From NCBI RefSeq assembly GCF_029962485.1, contig NZ_CP073638.1:2232001-2296000 (forward strand): a DNA stretch of 64,000 nt, given 5' to 3'. The position numbers and the translations under genes are program-made. Under the pieces are notes generated by a model, which saw only the letters and a program-made list of their open reading frames with translations, made no database searches and was not told where the DNA came from. The stretch is from Burkholderia cepacia. GTDB lineage: Bacteria; Pseudomonadota; Gammaproteobacteria; Burkholderiales; Burkholderiaceae. Position 1 is the first letter of the stretch; each line of letters opens with the position of its first letter. Below are positions 1 to 64,000 of this stretch, piece after piece.

Positions 1-1
1 C

Positions 2-487
2 GGCGGCGAGGACCTCGTGTTCAAGGGGCTCGAAACGGTGCGCACCGACTGGACGCCGCTCGCGCAGCAGTTCCAGCGCGAACTGTACCGGCGCGTGTTC
101 CGGCGCGAGCCGTACCAGGATTTCATTCGCGACACCGTGCGACGCACGCTGGCCGGCGAATTCGACGATCAGCTGGTCTACCGCAAGCGCGTACGCCGGC
201 CGCTGCGCGAGTACGAGCGCAACGTGCCGCCGCACGTGCGCGCGGCGCGGATCGCCGACGAGTTCAACCACGCGCAGGGCCGGCCGCTGCAGTATCAGCG
301 CGGCGGCTGGATCAGCTACGTGATGACGACGGCCGGCCCCGAGCCGCTCGAAACGATGCGCTCGCCGATCGACTATGCGTTCTACCTGAGCCGCCAGCTT
401 CAGCCTGTCGCCGATGCGATCCTGCCGTTCCTGCGGGACGATTTCGAGCGCGTGATCTCCGGGCAGGGGCAGCTGTTCGGCGACTGA
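2..487 (+). CDS. polB: DNA polymerase II (family B), C-terminal fragment cut by window edge
   Basis: The reading frame is open from base 2, so the gene starts upstream of the window; only about the last 161 residues are present. They contain KGLETVRTDW, RNVPPHVRAAR and RQLQPVADAILPF, which match the C-terminal palm/thumb part of E. coli Pol II almost residue for residue. The GTG at 17 is an internal Val codon, not a start. Pol II is the damage-inducible family B polymerase used in replication restart and translesion synthesis. The catalytic Asp motifs lie outside the window, so activity cannot be judged. Confidence 0.93.
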   Translation, partial: GGEDLVFKGLETVRTDWTPLAQQFQRELYRRVFRREPYQDFIRDTVRRTLAGEFDDQLVYRKRVRRPLREYERNVPPHVRAARIADEFNHAQGRPLQYQRGGWISYVMTTAGPEPLETMRSPIDYAFYLSRQLQPVADAILPFLRDDFERVISGQGQLFGD

Positions 488-640
488 CGCCACGGCGCCA
501 CCTCATCCACTCTTGCTCGTTCTGTAACACAGCTGGCTCGGATTCCCCATTTATCCGGGCGGTCCGGGTTCCTAAACTTGTCTCGTCGGTTCAGCCAGGC
601 AAATGCGAGCCGGACCGTAACGAAACCGTCTGAGGAAACC

Positions 641-961
641 GTGAAATCCATCATCGTCACCATTGCCGCCGCCGCTGCCGCTACCGCTCTCCTCGCCGCA
701 CCGGCCGTGTCCTACGCACAATCGTCGCACTCGACGCTCACGCGTGCCCAGGTGCGCCAGGAGCTGTTCGACCTCGAATCGGTCGGCTACGTGCCGATCG
801 CGGCCGACGGCGAGAACTATCCGGGCGACATCGTCGCCGCGCAGGAACGCCTGACCGCCAAGCGCCTCGCCGAACGCAAGAACGCCGAGGCAGCCTACGG
901 GTCGAATGGCGCACCGGCTATGGAAGCGGGTACGCCGGCGGTTGCAACCGTGAAGCAGTAA
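641..961 (+). CDS. DUF4148 family exported small protein
   Basis: This is a 106-residue protein. The start is GTG at 641, placed by the GAGGAA ribosome site seven bases upstream; an ATG 63 bases earlier in frame lacks such a site and would spoil the signal peptide. Residues 1-26 form a classic signal sequence (Lys2, then Ala-rich hydrophobic core, cleavage after VSYA). The mature part has LTRAQVRQELFDLESVGYVP, the hallmark of DUF4148 proteins, which are abundant in Burkholderia and of unknown function. It is expected to be periplasmic. A single-gene unit; neighbours give no functional hint. Confidence 0.85.
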   Translation: MKSIIVTIAAAAAATALLAAPAVSYAQSSHSTLTRAQVRQELFDLESVGYVPIAADGENYPGDIVAAQERLTAKRLAERKNAEAAYGSNGAPAMEAGTPAVATVKQ

Positions 962-1072
962 CGCGCGCGGCCGGTCGCGTCGGGAAAGCGCGCCGCTCCG
1001 GGCGGCCCTCGGCCCGTCCGGCTAAAATACCGGCCTGCCGCGCGTCCCGCCGCGGCCGGAGGACATTCAATC

Positions 1073-2179
1073 ATGACCGCACGTCGCGGTGCCGCGGTCG
1101 CCATCGCACCCGGACACGAGACAGCCAGCCTGTCGAAAGCCCAGAACACGTTCAATACGCTCGTCAAGCAGATCGAAAAGCGGCGCGAGCGGCTTGGCGC
1201 CTGGGACGCCGTGATGCCGGCCTTCCAGACGAAATTCGTCGACGGGCTGCTGCCGCTCGAACAGGCCTCGACGGCGTTGCGGATCCGCTTGCTCAATCTG
1301 CTCGACGACGCATTCCTGCAGAAGGGCTTGAGCAAGGCCGAGCAGCGCACGCTGTCCGGGCTGATCGCCGACATGGCGCGCAACCTGCTCGACTTCAGCG
1401 ACGACGCGCAGTTGAAAGTCATCTACAACCGGCACCACGCAGCGGCCGACCATGCACCGGCAAGGCAAGAACCGGAGCCGATTCCGGACGTTGCACCGGC
1501 GGACGATCTCGATTCGCTGTCGCCCGACGAACTCGCCGAGCGCATGCAAGCGGAACTGGACGAGCAGTTCAGGCGCGACATGGCCGAGCACGAGGCCCGC
1601 GAAGCACAGCGTGCGAAGCGCAAGAAAGCGCCCCGGCAATCGGCCGCGCAAGCGAAGCGCGAGGCCGAGCAGGCCGAATCGAGCAAGTCGATCCGCGAGG
1701 TCTATCGCAAGCTCGCAAGCGCGCTGCACCCCGATCGTGAAACCGATCCTCAGGAACAGGCGCGCAAGACCGTACTGATGCAGCGGGTCAACCACGCGTA
1801 TGAGAAGGGCAATCTCCTGCAACTGCTCGAACTGCAACTGGAAATCGAGCAGATCGACCGGCGCGCGATCGACGGCCTGAGCGAAGCGCGGTTGACGCGT
1901 TACAACGGCATCCTGGAGGAACAGCTCCGCGAGCTGGATCAGGAGATTCAGCACGTCGAAACCGGCTTCCGGCGAACTTACGGGATCGCGCAGTCGGTCA
2001 AGGTCGCGCCCGATACCGTGATGCGCATGCTCACGCGCGACATTGCCGGCATGCAGCGCAGCAACCACGACCTCACCGTGGCGCTGCGCGAGTTCGACGA
2101 TCCGGAGAACGTCCGGGACTGGCTGAAGGACATGAAGCGCCGGCCTGCTTCGTCCCGCTTCGACGACGATTCTTTCTAG
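1073..2179 (+). CDS. J-domain (DnaJ-like) protein
   Basis: This 368-residue protein has an N-terminal helical region (about 1-120), a charged Ala/Glu/Arg-rich linker (about 125-200) with probable coiled coil, then a short J-domain-like segment with REVYRKLASALHPDRETD; His219-Pro220-Asp221 is the HPD tripeptide that stimulates Hsp70 ATPase. A further helical region follows. There is no zinc finger or G/F region, so it is a class III (type C) J protein and not the general chaperone DnaJ. It probably directs DnaK to a specific client, unknown here. ATG at 1073 follows a GGAGGA site (about 1058-1063). Confidence 0.8.
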   Translation: MTARRGAAVAIAPGHETASLSKAQNTFNTLVKQIEKRRERLGAWDAVMPAFQTKFVDGLLPLEQASTALRIRLLNLLDDAFLQKGLSKAEQRTLSGLIADMARNLLDFSDDAQLKVIYNRHHAAADHAPARQEPEPIPDVAPADDLDSLSPDELAERMQAELDEQFRRDMAEHEAREAQRAKRKKAPRQSAAQAKREAEQAESSKSIREVYRKLASALHPDRETDPQEQARKTVLMQRVNHAYEKGNLLQLLELQLEIEQIDRRAIDGLSEARLTRYNGILEEQLRELDQEIQHVETGFRRTYGIAQSVKVAPDTVMRMLTRDIAGMQRSNHDLTVALREFDDPENVRDWLKDMKRRPASSRFDDDSF

Positions 2180-2241
2180 GCGCGGTTCGACCCTGCGGAC
2201 ACGGCGACACACCACGCCGCCGCGCGCCCGGACACCCTGCC

Positions 2242-3618
2242 TTACGCCTTGTGCCCCGAGATCGGCCCTGCTTCACCGGTCAGGTTGAACACGCTGTCGA
2301 TCCACGCGAGAAACGTCGAGAACGTGAAGTCCGACCACTGCTGCGTGCGGAACGCCTTCATCACCGGCGTATCGGCCGGGTCCTGCTGGTTCAGCAGGTT
2401 GTCGACGAACGTGCCGATGTCGGCATCGGTGCCGTTCTCGTGAATCCCCGACCCGGTGAAGCTGACGGCCGTCACCTGGTGGTTGTCGATGAAGTCATTG
2501 CGCGCCCACGGCATGAAGTAGCCGAAGTTCGGCAACGGGTTCAGCGTCTGCTTGAGCCCGTCCAGCTCCTTCGCGAACATCGCGAGCGACAGCGCATCCT
2601 TCGTCGCATCGTCGGGCGCCGCCATCACGGCCGGCACGAACGCGCGATAGTGATACGCGGCGATGATCTTGTCGCGCTGGTAGCTGGAAAAACCGAAGCG
2701 GTCATGCGGAAAGGTCGCCGACAACGCCGCGTACGCGCTCCCCATGTTGCCCGGATCGAAACGGCTGGTCAGCCGGCTGTTCACGGTGATCATCCCGTCG
2801 GGGCCCGTCATCCCCCACTCGGTGCGCACCTTGTCGTACAGGCCGACCGACGGATGCGTGGCCGCATCGGCATCGAACGGCGTGTTGAACACCGTGCCGG
2901 CATCGTCGAGCAGCGAACTATGCGCCTGCGGCTGCAGCGTGTTGCGCAGCGTCGCGTAGTTCGCGAGCGTGCCGTAGCCGCCCGCGCTCATCCCGTACAC
3001 GAGCAGCCGGTTCGGCTTGCCGAAGCCGTGCGACGTCAGCCACTGCGCGACCGCCTGGATGTTCTTCAGCCCGCTGTAGTGCTGGAGGCGCCAGTCGCCG
3101 GAAGGCGACGTATAGTTGCGCACCGCGCTGCCCATGTGGATATCTCCGGTGCAATAGGGCACGAAAACCTGTGTCCATTGCTGCGTCTCGACCTTCGGCT
3201 CGCCGACAAGAATGTGCGCGAGATCCATGCGGGTGAGCAGCGGCGACAGGAACGACGACAGCAGGCTCTCGTTCGCCGTGCCGTTCATGTAGTTGTGCGG
3301 GATGCCGTCCGGATTGAAGCCGCCGAGGCCGGCCTCGGCGCCGGTCGACGTCTGCGTGCAGGTGCCGTAGTTCCAGCACGCGCCGCCCGGCTCCATCATG
3401 TACAGCAGGTTGTCCGACTGCGCGCGATTGATGTAGAAGCGCATCGGCGTGCCGTTGCCGCACGATGCGCCGCTGCTCTCCGGCAACGTCACTTCGTACC
3501 ACGAATAATACGGAATCGACGGATCCGGCATGGTCGTATCGGCCGCGTGGCCGTTCAGTGCCGCGCAACCGAGCAGCGTCGCGACGGCGACGCGCAGCAG
3601 ACATCGTGCTGTGGACAT
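2242..3618 (-). CDS. secreted pectinacetylesterase/Notum-family carboxylesterase
   Basis: This 458-residue protein begins with an N-terminal export signal; LLGC at 15-18 could also serve as a lipobox, so either a soluble periplasmic/secreted enzyme or a lipoprotein is possible. MMEPGGACWNYGTC is the oxyanion-hole region and VYGMSAGGYG carries the nucleophile Ser211, both typical of the pectinacetylesterase/Notum family; candidate Asp (LLDDAG) and His (GSGIHENGTD) complete the triad. Family members remove acetyl or acyl groups from polysaccharides or lipoproteins. The substrate is unknown; no pectin genes are nearby. The gene downstream on the same strand order (3685-4398) lies just upstream and may be co-transcribed. 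Confidence 0.8.
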   Translation of the reverse strand: MSTARCLLRVAVATLLGCAALNGHAADTTMPDPSIPYYSWYEVTLPESSGASCGNGTPMRFYINRAQSDNLLYMMEPGGACWNYGTCTQTSTGAEAGLGGFNPDGIPHNYMNGTANESLLSSFLSPLLTRMDLAHILVGEPKVETQQWTQVFVPYCTGDIHMGSAVRNYTSPSGDWRLQHYSGLKNIQAVAQWLTSHGFGKPNRLLVYGMSAGGYGTLANYATLRNTLQPQAHSSLLDDAGTVFNTPFDADAATHPSVGLYDKVRTEWGMTGPDGMITVNSRLTSRFDPGNMGSAYAALSATFPHDRFGFSSYQRDKIIAAYHYRAFVPAVMAAPDDATKDALSLAMFAKELDGLKQTLNPLPNFGYFMPWARNDFIDNHQVTAVSFTGSGIHENGTDADIGTFVDNLLNQQDPADTPVMKAFRTQQWSDFTFSTFLAWIDSVFNLTGEAGPISGHKA

Positions 3619-3684
3619 CTCCCCTCCTTGTCGATGGACATGACGCGGCCGCCGGGCATCGTCCCGGCGTCGCGGATTCGGCGC

Positions 3685-4398
3685 TCAGTGCGCGCCGGAC
3701 GGTGAAGCGCCGTCGAACAGCTGGACACGCAGCGCCTGCAGGCGCTGCGCGATGACGGTCTGTTGCTGGTCGGGATCGGCAATGCTCGCCTGAACCTGCC
3801 GGACGACGTCGCGGCTTTGCTGCTCGTACGCGAGATAGCGCGGATCCTGCGCGGGCGACGGGCCGACCGTCTGCTGCGCATACGCATCCCATTGCGCGCG
3901 CATCGACCGGATCGCCGCGCTGCGTGTCGCGGGATCGGCCTCGGTATCGGTCAACAACGCCGCGCTGAGCGCTTCAGCCTGCACGGGCACGATTTCGTTG
4001 CGCGCGACGTGGTCGGGAAGTTCGTCGAGAATCCGGCGCGCGAGCGCGTCGCGCTCAGCTTGCGGCAGGCTGTTGCGGCGATCGCCGTACGCGGCGACTT
4101 CGTCGCGGAACCGCGCGAACGCGACGATGCGCTTCACTTCGGCGTCGGCGTCGGGGCGCCCCGCGAGGCTGCGGCGCAGCGCGTCGACATCGAGCCGCCG
4201 CTCTTCGGGGCCGGGCGTCGCGGCGCCGGTGCCGAACGCATCGGCCGCGCCCGGCTGCGCGTTCGCCATCGCAGCCGTCGTGCCCGATGACGCGGCTTGC
4301 GCCGGTGTCGCTGCTTCATATCGCCAGATTGCAACGACGGCCACGCCGATCGCCGCGATCGCGCCTGTGCGCCGCCAGAGTGCCCTGTTCTTCTTCAC
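3685..4398 (-). CDS. membrane-anchored helical accessory protein, possibly PlcR/lipase-chaperone-like
   Basis: This 237-residue protein has a short basic N terminus (MKKNRALWRR) followed by one hydrophobic segment (about 12-24), then an Ala/Gly/Pro-rich linker and a highly charged, almost entirely alpha-helical body with LDVDALRRSLAGR and DELPDHVARNEI. That architecture (single N-terminal anchor, periplasmic helical domain) is shared by lipase-specific foldases and the phospholipase C accessory protein PlcR. It lies 66 bases upstream of the secreted esterase gene on the same strand, so it may assist export or folding of that enzyme. The family assignment rests on architecture and a loose resemblance; treat it as tentative. 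Confidence 0.5.
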   Translation of the reverse strand: MKKNRALWRRTGAIAAIGVAVVAIWRYEAATPAQAASSGTTAAMANAQPGAADAFGTGAATPGPEERRLDVDALRRSLAGRPDADAEVKRIVAFARFRDEVAAYGDRRNSLPQAERDALARRILDELPDHVARNEIVPVQAEALSAALLTDTEADPATRSAAIRSMRAQWDAYAQQTVGPSPAQDPRYLAYEQQSRDVVRQVQASIADPDQQQTVIAQRLQALRVQLFDGASPSGAH

Positions 4399-4828
4399 GT
4401 CGCCTCCTCGTCACGTCATGCCGTTCTGCGCCGGTGCATCCGCGAGTAGGTTCTAGGTCGAATCCGGCACGCAGTCAAAAGCGGCGCTAGAACGCAGGCA
4501 CTAAACCTGCTCGCATCGGCCGCGCCCGGCAAAACGTTTGAAACGCGTTTCGTTGCCGCATGGGCAAACACGGCATGTCGCGCGCCACGCCCGTGCGGCG
4601 GCGGTTCGGGCCGGTGCACGTCCCGCGAGTCGCAGCGCCAAGCAAGGCACGGTCCAGCCGAACGACGCGCGGCGGCGCCCGTTCGGCGTGGCCGATACGG
4701 ATGGCCGGATCGGACCCGTCTAACGACCCGCTCAGCGCTTGGTCACCATTTTGGCCAGCCCTATGCTGATTTCCGACACGCGCCGAACGGTCGGCGCGAC
4801 GCACACCCGAACCAGCCGAGCCCGTTCC
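4399..4828. other. 430-base intergenic region between divergent genes
   Basis: This lies between the helical accessory gene (minus strand) and the PLP enzyme gene (plus strand), so both promoters should be here. The open frames in it have no recognisable protein content. I see no convincing promoter hexamers, repeats or RNA. Confidence 0.5.
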
Positions 4829-6055
4829 ATGAGCCGTGCAGACCTTCCGCTTCGCGCCCCTGCGGCCGTCCGCGACTACCGTTACTACCTTGACGCGCTC
4901 GCGGGCCGCCGGCTCCCCGCCGCGTTCGTCGATCTCGATTGCCTCGACGCCAATCTCGCCGACCTGAAGCGCCGCGCGCACGGCATGCCGATCCGGCTCG
5001 CGACGAAGTCGGTGCGCTCGCGCGAGCTGATCGGCGCGGTGCTGGCCGCCGGCCCGTTCATGCAGGGGCTGCTGTGCTACTCGGCCGCGGAGGCCGCGTG
5101 GCTCGCGGACGGCGGATTCGACGACATCGTCGTCGCCTATCCGACCGTCGAGCCCGACGACCTGCGCGCGGTCGCCGCGCAACTCAGGCTGGGCCGCTCG
5201 ATCACGCTGATGGTCGACGACGGCGCTCAGGTGGACGCGATCGACCGGATCGCGCACGACGAACGCGTAATGATCCCGCTCGCGATCGATCTCGACATGT
5301 CATCGGCATATCCGGGCCTGTACTTCGGCATGTACCGCTCGCCGGTACGCGACGTGGCCGGCGCACTCAAGCTCGCCAACCGCATTCGCGAGCGGCAGCA
5401 CGTGCGGCTCGATGGGCTGATGGGCTACGAAGGGCAGATTGCGGGCGTCGCCGACACCGAGCCGGGCGGCGGCGCGCGCAACGCGCTGGTGCGCCACCTG
5501 AAGCGCCGCTCGGCGCGCGAGATCAATGCGCGCCGCCAGGCCGCCGTGCAGGCGCTCGCGGCAGCCGGCCACACGCTGCGTTTCGTGAACGGCGGCGGCA
5601 CCGGCAGCTTCGAGAGCACGCTCGGCGACGCGTCCGTCACCGAGCTCGCGGCCGGCTCCGGCCTCTACGCGCCGGCGCTGTTCGATCACTACGCGGCATT
5701 CCACGCGCAGCCGGCCGCCGGCTTCGCGCTGCCGGTCGTGCGGATGCCGCAGCCGGGCATCGCGACCTGCTCCGGCGGCGGCTATATCGCGTCCGGCCCG
5801 GCCGGCAAGAGCCGCCTGCCGCGCCCGTGGCTACCGGCCGGCTGCACGCTGATCGCCAACGAAGGCGCGGGAGAAGTGCAGACACCCGTGCGCGTGCCAC
5901 CCGGCTTCGCACCGGCCATAGGCGATCCGATCCTGTTCCGCCACGCGAAAGCCGGCGAGCTGTGCGAGCGCTTCAACACGCTGCTGCTGATTCGAGGCGG
6001 CCGCGTGGTCGGCGAGGCGCCCACCTATCGCGGCGAAGGCAAGAGCTTCTTCTAG
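4829..6055 (+). CDS. PLP fold-type III enzyme: D-threonine aldolase/amino acid deaminase family
   Basis: This is a 408-residue protein. It has an alanine-racemase-like N-terminal barrel with IRLATKSVRS, where Lys60 is the expected Schiff-base lysine, and FVNGGGTGS as phosphate-binding loop; the C-terminal part (about 270-400) is the D-serine dehydratase-like beta domain. The family includes metal-activated D-threonine aldolase and D-amino acid deaminases. ATG 4829 is preferred because the N terminus then fits the family; an in-frame ATG at 4739 would add 30 atypical residues. A short gap (68 bases) leads to an alditol/lactone oxidase and a transporter, suggesting one catabolic operon of unknown substrate. 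Confidence 0.75.
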   Translation: MSRADLPLRAPAAVRDYRYYLDALAGRRLPAAFVDLDCLDANLADLKRRAHGMPIRLATKSVRSRELIGAVLAAGPFMQGLLCYSAAEAAWLADGGFDDIVVAYPTVEPDDLRAVAAQLRLGRSITLMVDDGAQVDAIDRIAHDERVMIPLAIDLDMSSAYPGLYFGMYRSPVRDVAGALKLANRIRERQHVRLDGLMGYEGQIAGVADTEPGGGARNALVRHLKRRSAREINARRQAAVQALAAAGHTLRFVNGGGTGSFESTLGDASVTELAAGSGLYAPALFDHYAAFHAQPAAGFALPVVRMPQPGIATCSGGGYIASGPAGKSRLPRPWLPAGCTLIANEGAGEVQTPVRVPPGFAPAIGDPILFRHAKAGELCERFNTLLLIRGGRVVGEAPTYRGEGKSFF

Positions 6056-6123
6056 CGGGCTGCGTGGCCCTCATTCAAACCGCTCAAACCAAACCATTCA
6101 AACGAAACCCACGGAGACAACGC

Positions 6124-7524
6124 ATGTGGCGCAACTGGTCCGGATATGTCTGCAGTCCTGATGCAACCGTATCGATGCCCGCGTCGCGCACCGCGCTCGC
6201 GTCCGTGCTGCGCGATGCGGCGGCGTCGGGCGCCACCGTGCGCGCGGCGGGCGCCGGTCATTCGTTCTCGCCGCTCGTGCAGACCGACGACGTGATCCTG
6301 TCGCTCGACGCCATGCAGGGCGTGATCGACGTCGACCGCGACCGGCGCGTCGCGCGCGTGCATGCGGGCACGCGGCTGTGGGCGCTGGGCCCCGCGCTCG
6401 CCGCGCACGGCCTCGCGATGGAAAACCTCGGCGATATCAACGTGCAGTCGATCGCCGGCGCGACCAGCACCGGCACGCACGGCACCGGCATCACGCTCGG
6501 CAACCTGTCGACGCAGATCGACAGCCTGACCTTCCTGTGCGCGGACGGCAGCGAGATCCGCGCGACGGCCGACACGCATCCCGACGTGTTCGCGGGCGGC
6601 CGGATCGGGCTCGGCGCGCTCGGCGTGCTGACCGAGATCGGCCTGCGCCTCGTGCCGGCGTTCAACCTGCGCCTCGAGCGCGGCGGCATGCGGCTCGACG
6701 ACTGCCTCGCGCAAGCGGACGCGCTGATCGCGAAGCATCGCTCGTTCGAGTTCTACTGGTTCCCGCACACCGACACCGTGCTGACCAAAGCGTGGGACAT
6801 GACCGACGAGCCGGCCAACGCCGTGCACTGGGCGAGCCGCGCCTCCGAATCGTTCCTCGAGAACACGGTGTTCGGCGCGCTATGCGGGCTCGGCCGGCGC
6901 GTGCCGTCGCTGTGCCCCGCGCTGAGCCGGCTGTGCGCGTCGACCGTGTCGGCTGGCCGGCATGTCGATGCGAGCTACGCGATGCTGTCGACGGTGCGTC
7001 GCGTGCGCTTCAACGAAACGGAATGGTCCGTGCCGGCCGAACGCGGCGCCGATGCGCTGCGCGAAATCCGCGACTTCATCGCGCGCCGCAGCTTCCCGCT
7101 GATGTTCCCGATCGAATACCGCTGGGTGCGCGGCGACGACATCTGGCTGAGCCCCGACTACGGGCGCGACAGCGTGCGCATCTCGGTGCACCAGTATCGC
7201 GGGATGCCGTTCGACGCGTACTTCTCGGGCGTGCAGGCGATCTGCCGCAATCATGGCGGGCGGCCGCACTGGGGCAAGGTGCATGCGCTGCGCGCGGCCG
7301 AGCTGGCCGCGTGCTACCCGCACTGGGACGACTTCCTCGCGCTGCGCGAACGGATGGACCCGCACGGCCGCTTCCTGACACCGTACCTGCGCACGCTGTT
7401 CGGGCTGCAGCAAAGCTCATCGGCACCCGCGCCGGCTTCGACGGCCCGACGAGGGACACACCCGATGCACGAAACGGCCGGCGCCGCGCAAGATCGGCCG
7501 CGTTCCAGCCAGGAGGCTTCATGA
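6124..7524 (+). CDS. FAD-linked D-arabinono-1,4-lactone oxidase / alditol oxidase family
   Basis: This is a 466-residue protein. The PCMH-type FAD domain (about 12-180) has AAGAGHSFSPL with His46, the position of covalent FAD attachment in alditol oxidases, and a second FAD contact around ATSTGTHGTG. The ALO domain follows, with the conserved HWGKVH near residue 382. Such enzymes oxidise sugar alcohols or aldonolactones and pass electrons to oxygen. Residues after about 430 form a low-complexity tail rich in Ser, Ala and Pro. ATG 6124 has a GGAGA site. The stop overlaps the start of the next gene (ATGA), so translation is coupled to the MFS carrier. Confidence 0.8.
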   Translation: MWRNWSGYVCSPDATVSMPASRTALASVLRDAAASGATVRAAGAGHSFSPLVQTDDVILSLDAMQGVIDVDRDRRVARVHAGTRLWALGPALAAHGLAMENLGDINVQSIAGATSTGTHGTGITLGNLSTQIDSLTFLCADGSEIRATADTHPDVFAGGRIGLGALGVLTEIGLRLVPAFNLRLERGGMRLDDCLAQADALIAKHRSFEFYWFPHTDTVLTKAWDMTDEPANAVHWASRASESFLENTVFGALCGLGRRVPSLCPALSRLCASTVSAGRHVDASYAMLSTVRRVRFNETEWSVPAERGADALREIRDFIARRSFPLMFPIEYRWVRGDDIWLSPDYGRDSVRISVHQYRGMPFDAYFSGVQAICRNHGGRPHWGKVHALRAAELAACYPHWDDFLALRERMDPHGRFLTPYLRTLFGLQQSSSAPAPASTARRGTHPMHETAGAAQDRPRSSQEAS

Positions 7525-8705
7525 GCACCGCCACGCTGCACACCGCCGCACAGTCGCGGCCCGATCCGTCGACCGGCGCCGTCGTGCGCCTCGCGCTCGC
7601 GTTCGCGGCGGCCACCAACGGCCTGATCCTGTCGCCGTTCCTCGTCGCGGCCGTGATGACGCGCTTCCGGCTCGACGAAGGCACGGCGACCGCGCTCGTC
7701 AGCGCCGAGATCCTCGGCATCGCGATCAGTTGTGCGCTGCTGTCGCACCGGATCGCGCGCGCAGCGCGGCCGTTCACGCTGGCCGGCATCGTCGGCACGA
7801 TCGTCGGCCAGGCGGCCAGCGCGGTCGCGCCCGGCGTCGTGTCAGCGGCCGCCGCGCGCGGGATGACGGGGCTGTTCGAAGGGATGCTGTTCGTCGTCGT
7901 CGCATCGGGTGTATCGCAGCGCGCGTCGACCGACCGCCTGTGGGGGCAAATCAACCTGCTCGCGGGCGGCATCAACGGCGGCATCCTCGTGCTGATCTCC
8001 GCGCTGCCGGCCGCGTGGCTCGGCCGCTGGGTGTTCGCGCTGCTGGCGGCCGTCGTCGCCGTGCTGGCGCCCGCGATCCGCGGCATCGACGCGTTCGCGA
8101 GCGCGCAGTCGCAGGCCCGCGCGCGCGGCCACGCGCTGCCGTGGCGGCCGGTCGTCGCGATCTGGGTCGTGACCGCGCTCGTGTACGGCGTGCAGGCGTC
8201 GCAATGGGCGATCGCCGGCTTCGTCGGCGAGCGGGCCGGGCTGTCGCCGACGACGATCGGCGTGCTGCTGTCGGTGTCGTCGCTGCTCGGCTTCGTCGGC
8301 GCGGCGATTCCGTCGCATCCGGCCAGCCACAAGCACCGCCTCGTGCTGATCTGGGCCGCTCAGCTCGCGATGATCGGGTCGATCGAATGGTTCTTCGCCG
8401 CGCGCGGCGGCAGCGCGTACTTCCTGAGCCAGTTCGTGTTGAACAGCGCGTTCTTCGTCATCGTGCCGTTCCTCACCGGGATGCTGTCCGACGTCGACCC
8501 GGACGGCTCGCTCGTCGCGCGCACGCTCGTCGTCACGTTCTTCGCGGCCGGTATCGGCACCGCGTTGTCCGGCGCGCTGCTCGACCGCTTCGGCGGTACG
8601 CATGTCGCCCACGTGCTGTGCGTGGCCGTGCTGGCGGCCGCGCCATGCGTGCGCATCGCGTTGCGGCGCGCGGAATCGGGTGCCGTGGCCCGCGCGTCGT
8701 CCTGA
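7521..8705 (+). CDS. MFS transporter
   Basis: This 394-residue, strongly hydrophobic protein has about twelve membrane segments in two halves separated by a cytoplasmic loop near residue 190. There is an AGGAGG ribosome site eight bases before the ATG, and a four-base overlap with the oxidase gene. No soluble domain. It probably imports the substrate of, or exports a product from, the PLP enzyme/oxidase pathway. I cannot assign the substrate. A typical MFS loop motif between segments 2 and 3 is poorly conserved. Confidence 0.8.
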   Translation: MSTATLHTAAQSRPDPSTGAVVRLALAFAAATNGLILSPFLVAAVMTRFRLDEGTATALVSAEILGIAISCALLSHRIARAARPFTLAGIVGTIVGQAASAVAPGVVSAAAARGMTGLFEGMLFVVVASGVSQRASTDRLWGQINLLAGGINGGILVLISALPAAWLGRWVFALLAAVVAVLAPAIRGIDAFASAQSQARARGHALPWRPVVAIWVVTALVYGVQASQWAIAGFVGERAGLSPTTIGVLLSVSSLLGFVGAAIPSHPASHKHRLVLIWAAQLAMIGSIEWFFAARGGSAYFLSQFVLNSAFFVIVPFLTGMLSDVDPDGSLVARTLVVTFFAAGIGTALSGALLDRFGGTHVAHVLCVAVLAAAPCVRIALRRAESGAVARASS

Positions 8706-8843
8706 TCGCACTGCGCAACGGCGTGGCCGCGACGCACCACGAGATTGGCCGCCACGGCCGTGGCCCGCGCAAATTTGGTTTTCTACAGTCGTTTCCGGCA
8801 GTGCAACGCTGCCGGCCCCCTGACCGATGTGGAGTCCAGAAGA

Positions 8844-10040
8844 ATGAATCGTCCCGATAGCATTCGCGCGGCGTGCTGCGCGGTGATGGTCCTGGCCAGT
8901 GCCGGCGCGCACGCGCAAAGCAACGTGACGCTCTACGGCGTGATCGATGCGGGCATCCGCTACGAGACGCACGGCGTGTCCTATGGCGCCGACGGCACGC
9001 CGGTGTCGACCGGCCGCAAGATCTCGATGGCCGACGGCGGCGGCCTGACCGAAAGCTACTGGGGCCTCAAGGGCAATGAGGATCTGGGCGGCGGGCTGTC
9101 CGCGCAGTTCAACGTGGAAAGCCACTTCGGCCCGAACAGCGGCGCCATCGTGCCGGCCGGCTCACCGAATTTCTTCCAGGTCGCGTACGTCGGGCTCACG
9201 TCGACGTCGCTCGGCCAGCTCTCGCTCGGGCGCCAGTACAACGTGCCGTTCGAGATGGTGTCGCTGACCTTCGGCTCGAACCTGTGGGCCGGCCCGCAGG
9301 ATCCGTACTTCAACCTGTTCAAGCCGGAGCAGACGATGCTCGCGGGCGCGCGCACCAGCAACATGATCCAGTACGGCGCGCAGCTCGGCAGCTTCTACCT
9401 GCTCGCGCAATACGCGCCGGGCGGTCACGCGGGCGGCGGCGTGAACGGCGGCCAGCTCGGCGCGGCCGCCGCGTATGCGCCGGACAAGGGGCCGTTCACG
9501 GTCGGCGCATCGTTCATGCGCAGCTGGGACGACGTCACGCACGGGAAATTCGACATCTACACGGGCGGCGGCTCGGTGACGATCGGCAACGCGACCGTCA
9601 ACGCCGGCTATATCGAGAACGCGCGCGACAACGATTTCACGTCGTTCGAGAACGGCCCGTTCAGCCCGACCGACCTGGCCGGGCTCGGCATCATCTCGCC
9701 CGCGCAGGTGGTCGACCCGACGACGCCCGGCGGGTTCCGCCGCCGCAAGATGGCGCTCGCGGGGCTGACGTACCGCTTCACATCGGCGTTTACGGCGGCC
9801 GTCAACGCGTGGTGGACCCAGCAGTCGGGTTACACGTCGGACTTCGACGGCCGCGCGCGCCAGTTTCAGGTGATCGCCGGCTACAGCCTGTCGAAGCGCA
9901 GCATGCTCTATGCGGAAGTCGACTACGCGATCTACCGAGGCGGGCTGGTCGGCGCGCAGCTGGTCGGCGTGAACGGGCAGGCGCCGAGTACGAGCACCAC
10001 GCAGCTCGGTGCGACGGTCGGCCTGCGCCACTACTTCTGA
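8844..10040 (+). CDS. outer-membrane porin (OmpC-like, Gram-negative porin family)
   Basis: This 398-residue protein has a signal peptide ending AGAHA-QS followed by NVTLYGVIDAGIRYE, the usual first strand of Burkholderia porins, the constriction-loop-side motif LGGGLSAQFNVES, and a C-terminal aromatic residue (VGLRHYF) recognised by the BAM machinery. ATG 8844 is chosen over an in-frame ATG 99 bases upstream because it gives a proper signal peptide and lies behind GGAG. It forms a trimeric beta-barrel diffusion channel. It is placed after the oxidase/MFS genes, likely giving outer-membrane uptake for the same pathway. Confidence 0.88.
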   Translation: MNRPDSIRAACCAVMVLASAGAHAQSNVTLYGVIDAGIRYETHGVSYGADGTPVSTGRKISMADGGGLTESYWGLKGNEDLGGGLSAQFNVESHFGPNSGAIVPAGSPNFFQVAYVGLTSTSLGQLSLGRQYNVPFEMVSLTFGSNLWAGPQDPYFNLFKPEQTMLAGARTSNMIQYGAQLGSFYLLAQYAPGGHAGGGVNGGQLGAAAAYAPDKGPFTVGASFMRSWDDVTHGKFDIYTGGGSVTIGNATVNAGYIENARDNDFTSFENGPFSPTDLAGLGIISPAQVVDPTTPGGFRRRKMALAGLTYRFTSAFTAAVNAWWTQQSGYTSDFDGRARQFQVIAGYSLSKRSMLYAEVDYAIYRGGLVGAQLVGVNGQAPSTSTTQLGATVGLRHYF

Positions 10041-10070
10041 CGCGGGGTCGCATGGCATGTGGGCGATAAC

Positions 10071-10091
10071 GGCCGGGGCGGCACCCCGGCC
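10071..10091 (+). terminator. GC-rich hairpin after porin gene
   Basis: Arms GGCCGGGG and CCCCGGCC are separated by five bases, 30 bases after the porin stop codon. There is no T-run behind it, so it may be a transcript-end-stabilising hairpin instead of a strong intrinsic terminator. Confidence 0.4.
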
Positions 10092-10134
10092 GAGCGGGAC
10101 GAGTACAATCCGTGGAAAAAAACAGGGAGCATCC

Positions 10135-11154
10135 ATGGACGATACCGCCCGTTATACGACGGCGAATCTGCCGGTGCATTTACTGCGGTGCCTCGCGGAG
10201 ACAAGCAAGGAACTGGGCATCGATCCCGTGCGGCTGTGCCTCGGGCTCGGCTTCGACGTGGCCGACCTGTCGAATCCGTCGTGCCGGATTTCGTTGCGCC
10301 AGGCGAGCACGATGATCCGGCGTGCGCTCGAAATGGCGCCGCGGCGCGCGCTCGGCCTCGAACTCGGCACGAGCGAGACGATCGCGTCGATCGGGCTGGT
10401 CGGCTATGCGATGCTGACGAGCCCCACGCTGAAGGACGCGATCACGGTCGGCCTCGAGTTGCAGCGCCACACGGGGCCGCTGATGCGCTTCGACCTCGTG
10501 TCGGACGCGCGCACGCTGTCGATCCGCGCGACCAACGTCTTTCTCGAACCGGATATCGAGGCGTTCCTCGTCGAGGAAGCGTTCGGCAGCTTCATGAAGA
10601 TCGGGCGTTCACTCGTCGGCCCGTCGTTCCAGCCGAAGGTCATCGACCTCAGCTACCCGCCGCCCGCGTACGCGGAGCAGTACGCTCGCGTGTTCCAGTG
10701 CCCGGTGCGCTTCGAGCAGGAGCAGAACCTGCTGTCATGCGACGCGTCGCTCGGCAACCGCGCGATCGCGACGCACGATCCGCTCGCGCATCGCCAGGTG
10801 CTCGAATTCCTGCAGGACGCACTGCCGCCCGAATCCGAAGGCACCGAGTTCCTCGAATCGATCGAACGGATCATGCGGCGCGACCTGCGGCATACGCCAT
10901 CGCTCGCCGAGATCGCCGCGCAGTTGTGCATGAGCGAGCGTACGCTGAGGCGGCGGCTCGCCGACCAGGGCGTGTCGTATCAAACGGTGATCGACACGAT
11001 CCGCCGCAAGCGCGCATTTACGCTGCTGAGCAACCCGCGGCTGTCGATCGAGGATGTTGCGCACGAAGTCGGGTTCAGCGACGCGCACAACTTCCGCCGC
11101 GCGTTCAAGCGCTGGACGGGGCATGGGCCGCGCGAGGGGCAGCGCACGGCGTAG
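10135..11154 (+). CDS. AraC family transcriptional regulator (arabinose-binding-like N-terminal domain)
   Basis: This 339-residue protein has an N-terminal ligand domain of the PF12625 type (about 20-210) with MLTSPTLKDAI, then a C-terminal double helix-turn-helix (about 240-335): SLAEIAAQLCMSERTLRRRL is the first HTH and IEDVAHEVGFSDAHNFRRAF the second. This layout is that of OruR/ArgR-like AraC activators. AACAGGGAGC upstream of ATG 10135 supplies the ribosome site. It probably controls the adjacent porin/MFS/oxidase genes in response to their substrate. Confidence 0.85.
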   Translation: MDDTARYTTANLPVHLLRCLAETSKELGIDPVRLCLGLGFDVADLSNPSCRISLRQASTMIRRALEMAPRRALGLELGTSETIASIGLVGYAMLTSPTLKDAITVGLELQRHTGPLMRFDLVSDARTLSIRATNVFLEPDIEAFLVEEAFGSFMKIGRSLVGPSFQPKVIDLSYPPPAYAEQYARVFQCPVRFEQEQNLLSCDASLGNRAIATHDPLAHRQVLEFLQDALPPESEGTEFLESIERIMRRDLRHTPSLAEIAAQLCMSERTLRRRLADQGVSYQTVIDTIRRKRAFTLLSNPRLSIEDVAHEVGFSDAHNFRRAFKRWTGHGPREGQRTA

Positions 11155-11181
11155 TAGCCCCGCCGCACGGCTGCCATGACG

Positions 11182-12459
11182 TTACGCCGCGCCCGCCAGC
11201 GAACGATCGAGCGCGACGAGCGTCTGGTACAGCACGCGCGTGCCGTCGAGCAGTTGCTGCGGCTCGATCCATTCTTCCGGGCAATGGCTGCGGCCGCCCA
11301 GGCACGGAATGAAGATCATCCCGATCGGCCCGGTCGGCGCGACGTACACGGCGTCGTGCCCCGCGCCGCTCGGCAGCCGCATGCTCGGATAGCCGAGCTG
11401 CGTGGCCGCTTGCTCGACCGCGTCCATCACGAGCGGCTGGCAGTCGGTCGGGCGCGCACGACTCACGTGCTCGGCGCTTGCACTCAAGCGCAACGCATCG
11501 AGGCGCGCGGCCGCACCGGCCAGCAGCGCCTCGGGGAAAGCGTCGAGCACCGCGTCGCTGTCGCTGCGCACTTCCAGCATCAGCTCGACATGGCCCGGCA
11601 CCGCGTTCGGCACGTTCGGCGTCATCGCGATCCGCCCGATCGTCGCCACCACGTAATGCGGGTTGCCCGACAGCGCCGACGCGCGCGCGTGCGCGGCCTC
11701 GATCAGGTGCGCGGCGCCGACGAGCGCGTCGCGGCGGATATCCATCGGCGTCGTACCCGCATGATCGGGCTGGCCGGTCACGGTAATCAGCACGCGCCGG
11801 ATGCCGACGATGTTGGTCACGACGCCGATCGGCAAGCCGCGCGTTTCGAGCACGGGACCCTGTTCGATATGCAGCTCGACGAACGCGGCCGTGCTGCCCG
11901 GCGCGCGCAGCGGCTCGTGCAGCGCATCCGGGTTGCCGCCGATGCGGCGCAATGCTTCCGCCAGCGTTTCGCCTTCGGCGTTCGTCGCGCGCAGCATGCC
12001 CGCGTCGAGCACGCCCGACAATGCACGGCTGCCGACGCACGAGATGCCGTAATCGCTCGGCTCCTCTGACAGGAAGTCGATCACCTCGAACGGATGGTCG
12101 AGCACGATCCCCTGCTCGTTCAACGTATGCGCGACCTCGATGCCCGCGAGCACGCCGATGATCCCGTCGAAGCGGCCGCCGCCGACCACCGTGTCGCAGT
12201 GCGACCCCGTGACGAGCGGCTTCGTGCAGCGGCCGCTGCCTTCGCGGCGGCCGATCAGGTTGCCGCCCGCGTCCATCGACACCGCGAGCCCGGCTTCGGC
12301 GAACTGCGCGGCGAGCCATGCACGCGCCTCCGTGAAGAGCGGCGAGAACGCGCGGCGCGTCCACGGAACGTCGGGCCGCGTGAAGCGCGCCAGTTGCTCG
12401 ACGCGCGCGCTCAGGCGTTCGGCGTTCAGCGGCGGGAAAGGGAAAGCCGTCGGGTTCAT
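11182..12459 (-). CDS. M20 family N-carbamoyl-L-amino acid hydrolase (candidate N-carbamoyl-L-glutamate hydrolase)
   Basis: This 425-residue zinc amidohydrolase is of the allantoate amidohydrolase/L-carbamoylase group. Metal-site motifs visible: TGSHCDTVVGGGRFDG (His, Asp), FLSEEPSDYG (Glu-Glu), HIEQGPVLE (His) and PSGAGHDAVY (His). It removes the carbamoyl group as CO2 and ammonia. The ATG overlaps the hydantoinase stop (ATGA, 12456-12459), the classical hyuA/hyuC arrangement, so the two act in sequence. In the context of the neighbouring urocanase and lyase genes the expected substrate is N-carbamoyl-L-glutamate, giving glutamate; that substrate is inference. Confidence 0.8.
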   Translation of the reverse strand: MNPTAFPFPPLNAERLSARVEQLARFTRPDVPWTRRAFSPLFTEARAWLAAQFAEAGLAVSMDAGGNLIGRREGSGRCTKPLVTGSHCDTVVGGGRFDGIIGVLAGIEVAHTLNEQGIVLDHPFEVIDFLSEEPSDYGISCVGSRALSGVLDAGMLRATNAEGETLAEALRRIGGNPDALHEPLRAPGSTAAFVELHIEQGPVLETRGLPIGVVTNIVGIRRVLITVTGQPDHAGTTPMDIRRDALVGAAHLIEAAHARASALSGNPHYVVATIGRIAMTPNVPNAVPGHVELMLEVRSDSDAVLDAFPEALLAGAAARLDALRLSASAEHVSRARPTDCQPLVMDAVEQAATQLGYPSMRLPSGAGHDAVYVAPTGPIGMIFIPCLGGRSHCPEEWIEPQQLLDGTRVLYQTLVALDRSLAGAA

Positions 12460-13841
12460 GCTTGCTCCTGTTGCGTGGCGATCGACCGGCTGCCGTGCGG
12501 CTTCAGGAAGCGGCCCGAGCCCGCCGCGTTGACGATGCGCTCGCCGTCGTACACGAGCGCGCCGCGACAGTAGGTGGCGGCGATGCGCACCGTGAATTCC
12601 ATCCCTTCGAATGCGCTCCACTGCACGGCCGACAGGCTGCGCGACGGATCGAACGCGTAGCGTTCCGGCGTGAGGATCACGAAATCCGCATCGGCGCCGA
12701 CGTCGAGCGATCCCTTGCGATCGTCGAGCAGGAAGTGCCGCGCAGGATTCGTCGCCAGCAGTTCGGCCACGCGCGTCGGCGCGATCCCATGCTGTTCGCA
12801 GCCGGTCCAGAATGCCGGCAGCAACGTTTCGAGCCCCGGGCCGCCCGATGCATTGCGGAACACGTTCGGGTCACCCTTGCGTTCGAGCCCCCAGCTCACG
12901 TGATCCGACGACACGAACGTGCATTCGCCGCGCGCGATGTGCGTCCACAGCAGGTCCTGCTCGGCGCGCGGCCGGATCGGTGGGTAATGCTTGGTTTTCG
13001 CGCCGAAGCGCTTCGTATGCGTCTCGTGATCGAGCATCAGGTACTGCACGCAGGTCTCGATACTGGCGCGATGGCCGGCCTGCCGGAACATGTTGCACAG
13101 CGCGAAGCCGCGCGACGTCGACACATGCACCGCGTGCGCGCGGGCGCCCGTCTCCGCGCCGATCTCGTAGATCAACGCGGTCGCGAGGTTCTCGATCAGC
13201 GGCGGATGCGCGCGCAGGAACGCGTCCCAGCCCGTGTCGCCTGCCTCTATCATCCGCGCGACGTTCTTGCGCGTCATGTCCTGCATCTGGTTGTGCACGC
13301 CGCATGCGAGGCCCGACGGCGCGATCAGCCGGAACGCGTCGTACAGCACGTCCTCTTCCACGCGCGGGAACCGGCCGGGCGTCGCCTCGAACGTCGAGAA
13401 CTTGAACGCGCACACGCCGCCGTCGATCAGCCCGGCCGCCGCTTCGAGGCCGTGCTTCGCGTTGAGCGTGCCGTACAGCGCGACGTCGACGTGGCAGTCG
13501 CGCTCGGCTTCCGCGATCTTGCGGTCGAGCTGCGCGCGCGACGCGACCGGTTCCGGATCGTCGTACGGCATGTCGACCATCACCGTCACGCCACCCGCGG
13601 CGGCCGCACGCGACGCGTGACCGAGCCCCTCCTGGTTGGCCTGGCTGGCCGCATGCACCTGCCCGTCGACGACGCCCGGCAGCACCCACTGCCCGCGCGC
13701 ATCGATCGTGTCGCGCGCCGCCGGCGGCACGCCCGCGCCGCGCGCGGCGATCCGTCCGCCCCGGATCGCAAGCCAGCCGTCGTCGACCACCTCGCGCGCA
13801 TCGACCAGACGGCCGCGCACTACCTGCTCGAATTCGCTCAT
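12456..13841 (-). CDS. cyclic amidohydrolase (hydantoinase/dihydroorotase superfamily)
   Basis: This 461-residue TIM-barrel amidohydrolase has VLPGVVDGQVHAAS as the first metal motif, with Gln in place of the first His of the usual HxH; some dihydroorotase-family proteins share QVH. CAFKFST provides the probable carboxylated Lys, GVHNQMQ and AVHVSTS two His ligands and VSSDHVSW the catalytic Asp. It hydrolyses a cyclic ureide; next to the carbamoylase and a urocanase paralogue the likely substrate is hydantoin-5-propionate, yielding N-carbamoylglutamate (inference). First gene of a two-gene operon, divergent from the LysR gene. Ribosome site AGGAGG nine bases before ATG. Confidence 0.78.
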   Translation of the reverse strand: MSEFEQVVRGRLVDAREVVDDGWLAIRGGRIAARGAGVPPAARDTIDARGQWVLPGVVDGQVHAASQANQEGLGHASRAAAAGGVTVMVDMPYDDPEPVASRAQLDRKIAEAERDCHVDVALYGTLNAKHGLEAAAGLIDGGVCAFKFSTFEATPGRFPRVEEDVLYDAFRLIAPSGLACGVHNQMQDMTRKNVARMIEAGDTGWDAFLRAHPPLIENLATALIYEIGAETGARAHAVHVSTSRGFALCNMFRQAGHRASIETCVQYLMLDHETHTKRFGAKTKHYPPIRPRAEQDLLWTHIARGECTFVSSDHVSWGLERKGDPNVFRNASGGPGLETLLPAFWTGCEQHGIAPTRVAELLATNPARHFLLDDRKGSLDVGADADFVILTPERYAFDPSRSLSAVQWSAFEGMEFTVRIAATYCRGALVYDGERIVNAAGSGRFLKPHGSRSIATQQEQA

Positions 13842-13873
13842 CTTCGCCTCCTGCTTTTTTGATCACGAGCAGT

Positions 13874-13894
13874 TTAGGCAGCGCTCTGCCAGAA
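13874..13894. promoter_or_regulatory. dyad in divergent promoter region, candidate LysR site
   Basis: TTTAGGCAG and CTGCCAGAA arms surround CGCT, lying 33 bases upstream of the hydantoinase start and 47 upstream of the LysR start. LysR-type regulators commonly bind such dyads (T-N11-A type) between divergent genes. Inference from position and symmetry only. Confidence 0.35.
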
Positions 13895-13940
13895 TGTCTC
13901 ATGCCGATTTATCGTCCCCACATAACATGGAGTTAAGGCT

Positions 13941-14831
13941 GTGCGTCTGAACCTGCGCCAGATCGAGGTGTTTCGCGCCATCATGCTGACCGGCTCGATC
14001 AGCGGCGCCGCGAAGCTGCTGCACGTATCGCAGCCGGCCGTCTCGCGGCTCATTTCGTATGCCGAACAACGGCTCGGCCTCGCGCTGTTCGAGCGCATCA
14101 AGGGGCGGCTCTACCCGACACCGGAGGCGCAGCGGCTGTTCGTCGAAGTGAACGCGGTGTACCAGAGCGTGCAGCGCGTCAACGAAATCGCGGAGGACCT
14201 GATCGAGAACCGGATGGGCCACTTGCGCATCGCGTGCAGCCCCAATCTCGGGCAATCGCTGCTGCCGCGCGCGATCGCGGCGTTCTACGAGCGCTTTCCC
14301 GACGTGCGCATCATCCTGCACACGATGATCCCGAGCGTGCTGCTGCAAGCGGTGCTCACGCAGCAGGTCGAGCTCGGCATCGCGTTCCTGCAGGACACGC
14401 ACCCGAACGTCGAGAGCCAGCCGCTCTATGAAAACCGGATGGTCGCGGCCGTGCCCGCATCGCACCCGTTCGCGCGCCGCAAGACGCTGGCCGTGCGCGA
14501 TCTCGCGAACCAGCCGCTGATCGGCTATGGCAGCGACATTCCGCTCGGGCAGCTGGTGCGGCGGCTGTTCAGCGACGAAGGGCTCGTGCCGCAGGTCAAG
14601 ATCGAGGTGCAGCAGGCGCACGTCGCATGCGCGCTCGCGCAGGCCGGCACCGGCATCGCGCTGATCGACGAACTGACGGTCGCGGGGCCCGTGTGGCCGC
14701 AGATCGTCGTGAAGCCGATCGTGCCGACCATTTCCGCGCCGGTCAGCGTGCTGCACCCCGTACTCGCACCGCTGTCGAGGCTCGCGAACGAGTTCATCGA
14801 CACACTTCATTCGCTGTCCGCAAACGCATGA
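13941..14831 (+). CDS. LysR family transcriptional regulator of the 11-23 kb catabolic locus
   Basis: This 296-residue protein has a winged HTH in residues 1-60 (RQIEVFRAIMLTGSISGAAK and VSQPAVSRLI) and a periplasmic-binding-like effector domain from about 90 onward. The start is GTG 13941, behind GGAGTTAAGG. It sits divergent from the hydantoinase/carbamoylase pair and immediately before the DUF917-urocanase-MFS-lyase operon, so it is placed to control both arms. The effector is likely the imidazole-derived substrate or an intermediate (inference). Confidence 0.85.
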   Translation: MRLNLRQIEVFRAIMLTGSISGAAKLLHVSQPAVSRLISYAEQRLGLALFERIKGRLYPTPEAQRLFVEVNAVYQSVQRVNEIAEDLIENRMGHLRIACSPNLGQSLLPRAIAAFYERFPDVRIILHTMIPSVLLQAVLTQQVELGIAFLQDTHPNVESQPLYENRMVAAVPASHPFARRKTLAVRDLANQPLIGYGSDIPLGQLVRRLFSDEGLVPQVKIEVQQAHVACALAQAGTGIALIDELTVAGPVWPQIVVKPIVPTISAPVSVLHPVLAPLSRLANEFIDTLHSLSANA

Positions 14832-14958
14832 ATTCCGGTGCCGAAACGGGCTGAAATCGTTGTCCAGCCTGCGTTTCGCCGTCCCACCGGCAGCCGCCGA
14901 TCGCGGCGCGGGCAGCCCGTCGCTCGGGCGTCACCGGGATTACCCTACGCTTAACATC

Positions 14959-14992
14959 GCGTTATGAAGTCTCCATAAAATAGCAATAACGC
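14959..14992. promoter_or_regulatory. inverted repeat with AT-rich centre upstream of DUF917 operon
   Basis: GCGTTAT (14959-14965) and ATAACGC (14986-14992) flank an AT-rich stretch containing TAAAAT, in the 260-base gap before the DUF917 gene. It could be the operator/promoter of the catabolic operon controlled by the upstream LysR. No experimental support. Confidence 0.35.
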
Positions 14993-15091
14993 TCAATATT
15001 CGGCGTCCCTAGAATCGTTTGGACAGTACCGCCACACAAGGCTTTCCGGCCGGCGCGTACAGCCCTTTTTCCCTCTCAGGACAAACGACAC

Positions 15092-16183
15092 ATGGGACGC
15101 ATTCTGTCTTCGAAGGACGTCGAAGCCGCCGTCAAGGGCGGTTCGGTTTTCGCATGCGGCGGCGGCGGCTGGGCCGACCACGGCCGTGAACTCGGCACGC
15201 TCGCGGTCACGATCGGCCGCCCCGAACTGGTGAGCATCGACGAGTTGCCGAACGACGCATGGATCGCCACGGCTGCCGCGATCGGCGCGCCGGGCGGCCT
15301 CACCGACTGGCAAATGCTCGGCGCCGACTACGTGAAGGCCGCGCAGCTCGTCCAGGACGCGCTCGGCGAGCCGCTCGCGGGGCTCATCATCGGGCAGAAC
15401 GGGATGTCGAGCACGCTGAACGCGTGGCTGCCGTCCGCGCTGCTCGGCACCAAGGTGGTCGACGCGGTGGGCGACATCCGCGCGCATCCGACCGGTGACA
15501 TGGGTTCGCTCGGCCTCGCATCGAGCACCGCGCCGATGATCCAGGCGGCGGCCGGCGGCAACCGCGCCCAGCATGCGTACATGGAAGTGGTCGTGCGCGG
15601 CGCGACCGCGCGGGTGTCGCCGGTGCTGCGCAAGGCGGCCGACATGGCCGGCGGCTTCATCGCGAGTTGCCGCAACCCGATTCGCGCATCGTATGTGCGC
15701 CAGCACGCGGCGCTCGGCGGCATCAGCCGCGCGCTCGCACTCGGCGAAGCGATCATCGACGCCGAGCGACGCGGCGGCAGTGCGGTGATCGATGCGATCT
15801 GCGCGACCACGCACGGCGAGATCATCGCGAGCGGCAAGGTCGAGCGCAACACGCTCGAATACACGCGCGAAGCGTTCGACGTCGGCCTCGTCTACCTCGG
15901 CAGCGGCGCGCAGCGCGCGGTCATTCACGTGATGAACGAACACATGGCGGTGGACGACGCACACGGCGAACGGATCGCGACGTACCCGGACGTGATCACG
16001 ACGCTCGATGCCGAAGGCCGCCCCGTCAGCGCCGGCCAGTTGAAGGAAGGGATGGAGATCCACGTGCTGCGCGTGGCGAAGGCGCACATTCCGCTGTCGT
16101 CGTCGGTATTCGATCCGGCCGTGTATCCGCCGGTCGAAGCCGCGCTCGGCATTTCGATCGCCGACTATGCGCTCGCGCGCTGA
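15092..16183 (+). CDS. DUF917 family protein (candidate thiohydantoin desulfhydrase/hydrolase)
   Basis: This 363-residue protein has the DUF917 hallmark FACGGGGWADHGRE at the N terminus, SIDELPNDAWIATAA, and the central VGDIRAHPTGDMGSLGL metal-binding-type region. DUF917 proteins share a fold with acetone carboxylase/hydantoinase relatives and occur with hydantoin-processing enzymes. It is the first gene of an operon with a urocanase paralogue (15-base gap) and an ammonia-lyase-like protein. In ergothioneine degradation the thiohydantoin made after hydration must lose its sulfur; this gene is the best local candidate. Family is clear; the reaction is inference. Confidence 0.72.
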   Translation: MGRILSSKDVEAAVKGGSVFACGGGGWADHGRELGTLAVTIGRPELVSIDELPNDAWIATAAAIGAPGGLTDWQMLGADYVKAAQLVQDALGEPLAGLIIGQNGMSSTLNAWLPSALLGTKVVDAVGDIRAHPTGDMGSLGLASSTAPMIQAAAGGNRAQHAYMEVVVRGATARVSPVLRKAADMAGGFIASCRNPIRASYVRQHAALGGISRALALGEAIIDAERRGGSAVIDAICATTHGEIIASGKVERNTLEYTREAFDVGLVYLGSGAQRAVIHVMNEHMAVDDAHGERIATYPDVITTLDAEGRPVSAGQLKEGMEIHVLRVAKAHIPLSSSVFDPAVYPPVEAALGISIADYALAR

Positions 16184-16198
16184 ACGGAGGGCGACACC

Positions 16199-17839
16199 AT
16201 GACCCGCACCTTCGAAGTCACGTCCGGCAACACGCTGCGCTGCAAGGGCTGGCGCCAGGAAGCACTGCTGCGCCTGCTCGAGAACGTGCTCGCCGTCGGC
16301 GAGGACCCCGAACAATTGATCGTCTACGCGGCGCTCGGCCGTGCGGCGCGCGACTGGCCGTCGCACGACGCGATCGTGCACACGCTGAAGACGATGGACG
16401 AGGACCACACGCTCGTCGTCCAGTCCGGCAAGCCCGTCGCGCTGCTGCGCACGCATGCGAGCGCGCCGCTCGTCGTGATGGCGAACTGCAACCTGATCGG
16501 CCAGTGGGCGAAGGCCGAACACTTCTACGAACTGGAGCGGCGCAACCTGATCTGCTGGGGCGGCCTGACGGCCGGCGACTGGCAGTACATCGGCTCGCAG
16601 GGCGTGATCCAGGGCACGTATGAAATCTTCTCGCGCATCGCCGAGCGCCATTTCGACAACGACCTGCGCGGCCGCTTCATCCTGACCGCCGGCCTCGGCG
16701 GAATGGGTGGCGCGCAACCGCTCGCGGGCCGGATGGCGAACGCGGCGACACTCGTCGTCGAGATCGACCAGACGCGCATCGACAAGCGGCTGCAGATCGG
16801 CTTCCTCGAACGGCAGGCGCGCGATCTCGACGAGGCGCTCGCGCTGATCCGCGACGCGCAGGCCCGGCGCGAACCGATCTCGGTCGGCCTGCTCGGCAAC
16901 GCGGCCGACGTGTTCCCGGCGATCCTCGCGCGCGGCGTCGTGCCCGACATCGTCACCGACCAGACGGCCGCGCACGATCTCGTCTACGGCTACGTGCCGT
17001 CGGGCTTCACGCTCGACGAAGTGCGCGCGCTGCGCGAGCGCGACCTCACGCGGCTGATGGATGCGAGCCGCGCGTCGATCGTGCGACACGTCGAGGCGAT
17101 GCTGGGCTTCAAGGATCGCGGCGCGATCGTGTTCGACAACGGCAACCTGATCCGCACGCATGCGAAAGACGGCGGCGTCGCGCGCGCGTTCGAGATCCCG
17201 GTGTTCACCGAGGCATTCCTGCGCCCGCTGTTCTGCCGTGCGATCGGCCCATTCCGCTGGATCGCGCTGTCGAACGACCCGAACGACATCCGCCTCATCG
17301 ACGACTACCTGCTCGAACACTTTCCGGACAACCGGATCGTCACGAACTGGATCCAGCGCGCCCGCGAATGCGTGCCGTTCGAAGGGCTGCCGGCGCGCAT
17401 CGCATGGCTCGGCCACGGCGAGCGCACGCGGCTCGCGCTCGCGGTCAACGCGATGGTGCGCGACGGCGTGCTGGCCGGGCCGGTCGCGTTCACGCGCGAC
17501 CACCTCGATGCCGGTGCGATGGCGCACCCGAACATCATGACCGAGAACCTGCGCGACGGCTCCGACGCGGTGGCCGACTGGCCGCTGCTGAACGCGATGA
17601 TGAGCTGCTCGTCGATGGCCGATCTCGTCGCGATCCATTCGGGCGGCGGCGGCTACAGCGGCTACATGACGAGTGCGGGCGTCACCGTCGTGGCCGACGG
17701 CAGCGCGGCGGCGAACGAGCGGCTCACGCTGTCGATGACCAACGACACCGCGCTCGGCGTGATCCGCTACGCGGATGCCGGCTACGAAGAAGCTCTCGAC
17801 GAAGCGCAACGCAAGCAGATTCCGCACATCCGGCTGTAA
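16199..17839 (+). CDS. urocanase family protein (candidate thiourocanate hydratase)
   Basis: This 546-residue, full-length urocanase homologue has TAGLGGMGGAQPLAG, the NAD-binding loop, and DHLDAGAMAHPNIMTE plus DGSDAVADWPLLNA in the catalytic half. Differences from histidine-degradation HutU: the segment GLPARIAWLGHGER has Ala402 where HutU, as I recall, has its active-site Cys, and the usual His-His-Gly-Gly-Gly stretch is IHSGGGG. These suggest a related but different substrate. The gene lies between DUF917 and an MHS permease, with spacing of 15 and 36 bases, so one transcript. No hutH, hutI or hutG genes are present nearby, arguing against the ordinary hut pathway. Confidence 0.8.
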   Translation: MTRTFEVTSGNTLRCKGWRQEALLRLLENVLAVGEDPEQLIVYAALGRAARDWPSHDAIVHTLKTMDEDHTLVVQSGKPVALLRTHASAPLVVMANCNLIGQWAKAEHFYELERRNLICWGGLTAGDWQYIGSQGVIQGTYEIFSRIAERHFDNDLRGRFILTAGLGGMGGAQPLAGRMANAATLVVEIDQTRIDKRLQIGFLERQARDLDEALALIRDAQARREPISVGLLGNAADVFPAILARGVVPDIVTDQTAAHDLVYGYVPSGFTLDEVRALRERDLTRLMDASRASIVRHVEAMLGFKDRGAIVFDNGNLIRTHAKDGGVARAFEIPVFTEAFLRPLFCRAIGPFRWIALSNDPNDIRLIDDYLLEHFPDNRIVTNWIQRARECVPFEGLPARIAWLGHGERTRLALAVNAMVRDGVLAGPVAFTRDHLDAGAMAHPNIMTENLRDGSDAVADWPLLNAMMSCSSMADLVAIHSGGGGYSGYMTSAGVTVVADGSAAANERLTLSMTNDTALGVIRYADAGYEEALDEAQRKQIPHIRL

Positions 17840-17875
17840 CGGCCGGCTCGCACGACGACAAGACAGGAGATCGAA

Positions 17876-19198
17876 GTGAAGCAAACCGCGGTTCCCCTCG
17901 ACACGGCCACGGCCGTGTCGCCCCCCGCCTCGCGTGCCGGGCGCGCAATCGCCGCGGCATCGATCGGCAACGCGCTGGAGTGGTACGACTTTTCCGTCTA
18001 CGCGTTTTTTGCGGTGTACATCGCGCAGAACTTCTTCCATCGCGGCAACACCGGCACCGAGCTGGTCGAGGCGTTCATGGCGTTCGGGATCGGCTTCATC
18101 GCGCGGCCGCTCGGCGCGCTCGCGATCGGCGTGTACGGCGATCGCGCCGGCCGCAAGGCCGCGCTGACGCTGACCATCCTCGTGATGGCGGCCGGCACCG
18201 GCATCATCGCGTTCGCGCCGCCGTTCACCGCGATCGGCATCGGCGCGCCGCTGCTGATCCTGTGCGGCCGGCTGCTGCAGGGTTTCTCGGCCGGCGGCGA
18301 AGTGGGCGGCGCCGCGGCGTTCCTGATCGAGCACGCGCCGGCGGACAAGAAGGGCCGCTACGCATCGTGGCTGCAGGCGAGCATGGCCGCGTCGAACATC
18401 CTCGGCGCGCTGGTCGCCACGGCCGTGACGCTCACGCTGTCGCGCGAACAGATCGGCGACTGGGGCTGGCGGATTCCGTTCATCCTCGGTCTCGCGATCG
18501 CGCCGGTCGGCCTGTGGCTGCGCAAGACGCTCGACGAAACGCCGCATTTCCGCGCGGAAATGGCACGCGCCGCGCACGCACCGGCCGAGCGCAAGACGCC
18601 GCTGCTGCAGGTCGTGCGCGACTATCCGCGCGCGCTCGTGGTCGGCACCGGGTTCTCGGTGCTGTGGGCCGTGTGCGTGTATGCGCTGGTGATCTACATG
18701 CCGACGCACGTGCAGCGCGCGCTGCATTTCGACGGGCGCGATGCGTTCATCGCGTCGCTGGTCGGCAACTGCCTGATGGCCGTCACCTGCGTGTGCGCCG
18801 GAAGCTGGTCGGATCGCTTCGGGCGGCGCAAGGTGCTGACGGCCGGCGCGACGCTGATGCTCGTGTCGGTGTATCCGCTGCTGCACTGGCTCGCCGACGT
18901 ACACACGCTCGCCGCGCTGATCGTCGTGCAAAGCGCGTTCTGCGTGATGGTCGCGATCTTCACGGGTGTCGCGCCCGCCGCGCTGTCGGAACTGTTCCCG
19001 ACCCGCGTGCGCGCGACCGGCATGTCGCTGTCCTACAACATCGCCACGACGATCTTCGGCGGCTTCGCGCCGGCGATCCTCGCGTGGCTCACGCAACGAT
19101 CGGGCAACCCGTTCGCGCCTGCCTGGTATGTGATGGTCGCGAGCGTCATCGCGCTCGTGTCGATCGCCGCGCTGTCTTCCACGTCACGTCACGCCTGA
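17876..19198 (+). CDS. MFS transporter, metabolite:H+ symporter (MHS) family
   Basis: This 440-residue membrane protein has twelve probable segments. IGNALEWYDFSVYAFFAVY near the N terminus, GDRAGRKAALTLTI (loop 2-3) and RLLQGFSAGGEVGGAAAFL are hallmarks of the MHS group (ProP, KgtP, ShiA). GTG 17876 follows GGAGATCGAA. Substrates of this group are betaines, organic acids and zwitterions; ergothioneine, a histidine betaine, or thiourocanate produced in the periplasm would fit the operon. Substrate is inference. Confidence 0.82.
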   Translation: MKQTAVPLDTATAVSPPASRAGRAIAAASIGNALEWYDFSVYAFFAVYIAQNFFHRGNTGTELVEAFMAFGIGFIARPLGALAIGVYGDRAGRKAALTLTILVMAAGTGIIAFAPPFTAIGIGAPLLILCGRLLQGFSAGGEVGGAAAFLIEHAPADKKGRYASWLQASMAASNILGALVATAVTLTLSREQIGDWGWRIPFILGLAIAPVGLWLRKTLDETPHFRAEMARAAHAPAERKTPLLQVVRDYPRALVVGTGFSVLWAVCVYALVIYMPTHVQRALHFDGRDAFIASLVGNCLMAVTCVCAGSWSDRFGRRKVLTAGATLMLVSVYPLLHWLADVHTLAALIVVQSAFCVMVAIFTGVAPAALSELFPTRVRATGMSLSYNIATTIFGGFAPAILAWLTQRSGNPFAPAWYVMVASVIALVSIAALSSTSRHA

Positions 19199-19215
19199 AT
19201 TCGGAGAACTGCTTC

Positions 19216-20850
19216 ATGCAACGCTTCCTCATGCGGAGCGCGGTCGCGCTCGCGCTTTTCGCCGCCGTCCCGGCCTTCGCGGACGTCACGCTCGACGGCC
19301 GGTCCGCCACGCCCGAATCGATCGCCCGCATCGCCGACGGCGAAGCCGTGTCGATCGCACCGGCCGCCCGCCAGCGCGTCGTCGCCGCGCACGACGTGCT
19401 GCTGAAGGCCGCCGCGGCCGGCCAGCAGATCTACGGGCTGACAGTCGGCGTCGGTCTCAACAAGGACCGCGAGATGGTCGATGCGCACGGCAAGCTGTCG
19501 CAGGAAGTCATCGACGCGTCGACGCGCTTCAACATCGGGCTGATCCACGCGCACTCGGGCAGCGTCGGCCCCGACATGAGCGTACGCGTGGCGCGCGCCG
19601 CGATGGCCGCCCGCCTGAACGCGATGCTCGACGGCGGCGCCGGCGTGCAGCCGGCGATCGTCGACGCGTATGCGCAGTTCCTCAATCGCGGCGTCACGCC
19701 CGCGATGCCGGCGGACGGCTCGATCGGCGAAGCCGACATCACGATCCTGAGCCATGTCGGCCTCGCGATGCTCGGCGAAGGCGACGTGTATTACCAGGGC
19801 CGCAAGGTCGCGGCCGCCGACGCGCTGAAGTCGACCGGCATCGCGACGATCCGCCCGTACGGCAAGGACGCACTCGCGATCCTCAGCTCCAACGCGTATT
19901 CGGCCGGCATGGGCGCACTGGCGCTCACCGACATGGCGCGGCTCGCGCGGGTGTCGAAGGTCGTGTTCGCGCTGAGCCTGCAGGGGCTGAACGGCAACGT
20001 GTCGCCGTTCCGCGAGGACACGCTCGCGCTGCGGCCGTTCCCGGCGACGCTGCGCGCCGGCGCCACGCTGCGCACGCTGCTCGCGGGCAGCAGCTTGTGG
20101 AACAAGGACCCGGAGCGGCCGCTGCAGGATCCGCTCAGCTTCCGTTCCGGCGTCTACCTGCTCGGCGAAGAGGATCGCACCTATGACGAGGCGCGTGCGT
20201 TGCTGCAGGTGCAGCTCAATTCGAGCGACGACAACCCAGGCGTCGCGGTCGGCGTCACGCCGAAGTCGACCCGCGCGCAGGATGCGGCCGGCTACGTCGA
20301 CGGTGGTGGCGCCGTGCTGCCGAGCGCGAACTTCGAACCGCTGCCGTGGGTACTCGCGTTCGAACAGCTCGGGCTCGCGCTCGGCCACAACGCACTCGCG
20401 TCCGCGCAACGCATCGTCAAGCTGAACGACCCGCACCTCACCGGCCTCTCGCGCTTCCTCGGCACCGAGGACACCGTGCATGCGTTCGGTGCGATGGAGA
20501 AGCCGCCGACCGCGCTCGCGATGACGGTGAAGTCGCTCGCGATGCCCGTGTCGCTCGACTACCTGCCCGTTGCGGGCGGCATCGAGGACATCGCGACGAA
20601 CGCGCCCGACGTCGTGCAGCGCGTGCAGAAGCAGATCGACGCGAGCTACACGCTGCTCGGCCTCGAGCTGATCGAGGCATCGCAAGCGATCGACCTGCGC
20701 CAGCGCAAGCAGCCGTCGTTCACGCTCGCGCCGGCCACGCAGCCGCTGTACCGCGCACTGCGTACCAAGGTCGCGTTCCTCCAGCGCGACCGCCCGCTCA
20801 CGCCCGATTTCCGCGCCGCCGATGCGCTGCTGCGCACGTATCGCGACTGA
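19216..20850 (+). CDS. exported histidine-ammonia-lyase-like protein lacking MIO triad (candidate ergothionase)
   Basis: This 544-residue aromatic amino acid lyase fold protein has recognisable IYGLTVGVGLNKDRE (substrate-side Tyr loop), NSSDDNPGVAVG and EKPPTALAMTVKSLA. Residues 1-22 are a signal peptide (cleavage after AFA), so it should act in the periplasm, unlike cytosolic HutH. Where HutH has the Ala-Ser-Gly that cyclises to MIO, this protein reads GSIGEADITILSH (Glu172-Ala173-Asp174). Loss of MIO fits an enzyme that eliminates a good leaving group such as trimethylamine, i.e. ergothionase making thiourocanate. GGAG ribosome site; 17 bases after the permease gene. Confidence 0.78.
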   Translation: MQRFLMRSAVALALFAAVPAFADVTLDGRSATPESIARIADGEAVSIAPAARQRVVAAHDVLLKAAAAGQQIYGLTVGVGLNKDREMVDAHGKLSQEVIDASTRFNIGLIHAHSGSVGPDMSVRVARAAMAARLNAMLDGGAGVQPAIVDAYAQFLNRGVTPAMPADGSIGEADITILSHVGLAMLGEGDVYYQGRKVAAADALKSTGIATIRPYGKDALAILSSNAYSAGMGALALTDMARLARVSKVVFALSLQGLNGNVSPFREDTLALRPFPATLRAGATLRTLLAGSSLWNKDPERPLQDPLSFRSGVYLLGEEDRTYDEARALLQVQLNSSDDNPGVAVGVTPKSTRAQDAAGYVDGGGAVLPSANFEPLPWVLAFEQLGLALGHNALASAQRIVKLNDPHLTGLSRFLGTEDTVHAFGAMEKPPTALAMTVKSLAMPVSLDYLPVAGGIEDIATNAPDVVQRVQKQIDASYTLLGLELIEASQAIDLRQRKQPSFTLAPATQPLYRALRTKVAFLQRDRPLTPDFRAADALLRTYRD

Positions 20851-20893
20851 GCGGCGCACCGCCCTTTCTTCGCTTCACCCGTCAGCTGTCCCG

Positions 20894-20928
20894 CCCGCAC
20901 CGCGATCGACATTCGATCGCGGTGCGGG
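20894..20928 (+). terminator. strong hairpin between lyase and porin genes
   Basis: Sixteen-base perfect arms (CCCGCACCGCGATCGA at 20894-20909, complement at 20913-20928) with a three-base loop. It separates the catabolic operon from the porin gene. There is no T-run, so it may be a terminator or an mRNA-stability hairpin that sets porin expression apart from the enzyme genes. Confidence 0.5.
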
Positions 20929-20996
20929 ACCCGAAGATCCGTTCGTATCGCACCGCCGCTCGCTGACTTTCAACCATCCCGCACCGGAACATCATC

Positions 20997-22097
20997 ATGA
21001 AAAGAATCCTGTTCGCGCTGCCGCTCGCCGCGGCCGCCACCGCTCACGCGCAAAGCAGCGTCACGCTGTACGGCATCGTCGAAGACGGCGTCGACTACGT
21101 GTCGAACGTGCAGGGCAAGCATCTCGTGCAGCTCGCGTCGGGCGTGACGGCCGGCAGCCGCTGGGGCGTGCGCGGCACCGAGGATCTCGGCGGCGGCCTC
21201 AGCGCGATCTTCCGGCTCGAAAGCGGCTTCGACCTCAACTCCGGCCGCCTCGGCAGCGGGCTCGCGTTCTCGCGCAACGCGTACGTCGGCCTGAACGACA
21301 CGAAGCTCGGCACGCTCACGCTCGGCCGCCAGTGGGATTCGATCGTCGACTACGTCGAGCCGTTCACGCTGAACGGCAACATCGGCGGCTACTACTTCGC
21401 GCACCCGAATGACATGGACAACACCGACAACGGCTTTCCGATCTCGAATGCGGTCAAGTACCGCAGCCCGACGATCGCGGGCATCACGTTCGGCGGCCTC
21501 TATGCGTTCGGCGGGCAGCCCGGCCGCTTCTCCGACAAAGCGACGTTCAGCGTCGGCGCGAGCTACGCGGCGGGCCCGGTCGGCTTCGGCATCGGCTATC
21601 TGCGGATCAACAACCCGGGCGTGTCGACACAGGGCTACCAGAACTATCCGGGCTTCACGAACGCGATCTACGGCAACTACCTCGATGCGGCGCGCGCGCA
21701 GAAGGTGTTCGGCGTAGGCGCGTCGTATCAGGTCGTGCAGTGGCTCAAGGTGCTCGCCGACTTCACGAATACGAACTTCCAGCATGGCAGCGCGGGGCAC
21801 GACGCGACGTTCCAGAACTACGAGCTGTCGACGCTCGTCACGCCGACGCCGGCCGTAACGGTCGGCGCCGGCTATACGTACACGACGGGCCGCGACCACG
21901 CGACGAACGCCGAACCGAAGTATCACCAGTTCAACCTGAGCGTCGAATACGCGCTGTCCAAGCGCACGAGCGTCTACGTGATGGGTGCGTTCCAGAAGGC
22001 GGCCGGCGACGCACCGGTCGCGCAGATCGCGGGCTTCAATCCGTCGAGCAACCAGAAGCAGGCCGTCGGGCGCGCGGGCATCCGCCACGTGTTCTGA
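20997..22097 (+). CDS. outer-membrane porin
   Basis: This 366-residue protein has a signal peptide MKRILFALPLAAAATAHA, then QSSVTLYGIVEDGVDYVSN (first strand), RGTEDLGGGLSAIFRLESGF, FSRNAYVGLNDTKLGTLTLG and the final VGRAGIRHVF. These are the standard motifs of the Burkholderia OmpC-type trimeric porins. Location after the lyase/permease operon suggests it brings the same small polar substrate across the outer membrane. ATG 20997 has only a weak GGAA-like site. Confidence 0.87.
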   Translation: MKRILFALPLAAAATAHAQSSVTLYGIVEDGVDYVSNVQGKHLVQLASGVTAGSRWGVRGTEDLGGGLSAIFRLESGFDLNSGRLGSGLAFSRNAYVGLNDTKLGTLTLGRQWDSIVDYVEPFTLNGNIGGYYFAHPNDMDNTDNGFPISNAVKYRSPTIAGITFGGLYAFGGQPGRFSDKATFSVGASYAAGPVGFGIGYLRINNPGVSTQGYQNYPGFTNAIYGNYLDAARAQKVFGVGASYQVVQWLKVLADFTNTNFQHGSAGHDATFQNYELSTLVTPTPAVTVGAGYTYTTGRDHATNAEPKYHQFNLSVEYALSKRTSVYVMGAFQKAAGDAPVAQIAGFNPSSNQKQAVGRAGIRHVF

Positions 22098-22162
22098 CGC
22101 GCCGTTCGACGGGTGCCGCCGCGCACCCGTCCGCCTCTCTTTCTTCACGCCATTCAATCAGT

Positions 22163-23233
22163 ATGCCTATTCATTTGATCCGGAGTGCCGGCAGGCGCCG
22201 CCGGCTGCTGTCGACCGTCGGCGCATCGCTGATCGCCTGTACGATCGCCGACGACGCCACGGCCCAGTCGTCCGTCTCGCTGTACGGGCTGGCCGACGTC
22301 TATGTCGGCACGCAAAAGAGCCTCGGCAAGCCGCGCGCGTATGCCATGAATTCGGGCGGCTTCACGACGAGCTTCTGGGGAATCGGCGGCCGCGAGGATC
22401 TCGGCGGCGGCTACGCGCTGCAGTTCGCGCTCGAAGCGTTCATGCGCCCGTCGAACGGCGGCGCCGGCCGCTTCAGCGGCGATACGTTCTTCGGGCGCAA
22501 CGCGTATGTCGGCGTCGCGGCGCCGTACGGCGTGCTGCGCGCGGGACGCAACACGACACCGTATTACGTCTCGGTCGTGCGCTTCAACCCGTTCTCGACG
22601 TCGTTCGGCTTCTCGCCGGCGCTGAACCAGATGTACAAGGGCGTATCGGGGCAAGGCCTCGTCGGCGACAACGGCTGGAGCAATTCGGTGCTGGTTTCGA
22701 CGCCCGGCGAGCACGCGCTGCAAGCGAGCCTGATCTATGCGACCGGCAACGCGCCCGGCCACGCGGGCGCGAACCAGTGGGGTGGCAACTTCACCTACGA
22801 CGGGCGCCGCGCGTTCAGCGCGACGCTCGCGTTCCAGCAGGCGAAATTCGACCGGACGCCAGGCGACCTGAACGCCGCCATCACCGGCTTCACGCAGCAG
22901 GACGCCGTGCTGGCCGGCGTCGGCTACGACCTGAAGGTCGTGAAGTTCACCGCGTTCTATCAGTACGTGCACGATGCGATCGACGGCGGCGGGCTCGGCA
23001 CCCACAGCGCGCAGGTGGGCGCAGCGGTGCCGATCGGCTTCGGCACGGTGCTCGCGTCGGTGATGGCCGCGAAGAGCCACGGGCGCGACCGCCCGTCGAG
23101 AACGACCTGGGCGCTCGGCTACGACTACCGGCTGTCGAAGCGGACCGACGTGTACGTGGCCTACATGCGTGACCGTGCGAGCGGCTACGGCAATGGCGAC
23201 TCGGCCGGGCTCGGGCTGCGCACGGCGTTCTGA
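22163..23233 (+). CDS. second outer-membrane porin, divergent subtype
   Basis: This is a 356-residue protein. The N terminus is unusual (IRSAGRRRRLLSTVGA before the hydrophobic core, cleavage probably after DATA), followed by QSSVSLYGLADVYVGTQKSL and GGREDLGGGYALQFALEAFM, so the barrel is a porin. LSKRTDVYVAYMRDRASG near the end is also typical. It ends GLGLRTAF with terminal Phe. Only 65 bases separate it from the preceding porin gene, so the two are probably co-transcribed. Two non-identical porins in tandem point to gene duplication and divergence. The long Arg run may form a twin-basic export region. Confidence 0.82.
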   Translation: MPIHLIRSAGRRRRLLSTVGASLIACTIADDATAQSSVSLYGLADVYVGTQKSLGKPRAYAMNSGGFTTSFWGIGGREDLGGGYALQFALEAFMRPSNGGAGRFSGDTFFGRNAYVGVAAPYGVLRAGRNTTPYYVSVVRFNPFSTSFGFSPALNQMYKGVSGQGLVGDNGWSNSVLVSTPGEHALQASLIYATGNAPGHAGANQWGGNFTYDGRRAFSATLAFQQAKFDRTPGDLNAAITGFTQQDAVLAGVGYDLKVVKFTAFYQYVHDAIDGGGLGTHSAQVGAAVPIGFGTVLASVMAAKSHGRDRPSRTTWALGYDYRLSKRTDVYVAYMRDRASGYGNGDSAGLGLRTAF

Positions 23234-23311
23234 GCCGGCGCGACAGCGCGGTGCGGTGCGACGCCGTGCGGCGCGGCGACGATGCTACGCTTCGCGCGCG
23301 GCGCGCGATGA

Positions 23312-24016
23312 CTACGCGTCGACTTCCGCGTGCAGCAGCAACACCGCGTCGCGCTTCTCCAGCAAGTGCCGCCGCAGGATCGCCGCGAGCGCCTTGCCGT
23401 CGCGTGCCTCCAGCGCCTTGATCATCTCCTCGTGATCGTGCACCGCGCGATCCCACTTCTCGACGTGCTGGTTCGAGCGGAACCGCATCGACATGATCCG
23501 GCGGTTGATCGCCTGGTACGTGCCGCGCAGCGCCGAATTGCGCGCGGCCTCGTTGATGCGGTCGTGGATTTCCTGGTTGCGGCTGTAGTAGCCGGGCAGA
23601 TCGTTCTGCATCCGGCACGCGAGCATCGAGTAATGCAGCGCCTTGATCTCCGCGAGTTCGGCCGGCGTGATGCGCTCGCAAGCCAGCTCGCCTGAAAACG
23701 CCTCCAGCCCCGACATCAGCTCGAACGTCTCGCGGATCTCCGATTCGCTCATCCGGTACACGCTCGCGCCGCGGTTCGGCGACAGCACCAGCAGCCCCTC
23801 GGACGCCAGCACCTTGAACGCCTCGCGCAGCGGCGTACGCGAAATGCCGAGCGTCTCGCACAGCTCGCGCTCGTTCAGCCGCATGCCGGGCGTCAGCACG
23901 CCTTCGACGATGAACTTGCGCAGGTGCTCGACGACCGTGTCATGCAGCCGTTGCCGCTCCAGTTTCGGCAGTGCCGGCGCGCCGCCGGCATGCTCCAGAT
24001 CATTCAAATTTTGCAT
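23312..24016 (-). CDS. GntR family regulator (FCD/FadR subfamily)
   Basis: This 234-residue protein has a winged HTH in about 20-85 (VEHLRKFIVEGVLTPGMRLN, ELCETLGISRTPLREAF) and an all-helical FCD effector domain in about 95-230 with metal-type His/Asp positions (NQEIHDRINEAA, HDHEEMIKALEARDGKAL). ATG 24016 with AAGGA eight bases upstream; the start codon lies inside a perfect palindrome, suggesting autoregulation. It is divergent from the aminotransferase/MFS operon and presumably represses it until a substrate-derived organic acid binds. Confidence 0.87.
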   Translation of the reverse strand: MQNLNDLEHAGGAPALPKLERQRLHDTVVEHLRKFIVEGVLTPGMRLNERELCETLGISRTPLREAFKVLASEGLLVLSPNRGASVYRMSESEIRETFELMSGLEAFSGELACERITPAELAEIKALHYSMLACRMQNDLPGYYSRNQEIHDRINEAARNSALRGTYQAINRRIMSMRFRSNQHVEKWDRAVHDHEEMIKALEARDGKALAAILRRHLLEKRDAVLLLHAEVDA

Positions 24017-24021
24017 GCAAA
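24010..24021. promoter_or_regulatory. GntR operator 1, palindrome over the regulator start codon
   Basis: The perfect 12-base palindrome TTTGCATGCAAA spans the ATG of the GntR gene. It shares the TTTGCAT half site with the element at 24155-24175. A repressor bound here would block initiation of its own gene. Confidence 0.6.
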
Positions 24022-24154
24022 GTCCTTCCCTCTTGCTTCCCGCGATTCTACTGCAACTCGCCCGACCCGAATATCGCCCCGCCAATATCGGGTAAACACC
24101 GGCATTTTCGGCGAAATCAGCGCTTGGTTCTACTGCGATCGCTCTGCTAAAGTA

Positions 24155-24175
24155 TTTTGCATTCAAAATGCAAAA
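24155..24175. promoter_or_regulatory. GntR operator 2 upstream of aminotransferase gene
   Basis: The inverted repeat TTTTGCATT-CAA-AATGCAAAA (nine-base arms) lies 25 bases before the aminotransferase start; a further ATGCAA follows at 24175-24180. It has the same half site as the palindrome over the regulator start. Position between -10 region and ribosome site fits repression of the operon. Confidence 0.65.
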
Positions 24176-24199
24176 TGCAACCAAGGAGACAGAACGACC

Positions 24200-25420
24200 A
24201 TGCTGCAACTCGACTTTCACCCGTCCGGCCGCCACTTCCTGCAGATTCCGGGGCCGAGCCCGGTACCCGACCGCATCCTGCGGGCGATGAGCTACCCGAC
24301 CATCGACCACCGTGGCCCCGAATTCGGCGCACTCGGCCTGAAGGTGCTGGCCGGCATCAAGAAGATCTTCAAGACCACGCAGCCGGTGGTCATCTATCCG
24401 GCGTCGGGCACCGGCGCATGGGAAGCCGCGCTGACCAACACGCTGAGCGCCGACGACACCGTGCTGATGGTTGAGACCGGCCACTTCGCGACGCTGTGGA
24501 AGAAGATGGCCGAGGCGCTCGGCCTGAAACCCGAATTCCTCGGGCTGCCGGGCATCGAAGGCTGGCGCCGCGGCGTGCAGCCCGACATGATCGAAGCGCG
24601 CCTGCGCGCCGACACAGCGCGCGACATCAAGGCCGTGTGCGTGGTGCACAACGAGACGTCCACCGGCGTCACGTCCGACATCGCCGCGGTGCGCCGCGCG
24701 ATCGACGCGGCCGGCCACCCGGCGCTGCTGATGGTCGACACGATCTCGGGGCTCGCGTCCGCCGACTACCGCCATGACGAATGGGGCGTCGACGTAACGG
24801 TGTCGGGTTCGCAGAAGGGGTTGATGCTGCCGCCGGGCATCAGCTTCAACGCGGTGTCGCCGAAGGCGCTCGCGGCGAGCGAGCACGCGAAGCTGCCGCG
24901 CGCGTTCTGGGGCTGGCACGAGATCATCGAGGCGAACAGGAACGGCTACTGGCCGTACACGCCGAACACCAACCTGCTGTACGGGCTGGCCGAAGCGCTC
25001 GACATGATCCTCGGCGAAGGGCTCGACAACGTGTTCGCGCGCCACCAGCGGCTCGCGGAAGCGACGCGCCGCGCGGTGCGCGCATGGGGCCTCGAGATCC
25101 AGTGCGCGGACCCGGCCGTCTACAGCCCCGTGCTGACCGGCGTGATGATGCCCGACGGCGTCGACGCGGACGCCGTGCGCAAGCTGATCTACGAACGCTT
25201 CGACATGTCGCTCGGGCAAGCGCTCGGCAAGATGCGCGGCAAGATGTTCCGCATCGGCCATCTCGGCGACTGCAACGACCTCACGCTGATGGCCACGCTC
25301 GCCGGTTGCGAGATGGGGTTGAAACTCGCCGGCGTGCCGGTTGCCGCGAGCGGCGTGGTCGCGGCGATGGACTATCTCGCGTCGAACACCCATACGCCCG
25401 CGCTGCGCGCGGCGGCCTGA
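24200..25420 (+). CDS. class V aminotransferase (serine/alanine-glyoxylate aminotransferase family)
   Basis: This is a 406-residue PLP fold-type I protein. HFLQIPGPSPVPDRIL at the N terminus, YPASGTGAWEAAL (cofactor phosphate), HNETSTGVT, MVDTISGLAS and VSGSQKGLMLPPG with Lys206 as Schiff-base lysine define the AGXT/serine-glyoxylate group, which also includes ureidoglycine- and aspartate-glyoxylate aminotransferases. AAGGAGA site before ATG 24200. First gene under the GntR operator, followed by an MFS carrier. The exact amino donor cannot be read from sequence. Confidence 0.83.
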   Translation: MLQLDFHPSGRHFLQIPGPSPVPDRILRAMSYPTIDHRGPEFGALGLKVLAGIKKIFKTTQPVVIYPASGTGAWEAALTNTLSADDTVLMVETGHFATLWKKMAEALGLKPEFLGLPGIEGWRRGVQPDMIEARLRADTARDIKAVCVVHNETSTGVTSDIAAVRRAIDAAGHPALLMVDTISGLASADYRHDEWGVDVTVSGSQKGLMLPPGISFNAVSPKALAASEHAKLPRAFWGWHEIIEANRNGYWPYTPNTNLLYGLAEALDMILGEGLDNVFARHQRLAEATRRAVRAWGLEIQCADPAVYSPVLTGVMMPDGVDADAVRKLIYERFDMSLGQALGKMRGKMFRIGHLGDCNDLTLMATLAGCEMGLKLAGVPVAASGVVAAMDYLASNTHTPALRAAA

Positions 25421-25567
25421 CCGCGCGTGCCTGCGGCCCGCCGCAGGCACATCGCTTATTCCCCTTTGCGGCCCGCACGACGCGCGGCCGCGCTGCATCG
25501 GCACGAAACCGGCCTCAGAGCCGGCGCGGTTGCAGCGGCAAGCCAGACAACATTCAGGAGACGCAAC

Positions 25568-26842
25568 ATGAAGCTGTTCCGGGCGACCGGCATCGTGCTG
25601 GTGATGCTATGCGTGATGTACTTCATCACGTACCTCGACCGCGTGAACGTGAGCACGGCTGCCGCCGGGTTCGGCCGGGAATTCGGGCTGAACAAGACGG
25701 AGATCGGCCTCGTGTTCTCCGCGTTCGCGTATCCGTATCTCGTATTCCAGATCATCGGCGGCTGGGTCAGCGACCGCTTCGGCGCGCGCCGCACGCTGCT
25801 CGCGTGCGGGCTGCTGTGGGCCGTGGCGACACTGCTCACCGGGATGGCCGGCGGCCTCGCGTCGCTGCTCGCCGCGCGGCTGCTGCTCGGGCTCGGCGAA
25901 GGCGCGACGTTCCCGGCGGCCACGTCGGCGATGTCGCGCTGGGTGCCGCGCGAGAAGCGCGGCTTCGCACAGGGCATCACGCACGCGTTTTCGCGCGTCG
26001 GCAACGCGGTCGCGCCGGCCGCCGTGGTCGCGGTGATGGCCGTGTACGGGTGGCGCGAATCGTTCTACATCTGCGGCGTGATCAGCATCGTGTGGGTCGC
26101 GGTCTGGGCGCTCGTCTACACCGAGCATCCGAAGGATCACCCGCGCATCACGCAGGCCGAACTCGATGCGCTGCCGCCGCCCAAACAGAAGCCCGCCACC
26201 GTGCCGTGGGGCCCGCTGTTCCGCCGGATGATGCCCGTCACGATCGTCTACTTCTGCTACGGCTGGACGCTGTGGCTGTTTCTGAGCTGGATTCCGCAGT
26301 ACTTCCTGCACAGCTACGACCTCGACCTGAAGAAATCGGCCGTGTTTGCATCCGCGGTGTTCTTCGCTGGCGTGATCGGCGACACGCTCGGCGGCATCGT
26401 CACCGACCGCATCTACGCACGCACCGGCAGCCTCAAGCGTGCGCGCAGCTGGATGGTGTCGATCTGCATGCTGTTCACGCTGCTGTCGCTGCTGCCGCTG
26501 CTGTTCATGCACGACCTGTACGTGTCGATGGCGTGCCTCGCGGCCGGCTTCTTCTTCGCCGAGATGACGATCGGCCCGATGTGGGCCGTGCCGATGGACA
26601 TCGCGCCGGAATACTCGGGCACCGCGAGCGGGATGATGAATTCCGGCTCCGCGCTCGCGGCGATCCTGTCGCCGGTGATCTCCGGCTTCGTGATCGACCG
26701 CTTCGGCAGCTGGGAGCTGCCGTTCATCGGCAGCATGGTGCTGATGGGCTTGGGCGTGCTGCTCGCGTTCCGCATGCAGCCAGATAGCCGCTTCGCCGAT
26801 GCCCCTGCAGAACAGCCCGCAACCCACCGCTCGCCGGCCTGA
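25568..26842 (+). CDS. MFS transporter, anion:cation symporter (ACS) family
   Basis: This 424-residue, twelve-segment protein carries YFITYLDRVNVSTAAAGFG, the signature of the ACS group (hexuronate, tartrate, phthalate, galactonate carriers), GGWVSDRFGARRTLL (loop 2-3 motif) and RLLLGLGEGATFPAA. It therefore probably imports an organic anion. CAGGAG ribosome site. It follows the aminotransferase by 147 bases and ends in a terminator, so it closes the first transcript of the GntR locus. Confidence 0.83.
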   Translation: MKLFRATGIVLVMLCVMYFITYLDRVNVSTAAAGFGREFGLNKTEIGLVFSAFAYPYLVFQIIGGWVSDRFGARRTLLACGLLWAVATLLTGMAGGLASLLAARLLLGLGEGATFPAATSAMSRWVPREKRGFAQGITHAFSRVGNAVAPAAVVAVMAVYGWRESFYICGVISIVWVAVWALVYTEHPKDHPRITQAELDALPPPKQKPATVPWGPLFRRMMPVTIVYFCYGWTLWLFLSWIPQYFLHSYDLDLKKSAVFASAVFFAGVIGDTLGGIVTDRIYARTGSLKRARSWMVSICMLFTLLSLLPLLFMHDLYVSMACLAAGFFFAEMTIGPMWAVPMDIAPEYSGTASGMMNSGSALAAILSPVISGFVIDRFGSWELPFIGSMVLMGLGVLLAFRMQPDSRFADAPAEQPATHRSPA

Positions 26843-26849
26843 TGCCAAC

Positions 26850-26883
26850 GGGGCGCTGCTGCTAGTGGCGCCCCCCTCTTTTT
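26850..26883 (+). terminator. rho-independent terminator after MFS gene
   Basis: Arms GGGGCGC and GCGCCCC with an 11-base loop are followed by CCTCTTTTT. This is a normal intrinsic terminator on the plus strand, partly separating the hydratase/dehydrogenase pair from the upstream genes. Confidence 0.7.
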
Positions 26884-26896
26884 CGTACCGCAAACC

Positions 26897-27658
26897 ATGA
26901 CCCAAGCTACCCACGACCTCGCCGTCCGGCTCGCCGACGGCTGGCAACATGGCATCGCGTTCGCCGCGCTGCCTTCGGAACTCGTCCCCGCCGATGCCGA
27001 CGCCGCCTATGCGGTGCAGGCGCAAGTACTCGCCGTGCGCAGCGCCGCGATCGGCGCATGGAAGGTCGGCGCGAAGCAGCCCGACGGCCCGATTCAGGGC
27101 GCGCCGCTGCCGGACGACTGCCGCCATGCGAGCGGCGTCACGCTGCCGCGCAGTGCGTTCCGGCCGCTCGGCCTCGAACTGGAAATCGCGTTCCGCTTCG
27201 GCCGCGACTTCGCACCGCGTGCGACCGCCTATGCCGACGACGAAGTGTTCGACGGCATCGCGCAGATGGGCGCATCGATCGAGATCGTCGCAAGCCGCTT
27301 CCGCGAATGGCCGGACGTCGCCCCCGTCGCGCAGCTCGCCGACCTGCAGAACCACGGCGCGCTCGTGCTCGGCGAGATGACCGGTTATCGCGACGATTTC
27401 CCGTTCGTCGCGCCGGCCCCGATGTTCACATTCGACGGGCAGGACATCGCCGGTGCCGCATCGGGCACGAACCCCGCAGGCGACCCGCGCCGCCTGCTGC
27501 CGTGGCTCGTCAATCACGCATCGCGGCGCGGCATCGTACTGCCGGCCGGCACCGTCGTCACGACCGGCTCGTACACGGGGATGTATTTCCCGCAGGCTGC
27601 CGGCACGGCCGTCGGCCACATCGCCGGGCTGCCGCCCGTCAGCGTCACGCTCGCCTGA
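26897..27658 (+). CDS. 2-keto-4-pentenoate hydratase / fumarylacetoacetase-fold protein
   Basis: This 253-residue protein is of the MhpD/FAH superfamily: AAIGAWKVGAKQPDGPIQG at the N-terminal half, LELEIAFRFGRDF with the metal-binding Glu pair (Glu-x-Glu), and GTVVTTGSYTGMYFPQA for the C-terminal oxyanion loop. Members hydrate or cleave 2-keto acids of aromatic or sugar-acid pathways using Mg2+. Context (aminotransferase, organic anion carrier, 2-hydroxyacid dehydrogenase) suggests a 2-keto acid intermediate. No aromatic ring-cleavage genes are nearby, so a meta-cleavage role is unlikely. Confidence 0.75.
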   Translation: MTQATHDLAVRLADGWQHGIAFAALPSELVPADADAAYAVQAQVLAVRSAAIGAWKVGAKQPDGPIQGAPLPDDCRHASGVTLPRSAFRPLGLELEIAFRFGRDFAPRATAYADDEVFDGIAQMGASIEIVASRFREWPDVAPVAQLADLQNHGALVLGEMTGYRDDFPFVAPAPMFTFDGQDIAGAASGTNPAGDPRRLLPWLVNHASRRGIVLPAGTVVTTGSYTGMYFPQAAGTAVGHIAGLPPVSVTLA

Positions 27659-27687
27659 TTCGCTTTTACCCGATACCGACCGCCGCC

Positions 27688-30600
27688 ATGACATCCGCCG
27701 TCTCGCCCTCGCTGGTTCGCCCCGTCCATCTCGTGCCGTCGCAAGGCGCCGCGCTGTCGCCGCTGTTCGAGCGGCTGCGCACGGAAATGCGCGGCGACGT
27801 CCACGCCGATCGCGCGAGCCGCGGCCGCTACGCGACCGACGCGTCGATCTACCAGATCATGCCGCTCGGCGTGGTCGTACCGCGCGACCAGGACGACCTG
27901 CGCATCGCGCTCGACATCGCGCGCGACCGCAAGATTCCCGTGCTCGCACGCGGCGCCGGCACGAGCCAGTGCGGGCAGACGGTCGGCGAGGCGCTCGTCG
28001 TCGACAACAGCAAATGGTTGAACCGGATCGTTGAATTCGATGCGCAAGCGCGCACCGTCACCGTCGAACCCGGCATCGTCCTCGATCACCTGAACGCGTG
28101 GCTGAAGCCGCACGGGCTGTGGTTCCCGGTCGACGTGTCGACCGGCTCGCAATGCACGATCGGCGGGATGGCCGGCAACAACTCATGCGGGTCGCGCTCG
28201 ATCGAGTACGGCAACATGGTGCACAACGTGCTCGCGATCGACGCGATCCTTGCCGACGGCAGCGAATGCCGGTTCGGCTCGCTCGCGCAGCCCGTTACCG
28301 ACCGTCGCACGCTCGAGCTGCTGCACGGCGTCGAACGCATCGCGACACGCGAGCGCGACGAGATCGTCGAGCGCGTGCCGAAGGTGCTGCGCCGCGTGGC
28401 CGGCTACAACCTCGACCTGTTCGACTGCCAGAACCCGCGCGCGTACACCGACGATGGTCACGCAAATCTCGCGCACCTGCTCGTCGGCTCGGAAGGCACG
28501 CTCGCGTACAGCCGGCAGATCACGCTGAAGCTCGCGCCGCTGCCCGCGCACAAGGCGCTCGGCGTCGTGAACTTCCCGACCTTCTACCAGGCGATGGACA
28601 CTGCGCAGCACATCGTGAAGCTGAAGCCGGTGGCCGTCGAACTCGTCGATCGCACGATGATCGACCTGTCGATGGAGAACCCGGCGTTCCGCACGGTGAT
28701 CGAACAGGCGCTGGTCGGGCAGCCACAAGCGATCCTGCTCGTCGAATTCGCGGGCGAATCGCGCGATGCGCAGCTGACGCAACTCGACCGGCTCGCCGAA
28801 CTGATGGCCGATCTCGGGCTGCCCGACAGCGTCGTGAAGATGACCGATGCCGGCGCGCAGAAGGCGCTGTGGGACGTGCGCAAGGCCGGGCTGAACATCA
28901 TGATGAGCATGAAGGGCGACGGCAAGCCGGTGTCGTTCATCGAGGATTGCGCTGTGCCGCTCGAACATCTCGCCGAATACACGCGCCGCCTGACCGACGT
29001 ATTCCACAAGCATGAAACCGAAGGCACGTGGTACGCGCATGCCAGCGTCGGCACGCTGCACGTGCGGCCGATCCTCGACATGCGGCGCGACGGCGCGACG
29101 CGCATGCGCGAGATCGCCGAAGAGGCGGCGGCGCTCGTGCGCGAGTACAAGGGCGCGTATTCGGGCGAACACGGTGACGGGCTGTGTCGCGGCGAATGGG
29201 TCGCGTGGCAATACGGCCCGCGCCTGAACGCGGCGTTCGCGGAGATCAAGGCGCTGTTCGATCCCGACAACCGCTTCAACCCGGACAAGATCGTCAATCC
29301 GCCGAAGATGGATACGCGCGAACATTTCCGTTTCGCGCCCGGCTATGCGGCACTGCCGCTGCGACCGGCGCTCGACTGGTCGGCCTGGAACGTCACGCGC
29401 GACCCGCTGATCGGTGACGAAACCGCCCCCGGCTCCGGCACCGACATCACGCACGGGCTCGCGTCGGCTATCGAGATGTGCAACAACAACGGCCACTGCC
29501 GCAAGTTCGACGCGGGCACGATGTGCCCGAGCTACCGCGTGACACGCGACGAGCAGCACGTGACGCGCGGCCGCGCGAATACGCTGCGGCTCGCGGTGAC
29601 GGGCCAGCTCGGCGCCGACGGCCTCGCCGGCGACGACGTGAAGGCCGCGCTCGACCTGTGCGTGTCGTGCAAGGGCTGCAAGCGCGATTGCCCGACGGGT
29701 GTCGACATGGCGCGCTTCAAGATCGAGGCGCGACATGCGTGGAACCGCAAGCACGGCACGACGCTGCGTGAACGGCTCGTTGCGTACCTGCCGCGTTATG
29801 CGTCGTGGGCCGCGCGGATGCGTGGCGCGATCGCGTTCGCGAATGGCGTGCCGGTCGTGGCGTCGTGGATGAAGCGATGGATCGGCCTCGCGCCGCAGCG
29901 GGCGCTGCCTGCGTTTGCGCGGCCGTTCCTCGCGAATATAGGCGCTGGCGCGAGTACGTCAGCACCTTCGAAAAAAGGGGCGGCCACCCGCGAAGTGCTG
30001 CTCTTCGTCGATACGTTCAGCAACTACCAGGAACCGGACAACGCGCGCGCCGCGCAGGCCGTGCTCGAAGCGGCCGGCTACACCGTGCATTTCAACGTGC
30101 GCGAAGGTGAGCGGCCACTGTGCTGCGGCCGCACGTTCCTCGCGGCCGGGCTTGTCGATGAAGCGAAGGCCGAGGCGAAACGCACGCTCGATACGTTGCG
30201 TCCATATCTCGAACGCGGCGTCGCGATCGTCGGGCTGGAGCCTTCGTGCCTGCTGTCGATGCGCGACGAGTTTCTTGCTTATAGCTATGGCGACGAAGCG
30301 GCGCGACTCGCAAGCCACGCGTTCCTGTTCGAGGAGTTTCTCGTGCGCGAACAGGAGGCCGGCCGGTTGTCACTGCCGCTGCACGCAATCGATGCGAAAG
30401 AAGCGCTCGTGCACGGCCATTGCCATCAGAAGGCGTTCGGCGCGTTCACGCCGGTGCAGACGGTGCTGCGCTGGATTCCGGGGTTGAAGGTGTTGCCGGT
30501 CGAATCGTCGTGCTGCGGGATGGCCGGCAGCTTCGGCTACGAAGCCGAACACTACGACGCGTCGCAGGCGATGGCCGAACAGTCGCTGCTGCCGGCGGTG

Positions 30601-30726
30601 CGGGCGCGGGCCGAGGGCGCGATCGTCATCGCGGACGGCACGAGTTGCCGGCATCAGATTCAGGACGGCGCGCAGACGCAGGCCGTGCATGTGGCGCGTG
30701 TACTGGCGCAGGCGTTGCGCGGTTGA
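27688..30726 (+). CDS. FAD-binding oxidase/Fe-S protein of the YdiJ / D-2-hydroxyacid dehydrogenase family
   Basis: This 1012-residue multidomain protein has an FAD-binding PCMH domain (about 45-280; LARGAGTSQCGQTVGEALVV and GGMAGNNSCGSRSIEYG), FAD-oxidase C domain (about 290-560; YSGEHGDGLCRGEW with catalytic His), a 4Fe-4S ferredoxin pair (Cys598 in CNNNGHC, Cys658 in CVSCKGCKRDCP) and two CCG cysteine-rich motifs (CCGRTF at 812, CCGMAGSFGYE at 942). This is the arrangement of E. coli YdiJ, a D-2-hydroxyglutarate dehydrogenase, and of glycolate oxidase-like fusions. It oxidises a D-2-hydroxyacid and donates electrons to the respiratory chain. 29 bases after the hydratase gene. Confidence 0.85.
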   Translation: MTSAVSPSLVRPVHLVPSQGAALSPLFERLRTEMRGDVHADRASRGRYATDASIYQIMPLGVVVPRDQDDLRIALDIARDRKIPVLARGAGTSQCGQTVGEALVVDNSKWLNRIVEFDAQARTVTVEPGIVLDHLNAWLKPHGLWFPVDVSTGSQCTIGGMAGNNSCGSRSIEYGNMVHNVLAIDAILADGSECRFGSLAQPVTDRRTLELLHGVERIATRERDEIVERVPKVLRRVAGYNLDLFDCQNPRAYTDDGHANLAHLLVGSEGTLAYSRQITLKLAPLPAHKALGVVNFPTFYQAMDTAQHIVKLKPVAVELVDRTMIDLSMENPAFRTVIEQALVGQPQAILLVEFAGESRDAQLTQLDRLAELMADLGLPDSVVKMTDAGAQKALWDVRKAGLNIMMSMKGDGKPVSFIEDCAVPLEHLAEYTRRLTDVFHKHETEGTWYAHASVGTLHVRPILDMRRDGATRMREIAEEAAALVREYKGAYSGEHGDGLCRGEWVAWQYGPRLNAAFAEIKALFDPDNRFNPDKIVNPPKMDTREHFRFAPGYAALPLRPALDWSAWNVTRDPLIGDETAPGSGTDITHGLASAIEMCNNNGHCRKFDAGTMCPSYRVTRDEQHVTRGRANTLRLAVTGQLGADGLAGDDVKAALDLCVSCKGCKRDCPTGVDMARFKIEARHAWNRKHGTTLRERLVAYLPRYASWAARMRGAIAFANGVPVVASWMKRWIGLAPQRALPAFARPFLANIGAGASTSAPSKKGAATREVLLFVDTFSNYQEPDNARAAQAVLEAAGYTVHFNVREGERPLCCGRTFLAAGLVDEAKAEAKRTLDTLRPYLERGVAIVGLEPSCLLSMRDEFLAYSYGDEAARLASHAFLFEEFLVREQEAGRLSLPLHAIDAKEALVHGHCHQKAFGAFTPVQTVLRWIPGLKVLPVESSCCGMAGSFGYEAEHYDASQAMAEQSLLPAVRARAEGAIVIADGTSCRHQIQDGAQTQAVHVARVLAQALRG

Positions 30727-30942
30727 CGGCCGGCGCCACGGCAGCCGAGAAATTGGCTCGGCGTGGATATGCTCGTGGTCGTCGATATGATCAACCACCC
30801 ATTACGTCATTAATGCCACTCTCTCTCGACGCGCAGGCGATCTGCTCCATACATGGGGGCACGGTAAGCCATTCGAGCAAGTAAGCCACTGGAGCAGCTT
30901 TGGCCGGCTTGAAAAGAGATATATCGGGCCCGCCAAGTAATT
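30727..30942. other. 216-base non-coding stretch at island edge
   Basis: Lies between the FAD/Fe-S dehydrogenase stop and the end of the minus-strand hypothetical genes. GC content falls markedly from here. No gene, terminator with T-run or direct repeat recognised. Confidence 0.4.
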
Positions 30943-31206
30943 TCAACACTTTGCGTTAAACACGGTCAGAGCAATCCTTGAGCTTACGAGTATCTTTGAG
31001 CTCGACATAAATTTTTTTCGTTCGCCCTTCATTACCCTCCCCGAACTGATTGATTTCGAGGTCGGCTGAAAGAGCACGGTGTACTCTTTGTCAAGAAAGA
31101 CCAGCATAGTCGTGGCCTCTTGGGAGAAGAACTGGAACGTGATTGCTCGGTAGCTTTCGAGCGCACAACTGATACGTGCCGCTGCAGTCTCTCTGTCGGC
31201 AGTCAA
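30943..31206 (-). CDS. small hypothetical protein, possibly frameshifted
   Basis: Open frame of 87 residues directly behind the HEPN-like gene (nine-base gap). The first 43 residues look like a normal protein (RAITFQFFSQEATTM, FLDKEYTV). After that the frame becomes Ser/Lys-rich, while the next frame reads SADLEINQFGEGNEGR and KIYVELKDTRKLKD, ending at 30956, which looks more natural. A two-base insertion around 31076-31082 would explain it. No family recognised. Codon use is unlike the neighbouring Burkholderia genes. Confidence 0.4.
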   Translation of the reverse strand: MTADRETAAARISCALESYRAITFQFFSQEATTMLVFLDKEYTVLFQPTSKSISSGRVMKGERKKFMSSSKILVSSRIALTVFNAKC

Positions 31207-31215
31207 TCGGACTCG

Positions 31216-31923
31216 CTATTGTGTCGGGACGAATAACTGATTGATCAATTCACTAACGATCTCGAATGTGCGTGAGACCGTGTTATGAAGGAAACCTGAG
31301 CCATGAGCGTATTCGTTGCGAATCCTGGGCAATGTATCAATGAATATGCCGATCCAGTCATCGAAATCCTCGAGCATCGGCTCTACATTCGAGTAGTCGA
31401 TCTGGACCGTCGTCAATCCGCGGCGCTGCATCTCTTGGAGTTTCTGGTGTTCGGCTCGATGTCTGGCGCGCTGCAGTGCTTGCTCCCTTGACCACGAAAA
31501 CCTGTCGTTCGATATCGCCTTTCGCTTCATTGCTTCTTTCAGCAATTTGTTCAAACCGCGAGGCGGCTCGGCCCTGACCAGCGACGATCGCTCGATCTCG
31601 GTAGTTAACCACTCGCGCAACGCGAACTCCAACGATGTCAGGGCTTGCTGTTCCGCTACAGGATAGAAGCGATAGACGAACCACGCATATGCATAGAGAT
31701 TTTTTGCCGTCTCGAAATGGATTCGAACCGACTCTGGCACATTCACGCTGAGTATGAACAATGCTACGTCCTCGAGATGCTCGGCTGCAGTGCCTGGCCG
31801 GAAATTCCCAATGGTCCTGTCGAACCGAGAAAAATATCCGTTTCTGATGTCGGGCTCATAAAGCGAGTCGATCGTCCTCAGCAAATCGCATGGATGTAGA
31901 GTATCCAACGCCTTTTCTTCCAT
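31216..31923 (-). CDS. hypothetical protein with HEPN-like C-terminal motif
   Basis: This 235-residue predominantly helical protein belongs to no family I can name. Near the C terminus RIRNEYAHGSGF contains Arg202-Asn-x3-His207, the R-x4-6-H pattern of HEPN domains, many of which are RNases in toxin-antitoxin or defence systems, although plain HEPN dimer proteins also exist. Low GC and non-Burkholderia codon use, next to a decayed excisionase, indicate horizontal origin. No antitoxin-like partner with a nucleotidyltransferase motif is present. Confidence 0.55.
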   Translation of the reverse strand: MEEKALDTLHPCDLLRTIDSLYEPDIRNGYFSRFDRTIGNFRPGTAAEHLEDVALFILSVNVPESVRIHFETAKNLYAYAWFVYRFYPVAEQQALTSLEFALREWLTTEIERSSLVRAEPPRGLNKLLKEAMKRKAISNDRFSWSREQALQRARHRAEHQKLQEMQRRGLTTVQIDYSNVEPMLEDFDDWIGIFIDTLPRIRNEYAHGSGFLHNTVSRTFEIVSELINQLFVPTQ

Positions 31924-31959
31924 TTCCGGCCTACATTCCAGTTAATTGTCCGGATCGAC

Positions 31960-32154
31960 TGAACGATCCTCGCCAGCCGACGTCTCCACGAATGCTGTTC
32001 CGATCAACAACCTCACCTCGGGCGACAAAAATTCTCACCCCGACCAATTATCAATTGACGGCCATCAGACTGACCGCTGCTTGTCTGAACGAAGCAGATC
32101 GTAAGCGTGCCCACGCGAGATCCTCAGGAACTCTCGCACCTCAGCCAACATTAT
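31960..32154 (-). pseudogene. decayed AlpA/excisionase-type helix-turn-helix gene
   Basis: Read on the minus strand, 32151-32068 gives LAEVREFLRISRGHAYDLL, the N-terminal helix-turn-helix of excisionase-family DNA-binding proteins, ending in a stop after KQRSV. In the neighbouring frame the expected continuation LIIGRGENF follows, then RGEVVDRNSI in the third frame. At least two frameshifts therefore break the gene. It is a remnant of a mobile element, probably the source of the low-GC patch. Confidence 0.6.
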
Positions 32155-32182
32155 CAGCAGTACTTTATCGCTACGGCATCTA

Positions 32183-33088
32183 TCACTGCGATTCGCCGAT
32201 CCCGCCCATCAACGTCATCAGCTGTTCGCGCAGCCACCGGCTGCCCTGGTCCTGATCCGCGCTGCGATGCCAGTAGCAGAAGTAGTCGAGCCCCGGCATC
32301 TCGAACGGCAGTTCGAGAATGCGCGCCGGATAGCGCTGCAGCAGCCGCAGCGGCGCCGTCAGCACGAGATCGCCGCGCATCGCGATCAGCGGCGCGACCA
32401 TGTAGTGCTGCACGCGCATCTGGATGTCGCGGCGCAGCCCGAGACGCGTCAGCTCCGCATCGACGTGCCCGCTGCCCTTGCGGCGGCTCGACACGTGGAT
32501 GTGCCCCATCGACAGGTAGTCGTCCATGGTGAGCGTGTCGCCCTTGAACGGGTGATCGTCGCGGATCATGCATGCGTAGCGGTCTTGCACGAGCAGCGCC
32601 TGGTGCAGATGTGGATCGCCGATCAGCGGCGCGTCGATCGCGATGTCGACGGAACCGTTCGCGAGCGCGGTCGCGACTTCGCGGCGATCCATCGTGTAGC
32701 TGCGCACGTGCATGCCGGGCGCATGCGTCTGCAACAGTTCGCCGAGCGCCGGCAGGAGCAGCGCTTCGGTCAGGTCGCTCATGCTGAGCCGGAACACGCG
32801 CTCGGACGACGCCGGATCGAACACGTCGCCTTCGTGCGCACTCGAATCGAGCAGTTGCAGCGCTTCGCGCACGCGGCCGACGATGTTCTCGGCCATCGGG
32901 GTCGGCATCATCCCGGCCGGCGTGCTGACGAACAGCGGATCGTTCAGCGTCTTGCGCAGCCGCGCCAGCGCATTGCTGACGGCCGGCTGCGTGAGGTTCA
33001 GCACCTCGGCCGCACGCGTCAGGTTGCGCTTGTTGTAGATCGCCTCGAATACGACGAACAGGTTCAGATCAATCTTCGTCAAGCGCAT
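32183..33088 (-). CDS. LysR family transcriptional regulator
   Basis: This 301-residue protein has a DNA-binding domain in 1-65 (LTRAAEVLNLTQPAVSNALARLR), effector domain from about 90. DLNLFVVFEAIYNKRNLTRA resembles the NodD/SyrM-like LysR subgroup. ATG 33088 has GGAGA. It lies just downstream of, and on the same strand as, the acyl-CoA dehydrogenase operon (76-base gap), so it may be co-transcribed with it or control it. Its 3' end is the border to the accessory patch. Confidence 0.85.
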   Translation of the reverse strand: MRLTKIDLNLFVVFEAIYNKRNLTRAAEVLNLTQPAVSNALARLRKTLNDPLFVSTPAGMMPTPMAENIVGRVREALQLLDSSAHEGDVFDPASSERVFRLSMSDLTEALLLPALGELLQTHAPGMHVRSYTMDRREVATALANGSVDIAIDAPLIGDPHLHQALLVQDRYACMIRDDHPFKGDTLTMDDYLSMGHIHVSSRRKGSGHVDAELTRLGLRRDIQMRVQHYMVAPLIAMRGDLVLTAPLRLLQRYPARILELPFEMPGLDYFCYWHRSADQDQGSRWLREQLMTLMGGIGESQ

Positions 33089-33164
33089 CGCCGGATCTCC
33101 TTGCCGGCATCTTACGGCGCGCGCCTCCCGTTCGTCCACGGCCTTGCGTATCCCGGCGGGACGC

Positions 33165-34409
33165 TCAGCCGCGCAGCGGCGGCGTCAGGTACGGTGCGGT
33201 CGAACCGGGCTCGCCGTCCTTGATCTCCATCCGTGCAATTGCCTGCAGATGCACCTCGTCCGGGCCGTCGGCGAAGCGCAGCGCGCGGCCCCAGGTCCAC
33301 AGGTCGGCGAGCGGCGTATCGGGGCTCAACCCCGCCGCACCGAACACCTGCATCGCGCGGTCGCACACATCGGTATAGACGGTCGGCACGAGCGCCTTGA
33401 TCATCGAGATCTCCTTGCGCGCGGCTTTCGCGCCGACCTTGTCGATCATCCACGCGGCCTTCAGCACCAGCAGGCGCGCCTGGTCGATCTCGATCCGCGA
33501 ACGCGCGATCCATTCGCCGACGGTGCCATGCCGGTTCAGCGGCTTGCCGAACGCGACGCGCGACTGCGCGCGGTCGACCATCAGTTCCAGCGCCAGTTCG
33601 GCCGCACCGATCGAGCGCATGCAGTGGTGGATGCGGCCCGGCCCGAGGCGCGCCTGCGCGAGCGCGAAACCGCTGCCCTCCTCGCCGAGCAGGTTGCGCG
33701 CCGGCACGCGCACGTTGTCGAACGTGATTTCACAGTGCCCTTCCGGCGCGTAGTGATTGACCACCGTGATGTTGCGCACGACCGTCACGCCCGGCGTGTC
33801 GCGCGGCACGAGAATCATGCTCTGCTGCTGGTGCGATTCGGCATCGGGGTCGGTCTTGCCCATCACGATGAAGATCTTGCAGTTCGGATGCGCGGCGTTC
33901 GTGATGAACCACTTGCGGCCGTTGATCACGTACTCGTCGCCAACGCGCTCGATGCGCGTCGTGATGTTCGTCGCATCCGACGACGCGACGTCGGGCTCCG
34001 TCATCGCGAACGCCGAGCGGATCTCGCCGCGCAGCAATGGCAGCAGCCATTCCTCGCGCTGCTCGGGCGTCGCGAACATGTGCAGCAGCTCCATGTTGCC
34101 GGTGTCCGGCGCATTGCAGTTGAACACTTCCGACGCCCAACTCACGCGCCCCATGATCTCGGCGAGCGGCGCGTATTCGAGGTTCGTCAGGCCCATGCCG
34201 GGCTCGTCGTCCTTCAGGTGCGGCAGGAACAAGTTCCACAGCCCTTCCGCCTTCGCGCGCTCTTTCAGCTCCTCCATGAACGACACGGGATACTGGCCCG
34301 CATGCACTTCCTCGTTCCACTGGCGGATGCGCGGCACGATGTGCGCGTCCATGAATGCGCGCACGCGTTCGCACAGTGCTTCCACTTTCGGGGTGTAGCC
34401 AAAGTCCAT
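33165..34409 (-). CDS. acyl-CoA dehydrogenase (ACAD10/11-like)
   Basis: This 414-residue flavoprotein has [18 protein letters not shown] (FAD/substrate region), [42 protein letters not shown] and [17 protein letters not shown] (C-terminal FAD contacts). The ACAD middle and C-terminal sequence is of the ACAD10/11-type. An APH-type kinase gene lies two genes upstream in the same operon. In animals the two are fused and convert 4-hydroxyacyl-CoA to 3-hydroxyacyl-CoA via a phosphorylated intermediate; the P. putida levulinate operon has a similar pair. GAGGAG ribosome site before ATG 34409. Confidence 0.85.
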
Positions 34410-34443
34410 GATCGACTCCTCGAGATATTGGTGTTCCGTTCGG

Positions 34444-35202
34444 TCAGAAAGCCGAGACACCGCCGTCGACGGCGACGGCCTGCCCGGTCAGATACGTGTT
34501 TTCCTTCGCGCACAGCGTCAGCATCGTCGCGACGATTTCGTCGGGCCGGCCGAGCCGCTTCATCGGCGAGCCCTGCGCGAGAAAGTCCTGGCGGTCGCCG
34601 ATATCGCTATCGGTGACCATCGGCGTCGCGCTGTAGAACGGGCACACCGCGTTCACGCGGATGCCGTGGCGCGCGTATTCGAGCGCGGCCGTCTTCGTGA
34701 GCCCGACCACCGCATGCTTCGACGCCGCGTACGCGGCCAGCTTCGGCGCGCCGCCGAGCCCGGCCATCGACGCGACGTTCAGGATCACGCCTTCGCGCTG
34801 CGCGAGCATCTGGCGGATCTGGTGCTTCATCCCGAAGAACACGCCCTTTGCGTTCACCGCGAAGCTCAGGTCGAGATCGGCTTCGTCGGTGTCGATCAGC
34901 GCCTTCATCGGCGGGGCGATGCCCGCGTTGTTGATGCCGACGTCGAGCCGCCCGAAACGCTCGGCGGCGTCATGCACCAGCGCCGCCACGTCCGCTTCGA
35001 CGCGCACGTCGCAACGCTGCGCAATCACGTCGGCGCCGGCCGCGCGCAGCGGCGCGGCCACGCGTTCGAGCGCTTCGCCGTTCAGGTCGCCGAGCGCGAG
35101 CCGCGCGCCCATCGCGGCGAGTTCGCTCGCGAGCAGCGCGCCGAAGCCGCTCGCGGCGCCGGTGATCATCACGGCCTGGCCGGCGTAGCTGTCGATTTTC
35201 AT
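34444..35202 (-). CDS. short-chain dehydrogenase/reductase (SDR)
   Basis: This 252-residue classical SDR has TGAASGFGA (cofactor glycine motif), NNAG at about 91, catalytic Ser (NVASMAGLG) and YAASKHA. The Asp after the second strand (LGDLNGEA) favours NAD(H). Residues 230-250 have [14 protein letters not shown], the usual C terminus. It is in the operon with the acyl-CoA dehydrogenase, where it would oxidise a 3-hydroxyacyl-CoA or a related alcohol (inference). Confidence 0.85.
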
Positions 35203-35209
35203 CGCGCGT

Positions 35210-35974
35210 TCAGATCGTCAGGCCGCCGTCGACGACGATGCATTCGCCGTTCGTGTAGCTCGCCGCGTCCGACACGAGATACAGCACGGTGCCGGCCATT
35301 TCGCGCGGCTCCGCGTGGCGGCGCAGCGGGATCTTCGCCTTCCAGGTTTCGTAGATGTCCTTGTCGGCGAACAGCGCGCCCGCGAACTTCGTCTTCGTGA
35401 GCCCCGGCAGCAGCGCGTTCACGCGAATGCCGAGCGGCCCGCACTCCTTCGCGAACGCCTTCGTCATGTTGACGACGGCCGCCTTCGTGATCGAGTAGAT
35501 GCCCTGCCGGTCGCCCGGCTGCAGCGCGTTCACCGACGCCGTGTTGACGATCGCGCCGCCGCCGTGTTCCTTCATCAGCTTGCCGGCCTCGACCGACATG
35601 AAGAAGTAGCCGCGGATGTTCACGTCGACGGTCTTCTCGTAGGCGGCGAGATCCGTATCGAGGATGTGCCCGAAATACGGGTTCGCGGCCGCATTGTTCA
35701 CGAGGATGTCGAGCCGCCCGTGCCTGCCGCGGATGTGCTCGAACGTCGCCGCGATATCTTCCAGCCGGCCGACGTGGCAGGCCAGCGCCTCGGCGCGGCC
35801 GCCCGCCGCGACGATCGCGTCGGCCACGGCCTGACAGTCGTCGAGCTTGCGGCTCGACACGATCACGTGCGCGCCCTGCTCCGCGAGCAGTTTCGCGATT
35901 TCCTCGCCGATGCCGCGGCTTGCGCCCGTCACCAGCGCGATCTTGCCGGTCAGGTCGAACAGATTCGTTGCCAT
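35210..35974 (-). CDS. short-chain dehydrogenase/reductase (SDR)
   Basis: This 254-residue classical SDR has TGASRGIGE, NNAAANPYFG at the NNAG position, NTASVNALQPGD with the catalytic Ser, and YSITKAAVVNMT. SSRKLDD following the second strand suggests NADP(H) preference. ATG 35974 has GAGGAG nine bases upstream; an in-frame ATG six codons earlier lacks one. Only seven bases separate it from the next SDR gene downstream. The two SDRs differ in sequence, so they probably have different steps. Confidence 0.85.
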   Translation of the reverse strand: MATNLFDLTGKIALVTGASRGIGEEIAKLLAEQGAHVIVSSRKLDDCQAVADAIVAAGGRAEALACHVGRLEDIAATFEHIRGRHGRLDILVNNAAANPYFGHILDTDLAAYEKTVDVNIRGYFFMSVEAGKLMKEHGGGAIVNTASVNALQPGDRQGIYSITKAAVVNMTKAFAKECGPLGIRVNALLPGLTKTKFAGALFADKDIYETWKAKIPLRRHAEPREMAGTVLYLVSDAASYTNGECIVVDGGLTI

Positions 35975-36032
35975 GTTGTCTCGCTCCTCCATTGATGGGT
36001 GTGTCGTGTGGCCGCGTACGATCGCGGCGCTT

Positions 36033-37064
36033 TCAGCGATGCGCGTCGATCACGCTCACGGCCAGTTCGGCCAGCCGGCCAGCCATCGCGCCAACACGAA
36101 GCGCCTGCTCGCTCGACGCGTTGCCCTGCAGCGCGCGCGCCTTCACGCCCTGCGCGATCGACGCGAGCCGGAAGAAACTGAACGCGAGATAGAAGTGCCA
36201 GTCGCGGATCGGCTCGATCCCGCGCAGTTCGCAGTAACGCGCGACGATCGCCGCTTCGTCAGGAATGCCGAGTTCGGCGCGATCCTGGCCCGCGAGCCCG
36301 CGCACCTGCCCGCCCGACGGCAGCCGCAGACACATGCAGAAATAGGCGAGATCGGCGAGCGGATTGCCAAGCGTCGACAGTTCCCAGTCGAGCACGGCCT
36401 GCACGCGATAGCTGTCGCGCGCGAACATCAGGTTGTCGATCCGGAAATCGCCGTGCACCAGCGCCGGCCGGCCCGTGTCCTCGGGGCAGGCTTTCGGCAG
36501 CCAGTCGATCAGCGTCTCCATCGCGTCGAGACGCTCGGTTTCGGCCGCGCGATACTGCTTCGTCCATACGCCGATCTGGCGCTCGAAGTAGTTGCCGGGG
36601 CGGCCGTAGTCGGCCAGGCCCACCGCGTCGACATCGACGTCGTGCAGCGCGGCCATCGTCTGCAGCAGCGCGTCGTAGCACGCCGCGCGATCGGCCTTCG
36701 GCAGTTCCGGCAGCGCGGGATCCCAGAAGATCCGGCCGTCCTCGAAACTCATCACGTAGAACAGGCTGCCGATCACGTCGCGGTCTTCGCACAGGTGATA
36801 CGGTCGTGCGACCGGCACCGCGGTGCCCGACAGCGCGGTCAGCACGCGGAATTCGCGGTCGACCGCGTGCGCGGACTTCAGCAGTTCGCCCGGCGGCTGG
36901 CGGCGCAGCACGTAGCGGCCGCTCTTCGCGTGCAGCAGGAAAGTCGGATTCGACTGGCCGCCGGCAAACTTCTCCGTGTCGACCGGGCCTTCGAAGCCCG
37001 GCACGTGCGTTTCCAGATAGCGCGTGAGGCGGGCTACGTCGAGTTGCTGGGAAGGGTTCGTCAT
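36033..37064 (-). CDS. APH-family phosphotransferase (ACAD10/11 kinase-type)
   Basis: This is a 343-residue protein of the aminoglycoside phosphotransferase fold. KFAGGQSNPTFLL (phosphate loop), YVLRRQPPGELL (ATP Lys), LVHGDFRIDNLMF (catalytic loop, His204-Gly-Asp206...Asn211) and VLDWELSTLGNPLADLAYF (metal Asp) match the kinase half of eukaryotic ACAD10/11. With the acyl-CoA dehydrogenase in the same operon it most likely phosphorylates the hydroxyl of a hydroxyacyl-CoA, not an antibiotic. Start at 37064 by homology with the family N terminus. Confidence 0.85.
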   Translation of the reverse strand: MTNPSQQLDVARLTRYLETHVPGFEGPVDTEKFAGGQSNPTFLLHAKSGRYVLRRQPPGELLKSAHAVDREFRVLTALSGTAVPVARPYHLCEDRDVIGSLFYVMSFEDGRIFWDPALPELPKADRAACYDALLQTMAALHDVDVDAVGLADYGRPGNYFERQIGVWTKQYRAAETERLDAMETLIDWLPKACPEDTGRPALVHGDFRIDNLMFARDSYRVQAVLDWELSTLGNPLADLAYFCMCLRLPSGGQVRGLAGQDRAELGIPDEAAIVARYCELRGIEPIRDWHFYLAFSFFRLASIAQGVKARALQGNASSEQALRVGAMAGRLAELAVSVIDAHR

Positions 37065-37084
37065 CGTCGCGTGTCGTTCGTGGG

Positions 37085-37759
37085 TCAGCCGTAGGTCCGC
37101 CAAGCGTGCCGTTCGGGATCCTCCAGATGCGGGATGCCGTTGAACGACGCGAGGTGGAACGCATCGGCGTTGAAGAAAAACTGCGAAAGACTGCTGTTGC
37201 GGATCTGCAGGTTCAGCGCGATCGCGCTCGACGGCGGCGCCGCGAGCACCTGCTGGACGGTGACGGCGATCGGGCCGCCGGAGCTCACCGCGAGCACGCG
37301 CTGGCCGCCGCCGTGGCGGATCGCCGCGCGGGCATCGGAAACGCGCTGCTGGAAATGCGACCAGGTTTCGGGGGCCGCGTCGCCGAGCTTGTCCTCGGTC
37401 CACAGCTGCAGCACCTGCCGGAGCGCGCGGAAATGCTCCTTCATCGAGCCGGCGGCAAGCCGCGCGATCTCCGGGTAGTCGTGGGCGGCAGCCGCGAACA
37501 GCCCGTGGAAGTCGTATTCGTTCAGGCCCGGATGGCGGTCGACCGGCACGCCTTCGCGGCCCATCCCGCGCAGGATCGCGTCGACCGTCTGCGCGTGGCG
37601 GGTCATCGTGCCGCAGATCACGCGGTCGAACGCCAGGCCCTGCCGCGCGAAGTATTCGCCGAGCCAGACGCCCTGCTGCTCGCCCGCCGCGGAAAGCCGG
37701 TCGTAGTCGTCGGTGCCGAACGACGCCTGCCCGTGCCGTACCAGAAAGAGTTCAGCCAT
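37085..37759 (-). CDS. histidine phosphatase (phosphoglycerate mutase-like)
   Basis: This 224-residue protein has LVRHGQASFG with the phospho-accepting His9, RHAQTVDAIL, and AVSSGGPIAVTVQQVL, where the usual second His is in the segment before it replaced by Ser-Gly. It is the first gene of the operon with the APH kinase, SDRs and acyl-CoA dehydrogenase (20-base gap to the kinase). A phosphatase beside a kinase step is intriguing, for example to recycle a phosphorylated intermediate, but this is inference. The missing second His should be checked. Confidence 0.78.
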   Translation of the reverse strand: MAELFLVRHGQASFGTDDYDRLSAAGEQQGVWLGEYFARQGLAFDRVICGTMTRHAQTVDAILRGMGREGVPVDRHPGLNEYDFHGLFAAAAHDYPEIARLAAGSMKEHFRALRQVLQLWTEDKLGDAAPETWSHFQQRVSDARAAIRHGGGQRVLAVSSGGPIAVTVQQVLAAPPSSAIALNLQIRNSSLSQFFFNADAFHLASFNGIPHLEDPERHAWRTYG

Positions 37760-37892
37760 CGCATGCCCGCCAGATCAGAAGGATTCAGCATAGGCGGCCG
37801 GGATGCATTCTCAAACTTTATTTTCTGAATCCGGGGGTATTCATCGAGTGAATCGAAACGGGGTGTCGTTGCCACGGATCGGCGAGCGGGTG

Positions 37893-38393
37893 CTACCGGA
37901 TCGGGCGCTGCATGACGATGACGTCTCCGGTGAATTTCGGATTCACCGTGCGCCGAATCTCGTCGAAGCCTTCGCGCTGCCAGAATGCCAGCGCGCGAGG
38001 ATTGGTCGAAATGACGGCCAGTTGCGCAAGGCAATAGCCCCAATCCCGTGCCATGTCGACCAGCAACCCCAACGCTGCCTTCCCGTAACCGTGCCCTTGG
38101 CTCACTTCCGACAGCAACAGCAGGCCGATCCATACGCAATCGCCGTTCGGATAGGCGCGGATGACATCTGCACATCCGATCATCTGCTCGCCGGCAAACA
38201 ACCCGAACACCGATTTGTCAGCCGCGTCCTTGCCGGCAGGCTTGCCGGCGAAAAAATCGTCGATGTCTTCTTCGGCCGGTGAGCGGCCTTCGACGAGTTG
38301 CGTATATGAAGGGGATTCGAAAAAGACACGCCGGACGTTTGTGCGGTCGCTTTCCAACTCGCCGGAAAGCCGGTGGATTGTGAGCATCAGCAT
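37893..38393 (-). CDS. GNAT family N-acetyltransferase
   Basis: This 166-residue protein has VSQGHGYGKAALGLLV (acetyl-CoA pyrophosphate loop), CVWIGLLLLSEV (strand before it) and NPRALAFWQREGF (C-terminal GNAT motif). It probably acetylates an amine of a small molecule or protein; target unknown. A second start (MLTIHR, 38387) is possible. Composition is less GC-rich than the neighbours. Confidence 0.8.
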   Translation of the reverse strand: MLMLTIHRLSGELESDRTNVRRVFFESPSYTQLVEGRSPAEEDIDDFFAGKPAGKDAADKSVFGLFAGEQMIGCADVIRAYPNGDCVWIGLLLLSEVSQGHGYGKAALGLLVDMARDWGYCLAQLAVISTNPRALAFWQREGFDEIRRTVNPKFTGDVIVMQRPIR

Positions 38394-38604
38394 CGGATAT
38401 TCGTCGGAAACGGGAGAGGTAATTTTAATTCGAATGAATGTTCGTCACTTCACGCGACGCCATCCGGTACTGCGATAATCCTGCCACCACCTGTCGGTCG
38501 TATGTCACGGCGTGGCGGCGACACCGCCCTCAAGCCGGCGAGCAATCGTGTCGATAAACCTTGTGAGTTCGAAAATCACCGGCACTTCGAAACGGACAAT
38601 AAAG

Positions 38605-38838
38605 ATGAATCTGCATACGGTTGGACTCATTGCAAAGGGATTCTTTGTCATTGCTACATATGCTGCGTTGAAAGACCGGGCTCACCGGGAACAGACCCCT
38701 CTCGCGACGCGTAAACTCGATCAGCGCATGTCTGATATGTATAAAGCCGTGATCAAACTGGTGTTGTTCTTCGCGGCTATCTACGTAATCAGTCAAGTGA
38801 TTGACGCGATTACTGCTGCGTCGCATCACGCGATATAG
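38605..38838 (+). CDS. small hypothetical membrane protein
   Basis: Seventy-seven residues with two likely membrane segments: LIAKGFFVIATYAAL (about 8-22) and AVIKLVLFFAAIYVIS (about 48-64), separated by a charged loop (RAHREQTPLATRKLDQRMSD). ATG 38605 is preferred over an in-frame upstream ATG, as GGAC(AATAAAG) lies in front. No family recognised. Lower GC content than the surroundings. Confidence 0.5.
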   Translation: MNLHTVGLIAKGFFVIATYAALKDRAHREQTPLATRKLDQRMSDMYKAVIKLVLFFAAIYVISQVIDAITAASHHAI

Positions 38839-39094
38839 CGTCTTGTTCGAGTAATCCGCGCCAGGCCCGGACAGATGCGGCGAGTCAAACTGACGTGACA
38901 GGGCCACGCTGGCCCGGCTGACGCTCGCAGCCGGGCTTCGTCCATGCGGCCCGGCCATTCGGGGCGCTCGCCCGGCACAGCCCAGGCACCTTCCGTTCTG
39001 CGTTACGCTTTCGCCCCCCCCCCCGCAAGCCGTACGCGAGCGGCTTGCGCGCCAGCGCCCCAGATAAACCTCGGCTCACCCCACTGAAAGCACC

Positions 39095-39541
39095 ATGACC
39101 GACGTCCTCAATCCGAACTTCATCGAATCTGTCGCCGCCAGTTTCGACAAGCAGCATGCGATGCGCCTGATCCAGGCCAGCATGCCGCTGATCGACGTCG
39201 GACGGACCGAAATCCACGTGCCGCACTGGCAGGGCATCGAGCAGCAGCACGGTTTCATCCACGGAGGCGTAGTCGGCATGATCGCCGATTCGGCCGCCGG
39301 CTACGCTGCAATGACCACCGTGGCTGCCGATGCGTCGGTCCTGACCGTCGAGTACAAGGTCAATCTCGTCGCCCCTGCCGCGGGCGACAAGCTGATCGCC
39401 CGTGGCGAGGTGATCCGGCCGGGACGCACGCTGATCGTCACCAAGGCGGAAGTCTTCGCCGTTAGCGGCAACAAGGAAACGCTGTGCGCGGTCATGCAGC
39501 AAACCATCATGGTGATGCACGGCAAGCGCGATCGCGCGTGA
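39095..39541 (+). CDS. PaaI-type thioesterase (hotdog fold)
   Basis: This 148-residue hotdog-fold protein has QQHGFIHGGVVGMIADSAAG with the HGG motif of PaaI/4HBT thioesterases, the catalytic Asp/Glu in the long helix, and LTVEYKVNLVAPAAGDKLIA. It hydrolyses acyl- or aryl-CoA. The gene stands alone. A run of eleven C residues at 39014-39024 lies 70 bases upstream. Confidence 0.83.
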   Translation: MTDVLNPNFIESVAASFDKQHAMRLIQASMPLIDVGRTEIHVPHWQGIEQQHGFIHGGVVGMIADSAAGYAAMTTVAADASVLTVEYKVNLVAPAAGDKLIARGEVIRPGRTLIVTKAEVFAVSGNKETLCAVMQQTIMVMHGKRDRA

Positions 39542-39633
39542 CGCGGCGCCGCCGCCCTGCCTTTGTTCAACGGCGTTTCCCGTGCGGTAGTATGGCGACT
39601 CGATGGAACCCCGATGGATCTGAACGAGTGGCC

Positions 39634-40371
39634 ATGCCCGAATTTTCTTCATCTCCCGGCGCCGGCCAGGGCGCGCAAGCGCTCGTCCTCATTGCCGAGG
39701 ACGAACCCGAGATCGCCGAAATCCTGACCGCCTACTTCGCGCGCAACGGCCTGCGCACCGTGCACGCCGCCGACGGTCGCCGCGCGCTCGAACTCCACCT
39801 GTCGCTGAAACCCGACCTCGTGCTGCTCGACGTGCAGATGCCGCACGTCGACGGCTGGAAGGTGCTCGCCGAAATCCGCCATCGCGGCGACACGCCGGTC
39901 ATCATGCTGACCGCGCTCGACCAGGACATCGACAAGCTGACCGGGCTGCGCATCGGCGCCGACGACTACGTGGTCAAGCCGTTCAACCCGGCCGAAGTCG
40001 TCGCACGCGCGCAGGCCGTGCTGCGCCGGTCGATGGCCGGCTCGCGCCAGGAAGAACAGCGCGTGCTGCGCGCCGCCCCGTTCGAGATCGATCTCGAGCA
40101 CCACGAAGCGACGGTCGAAGTCGGCAGCGCACGGCACACGCTCGTACTCACGCTCACCGAATTCAAGCTGCTCGCGCAGCTTGCGCGCGCGCCGCGCCGC
40201 GTGTTCAGTCGCGCCGAACTGATGGCCACCTGCCTGCCGGAAGGCGATGCGCTGGAGCGTACGGTCGACAGCCACGTCAGCAAACTGCGCAAGAAACTGG
40301 ACGATCTCGGCGTGCAGGGCGTGCCCGCCAGCGTGCGCGGCGTCGGCTACAAACTGTGGAGCGGCGATTGA
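39634..40371 (+). CDS. OmpR-family response regulator, BaeR-like
   Basis: This is a 245-residue protein. The receiver domain (about 17-130) has LIAEDEPEIAEILTAYFARN (acidic pocket), LVLLDVQMPHVDG (phospho-Asp) and IGADDYVVKPF (Lys). The OmpR-type winged helix follows (RTVDSHVSKLRKKLDDLG). Start at 39634 is preferred to an in-frame ATG 39592, since it matches the length of the family N terminus. The stop overlaps the sensor kinase start by three bases, so both are translated from one message. Confidence 0.85.
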   Translation: MPEFSSSPGAGQGAQALVLIAEDEPEIAEILTAYFARNGLRTVHAADGRRALELHLSLKPDLVLLDVQMPHVDGWKVLAEIRHRGDTPVIMLTALDQDIDKLTGLRIGADDYVVKPFNPAEVVARAQAVLRRSMAGSRQEEQRVLRAAPFEIDLEHHEATVEVGSARHTLVLTLTEFKLLAQLARAPRRVFSRAELMATCLPEGDALERTVDSHVSKLRKKLDDLGVQGVPASVRGVGYKLWSGD

Positions 40372-41453
40372 AACTCGACGGCCTGAGCCGCCAGATCGCG
40401 CTGACGATGGGCGCGATCGCGTTCGGCATCACGGTGCTGATCGTCGTGACGGCCTACGCGTTCTACTACCTGCTGTACCAGTACTCGCCCGAGTACTTCA
40501 AGCCGCAGAGCTGGCTCCCGAGCGGGCCGGAGTGGGTGTGGATCATCTCGACCACGCTGGTCGGCCTGCTGATCTCGGTCGTCGTCGCGGTCAACCTGTC
40601 GCGCCGCATCCTCGTGCCGCTGAACTCGGTGACGGACAGCATCCGCCGCGTCGCGCGCGGCGATCTCGGTGCACGCGCCGTCGCCGGCGACCGTTCACTG
40701 CACGAAGCGGCGCTGCTCGCCGACAACTTCAACGCACTCGCGAGCGAACTGCAGCGCGTGACCGACGAGCAGACGTTCTGGAACGCGGCGATCGCCCATG
40801 AACTGCGCACGCCCGTGACCGTGCTGCGCGGGCGGCTGCAGGGGCTCGCCGAAGGCGTGTTCACGCCGAGCGAAGCGCTGTACCGCAGCCTGCTCGCACA
40901 GGTCGAAGGGCTGACGCGGCTGATCGAGGATCTGCGCGTGGTCAGTCTCGCCGACAGCGGCCACCTGAGCATCGAGATCCGAGACACCGATCTCGCCGCC
41001 GATGTGCGCGCCGTGGTCGACGTGTTCGCGCACGCGCTGCAGGCCGCCGGCCAGCATCCGGAACTCGATCTCGACGCGCGACGCATGTGCTGCGACCCGG
41101 TCCGCATCCGCCAGGCGTTGCTGGCGCTGCTGGAGAACGCGCGCCGCCATGCGGTGCCCGGCACGATCCGGATCCAGACGCGCGTCGAGAACGGGATGTG
41201 CCGGCTGCGCGTCGAGGACGACGGCCCCGGCATCCCGGCCGAGTTCGCGCAGCACGTGTTCCAGGCATTCCGGCGCGTGGACGATACGCAACCCGGCGGC
41301 ACCGGCCTCGGGCTCGCCGTCGTCGCGGCGATCGCGCATGCGCACCGCGGCGAAGCCCTCTGCGTGCCGACCGGCGCGGGCGGCACGCGATTCGAGGTGC
41401 AGTGGCCCGACGACCTCGCGCCGGCGCCCGACAGCGAGCGCTTCCCGGCGTAA
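40368..41453 (+). CDS. sensor histidine kinase, BaeS-like
   Basis: This is a 361-residue kinase. Two membrane segments (about 12-34 and 58-78) flank a short periplasmic loop; HAMP follows (ILVPLNSVTDSIRRVARGD). IAHELRTPVTVLRGRLQGL carries the phospho-His and closely resembles E. coli BaeS; the ATPase part has LENARRHAV (N box), EDDGPGIPAEF (G1) and GGTGLGLAVV (G2). Start is TTG 40368, overlapping the regulator stop, with GGAG seven bases in front; GTG 40356 is the alternative. BaeSR-type systems respond to envelope stress. Confidence 0.85.
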   Translation: MKLDGLSRQIALTMGAIAFGITVLIVVTAYAFYYLLYQYSPEYFKPQSWLPSGPEWVWIISTTLVGLLISVVVAVNLSRRILVPLNSVTDSIRRVARGDLGARAVAGDRSLHEAALLADNFNALASELQRVTDEQTFWNAAIAHELRTPVTVLRGRLQGLAEGVFTPSEALYRSLLAQVEGLTRLIEDLRVVSLADSGHLSIEIRDTDLAADVRAVVDVFAHALQAAGQHPELDLDARRMCCDPVRIRQALLALLENARRHAVPGTIRIQTRVENGMCRLRVEDDGPGIPAEFAQHVFQAFRRVDDTQPGGTGLGLAVVAAIAHAHRGEALCVPTGAGGTRFEVQWPDDLAPAPDSERFPA

Positions 41454-41495
41454 CGCGCCGCGGTTACGCCTCTACGCCCTTACTCCGTTACACCT

Positions 41496-42191
41496 TCACG
41501 CGCGCGGTTCACGCCCGACCTGTTCGAGCGGCGGGCTGAACCCGAGCACCGTGTACTCCATCGCGGACACCGTGCCTTTGGTCCCCTCCCCGGCCGCGCC
41601 CTGCACGACCACCGCGCGCACGGCGCCGGCCCGGTCGAATTTCAGCTTCGTGCCGAGCGTTGCGTTGCGCAGCGCCTCCAGTTCCTCGATTCGCGCGATC
41701 GCCAGCTTGCGCACCGCGCCGGACACGTACACCGGCAGGAATACCAGCGCGATGAAGATCGACACGGCATCCTTCGACACGCTGTCCAGCACCGGCTGCC
41801 CTGACATCACGAGCGACAGCGAGGTCGCGGCGACGAAGATCGCGAGCACCGTCGCGCCGACGCCGAGCGACGCGAGCCGCTCGGCCGCCTTCTTCATGCG
41901 CGCCTTCACGAGTGCGCGCGCGGTCGCGGACGTCACAAGCCATTCGCGCTGCGCGCCGTAGTAACCGGCGACGCCGAGGAACAGCGTCGCGACCGCGCTG
42001 ACGGCGATGCTCGTGTACAGCGCCTCGAACATCATGCAGGCGAATTCGAGCACGAACACGAGCACGAGCGGGCACAGCAGCAGACGGAACGAATAGCCGT
42101 CGCGGCCGTGCCCGCGAATCCACCATTTCACCGGCGCAAGCTGCCAGAAGCGGCTTTCCGGGCGGAGCGATAGTTCTTCGTTGTCGGTCAA
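41496..42191 (-). CDS. integral membrane protein of unknown function
   Basis: This is a 231-residue protein. Start is the TTG at 42191, with AGGTGGG just upstream; frames further upstream lack protein character. About four membrane segments: LLLCPLVLVFVLEFACMMF, AVSAVATLFLGVAGYYGA, VLAIFVAATSLSLVMSG and AVSIFIALVFLPVYVSGAV, with a C-terminal charged tail (LEALRNATLGTKLKFDRAG). No catalytic motif and no family recognised. Stands next to a divergent MerR-like gene. Confidence 0.65.
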   Translation of the reverse strand: MTDNEELSLRPESRFWQLAPVKWWIRGHGRDGYSFRLLLCPLVLVFVLEFACMMFEALYTSIAVSAVATLFLGVAGYYGAQREWLVTSATARALVKARMKKAAERLASLGVGATVLAIFVAATSLSLVMSGQPVLDSVSKDAVSIFIALVFLPVYVSGAVRKLAIARIEELEALRNATLGTKLKFDRAGAVRAVVVQGAAGEGTKGTVSAMEYTVLGFSPPLEQVGREPRA

Positions 42192-42382
42192 TTTCCCACC
42201 TGTCGGATCCTGCGCCGTATCGGTGCGGGCCGTGAATCGGCACGGCCGCAGCCGCATTCTCCCAGATGCGCAGCGCGGCGAGAACGGGGCCGCCGACTGA
42301 GCGGGCGCGCAATCGCGCTTGACCCGGCCCTTGGGATCGCCTTTATGCTGACCGCAACGAATCGACAGCAAAGAGGTGACGG

Positions 42383-43405
42383 ATGGGTACGTCCACGCCC
42401 CGTTTGAACGCATCGGCGGCCGCCGCGCAGCTCGGCGTCTCGATCAAGGCGCTGCGGCTGTACGAGCAGCACGGCCTCGTCACGCCCGAACGTACGCCGG
42501 CCGGATACCGCGCGTATGGCCCGGACGATCTCGCCCGCGCCGCCGACATCGCGGCGCTACGCAAGCTCGGCATCGGTCTCGCGCAGGTGGCGAGCGTGCT
42601 CGACGGCGACGCGCGCAGCCTCGACGACGCGCTGGCCGCTCATGAAACGGCGCTTGACCACGGCATTCAGGATCTCGTGCGCAAGATCGACCGCGTGCGC
42701 GCGATCCGTGCCGGCCTCGCACGCGGCCGGATGCCGGCCGATGGCGAACTCACCAGGCTGCTCGACGATACGGGCGCCGGTGTCGCATTCAACCTGCCGT
42801 GGCCGTGGGGCGGCGAGTGGTTCGAGTGTCGTGACATCCGGCCGCTGAACTACATCATCGGCTCGCTGGGAAGCGGCAAGACGCGGCTCGCGCTTCGGCT
42901 GGCCGACGCGCTGCCCGACGCCGTGTTCGTGGGGCTCGATCGGCTGGAAAGCGATGGTGCGGCGGCATGCGCGGCATTGCACGCCGATCCTGCGCTGAAG
43001 TCGCGGGTCGACCGCACATTGACCTCGCTCACCGGCAGAGGCGCAACGCCGTCGACAGCGCTGACCGCGCTGCTCGTCGGCCTCGAAGCGGAAAGCCCGC
43101 ACGCGCGGGTCGTCGACATGATCGAACAGGATCTCGACCGGCCCACGCAACTGGCCTTGATCGCACATCTGCGTGAATGCGCGGCCGCCGGCATGCGCCC
43201 GCTGTTCCTGCTCACGCGCTCGTCGGCGATCCTCGATCTGTCCGCCGTCGGCCCCGACGAAACCATCCTGTTGTGCCCCGCCAATCACAGCCCGCCGTCA
43301 CGCGTGGCGCCTTACCCCGGCGCACCCGGCTATGAAGCCGTGGCGACGTGCCTGGCGTCGCCGGAGATCCGCGAGCGGCTCGCCCGCCGGCCGGAAGCGA
43401 CGTAG
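42383..43405 (+). CDS. MerR-type regulator fused to a P-loop NTPase-like domain
   Basis: This is a 340-residue protein. The N-terminal MerR winged HTH (about 10-80: AAQLGVSIKALRLYEQHGL and GYRAYGPDDLARAADIAALR) is followed by a helical dimerisation stretch. From about 135 it has a different domain: IGSLGSGKTRLALRLADAL is a Walker A motif (160-167), and VVDMIEQDLDR and LRPLFLLTRSSAI-like strands resemble ABC/AAA-type ATPases. Most MerR regulators end at a small ligand domain, so the ATPase fusion is unusual. It could use ATP state as signal. Divergent from the membrane protein gene. Confidence 0.75.
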   Translation: MGTSTPRLNASAAAAQLGVSIKALRLYEQHGLVTPERTPAGYRAYGPDDLARAADIAALRKLGIGLAQVASVLDGDARSLDDALAAHETALDHGIQDLVRKIDRVRAIRAGLARGRMPADGELTRLLDDTGAGVAFNLPWPWGGEWFECRDIRPLNYIIGSLGSGKTRLALRLADALPDAVFVGLDRLESDGAAACAALHADPALKSRVDRTLTSLTGRGATPSTALTALLVGLEAESPHARVVDMIEQDLDRPTQLALIAHLRECAAAGMRPLFLLTRSSAILDLSAVGPDETILLCPANHSPPSRVAPYPGAPGYEAVATCLASPEIRERLARRPEAT

Positions 43406-43412
43406 TCCGCCG

Positions 43413-44228
43413 TCACGATTCCGGCCGCCCCATCCGCCGCGCCATCGCCGGGCTCACCGCATGCACGGGATCGAAGCCGAAGAATTCGAGCACGTGCCGC
43501 GCGACGTCGTCGCGATCGTTGTCCGCGCAGATCATGTGATAGCTGTTCTCCAGCACGATCCCGCGCGCGTCGGGCATCTTCTCCAGCAGGAAATCGGCCG
43601 AGCGCAGGCTCGTCAGTTCGTCCTCGCGCGCATGCAGCACGAGCGTCGGGCACGGCGTGCCGGACGCGGCCCCGAGCGCCCAGTCGCGCATCCGGTCGAC
43701 CTGCCGCACACAGGCAAGCGGCACCCACGCGTAGTGGAAGCTGTCCTGCCGCTCGAACTTCTTCTTCACGATCGCGCGGATCGTCGCGTTCTTGATGCCG
43801 AACGGATCGCCTTCCTCGACGCGCATCCGCTCCGCGACACCCGGCACGCGATACAGCACATGCCGCAGCGACCGGTACCACGGCGTCGACCAGCCGTCGA
43901 TGAACACCGGCGTCGCCAGCAACGCGAGCCGGCCGCGCGCATGCTGCACGCGGTGGCACAGCAGCAGTGCGACCAGCGCGCCCATGCACATGCCCGCGAC
44001 ATGCAGCGTGTCGTACTCGCGTTCCAGCGCGCGATACTGTTCGGTCACCGCGTCGAGCCACGCCTCCGCGCGCACGCCGACCAGATCCTCGGGGCGCGTG
44101 CCGTGTCCCGGCAGCGTGATCATGTGCGTGTCGGCGCCCGCGCGCCGCATCGCCTTGTGCAGCGAACCGAGATCGTATTGCGTGCCGCCGAGCCCGTGGA
44201 TCAGCAGGACGCCCGTGCGGCCTGTCAT
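43413..44228 (-). CDS. alpha/beta hydrolase with Cys nucleophile
   Basis: This 271-residue esterase-type protein has LLIHGLGGTQYDLGSL (oxyanion loop), HVAGMCMGALVALLL where the nucleophile elbow is Gly-Met-Cys81-Met-Gly instead of GxSxG, LHAREDELTSLR (Asp) and ENSYHMICADNDRDDV (His). A Cys nucleophile occurs in dienelactone hydrolases and some thioester-specific enzymes. Carboxylesterase/lipase relatives of this length use Ser. The stop is 13 bases beyond the next gene's stop (convergent overlap on the same strand), suggesting co-transcription with the MASE1 gene upstream. Confidence 0.78.
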   Translation of the reverse strand: MTGRTGVLLIHGLGGTQYDLGSLHKAMRRAGADTHMITLPGHGTRPEDLVGVRAEAWLDAVTEQYRALEREYDTLHVAGMCMGALVALLLCHRVQHARGRLALLATPVFIDGWSTPWYRSLRHVLYRVPGVAERMRVEEGDPFGIKNATIRAIVKKKFERQDSFHYAWVPLACVRQVDRMRDWALGAASGTPCPTLVLHAREDELTSLRSADFLLEKMPDARGIVLENSYHMICADNDRDDVARHVLEFFGFDPVHAVSPAMARRMGRPES

Positions 44229-44241
44229 GACACGTGCCTGC

Positions 44242-45534
44242 TCATTCGTCCGCCGGCCACACGCGTTCGATCTGCCAGACGCCCGCGACCACCGTTACGT
44301 CGACGTTCGAATCGAGCAACGGCGCGCCGTGGTCGGTGATCGTCTGCGTGCCGCCGTCGCGCAGCACGATGCGCAGCGACAGCGACGCGCGATCCTCGCC
44401 GGCGATCTCCGCGTTCCAGTAGTCGCTCAGTGCTTCGCGGTCGCCCGGCTGCACGCGTTCGAGCACGAGCGGCACGCTCGCGATCTGCGACGCATCGACG
44501 CCGACGCCGAACACACGCTCGACGTCGCCGCTCCAGTCGATCCGGCCCGACTCCGGATCGAGCACGTACGCGATCTGGCCGGCGCTCGCGAGCGCGAGCT
44601 CCATGTTGTTCTGCAGGACCGCCGCATGCTCGTGCACACGCTCGCGCGTCGTCTTCAGCGTGCTGACCGTCAGCACCAGCAGCGACGCGACCGCGAGATA
44701 GAGCTGCGCTTCGAGCAGCGCGCTGCCGTAGTGTTCGTGAAACGACGAGAACGGGCCGTCGCCCTGCGCGGTCTGCTCGATCACGATCAGCGCGAGCACC
44801 AGCACCGACGACGAGCCCGCGCGACCGCCGAGCAGCAGCGTCACCGCGACGGTCAGGAACAGCGGAATATACGTGAGCGCGAAGCCGGCGCCCGTGCCGA
44901 ATTTCTGCGACGTGTCGCCGTCGAAGATCACCAGCGCGACGATCACGAGCAGCACGAACGCGACGATCCCGAGCATCAGGTCGAAGCGCTCGTGGTCGCC
45001 CGAGCGGTGCGCGCGAAAGCGCGACCACGACGCGAGCACCGGCGTGACCAGCAGCACGCCGACGAAATCGGATGCAGCCCACACCGACCACACGTCGAAG
45101 AACGGCGCGCCCTTGACCGTCGTGTACCACGCCGCGCCGCCGATCGCGCCGACGACGCCCGCGATCAACCCGGCGAGGATCACCGAGCGCAGGAAGTACA
45201 GCCCTTCGAGCGAGAAGCGCACGCGCTGCACGAGCCAGACCGCGAGCGCGGCCGCGCCGACCTCGTCGATCGTGAACAGCACCGCATTGACGAGGCTGCC
45301 GTGTTCGATCGCCGTCAGTGCGAGCTGCCCCACGAGGAACGCGCCGGCCAGCGTCAGCCAGTCGCGCACCGGCCGCAACATGAACGCGCCGACCGTGACG
45401 CCGGCCGGCAGCCAGATGTAGCCCGTCAGCCGGACGGGGCCGTTGAACTCGTGCGAGATGTAGCCGGTCGCGAGATACAGCGCCGCCCAGAGCAGCGCGG
45501 CGACGAGCCCCGGCCGCGATCGTTTGGTGTCCAT
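44242..45534 (-). CDS. MASE1-PAS membrane sensor protein without output domain
   Basis: This 430-residue protein has about eight membrane segments in the first 290 residues (MASE1-type: GYIWLPAGVTVGAF, WAASDFVGVLLVTPVL) followed by a short coiled coil (TTRERVHEHAAVLQNNMELAL) and one PAS domain (about 320-430: SAGQIAYVLDPESGRIDWSG). In other bacteria MASE1 is followed by histidine kinase or GGDEF domains; here the protein ends after the PAS domain, so signal output must pass to another protein or the gene is shortened. ATG 45534; next gene downstream is the Cys hydrolase, 13 bases away. Confidence 0.75.
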   Translation of the reverse strand: MDTKRSRPGLVAALLWAALYLATGYISHEFNGPVRLTGYIWLPAGVTVGAFMLRPVRDWLTLAGAFLVGQLALTAIEHGSLVNAVLFTIDEVGAAALAVWLVQRVRFSLEGLYFLRSVILAGLIAGVVGAIGGAAWYTTVKGAPFFDVWSVWAASDFVGVLLVTPVLASWSRFRAHRSGDHERFDLMLGIVAFVLLVIVALVIFDGDTSQKFGTGAGFALTYIPLFLTVAVTLLLGGRAGSSSVLVLALIVIEQTAQGDGPFSSFHEHYGSALLEAQLYLAVASLLVLTVSTLKTTRERVHEHAAVLQNNMELALASAGQIAYVLDPESGRIDWSGDVERVFGVGVDASQIASVPLVLERVQPGDREALSDYWNAEIAGEDRASLSLRIVLRDGGTQTITDHGAPLLDSNVDVTVVAGVWQIERVWPADE

Positions 45535-45843
45535 CGAGAATCCCTGTGTGCCGCGCCTGCGGCCTGCAGGTGCGCGATGTGCGAATGATATGCGGATGGG
45601 GTAGGTGGGGGAATACCGGGGCCCGGAACCACGTTCGGGGCCCCGGCACGCCCGCAGGCTGGCGAGTGTGACCGGGAAAGTATCGGAAAAGTTCGTGGCT
45701 CGCCGACTGCTATCGGGACACGTTCGTATGCGGTCTTGTCCGGATGGCCAAAATCGCGCGCAGCCGGCCGGCCGCGCCTACGATGAAAGGCATCCGAAAG
45801 CATTCGTTTCGGGTATCGTCCACGTCTCCAGCCCGCATTCCCC
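45535..45843. other. divergent intergenic region with large hairpin
   Basis: Separates the MASE1 gene (minus) from a hypothetical gene (plus). At 45616-45646 CCGGGGCCC and GGGCCCCGG arms pair across GGAACCACGTTC, a strong hairpin; no T-run, so not a simple terminator. Nothing else recognised. Confidence 0.45.
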
Positions 45844-46800
45844 ATGACCACACGTAATGGAAACAGCCCCGGTCCGGCCGACATCGGCCCCTTCGATGCC
45901 ATGAGCCGATTTCGCGTCACGTACGACGGGCCCGCGCTCGAATCGTCCGAGATGGACGTGCGCGAACTCGCGCCCGCGCTGCTTGCATTCGGCGATTTGC
46001 TCGACGCATCGACGCGCGCACTGTGCGGCGATCAGGTTCGGCCGCAGGTGAACGTGCGCGGCAGCTTCAAGACCGGCAGCTTCGGCATCGACTTCACGCT
46101 CGCGACCTCACTGCTCGGCCGCATGCGTGACATGCTGAGCGGCAACGAAGGCACGGCGCTCGCCAATGCGGTCACGATCCTGACCGCGCTCGGCATCGCC
46201 GCGCCCAAGGCGAGGAAGGGGCTCTTCGCCGTTCTCAGATGGCTGCGCGGGCGCGAGATCCGGCAGGTGCGGATCCAGGATCACATCGCGGTGCTGCAGG
46301 TCGAGGGCGACGAACTCGAGATCGACCTGCCCGTCCTCACGCTGCTGCGCGACGTCCGCGTTCGCCACGCAACCGCGCAGGTCCTGGCGCCGCTCGCGCG
46401 CGAAGGCGTCGAGATTTTCGCGGCCGGCACCGATACGGAAGTGTTCGAGACGGTCGCCCGCCACGAGATTGCGTGGTTTCACGCGCCCGAGCCAACCGAC
46501 GCGCTCCTGCTCGACGAGCATCGCAAGATGGCGTTCTCGATCGTGTCGCTCGCGTTCAAGGACGACAACAAATGGCGGCTGTACGACGGCACGTCGACGA
46601 TTCACGCAACGATCACGGATGCCGGCTTCCTGTCGCGCGTGAACAACAGCCAGATCAGTTTCAGCAAGGGGGACGTGCTCTTGTGCAATGTCCGTATGCA
46701 GCAATGGCAAACTTCAGACGGCGCAAAAACCGAATATGAAGTCACGGATGTTCTCGAACATCGCCCGGCCGGCCTGCAAATTCAGTTGCCCGGCCTGTGA
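45844..46800 (+). CDS. conserved hypothetical protein
   Basis: This is a 318-residue soluble protein. About 20-110: FRVTYDGPALESSEMDVREL and LAFGDLLDASTRAL; about 200-310: SIVSLAFKDDNKWRLYDG and FLSRVNNSQISFSKGDVLLC suggest beta-rich C terminus. No cysteine cluster, P-loop or known catalytic signature. No signal peptide. It stands alone before a GNAT gene (42-base gap), possibly co-transcribed. I do not recognise the family. Confidence 0.65.
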   Translation: MTTRNGNSPGPADIGPFDAMSRFRVTYDGPALESSEMDVRELAPALLAFGDLLDASTRALCGDQVRPQVNVRGSFKTGSFGIDFTLATSLLGRMRDMLSGNEGTALANAVTILTALGIAAPKARKGLFAVLRWLRGREIRQVRIQDHIAVLQVEGDELEIDLPVLTLLRDVRVRHATAQVLAPLAREGVEIFAAGTDTEVFETVARHEIAWFHAPEPTDALLLDEHRKMAFSIVSLAFKDDNKWRLYDGTSTIHATITDAGFLSRVNNSQISFSKGDVLLCNVRMQQWQTSDGAKTEYEVTDVLEHRPAGLQIQLPGL

Positions 46801-46842
46801 TCCGCGTCGAAGCCCGATGCCCAACGCAACCCGTCAACCATC

Positions 46843-47280
46843 ATGAAACCGGCGATCGATCTGCGTCCTGCCTCCGCCACCGACCTCCCGTTCCTGCTGA
46901 CGCTCCGTCGACTGACGATGACCGAGCACCTGCAACGCGTCGGCGCGCCGACCGATGACGCGGCGCACGACCAGCGCATCCGCGCGCACTTTGAAGACGC
47001 GATGATTGTTTGCGCAGGCGCCGAGGCCATCGGCTTGCTGAAGGTGACGCGCGCCGCCGGCGAATGGCACGTCCATCAGATCCAGATTCTCCCGGCGCAC
47101 CAGGGCCGCGGCATCGGCGAGGCCGTGCTGAACGCATTGCTGACCGACGCCGCACGCGAGCACGTGCCGGTATCGCTCAGCGTGCTGCACGGCAACCCGG
47201 CGCGGCGGCTCTACGAACGGCTCGGCTTCCGGCTCGCGTCGGAAACCGACACGAGCGCGAGCCTGATCTGGCGCGCGTGA
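46843..47280 (+). CDS. GNAT family N-acetyltransferase
   Basis: This is a 145-residue protein. IQILPAHQGRGIGEAVLNAL is the acetyl-CoA binding motif A (Q-x-x-G-x-G), and LHGNPARRLYERLGFRLASE the C-terminal motif B. RLTMTEHLQRVG in the N-terminal region is common to the subgroup. Small-molecule or protein acetyltransferase of unknown target. Follows the hypothetical protein with a gap of 42 bases. Confidence 0.83.
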   Translation: MKPAIDLRPASATDLPFLLTLRRLTMTEHLQRVGAPTDDAAHDQRIRAHFEDAMIVCAGAEAIGLLKVTRAAGEWHVHQIQILPAHQGRGIGEAVLNALLTDAAREHVPVSLSVLHGNPARRLYERLGFRLASETDTSASLIWRA

Positions 47281-47311
47281 CGCACGCCGTTGCGACGCCG
47301 CCGCATGACGA

Positions 47312-48142
47312 TCATTGCGTGATCTTCGCGTCCTTCAGCAGATTGCCGATCATCTGCGCGCTCGCCTTCTCGACCGCGATCGCCTGCAGCTGCTGCTGAA
47401 GCCCCGGCTTCGCGGCCTCGAAACCGGGCACCTGCGTCGGCCGCTTCGCATCCAGCTTCACGATCGCCCGCACGCCATCGACCGGAATCGAATCCTTCGT
47501 CGCCGCGCCGACGGTCAGCTTCTCGAGCGCCTGAGCGACCGGCAGCGGCAACCCGCCCGTCCTGCCTTCCGCCGCCGGCGTGTTGAAGCTCACCCACGGC
47601 AGCTCGCCGCCGCTGTCGCGGCTCGGCGCCATGCTGTACTGACGCGCGAGCCCGTCGAACGACTTGCCCGCTTTCAACTCACTCAGCACGGTCGCGGCCG
47701 TCACCGGATCCTTGACGACGATCACGCGCGGCTTGTATTCGCTCTTGCCGAGCGTCGCGACGAGCGCGTCGTAACGCGCCTTCACCTGCTCGTCGGTCAC
47801 CGGCTCGGGCTTCACGTTGTCGCGCAGGTATAGCTGCACCTCGGCCGTCGCCTTCGCCTGCTGCACCGCCGCCTTGACCTCGGGCTTGTCGCCGTAGTTC
47901 GCCTTCTCGGCCGCCTGCTGCACCAGCACGCGCGTGATCAGCTGGTTCTTGATCGCTTGGCGGACCTGCGGCGAATCGGGCTGCCCGGACGCGCGCAGCA
48001 GCGTGTCGACGTCGGTCTGCGTGATCGGCGTGCCGTTGACGGTCGCGACTGTCGCGGCCGTCTGCGCGTAAACGGAACCGCTCAGTGCGCCGGCCAGTGC
48101 GGCGATCAGCAACAGGCGGTTCGGTGTCGTCTTCATCTTCAT
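47312..48142 (-). CDS. periplasmic parvulin-type peptidyl-prolyl isomerase
   Basis: This 276-residue protein starts with a signal peptide (NRLLLIAALAGALSGSVYA-QT). N-terminal SurA-like helices include NGTPITQTDVDTLLRASGQP; the rotamase domain covers about 125-235 with SFDGLARQYSMAPSRDSGGE and PWVSFNTP. Resembles the Bordetella Par27/PpiC group of SurA relatives that help outer-membrane protein folding. Start 48142 (MKMKTTPN) or 48136. Single gene. Confidence 0.82.
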   Translation of the reverse strand: MKMKTTPNRLLLIAALAGALSGSVYAQTAATVATVNGTPITQTDVDTLLRASGQPDSPQVRQAIKNQLITRVLVQQAAEKANYGDKPEVKAAVQQAKATAEVQLYLRDNVKPEPVTDEQVKARYDALVATLGKSEYKPRVIVVKDPVTAATVLSELKAGKSFDGLARQYSMAPSRDSGGELPWVSFNTPAAEGRTGGLPLPVAQALEKLTVGAATKDSIPVDGVRAIVKLDAKRPTQVPGFEAAKPGLQQQLQAIAVEKASAQMIGNLLKDAKITQ

Positions 48143-48419
48143 CGTTATCGTCGCTTCGAGCGTAAAAAGCCCGGCATGGAGCATGCCGCGCCAGTTCATC
48201 GTGCACGCACACGCAGCGCCTGCGTGTGCCGCTGTCATTGTGCACGGAACCGCATTTCCGCGTCGGGAGGTTGGGAAGCGCCGCGCAACGCGGCCCGGCG
48301 CGCATTGCGCGCACCGTTCATTGCGAACATGTGACGTGGCAATCACGCGAAACCGCGTCGATTGACGTCACGACTTCGCGAGTCCGGCCGCTGCCCGAAG
48401 CGGCCGCGCGTTCAGCCGG

Positions 48420-50354
48420 TCAAGGCGTCCATCGGTACACGGTGATGCTGTTCCCCTTCACGTTGTTCTTCATCACCACGTACTCGCCATTCGAGCGGCG
48501 GTACGCGCGGATGCTGTACATCGCGTCGATCGCGCTGCTCGTATCGACGGTCGCGGGGCTCGCATTGACCAGCGTGGTATCGAGATTGCCGGTGGTAAGG
48601 TTGAACGCGTCGACGTTCGGCCACAGCGGCCCGCTGCTGCTGAACCAGTAGCCGACGAACAGGTGATTGCCGACCGCATCGATCGACTTCGCGCCGCTGT
48701 GCGGCAGTGTGATCACCGGATCGGGTTTCGTCGTGTTGCCCGTGCTCCAGCCGTGGTACACCTCGATACGCGTGCCGATCGACGTCCAGTCGTTGCTGCC
48801 GAGCGCCCCCTGCGCGAGCACCATCGTGTCGCTGTCCGCGAGATAGACGATGCGCGTCAGCGGCAGGATGCTGGCCGGAATGCGGGTCGCGACACCCGGC
48901 CCCCACGACGGTTTGCCGTTCGCGTCGAAACCGGTCAGCGGGTAATGCGTGATCGCGCCGGTCTTGTCGAGGCCGGCCCACACGCCGCCCTTGCTGTCGA
49001 TGCTGAAGCCGCTCGTCACGCGCTGCGTCGTGTTGAACGCGGGGCCCGGAATCGATCCGTCGGGAATCGCGATATAGCCGTTCGCCGCGTTGAAGTGGTA
49101 GAAGTAGAAGACGGGCGGATTCTGGCCGGCCGCGACGAGGATCCGGTTCGCGCCCACCGACGTGAGCAGCCCAAAGTGTTCGTCGCGCTGCGTATCGCTC
49201 ATGTTGATGCGCGGGTCCGACGGGTACGCGAACGGATCCACGGTGTTCGCGACGAACTTGCCGCCCGCGGTTCCGCTGTATACATGCGTGCCGCCATAGA
49301 ACAGCGCGCCGTCCGTGACGGGGTCCGGCGCCGCGATGCCTTCGAAGTTCAGCGACTGCAGCGTATAGCGCAGGCTCCCGGTGCTGCTGTACGCATGAAT
49401 GTCGGTCGCGCCGTTGCGGCCGAGATCCCAGCTGCCGCCCCATGGATTGTTGAGCACATAAAGGTTGCCGCCGGTGTCCTTGCCGATCCCGACGATCCGC
49501 GTGAAGCGCTGCGCGCCGACCTGCCCCTTGATGCCCGTCGTCGTGTCGAGATAGCCGCCGCGCACGCCGAACGTGCCGGCCAGCGCGGGCCGGCCCGCCA
49601 CCGTATAGCGCTTGATGTTCTGGTCGGGGCCTTCATCGCCCACCAGCAGTTGCGCGGCCGCCGCATCGAAATACAGCGCCGACGGCTGCGACCCGGCCGC
49701 CATCCGGATCGTGTTCAGCAGCGCGCCCGCCGGGCTGAAGCCGACGATCGCGCCCGCGCTCTTCTGCGCGACCCACACGTTGCCCGCGCCGTCCACCGCG
49801 AGCGCGCCCGGCGCCGACACATTGATGTCGCGCTGCCACACGCCGTCGGTGGTGAATACGCGCACGCGATTGCCGTAGAAGTCGCTGGCGTAGAGCAGCG
49901 AACCGGCCGTCGCGAGCCCGGTGACGACGTCGATGCGCGGCTGGTTGGTTGCCGCGCTGATCTGGATCACGCGGTCGCGATACTTCGTCGCGCGGTTGTA
50001 GCGCCCCACCGCGCCGCTGCCGTACGTCTTGCCGGGCTGCAGCGCAACGAACAGCGACGTCGCGTTGCCGGTGATCGCGCTGCCCTGGAATTCCGAGTGC
50101 GTGCCGATCGAGCCGATGCTCTTGCCGTTCTGGTAAATCGCCACACCGCCTTCATCCTCGTCCCACATCGACGCCGTGTAAATCACGCCTTCCGGGGCAA
50201 CCCACATCGCACGCGCGACGTTGCCGACGTGCGCCGCGAGCGTGCCGTAGGTATTCGCCAGCCAGTCGGTGGTATTGCCGGCGTGTGCGGCCGGTGCGAT
50301 CGCGGCAATCGCTGCGGCAACAAGCGCAGCCTGGATTCGTTTTCTGGCGACCAT
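48420..50354 (-). CDS. secreted beta-propeller (NHL-type) protein
   Basis: This is a 644-residue protein. Signal peptide MVARKRIQAALVAAAIAAIAPAAHA. The rest has repeated strands with VRVFTTDGVWQRDINVSAPG, ALAVDGAGNVWVAQKSAG and GGNLYVLNNPWG, the pattern of NHL/SGL propellers. No anchor or catalytic residues recognised; likely binds a ligand in the periplasm or outside the cell. Start at 50354, behind AGGAGAG; the in-frame ATG at 50384 has no signal character. No pathway partner nearby. Confidence 0.75.
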   Translation of the reverse strand: MVARKRIQAALVAAAIAAIAPAAHAGNTTDWLANTYGTLAAHVGNVARAMWVAPEGVIYTASMWDEDEGGVAIYQNGKSIGSIGTHSEFQGSAITGNATSLFVALQPGKTYGSGAVGRYNRATKYRDRVIQISAATNQPRIDVVTGLATAGSLLYASDFYGNRVRVFTTDGVWQRDINVSAPGALAVDGAGNVWVAQKSAGAIVGFSPAGALLNTIRMAAGSQPSALYFDAAAAQLLVGDEGPDQNIKRYTVAGRPALAGTFGVRGGYLDTTTGIKGQVGAQRFTRIVGIGKDTGGNLYVLNNPWGGSWDLGRNGATDIHAYSSTGSLRYTLQSLNFEGIAAPDPVTDGALFYGGTHVYSGTAGGKFVANTVDPFAYPSDPRINMSDTQRDEHFGLLTSVGANRILVAAGQNPPVFYFYHFNAANGYIAIPDGSIPGPAFNTTQRVTSGFSIDSKGGVWAGLDKTGAITHYPLTGFDANGKPSWGPGVATRIPASILPLTRIVYLADSDTMVLAQGALGSNDWTSIGTRIEVYHGWSTGNTTKPDPVITLPHSGAKSIDAVGNHLFVGYWFSSSGPLWPNVDAFNLTTGNLDTTLVNASPATVDTSSAIDAMYSIRAYRRSNGEYVVMKNNVKGNSITVYRWTP

Positions 50355-50827
50355 GACGGATGCTCTCCTGAATGATGCAAACATTCACATGAGGGGTCGG
50401 CCGGCCAGATGGCTTGAAATTCGCAATGCGTAAATTCTTCCCCTGAATCATCTGGCGCAGTCGGTATTACGTACGGCATGCCTTCGATAATGAGCAGGGC
50501 GAGAATAGCGTTATATAAATCGAAAAAAATTGCGGGCCGCTCGCGCTTTCGGCAAGCACCACCATGCGATTGCGCGACAGTGAATGTTCACTTACGCGCT
50601 GGCGCGGAAATGGCGGGAATCAGGCATTCGCCTGCGGGAATATCACCGCTGGTCCAGCGATGACGGATTGAAACGGCAAACATTTTTACCGGCGAATCGG
50701 AAAAAGCCGCCGAATGCGGTGCAAAGGCACCGCACAAAACAAATCGCCGGCCTGGATCCGTATCGAATCCAGGCCGGCGATCGTCATTGACTACGGGGCA
50801 GGCAACGCGTCGCCGCGTTGCCGTGCA
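50355..50827. other. 473-base intergenic region with dctA terminator
   Basis: Between two genes on the minus strand: dctA upstream and the propeller gene downstream. AT content rises at 50500-50700. The only defined element is the terminator at 50744-50780. No gene recognised. Confidence 0.5.
50744..50780 (-). terminator. rho-independent terminator of dctA
   Basis: Fourteen-base perfect arms (TCGCCGGCCTGGAT and complement) with nine-base loop. On the minus strand they are followed by TTTGTTTTG. It lies 48 bases after the dctA stop, so it ends that transcript. Confidence 0.8.
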
Positions 50828-52126
50828 TCACGCCGAGGTCTCCCGCACTTTCACCTCGGCCACGCGCCCGCCGTCCGAATCGTTGTCATCGCGCGGATCG
50901 TCGAGTTGCCCTTCCCACTTCGCGACCACCGCAGCCGCGATCGAGTTGCCGACCGCGTTGGTGGCCGAGCGCCCCATGTCGAGGAACATGTCGACGCCCA
51001 TGATCAGCAGCAACCCGGCTTCGGGCATGTTGAACTGGTTGAGCGTCGCGGCGATCACGACCAGCGACGCACGCGGTACGCCGGCCATCCCCTTCGACGT
51101 CACCATCAGCATCAGCAGCATCGTGATCTGCGTGCCCAGCGGCAGATGGATGCCGTACACCTGCGCGATGAACAGCACCGCGAACGTGCAGTACATCATC
51201 GAGCCGTCGAGGTTGAACGAATAGCCGATCGGCAGCACGAAGCTCGAGATCTTGCGGTTCACGCCGAAGCGGTCCAGCGCGTCCAGCAGCTTCGGATACG
51301 CAGCCTCGGAGCTCGCCGTCGCGAACGACAGCAGGAACGGCTCGCGAATCAGCCGGATCAGCGTGAACGCGCGCTTGCCCAGGAACGTCACGCCGGCGAG
51401 CGTCAGCACGCCCCACAGCAGCGCGAGCGCCAGATAGAAGCTCGCCATGAACTTCGCAAACGTCAGCAGGATGCCGAGCCCTTCGGTCGTGATCGTCGAC
51501 GCGAGCGCCGCGAACACCGCGATCGGCGCAAACCACATCACCGCGCCCGTCACCTTCAGCATCACCTGCGCGAGATCCTCGATCACGCCCGTCAGGCGCT
51601 TGCCCGCGTCGCCGAGCGCCGACAGCGCGGTGCCGAAGAAGATCGAGAACACCACGATCTGCAGGATTTCGTTGTTCGCCATCGCCTCGGCGATCGACTT
51701 CGGCACCAGGTGGACCACGAAGTCCTTCAGCGTGAAGGCACCCGTCTTCAGGTTGAGGGCCGCATCGGCAGGCGGCAGCGGCAGGCTCAGGTGGCTGCCC
51801 GGCTGCAGGATCGTCGCGGTCAGCAGACCCAGCAGCAGCGACGTGAACGACGCGATGAAGAACCAGCCGAACGCCTTGACGCCCACGCGGCCCACCGCGC
51901 CGCCGTCGCCCATCTGCGCAATGCCGACGGTCAGCGTCGCGAATACCAGCGGCGCGATGATCATCTTGATCAATCGCAGGAATACATCAGACAGCAACGA
52001 CACGTAACCGGCGACTTCCTTCGCCATCTTCGGGTCGGGAAACGCGCTGTGACACGCGTAACCCACGGCGATACCCAGCATCATCGCCACGACGATGTAC
52101 TTGGTAATGTTGTGCTTCTTCTTCAT
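50828..52126 (-). CDS. dctA: C4-dicarboxylate:cation symporter DctA
   Basis: This 432-residue member of the DAACS carrier family has FLRLIKMIIAPLVFATLTVG, the first hairpin region SFATASSEAAYPKLLDAL (serine-rich HP1), FVLPIGYSFNLDGSMMY, and GRSATNAVGNSIAAAVVAKW (Asn/Asp cation site, HP2 side). This is the DctA/GltP signature set; uptake of succinate, fumarate and malate with H+ or Na+. Single gene with its own terminator. Confidence 0.9.
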   Translation of the reverse strand: MKKKHNITKYIVVAMMLGIAVGYACHSAFPDPKMAKEVAGYVSLLSDVFLRLIKMIIAPLVFATLTVGIAQMGDGGAVGRVGVKAFGWFFIASFTSLLLGLLTATILQPGSHLSLPLPPADAALNLKTGAFTLKDFVVHLVPKSIAEAMANNEILQIVVFSIFFGTALSALGDAGKRLTGVIEDLAQVMLKVTGAVMWFAPIAVFAALASTITTEGLGILLTFAKFMASFYLALALLWGVLTLAGVTFLGKRAFTLIRLIREPFLLSFATASSEAAYPKLLDALDRFGVNRKISSFVLPIGYSFNLDGSMMYCTFAVLFIAQVYGIHLPLGTQITMLLMLMVTSKGMAGVPRASLVVIAATLNQFNMPEAGLLLIMGVDMFLDMGRSATNAVGNSIAAAVVAKWEGQLDDPRDDNDSDGGRVAEVKVRETSA

Positions 52127-52718
52127 TAGTAATCCAAATCACAAAACGTATGTTGCTAACGGCTGGCAAATCATTCGCGTCCGGCTGCGAATCGGAACCT
52201 GGGTCGCCACGCGTGCGACAAGTCCGCGCTGGCGCTCACCAGGGCGGACAAGGGGGGGCATTCTAACGCAAATGGCGCATCGGCTTTCAAATCTGAAAGC
52301 GCGGCCCGTTGATCTGAGTCTGGATGTCGCCGGAAAGGCAGGTTTTGTCGCGATCCAGCACGATCCTGATCGGGACCGGCCGGCGTGCAGCAGCCTGGCC
52401 GAGGGTGCGAAATGGACCGGCGCCGCCGCGGCAAACGGGTTTCGCGAGTACACGCACATCAGCGAGCCGCCCGCGCGGGGCGCCGACACGGTCAAGCGAT
52501 CGCGACACATTCTCACAAAGATGCGCAGACCTCGACACTACGATACGTAAACGATATGTAATATTTGGAAATGATTCGCGTTGACGCCACGCCCGAGCGT
52601 CGACGCGCGATCGCGGGCCGGCACGCGGCATCGTGTTCGAGTCATTGCTCCCGACGGGTTGAGCCATTCGTTCATAAGTAGTCCTCTGGATGGACGATCG
52701 AGGAAAAGCGACATCGTG
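52127..52718. other. 592-base intergenic region before glycan gene cluster
   Basis: Lies between divergent dctA and glycosyltransferase genes. Open frames here lack recognisable protein motifs and I regard them as non-coding. AATATTTGG-type AT-rich sequence at 52545-52575 may contain the promoter of the glycan operon; no clear hexamers. No RNA or repeats seen. Confidence 0.4.
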
Positions 52719-53864
52719 ATGAACATTCTGTACACCAACTTCCACCGCGACTACGGCGGCGGCCAGGATACCTACGTACGCGATCTCGCCGCCGCGATGA
52801 GCCGGCATCATCGCGTGACCGTCGCGTCTCCGGAGGGAAGCCGCCTGTCGCGCCTGTTGAAGGACAGCCCCGACGTGGCCATCTTCGACATGGAATTCAA
52901 GCCGCGCTGGAACCGGCTGTGCCAGGAAATCGTCCGGCTGCGCCGGCGGATCGCCGCCGAGCGCTTCGACGTCATCCACGTGAACGGGTCCGCCGACCAC
53001 CGGCAGGTGATGCTCGCGCTGCTCGGGTGCCGGTACCGGCCCGCGGTCGTGCTCACCAAGCACAACACGTATCGCGCCGACAGCTTTGGCAACCTGCTGC
53101 GCGCTCGGCTCGCCACCGACCACACCATCGCGGTCAGCGACTACGTCGCGAGCATGCTCGCGCTGCGCTCCCCGTACGGAGACGTGACGGTCGTGAAGCA
53201 CGGCGTGCGCCGGTCGGCCGCCGAACGACTGGCCATCGACGAGATCCGCCGCCGCAAGATCGCGCTGTTCGGGCCGTCAGGCGCGGACGCGATCGTGCTG
53301 GGCAGCAGCGCCGGCACCGCGCCGGAGAAAGGCTGGATGGACCTGATCGCGGCACTGGGCGGCCTGCCCGAGGGCGAGCGCGAGCGGTTTCGTGTGCTGC
53401 TGGTCGGCGCGGAGCCTTCCCGCGAGCAGCGCGAACAGATCGCGCGGCACGGCATGGCGTCGCGCACCGCGTTCACCGGGCGCCTCGACGACGTACGGGC
53501 GCCGTTCTCGATCATCGACGTGTCGTTCGTGCTGTCGTACCACGAAAGCCTGTCGTACGCGTGCCGCGAAGCGATGTCGCTCGGCTGCCCCGCGATCGTC
53601 ACGCGCGTGGGAGGACTGCCCGAAAACGTCGAGCCGGGCGTGGACGGCTGGGTCGTCCCGCCGCGCGAGCCCGAGGCGATCGAGGCCATCCTGAGCGCGA
53701 TCGCGCGCGAACCCGGCTGTGTCCGTTCGATGGGACGCAGCGCGCGGCTGAAGGGCAGGCGCGAGTTCTCGTTCGACACTTTCGTCGACGCGACGTTGTC
53801 CGTCTATCAGAAATCGATTCGACACAACCCCTACCGTTGGGTGACATCCATGAGGTCCGTTTGA
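52719..53864 (+). CDS. GT4-type glycosyltransferase
   Basis: This 381-residue GT-B protein has YGGGQDTYVRDLAAAMSRHH at the N terminus (acceptor side, Gly-rich), VIHVNGSADHRQ, VTVVKHGVRR in the linker, and YHESLSYACREAMSLGCPAI with the EX7E nucleotide-sugar motif; VGGLPENVEPGVDGWVVPP is the C-terminal donor-site region. It transfers a sugar to a lipid or growing glycan. ATG 52719 (GTG 52716 also possible) behind GAGGAAAAG. Stop overlaps the next start (TGATG), so translation is coupled. Confidence 0.82.
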   Translation: MNILYTNFHRDYGGGQDTYVRDLAAAMSRHHRVTVASPEGSRLSRLLKDSPDVAIFDMEFKPRWNRLCQEIVRLRRRIAAERFDVIHVNGSADHRQVMLALLGCRYRPAVVLTKHNTYRADSFGNLLRARLATDHTIAVSDYVASMLALRSPYGDVTVVKHGVRRSAAERLAIDEIRRRKIALFGPSGADAIVLGSSAGTAPEKGWMDLIAALGGLPEGERERFRVLLVGAEPSREQREQIARHGMASRTAFTGRLDDVRAPFSIIDVSFVLSYHESLSYACREAMSLGCPAIVTRVGGLPENVEPGVDGWVVPPREPEAIEAILSAIAREPGCVRSMGRSARLKGRREFSFDTFVDATLSVYQKSIRHNPYRWVTSMRSV

Positions 53865-54430
53865 TGGCGATGAATATCTGGAAGAAGTACTGGGACTTGC
53901 GGACGCAGGAATGTCCGTGCGACGTGCACTTCGTCGAATGGCTGGAGTCCGTCCGTCTCAGGGGCGTGCGCATCTATCACTTCGGCACCGGCGGGCATCA
54001 CCATGTCGGCGTGGAATGCGCGCGGCCGCACCTGAACAACACCGTCTTCGGCGTGACGGCGTCGCCGAAGGAATACAAGTCGTATGTCGATCTCGTCACG
54101 CGGCAACCGGAAGTCAGCAAGACCTACCTCGCGTACTTCGGCGACATCTATACGAGCAATTCGGGCTTGCTGCCGGCGTTCGACGTCGTCACGCTGTTCC
54201 ATCTGTGCGAGTTCCGCGACGAGTCGAATAGCCGCTATGGCGCGAAGACCGACGAAGAGGTGCTCGACCTGTTCGCACGCCATACCGCAGCCAACGGCCA
54301 TCTGCTGTTCTATAAGGGCTCGTCGGCATACCGGAAGGCCGAGCCGATCATCGCGCAGTGGGCGGCGAATGCCGATTTCGTCGAAGTCGGCGACTTCAAG
54401 ACCCTGCGGATCTTCCGCAAGGCTGCGTAA
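53864..54430 (+). CDS. SAM methyltransferase-like protein in glycan cluster
   Basis: This is a 188-residue protein. RIYHFGTGGHHHVGVE resembles the SAM-binding glycine motif of class I methyltransferases, followed by NTVFGVTASPKEY (second strand) and PAFDVVTLFHLCEF (acidic-turn strand). It lacks a long substrate domain, so the target is unclear; O-methylation of a sugar is plausible because its neighbours are a glycosyltransferase and a deacetylase. TGATG overlap with the glycosyltransferase gene. Family assignment moderate. Confidence 0.6.
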   Translation: MAMNIWKKYWDLRTQECPCDVHFVEWLESVRLRGVRIYHFGTGGHHHVGVECARPHLNNTVFGVTASPKEYKSYVDLVTRQPEVSKTYLAYFGDIYTSNSGLLPAFDVVTLFHLCEFRDESNSRYGAKTDEEVLDLFARHTAANGHLLFYKGSSAYRKAEPIIAQWAANADFVEVGDFKTLRIFRKAA

Positions 54431-54454
54431 CCCCGCGTTTTTTCCCGTCCGCCG

Positions 54455-55189
54455 ATGTTTACGTCCGCCCCGCGCCATCCGATCCTGATGTATCACCAGG
54501 TACGCCCGTTGCCGCCGCCGACCGACCGGCTGCGCAGCCTGAGCGTCGCACCCGATGCGTTCCGCCGCCAGATGTCGCTGTTCAAGCGGCTCGGCTACCG
54601 CGGGCTGAGCGTGCGCGAACTGCAGCCGTATCTGCGCGGCGAGCGCAGCGGGAAGGTCTTCGGCATCTCGTTCGACGACGGTTTTCTCAACGTGCTGACC
54701 CATGCGATGCCGGTGCTGGACGAGCTCGGGTTCACCGCGACCTGCTATTTCGTCGCCGGCCGCTTCGGCGGCGAGAACGACTGGGATGCAGGAGCCGACA
54801 CCGCGCGCTCATCGCTGATGACCTGCGAGGACATGCTCGTGTGGCGCGATCACGGCCATGAAATCGGCTCGCATACGCTCGATCACGTCGCGCTGTCGCA
54901 GGTGCCCGGGTACGAGTCGGATCATCAGGTAAGCGAATCGAAGCGGCGGCTCGAGGCATTGAGCGGCCAGCGCGTCGAATCGTTCTGCTATCCGTACGGC
55001 GACCTGGATGCGCGGGTGCGCGACCAGGTCGCCGATGCCGGTTACGACAATGCGACGACGACCCGGCGCGGGTGCGCCGCCGCGGCCGACGATCCGTTCC
55101 TGCTGCCGCGGATTCCGGTCGCGGGCGGTGTCGGGGCCGTTCGGTTGTGGTTCAAGTGCATGAAGGCGCAGGTGCGGGCACGCGGGTAA
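54455..55189 (+). CDS. polysaccharide deacetylase (NodB/CE4 family)
   Basis: This 244-residue protein has ILMYHQVRP, FGISFDDGFLNVL (Asp-Asp metal/base motif), HEIGSHTLDHVALSQ (His-x3-His metal ligands) and CYPYGDLDARVRDQVADAG (catalytic support). The SFDDG and H-S-x-T-x-D-H set define the NodB homology domain, which removes N- or O-acetyl groups from glycans. Third gene of the glycan cluster with a 24-base gap. No signal peptide, so it may act on cytoplasmic lipid-linked precursors. Confidence 0.83.
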   Translation: MFTSAPRHPILMYHQVRPLPPPTDRLRSLSVAPDAFRRQMSLFKRLGYRGLSVRELQPYLRGERSGKVFGISFDDGFLNVLTHAMPVLDELGFTATCYFVAGRFGGENDWDAGADTARSSLMTCEDMLVWRDHGHEIGSHTLDHVALSQVPGYESDHQVSESKRRLEALSGQRVESFCYPYGDLDARVRDQVADAGYDNATTTRRGCAAAADDPFLLPRIPVAGGVGAVRLWFKCMKAQVRARG

Positions 55190-55292
55190 AACGGCGCCGT
55201 CGCCGGCCCGTGCATCGATACATGGGCCGTTCACCACGACGGCGTTCGGCCCGTCCATGCAAGACCTTCACACGGACGAGCCAGCCGCCAGG

Positions 55293-56513
55293 TCAACCCG
55301 GCGAGCGAAACACGCGCGTCGCGGAAGGCGAACGCGCATGCTGCTTCAGGTACGCGAGCGCATCGTCGATCGACAGCACGTGCTGCTCCCCGCTCCTCAT
55401 CCGCAACGACACCTCGCCGGCCAGCGCTTCCTTCCGTCCGGCCACCGCGACGATCGGCGCGGCCAGTTCCCGCGCGTCGAAAATCTTGCGCGTCAAGCGC
55501 TCGGAACGAAAGTCCCGCAGCACGCGACAGCCGATCTCCTCGAACGCGAACGCCGTGTTGTCCGCGAATGCACGGTCGTCCTCTCCGATGTTCGCGACGA
55601 CGATCTGATCGGGCGCCAGCCACGTCGGCAACCAGCCCTCGTAATGCTCGAGCAGGATGCCGATGAACCGTTCGAGGCTCCCGAGTACCGCGTGATGCAG
55701 CATGACGGGCGTCGCGCGTGCGCCGTCCTCCGCGACATAGGTTGCGCCGAGCCGTTCCGGCAACACGAAGTCGAGCTGGATCGTCCCGCACTGCCACTTC
55801 CGCCCCTGGCGGTCGAGCAGATGAAACTCGAGCTTGGGGCCATAGAATGCCCCTTCTCCCGCCAGCATCGCGAAATCCAGGCCCGCCGCTCGCGCAGCCG
55901 ACGCAAGCATCGCTTCCGCACGATCCCAGACCGCATCGTCGCCCGCGCGAACCGCCGGCCTCGTCGACAGCGCCACGTCGAATCCGTCGAACCCGAAGTC
56001 GGCATAGATCGTCTTCAGCAGCACGCAGAATCGCGCCACTTCGACCTCGACCTGATCGGGCAGGCAGAGCACGTGCGCATCGTCCTGCGTGAATGCACGG
56101 GCACGCATGAGCCCGTGCAGCGCGCCCGACGGCTCCGCGCGGTGCACTGCCCCGAATTCCGCGTAGCGGACCGGCAGGTCGCGATACGAGCGAACACCCT
56201 TCCTGAAAAGCTGCACATGGCACGGGCAGCTCATCGGCTTGAGGCAGTACGGGTTGCTGTCGCTCTCGAGCGAGAACATGTTTTTCCCGAACTTCTCCCA
56301 ATGGCCGCTCTGTTCCCACAGCCCGCGCGACACAATCTGAGGTGTCCTGACTTCGGCGAAGCCGGCTTGCCGCATCCTGGCGCGAATGTATTCCTCGACG
56401 ACCCGGTAAAGGACCATGCCGCGCGGGTGCCAGAAAATGGCGCCCGGACTTTCATCCTGCTGGTGAAACAGATCGAGTCTGCTGCCAAGCACTCGATGGT
56501 CGAAATCGTCCAT
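55293..56513 (-). CDS. truncated-architecture threonyl-tRNA synthetase (paralogue)
   Basis: This 406-residue protein aligns with the catalytic and anticodon-binding domains of ThrRS only; the about 240-residue N-terminal TGS and editing domains of ordinary ThrRS are absent. Class II motif 2 RYAEFGAVHRAEPSG, zinc-ligand regions KPMSCPCHVQLF (Cys), TQDDAH (His) and PVMLHHAVLGSLERFIGIL (His, motif 3) are intact, so it should charge tRNA but cannot edit Ser. GGAGAA site before ATG 56513. Controlled by the Thr-codon attenuator immediately upstream. Such shortened ThrRS paralogues can confer resistance to ThrRS inhibitors (family knowledge; not shown here). Confidence 0.85.
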   Translation of the reverse strand: MDDFDHRVLGSRLDLFHQQDESPGAIFWHPRGMVLYRVVEEYIRARMRQAGFAEVRTPQIVSRGLWEQSGHWEKFGKNMFSLESDSNPYCLKPMSCPCHVQLFRKGVRSYRDLPVRYAEFGAVHRAEPSGALHGLMRARAFTQDDAHVLCLPDQVEVEVARFCVLLKTIYADFGFDGFDVALSTRPAVRAGDDAVWDRAEAMLASAARAAGLDFAMLAGEGAFYGPKLEFHLLDRQGRKWQCGTIQLDFVLPERLGATYVAEDGARATPVMLHHAVLGSLERFIGILLEHYEGWLPTWLAPDQIVVANIGEDDRAFADNTAFAFEEIGCRVLRDFRSERLTRKIFDARELAAPIVAVAGRKEALAGEVSLRMRSGEQHVLSIDDALAYLKQHARSPSATRVFRSPG

Positions 56514-56554
56514 CACGTTCTCCGTTGACGTCGATGCTGGACGAACGGAGCATG

Positions 56555-56584
56555 AAAAAAGCCCCGTCCGTTTCCGGCGGGGCT
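56555..56584 (-). terminator. intrinsic terminator in ThrRS leader (attenuator)
   Basis: On the minus strand AGCCCCG and CGGGGCT arms with inner CCG/CGG pairs are followed by TTTTTT, 42 bases before the ThrRS start. It lies between the Thr-rich leader peptide and the synthetase gene, the position of an attenuator terminator. Confidence 0.85.
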
Positions 56585-56609
56585 CCTGGGGATGATGTGA
56601 CGCACTGGC

Positions 56610-56690
56610 CTACGACGTGCAACCTCCCCCCGGCCCGCCCTTGGCGGTCGTGGTGGTGGTCGTGGTGGTCGTGACGAAACGTGCGTTCAT
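56610..56690 (-). CDS. threonine-rich leader peptide (attenuation control of ThrRS paralogue)
   Basis: This 26-residue frame reads MNARFV, then nine consecutive Thr codons (ACG and ACC mixed, residues 7-15), then AKGGPGGGCTS and stop at 56610. It is followed by an intrinsic terminator and a ThrRS gene. This is the classic arrangement for attenuation: scarcity of charged tRNA-Thr stalls the ribosome in the Thr run, favours an antiterminator and lets transcription enter the gene. The hairpin alternatives were not computed. There is no good ribosome site, and the promoter places +1 at or near the ATG, so the message may be leaderless. Confidence 0.8.
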   Translation of the reverse strand: MNARFVTTTTTTTTTAKGGPGGGCTS

Positions 56691-56696
56691 GGGGTG

Positions 56697-56725
56697 AATC
56701 TAGTCAACCTCGTGCCGGCTGTCAA
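56697..56725 (-). promoter_or_regulatory. sigma70 promoter of Thr leader/ThrRS unit
   Basis: On the minus strand TTGACA (56725-56720) and TAGATT (56702-56697) are separated by exactly 17 bases. The expected +1 is about 56690, which coincides with the ATG of the leader peptide. Confidence 0.65.
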
Positions 56726-56792
56726 TCACGAGTTCGAATCGCGATCGCACCGGTTCGCAACGATGCGACCCCGCGCCGCGACGCAATCGCCC

Positions 56793-56912
56793 TTACACCG
56801 ACAAGCCGCCTGACACCTCGATCGCGGTGCCGTTCACGAAACTGGCTTCGTCTGACGCGAGGAATGCATAGACGCTCGCAATTTCGCCCGGCGTGCCGAG
56901 GCGCCGCTGCCA
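56793..56912 (-). pseudogene. 3' remnant of a short-chain dehydrogenase gene
   Basis: Minus-strand frame [20 protein letters not shown] then [14 protein letters not shown] and stop is the last 39 residues of a classical SDR; upstream of 56912 the sequence no longer resembles an SDR. No start codon or cofactor domain remains. The abrupt break marks a recombination junction next to the formaldehyde operon. Confidence 0.7.
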
Positions 56913-57148
56913 GCACCCCAGTCGGTTCTGAATTCCCCCGGCTTCAACTGCAAGCAGATGCCGACGGGGGCGTCACGATGTGCAGCCACGGGCAACCGGA
57001 GGCGAGCGCCGCGAAGATCCCGCCTCGCCCGGACGGAGGCCAGCGACCGGACGGATTGCTCCAGAGAAGGGATACTCCGGGGCAGTTTCTGTACAATCCC
57101 GGAGTGCAGCACGCTGCAGGTGTAAATTTCACCCGGCTGCACACTTTC

Positions 57149-57170
57149 ATACTGTACCTGAGTATAGTAT
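57149..57170. promoter_or_regulatory. FrmR operator over frm promoter
   Basis: ATACTGTACCTGAGTATAGTAT is an imperfect dyad resembling operators of the CsoR/FrmR family (ATAC-TATA type half sites). It lies between TTTCAT (57145-57150) and TATATT (57168-57173), a plausible -35/-10 pair with 17-base spacing, so FrmR bound here would block RNA polymerase. Confidence 0.6.
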
Positions 57171-57198
57171 ATTCCCATCTACCGACAGGAAAGAGGCC

Positions 57199-57474
57199 AT
57201 GCCTTACAGTCCCAAAGAAAAGAAGCAAGCGCTCACCCGGGTTCGCCGTATTCGCGGGCAAGCGATCGCTCTTGAGCAGGCGCTTGAAGAGAACGCCGAA
57301 TGCGCTGCGATTCTTCAGCAGCTTGCGGCCGTCCGGGGTGCGGTCAACGGTTTGATGGCAGCCGTGCTGGAAAGCTATCTGCGAGAAGAATTTCCGGAGA
57401 GTGAAACCGCGACCGACTCGCAGAGAAAGTCCATCGAGGAAACCATCTCTATCGTTCGGTCCTACCTCCGATAA
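57199..57474 (+). CDS. frmR: formaldehyde-responsive repressor FrmR
   Basis: This is a 91-residue CsoR/RcnR-family helical repressor. PYSPKEKKQALTRVRRIRGQ keeps Pro2, ENAECAAILQQLAAVRGAVN has the formaldehyde-sensing Cys and LMAAVLESYLREEF follows. E. coli FrmR forms a methylene bridge between Pro2 and that Cys. First gene of the operon, 57 bases before frmA. AGGAAAGAGG ribosome site. The His in the third sensor position of E. coli FrmR is Tyr here. Confidence 0.88.
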   Translation: MPYSPKEKKQALTRVRRIRGQAIALEQALEENAECAAILQQLAAVRGAVNGLMAAVLESYLREEFPESETATDSQRKSIEETISIVRSYLR

Positions 57475-57519
57475 CCGGTGCCAGGGCGGCGCCAGGTTTC
57501 GGATATCTAACTTGGTTGA

Positions 57520-58641
<1,122 letters not shown>

Positions 58642-58701
58642 TGCCGGCCTGGCTGCGCGGCGCTACGCCGCGCAGTCTTTCACTGCCCAAGGAGAGCTAT
58701 T

Positions 58702-59358
58702 GTGAGTGCAATCTCTATCCCTCCGCCAGTGAACAACGGAACGCATCACGAACATCCCGGTTTTCCCGGCGGCATGCTCCAGTGCCGCTGTGCCGGCGAC
58801 AAGGTCGAAGTTGCCGTCGCGGCGCAAACATTGCACAACCACGCCTGCGGTTGTACCCAATGCTGGAAGCCTGCCGGTGCAACCTTCGCCATTGTCGAGG
58901 TCGTGCCGCGCGACAAGGTGAACGTGCTTGCGCACCCTGAAATGCTTTACATCGTCGACGAGCATGCAGCCATTCAACGACATGCCTGCCGGGAATGCGG
59001 CGCCCATACGTTCGGTCGCATTGAAAACCGGCAGCATGCGTTCTACGGCCTTGACTTCGTTCACACCGAACGCTCTTCCCAAGAGGGCTGGTCGGAGCCG
59101 CGCTTTGCCGCGTTCGTCTCGTCGGTCATTGAAAGCGGCATCCCGCCTTCGAAGATGGCGGAGATTCGCGACAGGCTGCGCGAACTCGATCTCGAGCCGT
59201 ACGACTGTCTTTCTCCGGGCCTGATGGACGCACTGGCCATTCACGCGGCCAAGCAGAAGGGCACTTACCGCGGAGCCCGAACTCGCCATTGCCGTTCTTG
59301 TACCCCTCGTCGTCCTCGCGATCTGGTTGACCGTACATCGAATCAAGAACGCCCATAG
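58702..59358 (+). CDS. gfa: glutathione-dependent formaldehyde-activating enzyme (S-hydroxymethylglutathione synthase)
   Basis: This is a 218-residue Mss4-fold protein. [20 protein letters not shown] and [11 protein letters not shown] (zinc cysteines) and [14 protein letters not shown] (second cysteine pair) are typical of Gfa, which condenses formaldehyde with glutathione. The normal protein ends around residue 188 (AAKQKG); the last 30 residues ([11 protein letters not shown] onward) look like read-through into unrelated sequence. GTG 58702 with AAGGAGA. Directly follows frmA. Confidence 0.85.
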
Positions 59359-59389
59359 CGACACGAAACACCGAAACGCATTCGACTGA
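59275..59389 (+). pseudogene. fragment of a membrane protein overlapping gfa 3' end
   Basis: In the frame alternative to gfa, 59275-59389 encodes [20 protein letters not shown] then [16 protein letters not shown] and stop: one membrane segment with a charged tail and no start codon. It looks like the 3' end of a truncated membrane protein gene joined to gfa during rearrangement. Low confidence. Confidence 0.35.
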
Positions 59390-59447
59390 CTGGCTGTCAC
59401 CTGGAAACGTCACAGCCACACCATCTGCTCAAATTTGGAGAGAACCC

Positions 59448-60278
59448 ATGGAACGCGTTGAACATCACGCCAGCTTCGACGGCTGGCAGGACGTCTATCA
59501 ACACCATTCCGAAACGCTCGACTGCATGATGAGGTTCGGCGTATACCTGCCCCCGCAAGCGGCTCACGGCAAGCTACCGGTCCTCTACTGGCTGTCCGGC
59601 CTCACCTGCACTGAACAGAACTTCATGACCAAGGCCGCGGCTCAACGTTACGCGGCCGAACATGGCGTCATCGTTGTCGCGCCGGACACGAGCCCGCGTG
59701 GCGAGGGTGTCGCTGACGACGCTGCGTACGATCTCGGCCAGGGCGCAGGTTTCTATGTCAACGCAACGCAATCCCCGTGGGCCGCACATTATCGGATGTA
59801 CGACTACGTCGTCCACGAGCTGCCCGCGCTGATCGAAGCCAGCTTGCCCGCCACGGATGCGAGAAGCATCAGCGGTCATTCGATGGGCGGGCACGGCGCC
59901 CTGGTCATTGCGCTGCGCAACCCGGGCCGCTATCGAAGCGTGTCGGCGTTCTCGCCCATCGTCGCACCATCCAGGGTTCCCTGGGGGCAGAAGGCTTTCC
60001 TCGCCTATCTCGGAGATGACCAGGAAGCCTGGAAGCAATACGACACCGTCGAACTCGTCCGTACCGCACCGGAACGCTTGCCGCTGTTGGTCGACCAGGG
60101 CCTTGACGACGAGTTTCGCGAAAAGCAGCTCCGGCCGGAGCTGCTTCGCGAGGCTTGCGAGGCTGTCGATCACCCGCTTCAGCTCAACCTGCGGCCGGAT
60201 CATGACCACAGCTATTACTTCATCGCCAGCTACATCGGCGAGCACATTGCACACCATGCGTCTGCGCTGAAGCGCTGA
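59448..60278 (+). CDS. fghA: S-formylglutathione hydrolase
   Basis: This is a 276-residue serine hydrolase. LYWLSGLTCTEQNFMTKAA (oxyanion region, conserved Cys), SISGHSMGGHGALVIALRNP (nucleophile Ser), LVDQGLDDEFREKQLRPELL (Asp) and RPDHDHSYYFIASYIGEHI (catalytic His) match esterase D/FghA. It releases formate and glutathione, finishing formaldehyde detoxification. Fourth gene of the operon. Confidence 0.92.
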   Translation: MERVEHHASFDGWQDVYQHHSETLDCMMRFGVYLPPQAAHGKLPVLYWLSGLTCTEQNFMTKAAAQRYAAEHGVIVVAPDTSPRGEGVADDAAYDLGQGAGFYVNATQSPWAAHYRMYDYVVHELPALIEASLPATDARSISGHSMGGHGALVIALRNPGRYRSVSAFSPIVAPSRVPWGQKAFLAYLGDDQEAWKQYDTVELVRTAPERLPLLVDQGLDDEFREKQLRPELLREACEAVDHPLQLNLRPDHDHSYYFIASYIGEHIAHHASALKR

Positions 60279-60296
60279 GCGAGAGGAGAGCAAATC

Positions 60297-60403
60297 GTGT
60301 TCAGGGCCGCCGGCAAACGACATCACGTCGTGATCGTGGGTGCGGGCTTCGGTGGACTCGACGTCGTCAACGGCCTGACCAATTCCGAAGTCGACATCAC
60401 GAA
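60297..60403 (+). pseudogene. 5' remnant of NADH dehydrogenase (type II)-like gene
   Basis: GTG 60297 with an AGGAG site starts MFRAAGKRHHVVIVGAGFGG then LDVVNGLTNSEVDIT, the N-terminal FAD-binding strand of NDH-2 type flavoproteins, but the homology ends after about 35 residues where another gene fragment begins. It may still be translated as a short peptide. Evidence of recombination at 60403/60404. Confidence 0.65.
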
Positions 60404-60562
60404 CGCTACGCTTACTCGGCCGGCCAAACCTATTTCCCGGATGGCGTCGCACGACAGCACTGGTATCAGCCGGCCAATCAAGGGGCCGAAATCAAGATCG
60501 GGGAAAAGCTCGGCTGGTTGCGCTCGCTCGACACGGCGGCGGACGGCACCGCGAAGCCTTGA
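60404..60562 (+). pseudogene. 3' remnant of rarA (replication-associated recombination protein A)
   Basis: In the frame starting at 60404 the sequence reads RYAYSAGQTYFPDGVARQHW then YQPANQGAEIKIGEKLGWLR and ends after GTAKP. This is the C terminus of RarA/MgsA, where Y-F-P and GxExKIGEKLxxL are conserved. The ATPase domain is absent, so it is a translocated remnant joined to the ndh-like 5' end. Confidence 0.7.
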
Positions 60563-60624
60563 TCGGTCTTTATATTGAATTCGCGCGAGTCCGGCACCAA
60601 CACGAACTGCAGGAGAAGAACACC

Positions 60625-63315
60625 ATGTCAAACGATTCGTCCGGCAAACGCTCCCGTCCCTCCACGGAGGGCTTCGTGGATGTGCGCGGTGCGCGAGAAC
60701 ACAATCTGAAGGATGTGGACGTCGTCATCCCGCGCGATGCACTGGTGGTATTTTCCGGCGTTTCCGGTTCTGGCAAATCCTCCCTTGCGTTCGGTACGAT
60801 CTATGCCGAGGCGCAGCGGCGCTATTTCGAGTCCGTTGCCCCTTATGCGCGGCGCCTGATCGACCAGGTGGGCGTCCCGGATGTGGATGCCATCGACGGT
60901 CTGCCGCCGGCGGTGGCGCTGCAACAGCAACGCGGGGCCAGCAACGCGCGCTCTTCGGTAGGAAGCCTGACGACCTTGTCCAGTCTGGTGCGAATGATGT
61001 ACTCGCGTGCCGGTGCGTATCCGGCCAACCAGCCGATGCTCTACGCCGAGGACTTCTCGCCGAACACGCCGCAAGGCGCATGCGCGAGCTGCCACGGTCT
61101 CGGTCGCGTGTACGAAGTCACCGAAGCGACGATGGTACCGGACCCGTCATTGAGCATACGCGAACGGGCGATCGCCGCCTGGCCGCCGGCCTGGCACGGG
61201 CAGAACCTGCGTGACATCCTCGTCACCCTCGGCTACGACGTCGATCGACCGTGGCGCGATCTACCGAAGAAAGACCGGGACTGGATTCTGTTCACCGAAG
61301 AGGCACCGACGGTACCGGTCTACGCGGGCCTGACGCCCGCTGAAACCCGCGCGGCCCTCAAGCGCAAGCTCGAGCCGAGCTACATGGGCACCTTCACCGG
61401 GGCGCGGCGCTACGTCCTGCATACCTTCGCCAATACCCAGAGCGCGCTGATGCGAAAGCGCGTGTCGCGCTTCATGGAGGGCAAGCTGTGCCCCGCTTGC
61501 CACGGCAAGCGACTCAAGGCCGAGGCACTCTCGGTGACCTTCGCCGGCGTGGACATCGGCGAATTCATGCAAATGCCGCTGGACCGCTTGGCGTCGCTGC
61601 TCGAGCCGATCGCCCAGGGCAATTTCGGAGCACACACCGCCGGAGCGGGTACGGACCGGGAAGCAACCGAGCGCGATCGCAAAGAACGTGCCGCATCGGG
61701 TCGCGCGACGCATACGGTAACGCCGGACGTGCGCCGCACGTCCGCACTGTCGGAGGAAAAGCGCCTCGCCGCGCAACGACTGGCTCAAGGGGTGGTTGCA
61801 CGATTGCGCCAATTGCGGGAACTGGGCCTGGGCTACCTCACGCTCGACCGTGCCACGCCCACGCTCTCGGCCGGCGAACTGCAGCGGTTGCGATTGGCCA
61901 CGCAGCTGAGTTCGATGCTGTTCGGCGTCGTGTACGTCCTCGATGAACCTTCCGCGGGCCTGCACCCTTCCGACAGCCAGGCCCTGTACGACGCGCTCGA
62001 CAGGCTACGCGACGCCGGCAATTCGGTATTCGTGGTCGAACATGACCTCGACCTGATGCGCCGCGCGCAATGGCTCGTGGACGTCGGACCGGAGGCCGGA
62101 GAACGGGGCGGCAGAGTGCTCTATAGCGGGGCGCCGGACGGCCTGCGCGCGATCGGTGAATCACGCACCGCGCGCTATCTGTTCGACGAGATTCCTGCTG
62201 CGCCGAGTCACGAGCGCGAACCCGCCGGATGGCTCGAGATGCGGGGAATTCATCGCCACAACCTGCATGGCGTGGACGCACGCATTCCTTTGGGCGTTTT
62301 GACGGCGGTCACGGGTATCTCGGGCTCCGGCAAATCCAGCCTGGTCGCCCAGGCGCTACCCGAGCTGGTGCTCCTGCATCTCGGTCACGAACCCGAAGAC
62401 GACGCGGACGAAAGCACCAGCGAAGGTCCGGCCGTGATCGACGCCACCGCCGGCCACCTGACGGGGGATCTGGACGCGGTTCAACGCCTGGTTCAGGTAG
62501 ACCAAAAACCGATCGGGCGCACGCCGCGCTCGAACCTGGCGACCTATACGGGGCTGTTCGACCACGTGCGCAAGCTTTTCTCCGCCACGCCCGATGCGCG
62601 CCGCCGCCGTTTCGACGCCGGCCGGTTTTCCTTCAACGTGCCCAAGGGACGCTGCGAAACCTGCGAAGGCGAAGGATTCGTCAGCGTGGAACTGCTGTTC
62701 ATGCCCAGCGTGTACGCACCTTGCCCGACATGCCACGGCGCACGATACAACGAGGCGACACTCAAGGTGCTCTGGAACGGCCGCAACATTGCCGAGGTGC
62801 TGCAGATGACCGTGGACGAGGCGCGGGACTTCTTCGCCGACGAAGACGCGGTGGCCCGCCCGCTGCAACTGTTGCGGGAGATCGGGCTCGGTTATCTGCG
62901 CCTGGGGCAGCCGGCGACCGAACTCTCCGGAGGCGAAGCGCAGCGCATCAAACTCGCGACGGAATTGCAGCGCAGCCAGCGCGGACGCAATCTCTATGTG
63001 CTCGACGAGCCGACGACGGGACTCCATGCGTCCGACGCCGATCGACTGCTGGTGCAACTGCAACGCCTCGTCGATGCCGGCAACTCGGTCGTGATCGTCG
63101 AACACGATATGCGTGCGGTCGCACAGGCCGATTGGGTCATCGATGTCGGCCCGGGTGCGGGTGACGAAGGCGGGCGCGTCGTCGTAGCGGGAACGCCTCG
63201 GCAAGTCGCTCAAGCGCCAGGCAGTCGCACGGCGCGTTTTCTTGCCGAGGAACTGGCGCGAGCCGGCTCGGGCCTGACCGAACATCGCCGCAAGCAGCGA
63301 CGCACGCAGGCTTGA
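60625..63315 (+). CDS. UvrA-like ABC excinuclease paralogue
   Basis: This 896-residue protein has two ABC ATPase modules: FSGVSGSGKSSLAFGT and GISGSGKSSLVAQA (Walker A), TLSAGELQRLRLATQLSSML and ELSGGEAQRIKLATELQRSQ (signatures), LDEPSAGLHPSD and LDEPTTGLHASD (Walker B). Zinc-type CxxC sets (CASCHGLG, CPACHGKR, CETCEGEG, CPTCHGARYN) are present. Homologous to UvrA; the length is shorter than canonical 940 and it probably is the UvrA2-like class found as a second copy. It follows gene fragments at the right border of the formaldehyde region. AGGAG ribosome site. Confidence 0.85.
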   Translation: MSNDSSGKRSRPSTEGFVDVRGAREHNLKDVDVVIPRDALVVFSGVSGSGKSSLAFGTIYAEAQRRYFESVAPYARRLIDQVGVPDVDAIDGLPPAVALQQQRGASNARSSVGSLTTLSSLVRMMYSRAGAYPANQPMLYAEDFSPNTPQGACASCHGLGRVYEVTEATMVPDPSLSIRERAIAAWPPAWHGQNLRDILVTLGYDVDRPWRDLPKKDRDWILFTEEAPTVPVYAGLTPAETRAALKRKLEPSYMGTFTGARRYVLHTFANTQSALMRKRVSRFMEGKLCPACHGKRLKAEALSVTFAGVDIGEFMQMPLDRLASLLEPIAQGNFGAHTAGAGTDREATERDRKERAASGRATHTVTPDVRRTSALSEEKRLAAQRLAQGVVARLRQLRELGLGYLTLDRATPTLSAGELQRLRLATQLSSMLFGVVYVLDEPSAGLHPSDSQALYDALDRLRDAGNSVFVVEHDLDLMRRAQWLVDVGPEAGERGGRVLYSGAPDGLRAIGESRTARYLFDEIPAAPSHEREPAGWLEMRGIHRHNLHGVDARIPLGVLTAVTGISGSGKSSLVAQALPELVLLHLGHEPEDDADESTSEGPAVIDATAGHLTGDLDAVQRLVQVDQKPIGRTPRSNLATYTGLFDHVRKLFSATPDARRRRFDAGRFSFNVPKGRCETCEGEGFVSVELLFMPSVYAPCPTCHGARYNEATLKVLWNGRNIAEVLQMTVDEARDFFADEDAVARPLQLLREIGLGYLRLGQPATELSGGEAQRIKLATELQRSQRGRNLYVLDEPTTGLHASDADRLLVQLQRLVDAGNSVVIVEHDMRAVAQADWVIDVGPGAGDEGGRVVVAGTPRQVAQAPGSRTARFLAEELARAGSGLTEHRRKQRRTQA

Positions 63316-63354
63316 CCGACGATACTCACATGAAAGCGCCACTGCGAGAACGGC

Positions 63355-63795
63355 ATGGCAACTTCGACGATTGGATTCACGAACAAGTCGGCCGAAAAAT
63401 TCTTCAAGCTTTTGCGTGACGCAGAGGTCAAGACGCTATTGGATGTGCGACTCAACAACGTCTCTCAATTGTCGGGATTCGCCAAAAAGGCCGACCTGAA
63501 GTACTTTCTTTCACAGCTCATCGCGGCAGAGTTCGTCGAACTCCGAGACTTGGCTCCGGAAAAAGATATGCTCAGGCAATATCAAAGAAAGGAGATTGGC
63601 TGGGAAAGTTATGCCACGAAATATATCGAATGCCTGGCGAAACGCCAGGTGAAAAACAATCTCGACATCGCGCTATTCGATCGCGGATGTTTATTGTGCA
63701 GCGAAGGCAGACTCCACCACTGTCACCGAAGACTGGCGGTAGAGTATTTGAATGCTCGCTGGAACAACAGGCTGAATGTCACGCATCTCTATTGA
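63355..63795 (+). CDS. DUF488 family protein
   Basis: This 146-residue protein has TIGFTNKSAEKFFKLLRD and LLDVRLNNVSQLSGFAKKAD at the N terminus, the DUF488 signature, and CLLCSEGRLHHCHRRLAVEY with a Cys-His cluster. DUF488 proteins are of unknown function, sometimes linked to DNA repair or mobile elements. Composition is lower GC than the rest, so it may be horizontally acquired with the UvrA paralogue 39 bases upstream. ATG 63355 behind GAGAA. Confidence 0.8.
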   Translation: MATSTIGFTNKSAEKFFKLLRDAEVKTLLDVRLNNVSQLSGFAKKADLKYFLSQLIAAEFVELRDLAPEKDMLRQYQRKEIGWESYATKYIECLAKRQVKNNLDIALFDRGCLLCSEGRLHHCHRRLAVEYLNARWNNRLNVTHLY

Positions 63796-63856
63796 GCGCG
63801 ATGGTCATCGACCGGCCTCGTATCGTCAACCCGGTTCGGCCCGCACCGGACTGCGC

Positions 63857-63890
63857 GCCTGGCCTGAAGACGCGTGTCTTCAGGCCAGGC
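63857..63890. terminator. 15-bp hairpin terminator
   Basis: Arms GCCTGGCCTGAAGAC and GTCTTCAGGCCAGGC with a four-base loop lie between the convergent DUF488 gene and the VOC gene. No T-run on the plus strand; probably serves as bidirectional transcription end. Confidence 0.6.
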
Positions 63891-63952
63891 CGTGACACGA
63901 CAACAACCCGTTCAGCCGAATCCGCATGCCACGACAACCGGGTACCTCGGAT

Positions 63953-64000
63953 TTACGCCGGCGTGAAGCTGTAAACAGCCAGCTTGTTGCCGTCGGGATC
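63953..64000 (-). CDS. VOC (glyoxalase/bleomycin resistance) family protein, C-terminal end cut by window edge
   Basis: The minus-strand frame is open to the window edge and reads DPDGNKLAVYSFTPA and stop. DPDGN plus a short hydrophobic strand is the usual C terminus of VOC superfamily proteins. Nothing else can be said from 15 residues. Confidence 0.65.
   Translation of the reverse strand, partial: DPDGNKLAVYSFTPA

Follow-up and report, generated by a model that had tools for sequence, protein, structure and literature searches.

A 64,000-nucleotide stretch of Burkholderia cepacia DNA (the window) was found to contain a cluster of nine genes in two divergent arms, encoding five putative enzymes, a LysR-family regulator, an MHS permease and two porins (Table 1). 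All nine genes, named in a preliminary description of the region, are present as open frames. The letters ErtA, ErtB and ErtC were assigned in the present analysis. The listed 479-aa open reading frame of ErtE begins too far upstream, and its start was revised to give a protein of 425 aa; the end of ertD overlaps the start of ertE by 4 bases. Under its present Pfam name, the DUF917 protein ErtC is S-Me-THD-like. The annotated genes of the cluster include neither hutI nor hutG. The comparison set comprised 80 loci, the best 80 of at least 419 confirmed candidates. All nine Burkholderia loci among these 80 share the core order ertE-ertD / lysR-ertC-ertB-MHS-ertA-porin, and relatives of the LysR protein occupy the same position in other clusters.

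Table 1 Features of the putative ergothioneine cluster (window coordinates)
Feature	Position	Strand	Basis
ErtE, N-carbamyl-L-glutamate amidohydrolase (M20 family), 425 aa	11182..12459	-	NCBIfam NF058540, 653.4 bits (cut-off 520)
ErtD, hydantoin-5-propionate amidohydrolase (hydantoinase), 461 aa	12456..13841	-	NCBIfam NF058538, 693.8 bits (cut-off 600)
Palindrome TAACATGGAGTTA, putative LysR operator, between ertD and lysR	13923..13935	+	
LysR-family regulator, 296 aa	13941..14831	+	NCBIfam LysR models, each below cut-off
Palindrome TAACATCGCGTTA, putative LysR operator, upstream of ertC	14952..14964	+	
ErtC, thiohydantoin desulfurase (PF06032/PF20906), 363 aa	15092..16183	+	NCBIfam NF058529, 609.8 bits (cut-off 440)
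ErtB, thiourocanate hydratase (urocanase fold), 546 aa	16199..17839	+	NCBIfam NF058530, 1050.6 bits (cut-off 930)
MHS-family permease, 440 aa, proposed thiourocanate importer	17876..19198	+	NCBIfam models below cut-off, and context
ErtA, predicted exported MIO-less ergothionase-type lyase (PF00221), 544 aa	19216..20850	+	Sequence, tree, signal peptide
ErtA signal peptide, about residues 1-22	19216-19281	+	Inspection
Porin_4 porin 1, 366 aa	20997..22097	+	Pfam, 168.9 bits
Porin_4 porin 2, 356 aa	22163..23233	+	Pfam, 150.7 bits; start revised

Four of the five enzymes, the thiourocanate hydratase, the thiohydantoin desulfurase, ErtD and ErtE, pass the curated cut-offs of NCBIfam equivalog models built for the ergothioneine pathway; ErtD lies below the cut-off of a second ErtD model. 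Degradation of S-methyl-ergothioneine, or of a relative such as ergothioneine sulfonate, in place of ergothioneine itself appears improbable. Separate models do exist for an S-methyl hydratase and an S-methyl desulfurase, and a sulfonate pathway is the subject of one paper, judging by its title. However, ErtB reaches only 766 bits with the S-methyl thiourocanate hydratase model (cut-off 880) and ErtC 278 bits with the S-methyl thiohydantoin desulfurase model NF058532 (cut-off 450), whereas both corresponding ergothioneine models are passed by wide margins.

ErtA, for whose class no curated NCBIfam model exists, has the histidine ammonia-lyase fold. Its best PDB match is the ergothionase 6s7j with 269 bits, followed by a histidine ammonia-lyase with 166 bits. 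The ASG (MIO) triad is absent and replaced by Glu-Ala, with Glu-Gly in 6s7j, the region reading GSIG-EA-DI in ErtA and SSIG-EG-DI in 6s7j. A quick tree was built from the lyases of 37 of the 80 loci (36 plus L131), the window's lyase, six Treponema denticola-type proteins, two lyases located elsewhere in the L117 and L126 genomes and four ASG-bearing lyases; ErtA grouped with the T. denticola type (SH-aLRT 96). Fold comparison of ErtA with ergothionase and with a histidine ammonia-lyase resulted in a tie, and the hutH model gave 253 bits, missing its cut-off of 539. The preliminary description had named better alignment to HutH or tyrosine ammonia-lyase, with an intact MIO triad, as an outcome that would speak against it; we found the triad absent and ergothionase to be the nearest solved relative by sequence. 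ErtA is a probable ergothionase, predicted to release trimethylamine from ergothioneine.

The urocanase and lyase folds are common to the hut pathway, and ErtB also exceeds the general hutU cut-off (704 against 375), but ordinary histidine degradation via hut-gene paralogues is very improbable given that ErtA lacks the MIO triad and that another contig (C1) of the same genome encodes a further lyase, in which the ASG triad is intact. The hut route, moreover, is not known to involve a desulfurase, a hydantoinase or a carbamoylase. The earlier reading of the region as a pathway from ergothioneine to glutamate was borne out by the four equivalog cut-offs and the MIO-less lyase nearest to ergothionase, and assignment of the cluster to the known five-enzyme route appears largely right. 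In this route, ergothioneine would be cleaved to thiourocanate and trimethylamine, followed by conversion of thiourocanate to thiohydantoin propionate, then to hydantoin-5-propionate with release of H2S, to N-carbamyl-glutamate and finally to glutamate. The hydratase, desulfurase, hydantoinase and carbamoylase would act in the cytoplasm.

Inspection of the ErtA N-terminus revealed a Sec-type signal peptide, MQRFLMRSAVALALFAAVPAFA, with D as the first residue after cleavage, in which the n-region, h-region and AXA-type cleavage site are all present. Among the matches listed, a home-made signal rule was positive for 104 of 120 clade members and for none of 120 T. denticola-type relatives, and N-termini that resemble signal peptides, with a cleavage-like site, are found in diverse members of the clade. 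The aligned catalytic domain starts at residue 26 of ErtA and at residue 5 of the 6s7j chain. Both inspection and the rule agree with the initial description of the lyase as exported. ErtA is predicted to be periplasmic, outside the cytoplasm, where it would strip trimethylamine from ergothioneine. No paper devoted to the cluster, and no mention of lyase export, appeared in the literature accessible to our search, in which subscription journals are thinly covered and which is weak evidence on this point.

The MHS permease scored 396 bits with an NCBIfam metabolite/H+ symporter model, 354 with a TcuC-type model and 288 with the betaine carrier ProP model, each below cut-off. Exported lyases were assigned to 30 of the best 80 loci, with MHS as carrier in 29 and TRAP in one, and signal-less lyases to 29, with MHS in none; the lyases of L119 and L146 were classed as exported by eye, those of L131 and one of the two in L129 were labelled by hand, and the ambiguous L149 was excluded from both the carrier and the egtD counts. 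The carrier pattern corresponds to two phylogenetically independent pairs. Carriers could be assigned in five signal-less clusters and are all of betaine type, namely BCCT in L128 and OsmF-type betaine ABC transporters in L154 and three Martelella loci. Several clusters retain MHS without any ergothionase. Lyases elsewhere in the genome were looked for in the genomes of 19 of the best 80 loci and in 12 further genomes; all five Pandoraea-group genomes have the MHS cluster and lyases of the ASG type only.

The same pathway could instead operate with a cytoplasmic lyase, the MHS permease importing intact ergothioneine and the N-terminal stretch of ErtA not being a working signal peptide. The ProP match and the signal-less T. 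denticola-type ergothionases (0 of 120 by the rule, among the matches listed) would fit this arrangement, but we consider it unlikely: signal-like N-termini recur in diverse clade members, MHS accompanies 29 of 30 exported and none of 29 signal-less lyases and is kept in clusters where the genome search found no ergothionase-clade lyase, and the permease scores higher with TcuC than with ProP, both below cut-off. With the lyase exported and MHS retained even where a cluster lacks an ergothionase, the permease most likely carries thiourocanate rather than ergothioneine and would bring it into the cell. The preliminary description had proposed dedicated uptake across both membranes. An inner-membrane permease is indeed present, although thiourocanate is a likelier cargo than ergothioneine for the reasons given; two porins are present as well, through which ergothioneine would cross the outer membrane, but they are of the general Porin_4 type with no sign of ergothioneine specificity.

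The window's genome probably makes ergothioneine, since it contains egtB (score 516, cut-off 360) and egtD (424, cut-off 291). Together with a lyase predicted to be kept outside, this suggests that only external ergothioneine is degraded, and export of the lyase may spare the cell's own pool. We looked for egtD in the genomes of 50 of the best 80 loci; 14 of the 23 rows with an exported lyase, and none of the 17 with a signal-less one, had a match over its cut-off (Fisher 3.8e-5; window included, one genome with two lyases counted twice, a weak sub-cut-off match in L168 scored as absent). Rhizobium, Ensifer, Sinorhizobium, Martelella or other Hyphomicrobiales make up 15 of the 17 signal-less rows. 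The proposal that export follows from egtD is weakened, as the tree holds two independent pairs, with which a sign test cannot reach significance. Some genomes with ergothionase-less clusters also contain egtD (for example Pandoraea, Herbaspirillum and Achromobacter dolens).

The palindrome TAAC-N5-GTTA was present in both promoter regions, between ertD and lysR and upstream of ertC, in all 37 loci examined, these being the loci among the 80 in which the gene caller placed ertD, LysR and ertC. Of 1536 palindromic patterns, it was the only one found in both regions of all 37. This palindrome is a likely LysR operator, and through it the LysR protein would govern both divergent arms. Scanning the genome for further operators gave three strict sites, two of them within the cluster, against three with the reversed control. 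By eye, the third lies between porin-like and transporter-like genes.

The full model, in which a periplasmic lyase, MHS import of thiourocanate, cytoplasmic remaining steps and LysR control are combined, has in our estimate a probability of about 0.72. Sequence shows the gene identities, the signal peptide, the missing triad, the conserved palindromes and the co-occurrence patterns; what the enzymes do, that the lyase is periplasmic, what the permease carries, that LysR binds the palindromes and what the arrangement is for are inferred from these. Ergothioneine is an antioxidant made by some bacteria and fungi and consumed by others. A broader reading, to which we give even odds, is that its catabolism exists in two spatial versions: one with an exported lyase, where MHS or TRAP would serve as organic-acid carrier for thiourocanate, and one with a cytoplasmic lyase, where ergothioneine would enter through a betaine carrier of the BCCT or OsmF-type ABC kind. 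At the same even odds, producers would have the exported version only, eating the ergothioneine of others and keeping their own, and clusters with a carrier and no lyase would belong to cross-feeders on thiourocanate released by neighbours. An exported first step would explain how one organism can both make and degrade ergothioneine, would predict leakage of thiourocanate and trimethylamine to the surroundings and would define a cross-feeding niche. The analysis also supplies a concrete candidate LysR operator and a candidate carrier.

A five-step ergothioneine catabolism was reportedly described by Beliaeva, Leisinger and Seebeck in ACS Chem Biol in 2021. The same five enzyme classes occur here, with matches to the Ert, thiourocanate and thiohydantoin NCBIfam models, and our comparative analysis would add lyase export, the carrier swap and the LysR operator. 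Like ErtA, the T. denticola ergothionase (6s7j/6s7q) is MIO-less with the histidine ammonia-lyase fold, at 32% identity over 481 aligned residues. It is without an N-terminal extension, whereas in ErtA the signal peptide comes first and the start of the domain is shifted by about 21 residues. The ergothionase of Burkholderia sp. HME13 (BAM63550), from a host with the same or a related genus name as the source of the window, was expressed with ergothioneine as sole nitrogen source, according to PMC13405746. A bacterial ergothioneine ABC importer is described in PMC9732360; uptake is linked to ergothioneine in both systems, but here it would proceed through an MHS permease with thiourocanate as the proposed cargo.

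Four of the encoded enzymes scored above the cut-offs of curated NCBIfam equivalog models: the carbamoylase ErtE (653 versus 520), the hydantoinase ErtD (694 versus 600), the thiohydantoin desulfurase ErtC (610 versus 440) and the thiourocanate hydratase ErtB (1051 versus 930). Scores stayed below the cut-offs of the S-methyl thiohydantoin desulfurase model (278 versus 450), the S-methyl thiourocanate hydratase model (766 versus 880) and a second ErtD model (351 versus 650). The names ErtD and ErtE are those of NCBIfam; the labels ErtA, ErtB and ErtC were introduced in this analysis. The hydratase also exceeded the general hutU cut-off (704 versus 375), as expected for a paralogue. At E 1e-250, the thiourocanate hydratase model is selective, matching 18 of the 299 genomes sampled from the family and 6 of the 398 sampled from the phylum, each including the window's genome, and none of 14 control genomes. 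The preliminary description was correct in its account of the genes, and its reading of the region as an ergothioneine degradation locus is supported.

The genome comprises 7.70 Mb in three contigs, with the window on contig C2. The closest relative of the lyase among the matches listed is from a named Burkholderia arboris (98% identical), and Burkholderia sp. BCC1644 is the source of the top-listed named cluster. The cluster consists of two divergent arms, the right one running in the order lysR, ertC, ertB, MHS permease, ertA and two porins, with gaps of 15, 36 and 17 bases before ertB, the permease and ertA, respectively. Left of ertE (window 8745-11154) are a further Porin_4 porin and an AraC-family regulator, found in the same place in several Burkholderia loci.

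Coordinates of ert cluster genes and putative operator boxes
Feature	Position	Location
ertE	11182-12459	left arm
ertD	12456-13841	left arm
TAAC-N5-GTTA box, putative operator	13923-13935	window
lysR	13941-14831	first gene, right arm
TAAC-N5-GTTA box, putative operator	14952-14964	window

The N-terminus of the lyase ErtA (MQRFLMRSAVALALFAAVPAFA/D) resembles a textbook Sec signal peptide. Its homologous domain begins at residue 26, versus residue 5 in Treponema denticola ergothionase (PDB: 6s7j), so the signal lies in an N-terminal extension. A simple signal-peptide rule of our own was positive in 104 of the 120 clade members listed and in none of the 120 T. denticola types listed. Within the window, porin 1 was also positive and ErtB, ErtC, ErtD, LysR and the permease were negative, with ErtE and porin 2 uninformative, their sequences having been supplied with too-early starts. 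The exported state underwent at least two changes on the lyase tree.

The best 80 of 419 confirmed candidate clusters, all named, were fetched around ertC, with genes predicted by our own caller and checked with tblastn. An exported lyase lies within 30 of the 80 loci, the call having been made by eye for L119 and L146 and the label set by hand for L131 and for one of the two lyases of L129. In 29 of these loci it is accompanied by an MHS permease; in the remaining one, belonging to a Cardiobacteriaceae MAG, the carrier is of TRAP type (Pfam DctP, DctM). A signal-less lyase is present in 29 loci, none with MHS. An adjoining carrier was assigned in five of these, the other 24 being Rhizobium, Ensifer and kin, and is of betaine type in all five: BCCT in L128 (361 bits), and OsmF-type ABC in Martelella L148 (496 versus 400), Vibrio L154 (404 versus 400) and, by gene clustering, the Martelella loci L150 and L167. 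Reinekea L149 is ambiguous, combining an OsmF-type ABC carrier (419 versus 400) with a possible lyase signal peptide, and Raoultella L136 has MHS and an interrupted lyase. MHS occurs without a lyase in the fetched stretch in 11 loci, three of them (L124, L127, L138) being short or truncated at the edge of a contig, with ertB also absent from the stretch in L124 and L127. Seven loci have neither, and L144 has only an ASG-bearing lyase, without MHS. The pattern is strong in counts, yet rests on only two independent pairs.

For 10 of the 11 MHS-only loci (all except L124), a lyase was sought elsewhere in the genome. Bordetella trematum (L117) and Janthinobacterium sp. 344 (L126) encode an exported lyase elsewhere. 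Only lyases with the ASG (MIO) triad were found in Pandoraea (L122, L123, L125), Achromobacter dolens (L127) and Herbaspirillum autotrophicum (L130), as in 5/5 genomes of genus group g11, which includes these three named Pandoraea genomes. Genome-wide, no ergothionase-clade lyase was found in Acinetobacter sp. ANC 4558 (L134) or Janthinobacterium sp. S3T4 (L137), which carry lyases of another MIO-less type (motif GSVGYL), and no lyase in the small MAG of L138. Because the permease stays where the lyase is absent, it is best read, from sequence, as a putative thiourocanate carrier.

In Raoultella sp. BIGb0138 (L136, L185, L197), the lyase gene is in two pieces with one in-frame stop, and the permease and other four enzyme genes match at full or near-full strength by tblastn. 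Other non-ASG lyases of the same fold, with motifs GSIGAADL, GSIGAGDL and GSVGYL, occur in L074, L186, L199, L203 and L208, from a Rhizobium, a Hyphomicrobiales MAG and the S3T4 and ANC 4558 strains.

The biosynthesis gene egtD is present in 65/65 genomes of the genus (over cut-off in 64, split into two pieces in the other), and in the window's genome (424 versus 291) it adjoins egtB (516 versus 360). A lyase orthologue (at least 89% identity) occurs in only 14 of the same 65. Among the 40 lyase rows for which the egtD status was established, the gene is present in 14 of 23 with an exported lyase, leaving nine without it, and in 0 of 17 with a signal-less lyase. This pattern fits sparing of the cell's own ergothioneine pool, but phylogeny is a confounder.

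A TAAC-N5-GTTA box lies in each of the two promoter regions and forms a T-N11-A palindrome of the kind typical of LysR sites. The strict form, TAACATNNNGTTA, was missing from 100/100 shuffles; genome-wide it has three sites, the same number as the reversed control. In the 37 loci with ertD, lysR and ertC called in place, the box is present in both regions of every locus (the second region exceeding 2 kb in L128 and L130), with 81 boxes observed versus 2.9 expected from base composition. It is the only one of 1536 palindromic patterns to occur in both regions of all 37, the next best reaching 8 loci and overlapping it. The 37 loci are related, yet between genera the flanking bases diverge and the box is kept.

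Several related loci carry other genes. A UbiD decarboxylase-family gene, assigned by clustering, occurs in 7/80 (L122, L123, L125, L130, L144, L151, L155), none with a MIO-less lyase in the locus; the L144 copy was confirmed by Pfam, L130 also has a UbiX-like neighbour judged by eye, and the L151 gene does not adjoin the ert genes. This exclusivity may reflect another thiourocanate source or another substrate. Persulfide-dioxygenase-like and sulfide:quinone-reductase-like genes directly follow the exported lyase in L110, L111, L112 and L061 (in L111, Blh 379 and SQR 172 bits, both below cut-off), fitting disposal of H2S released by the desulfurase. A metallo-beta-lactamase-fold protein lies in the same gene row in nine loci (L113, L115, L116, L118-L121, L129, L131), either next to the lyase or following MHS, the L115 copy with an apparent signal peptide.

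New here are the predicted export of the first enzyme coupled to import of thiourocanate, the proposed division of the pathway into two versions, with an exported or a signal-less lyase, and the putative operator, for which no report was found in a literature search that mostly did not cover subscription journals; the pathway itself is known, ergothioneine degradation having reportedly been described in a 2021 paper.
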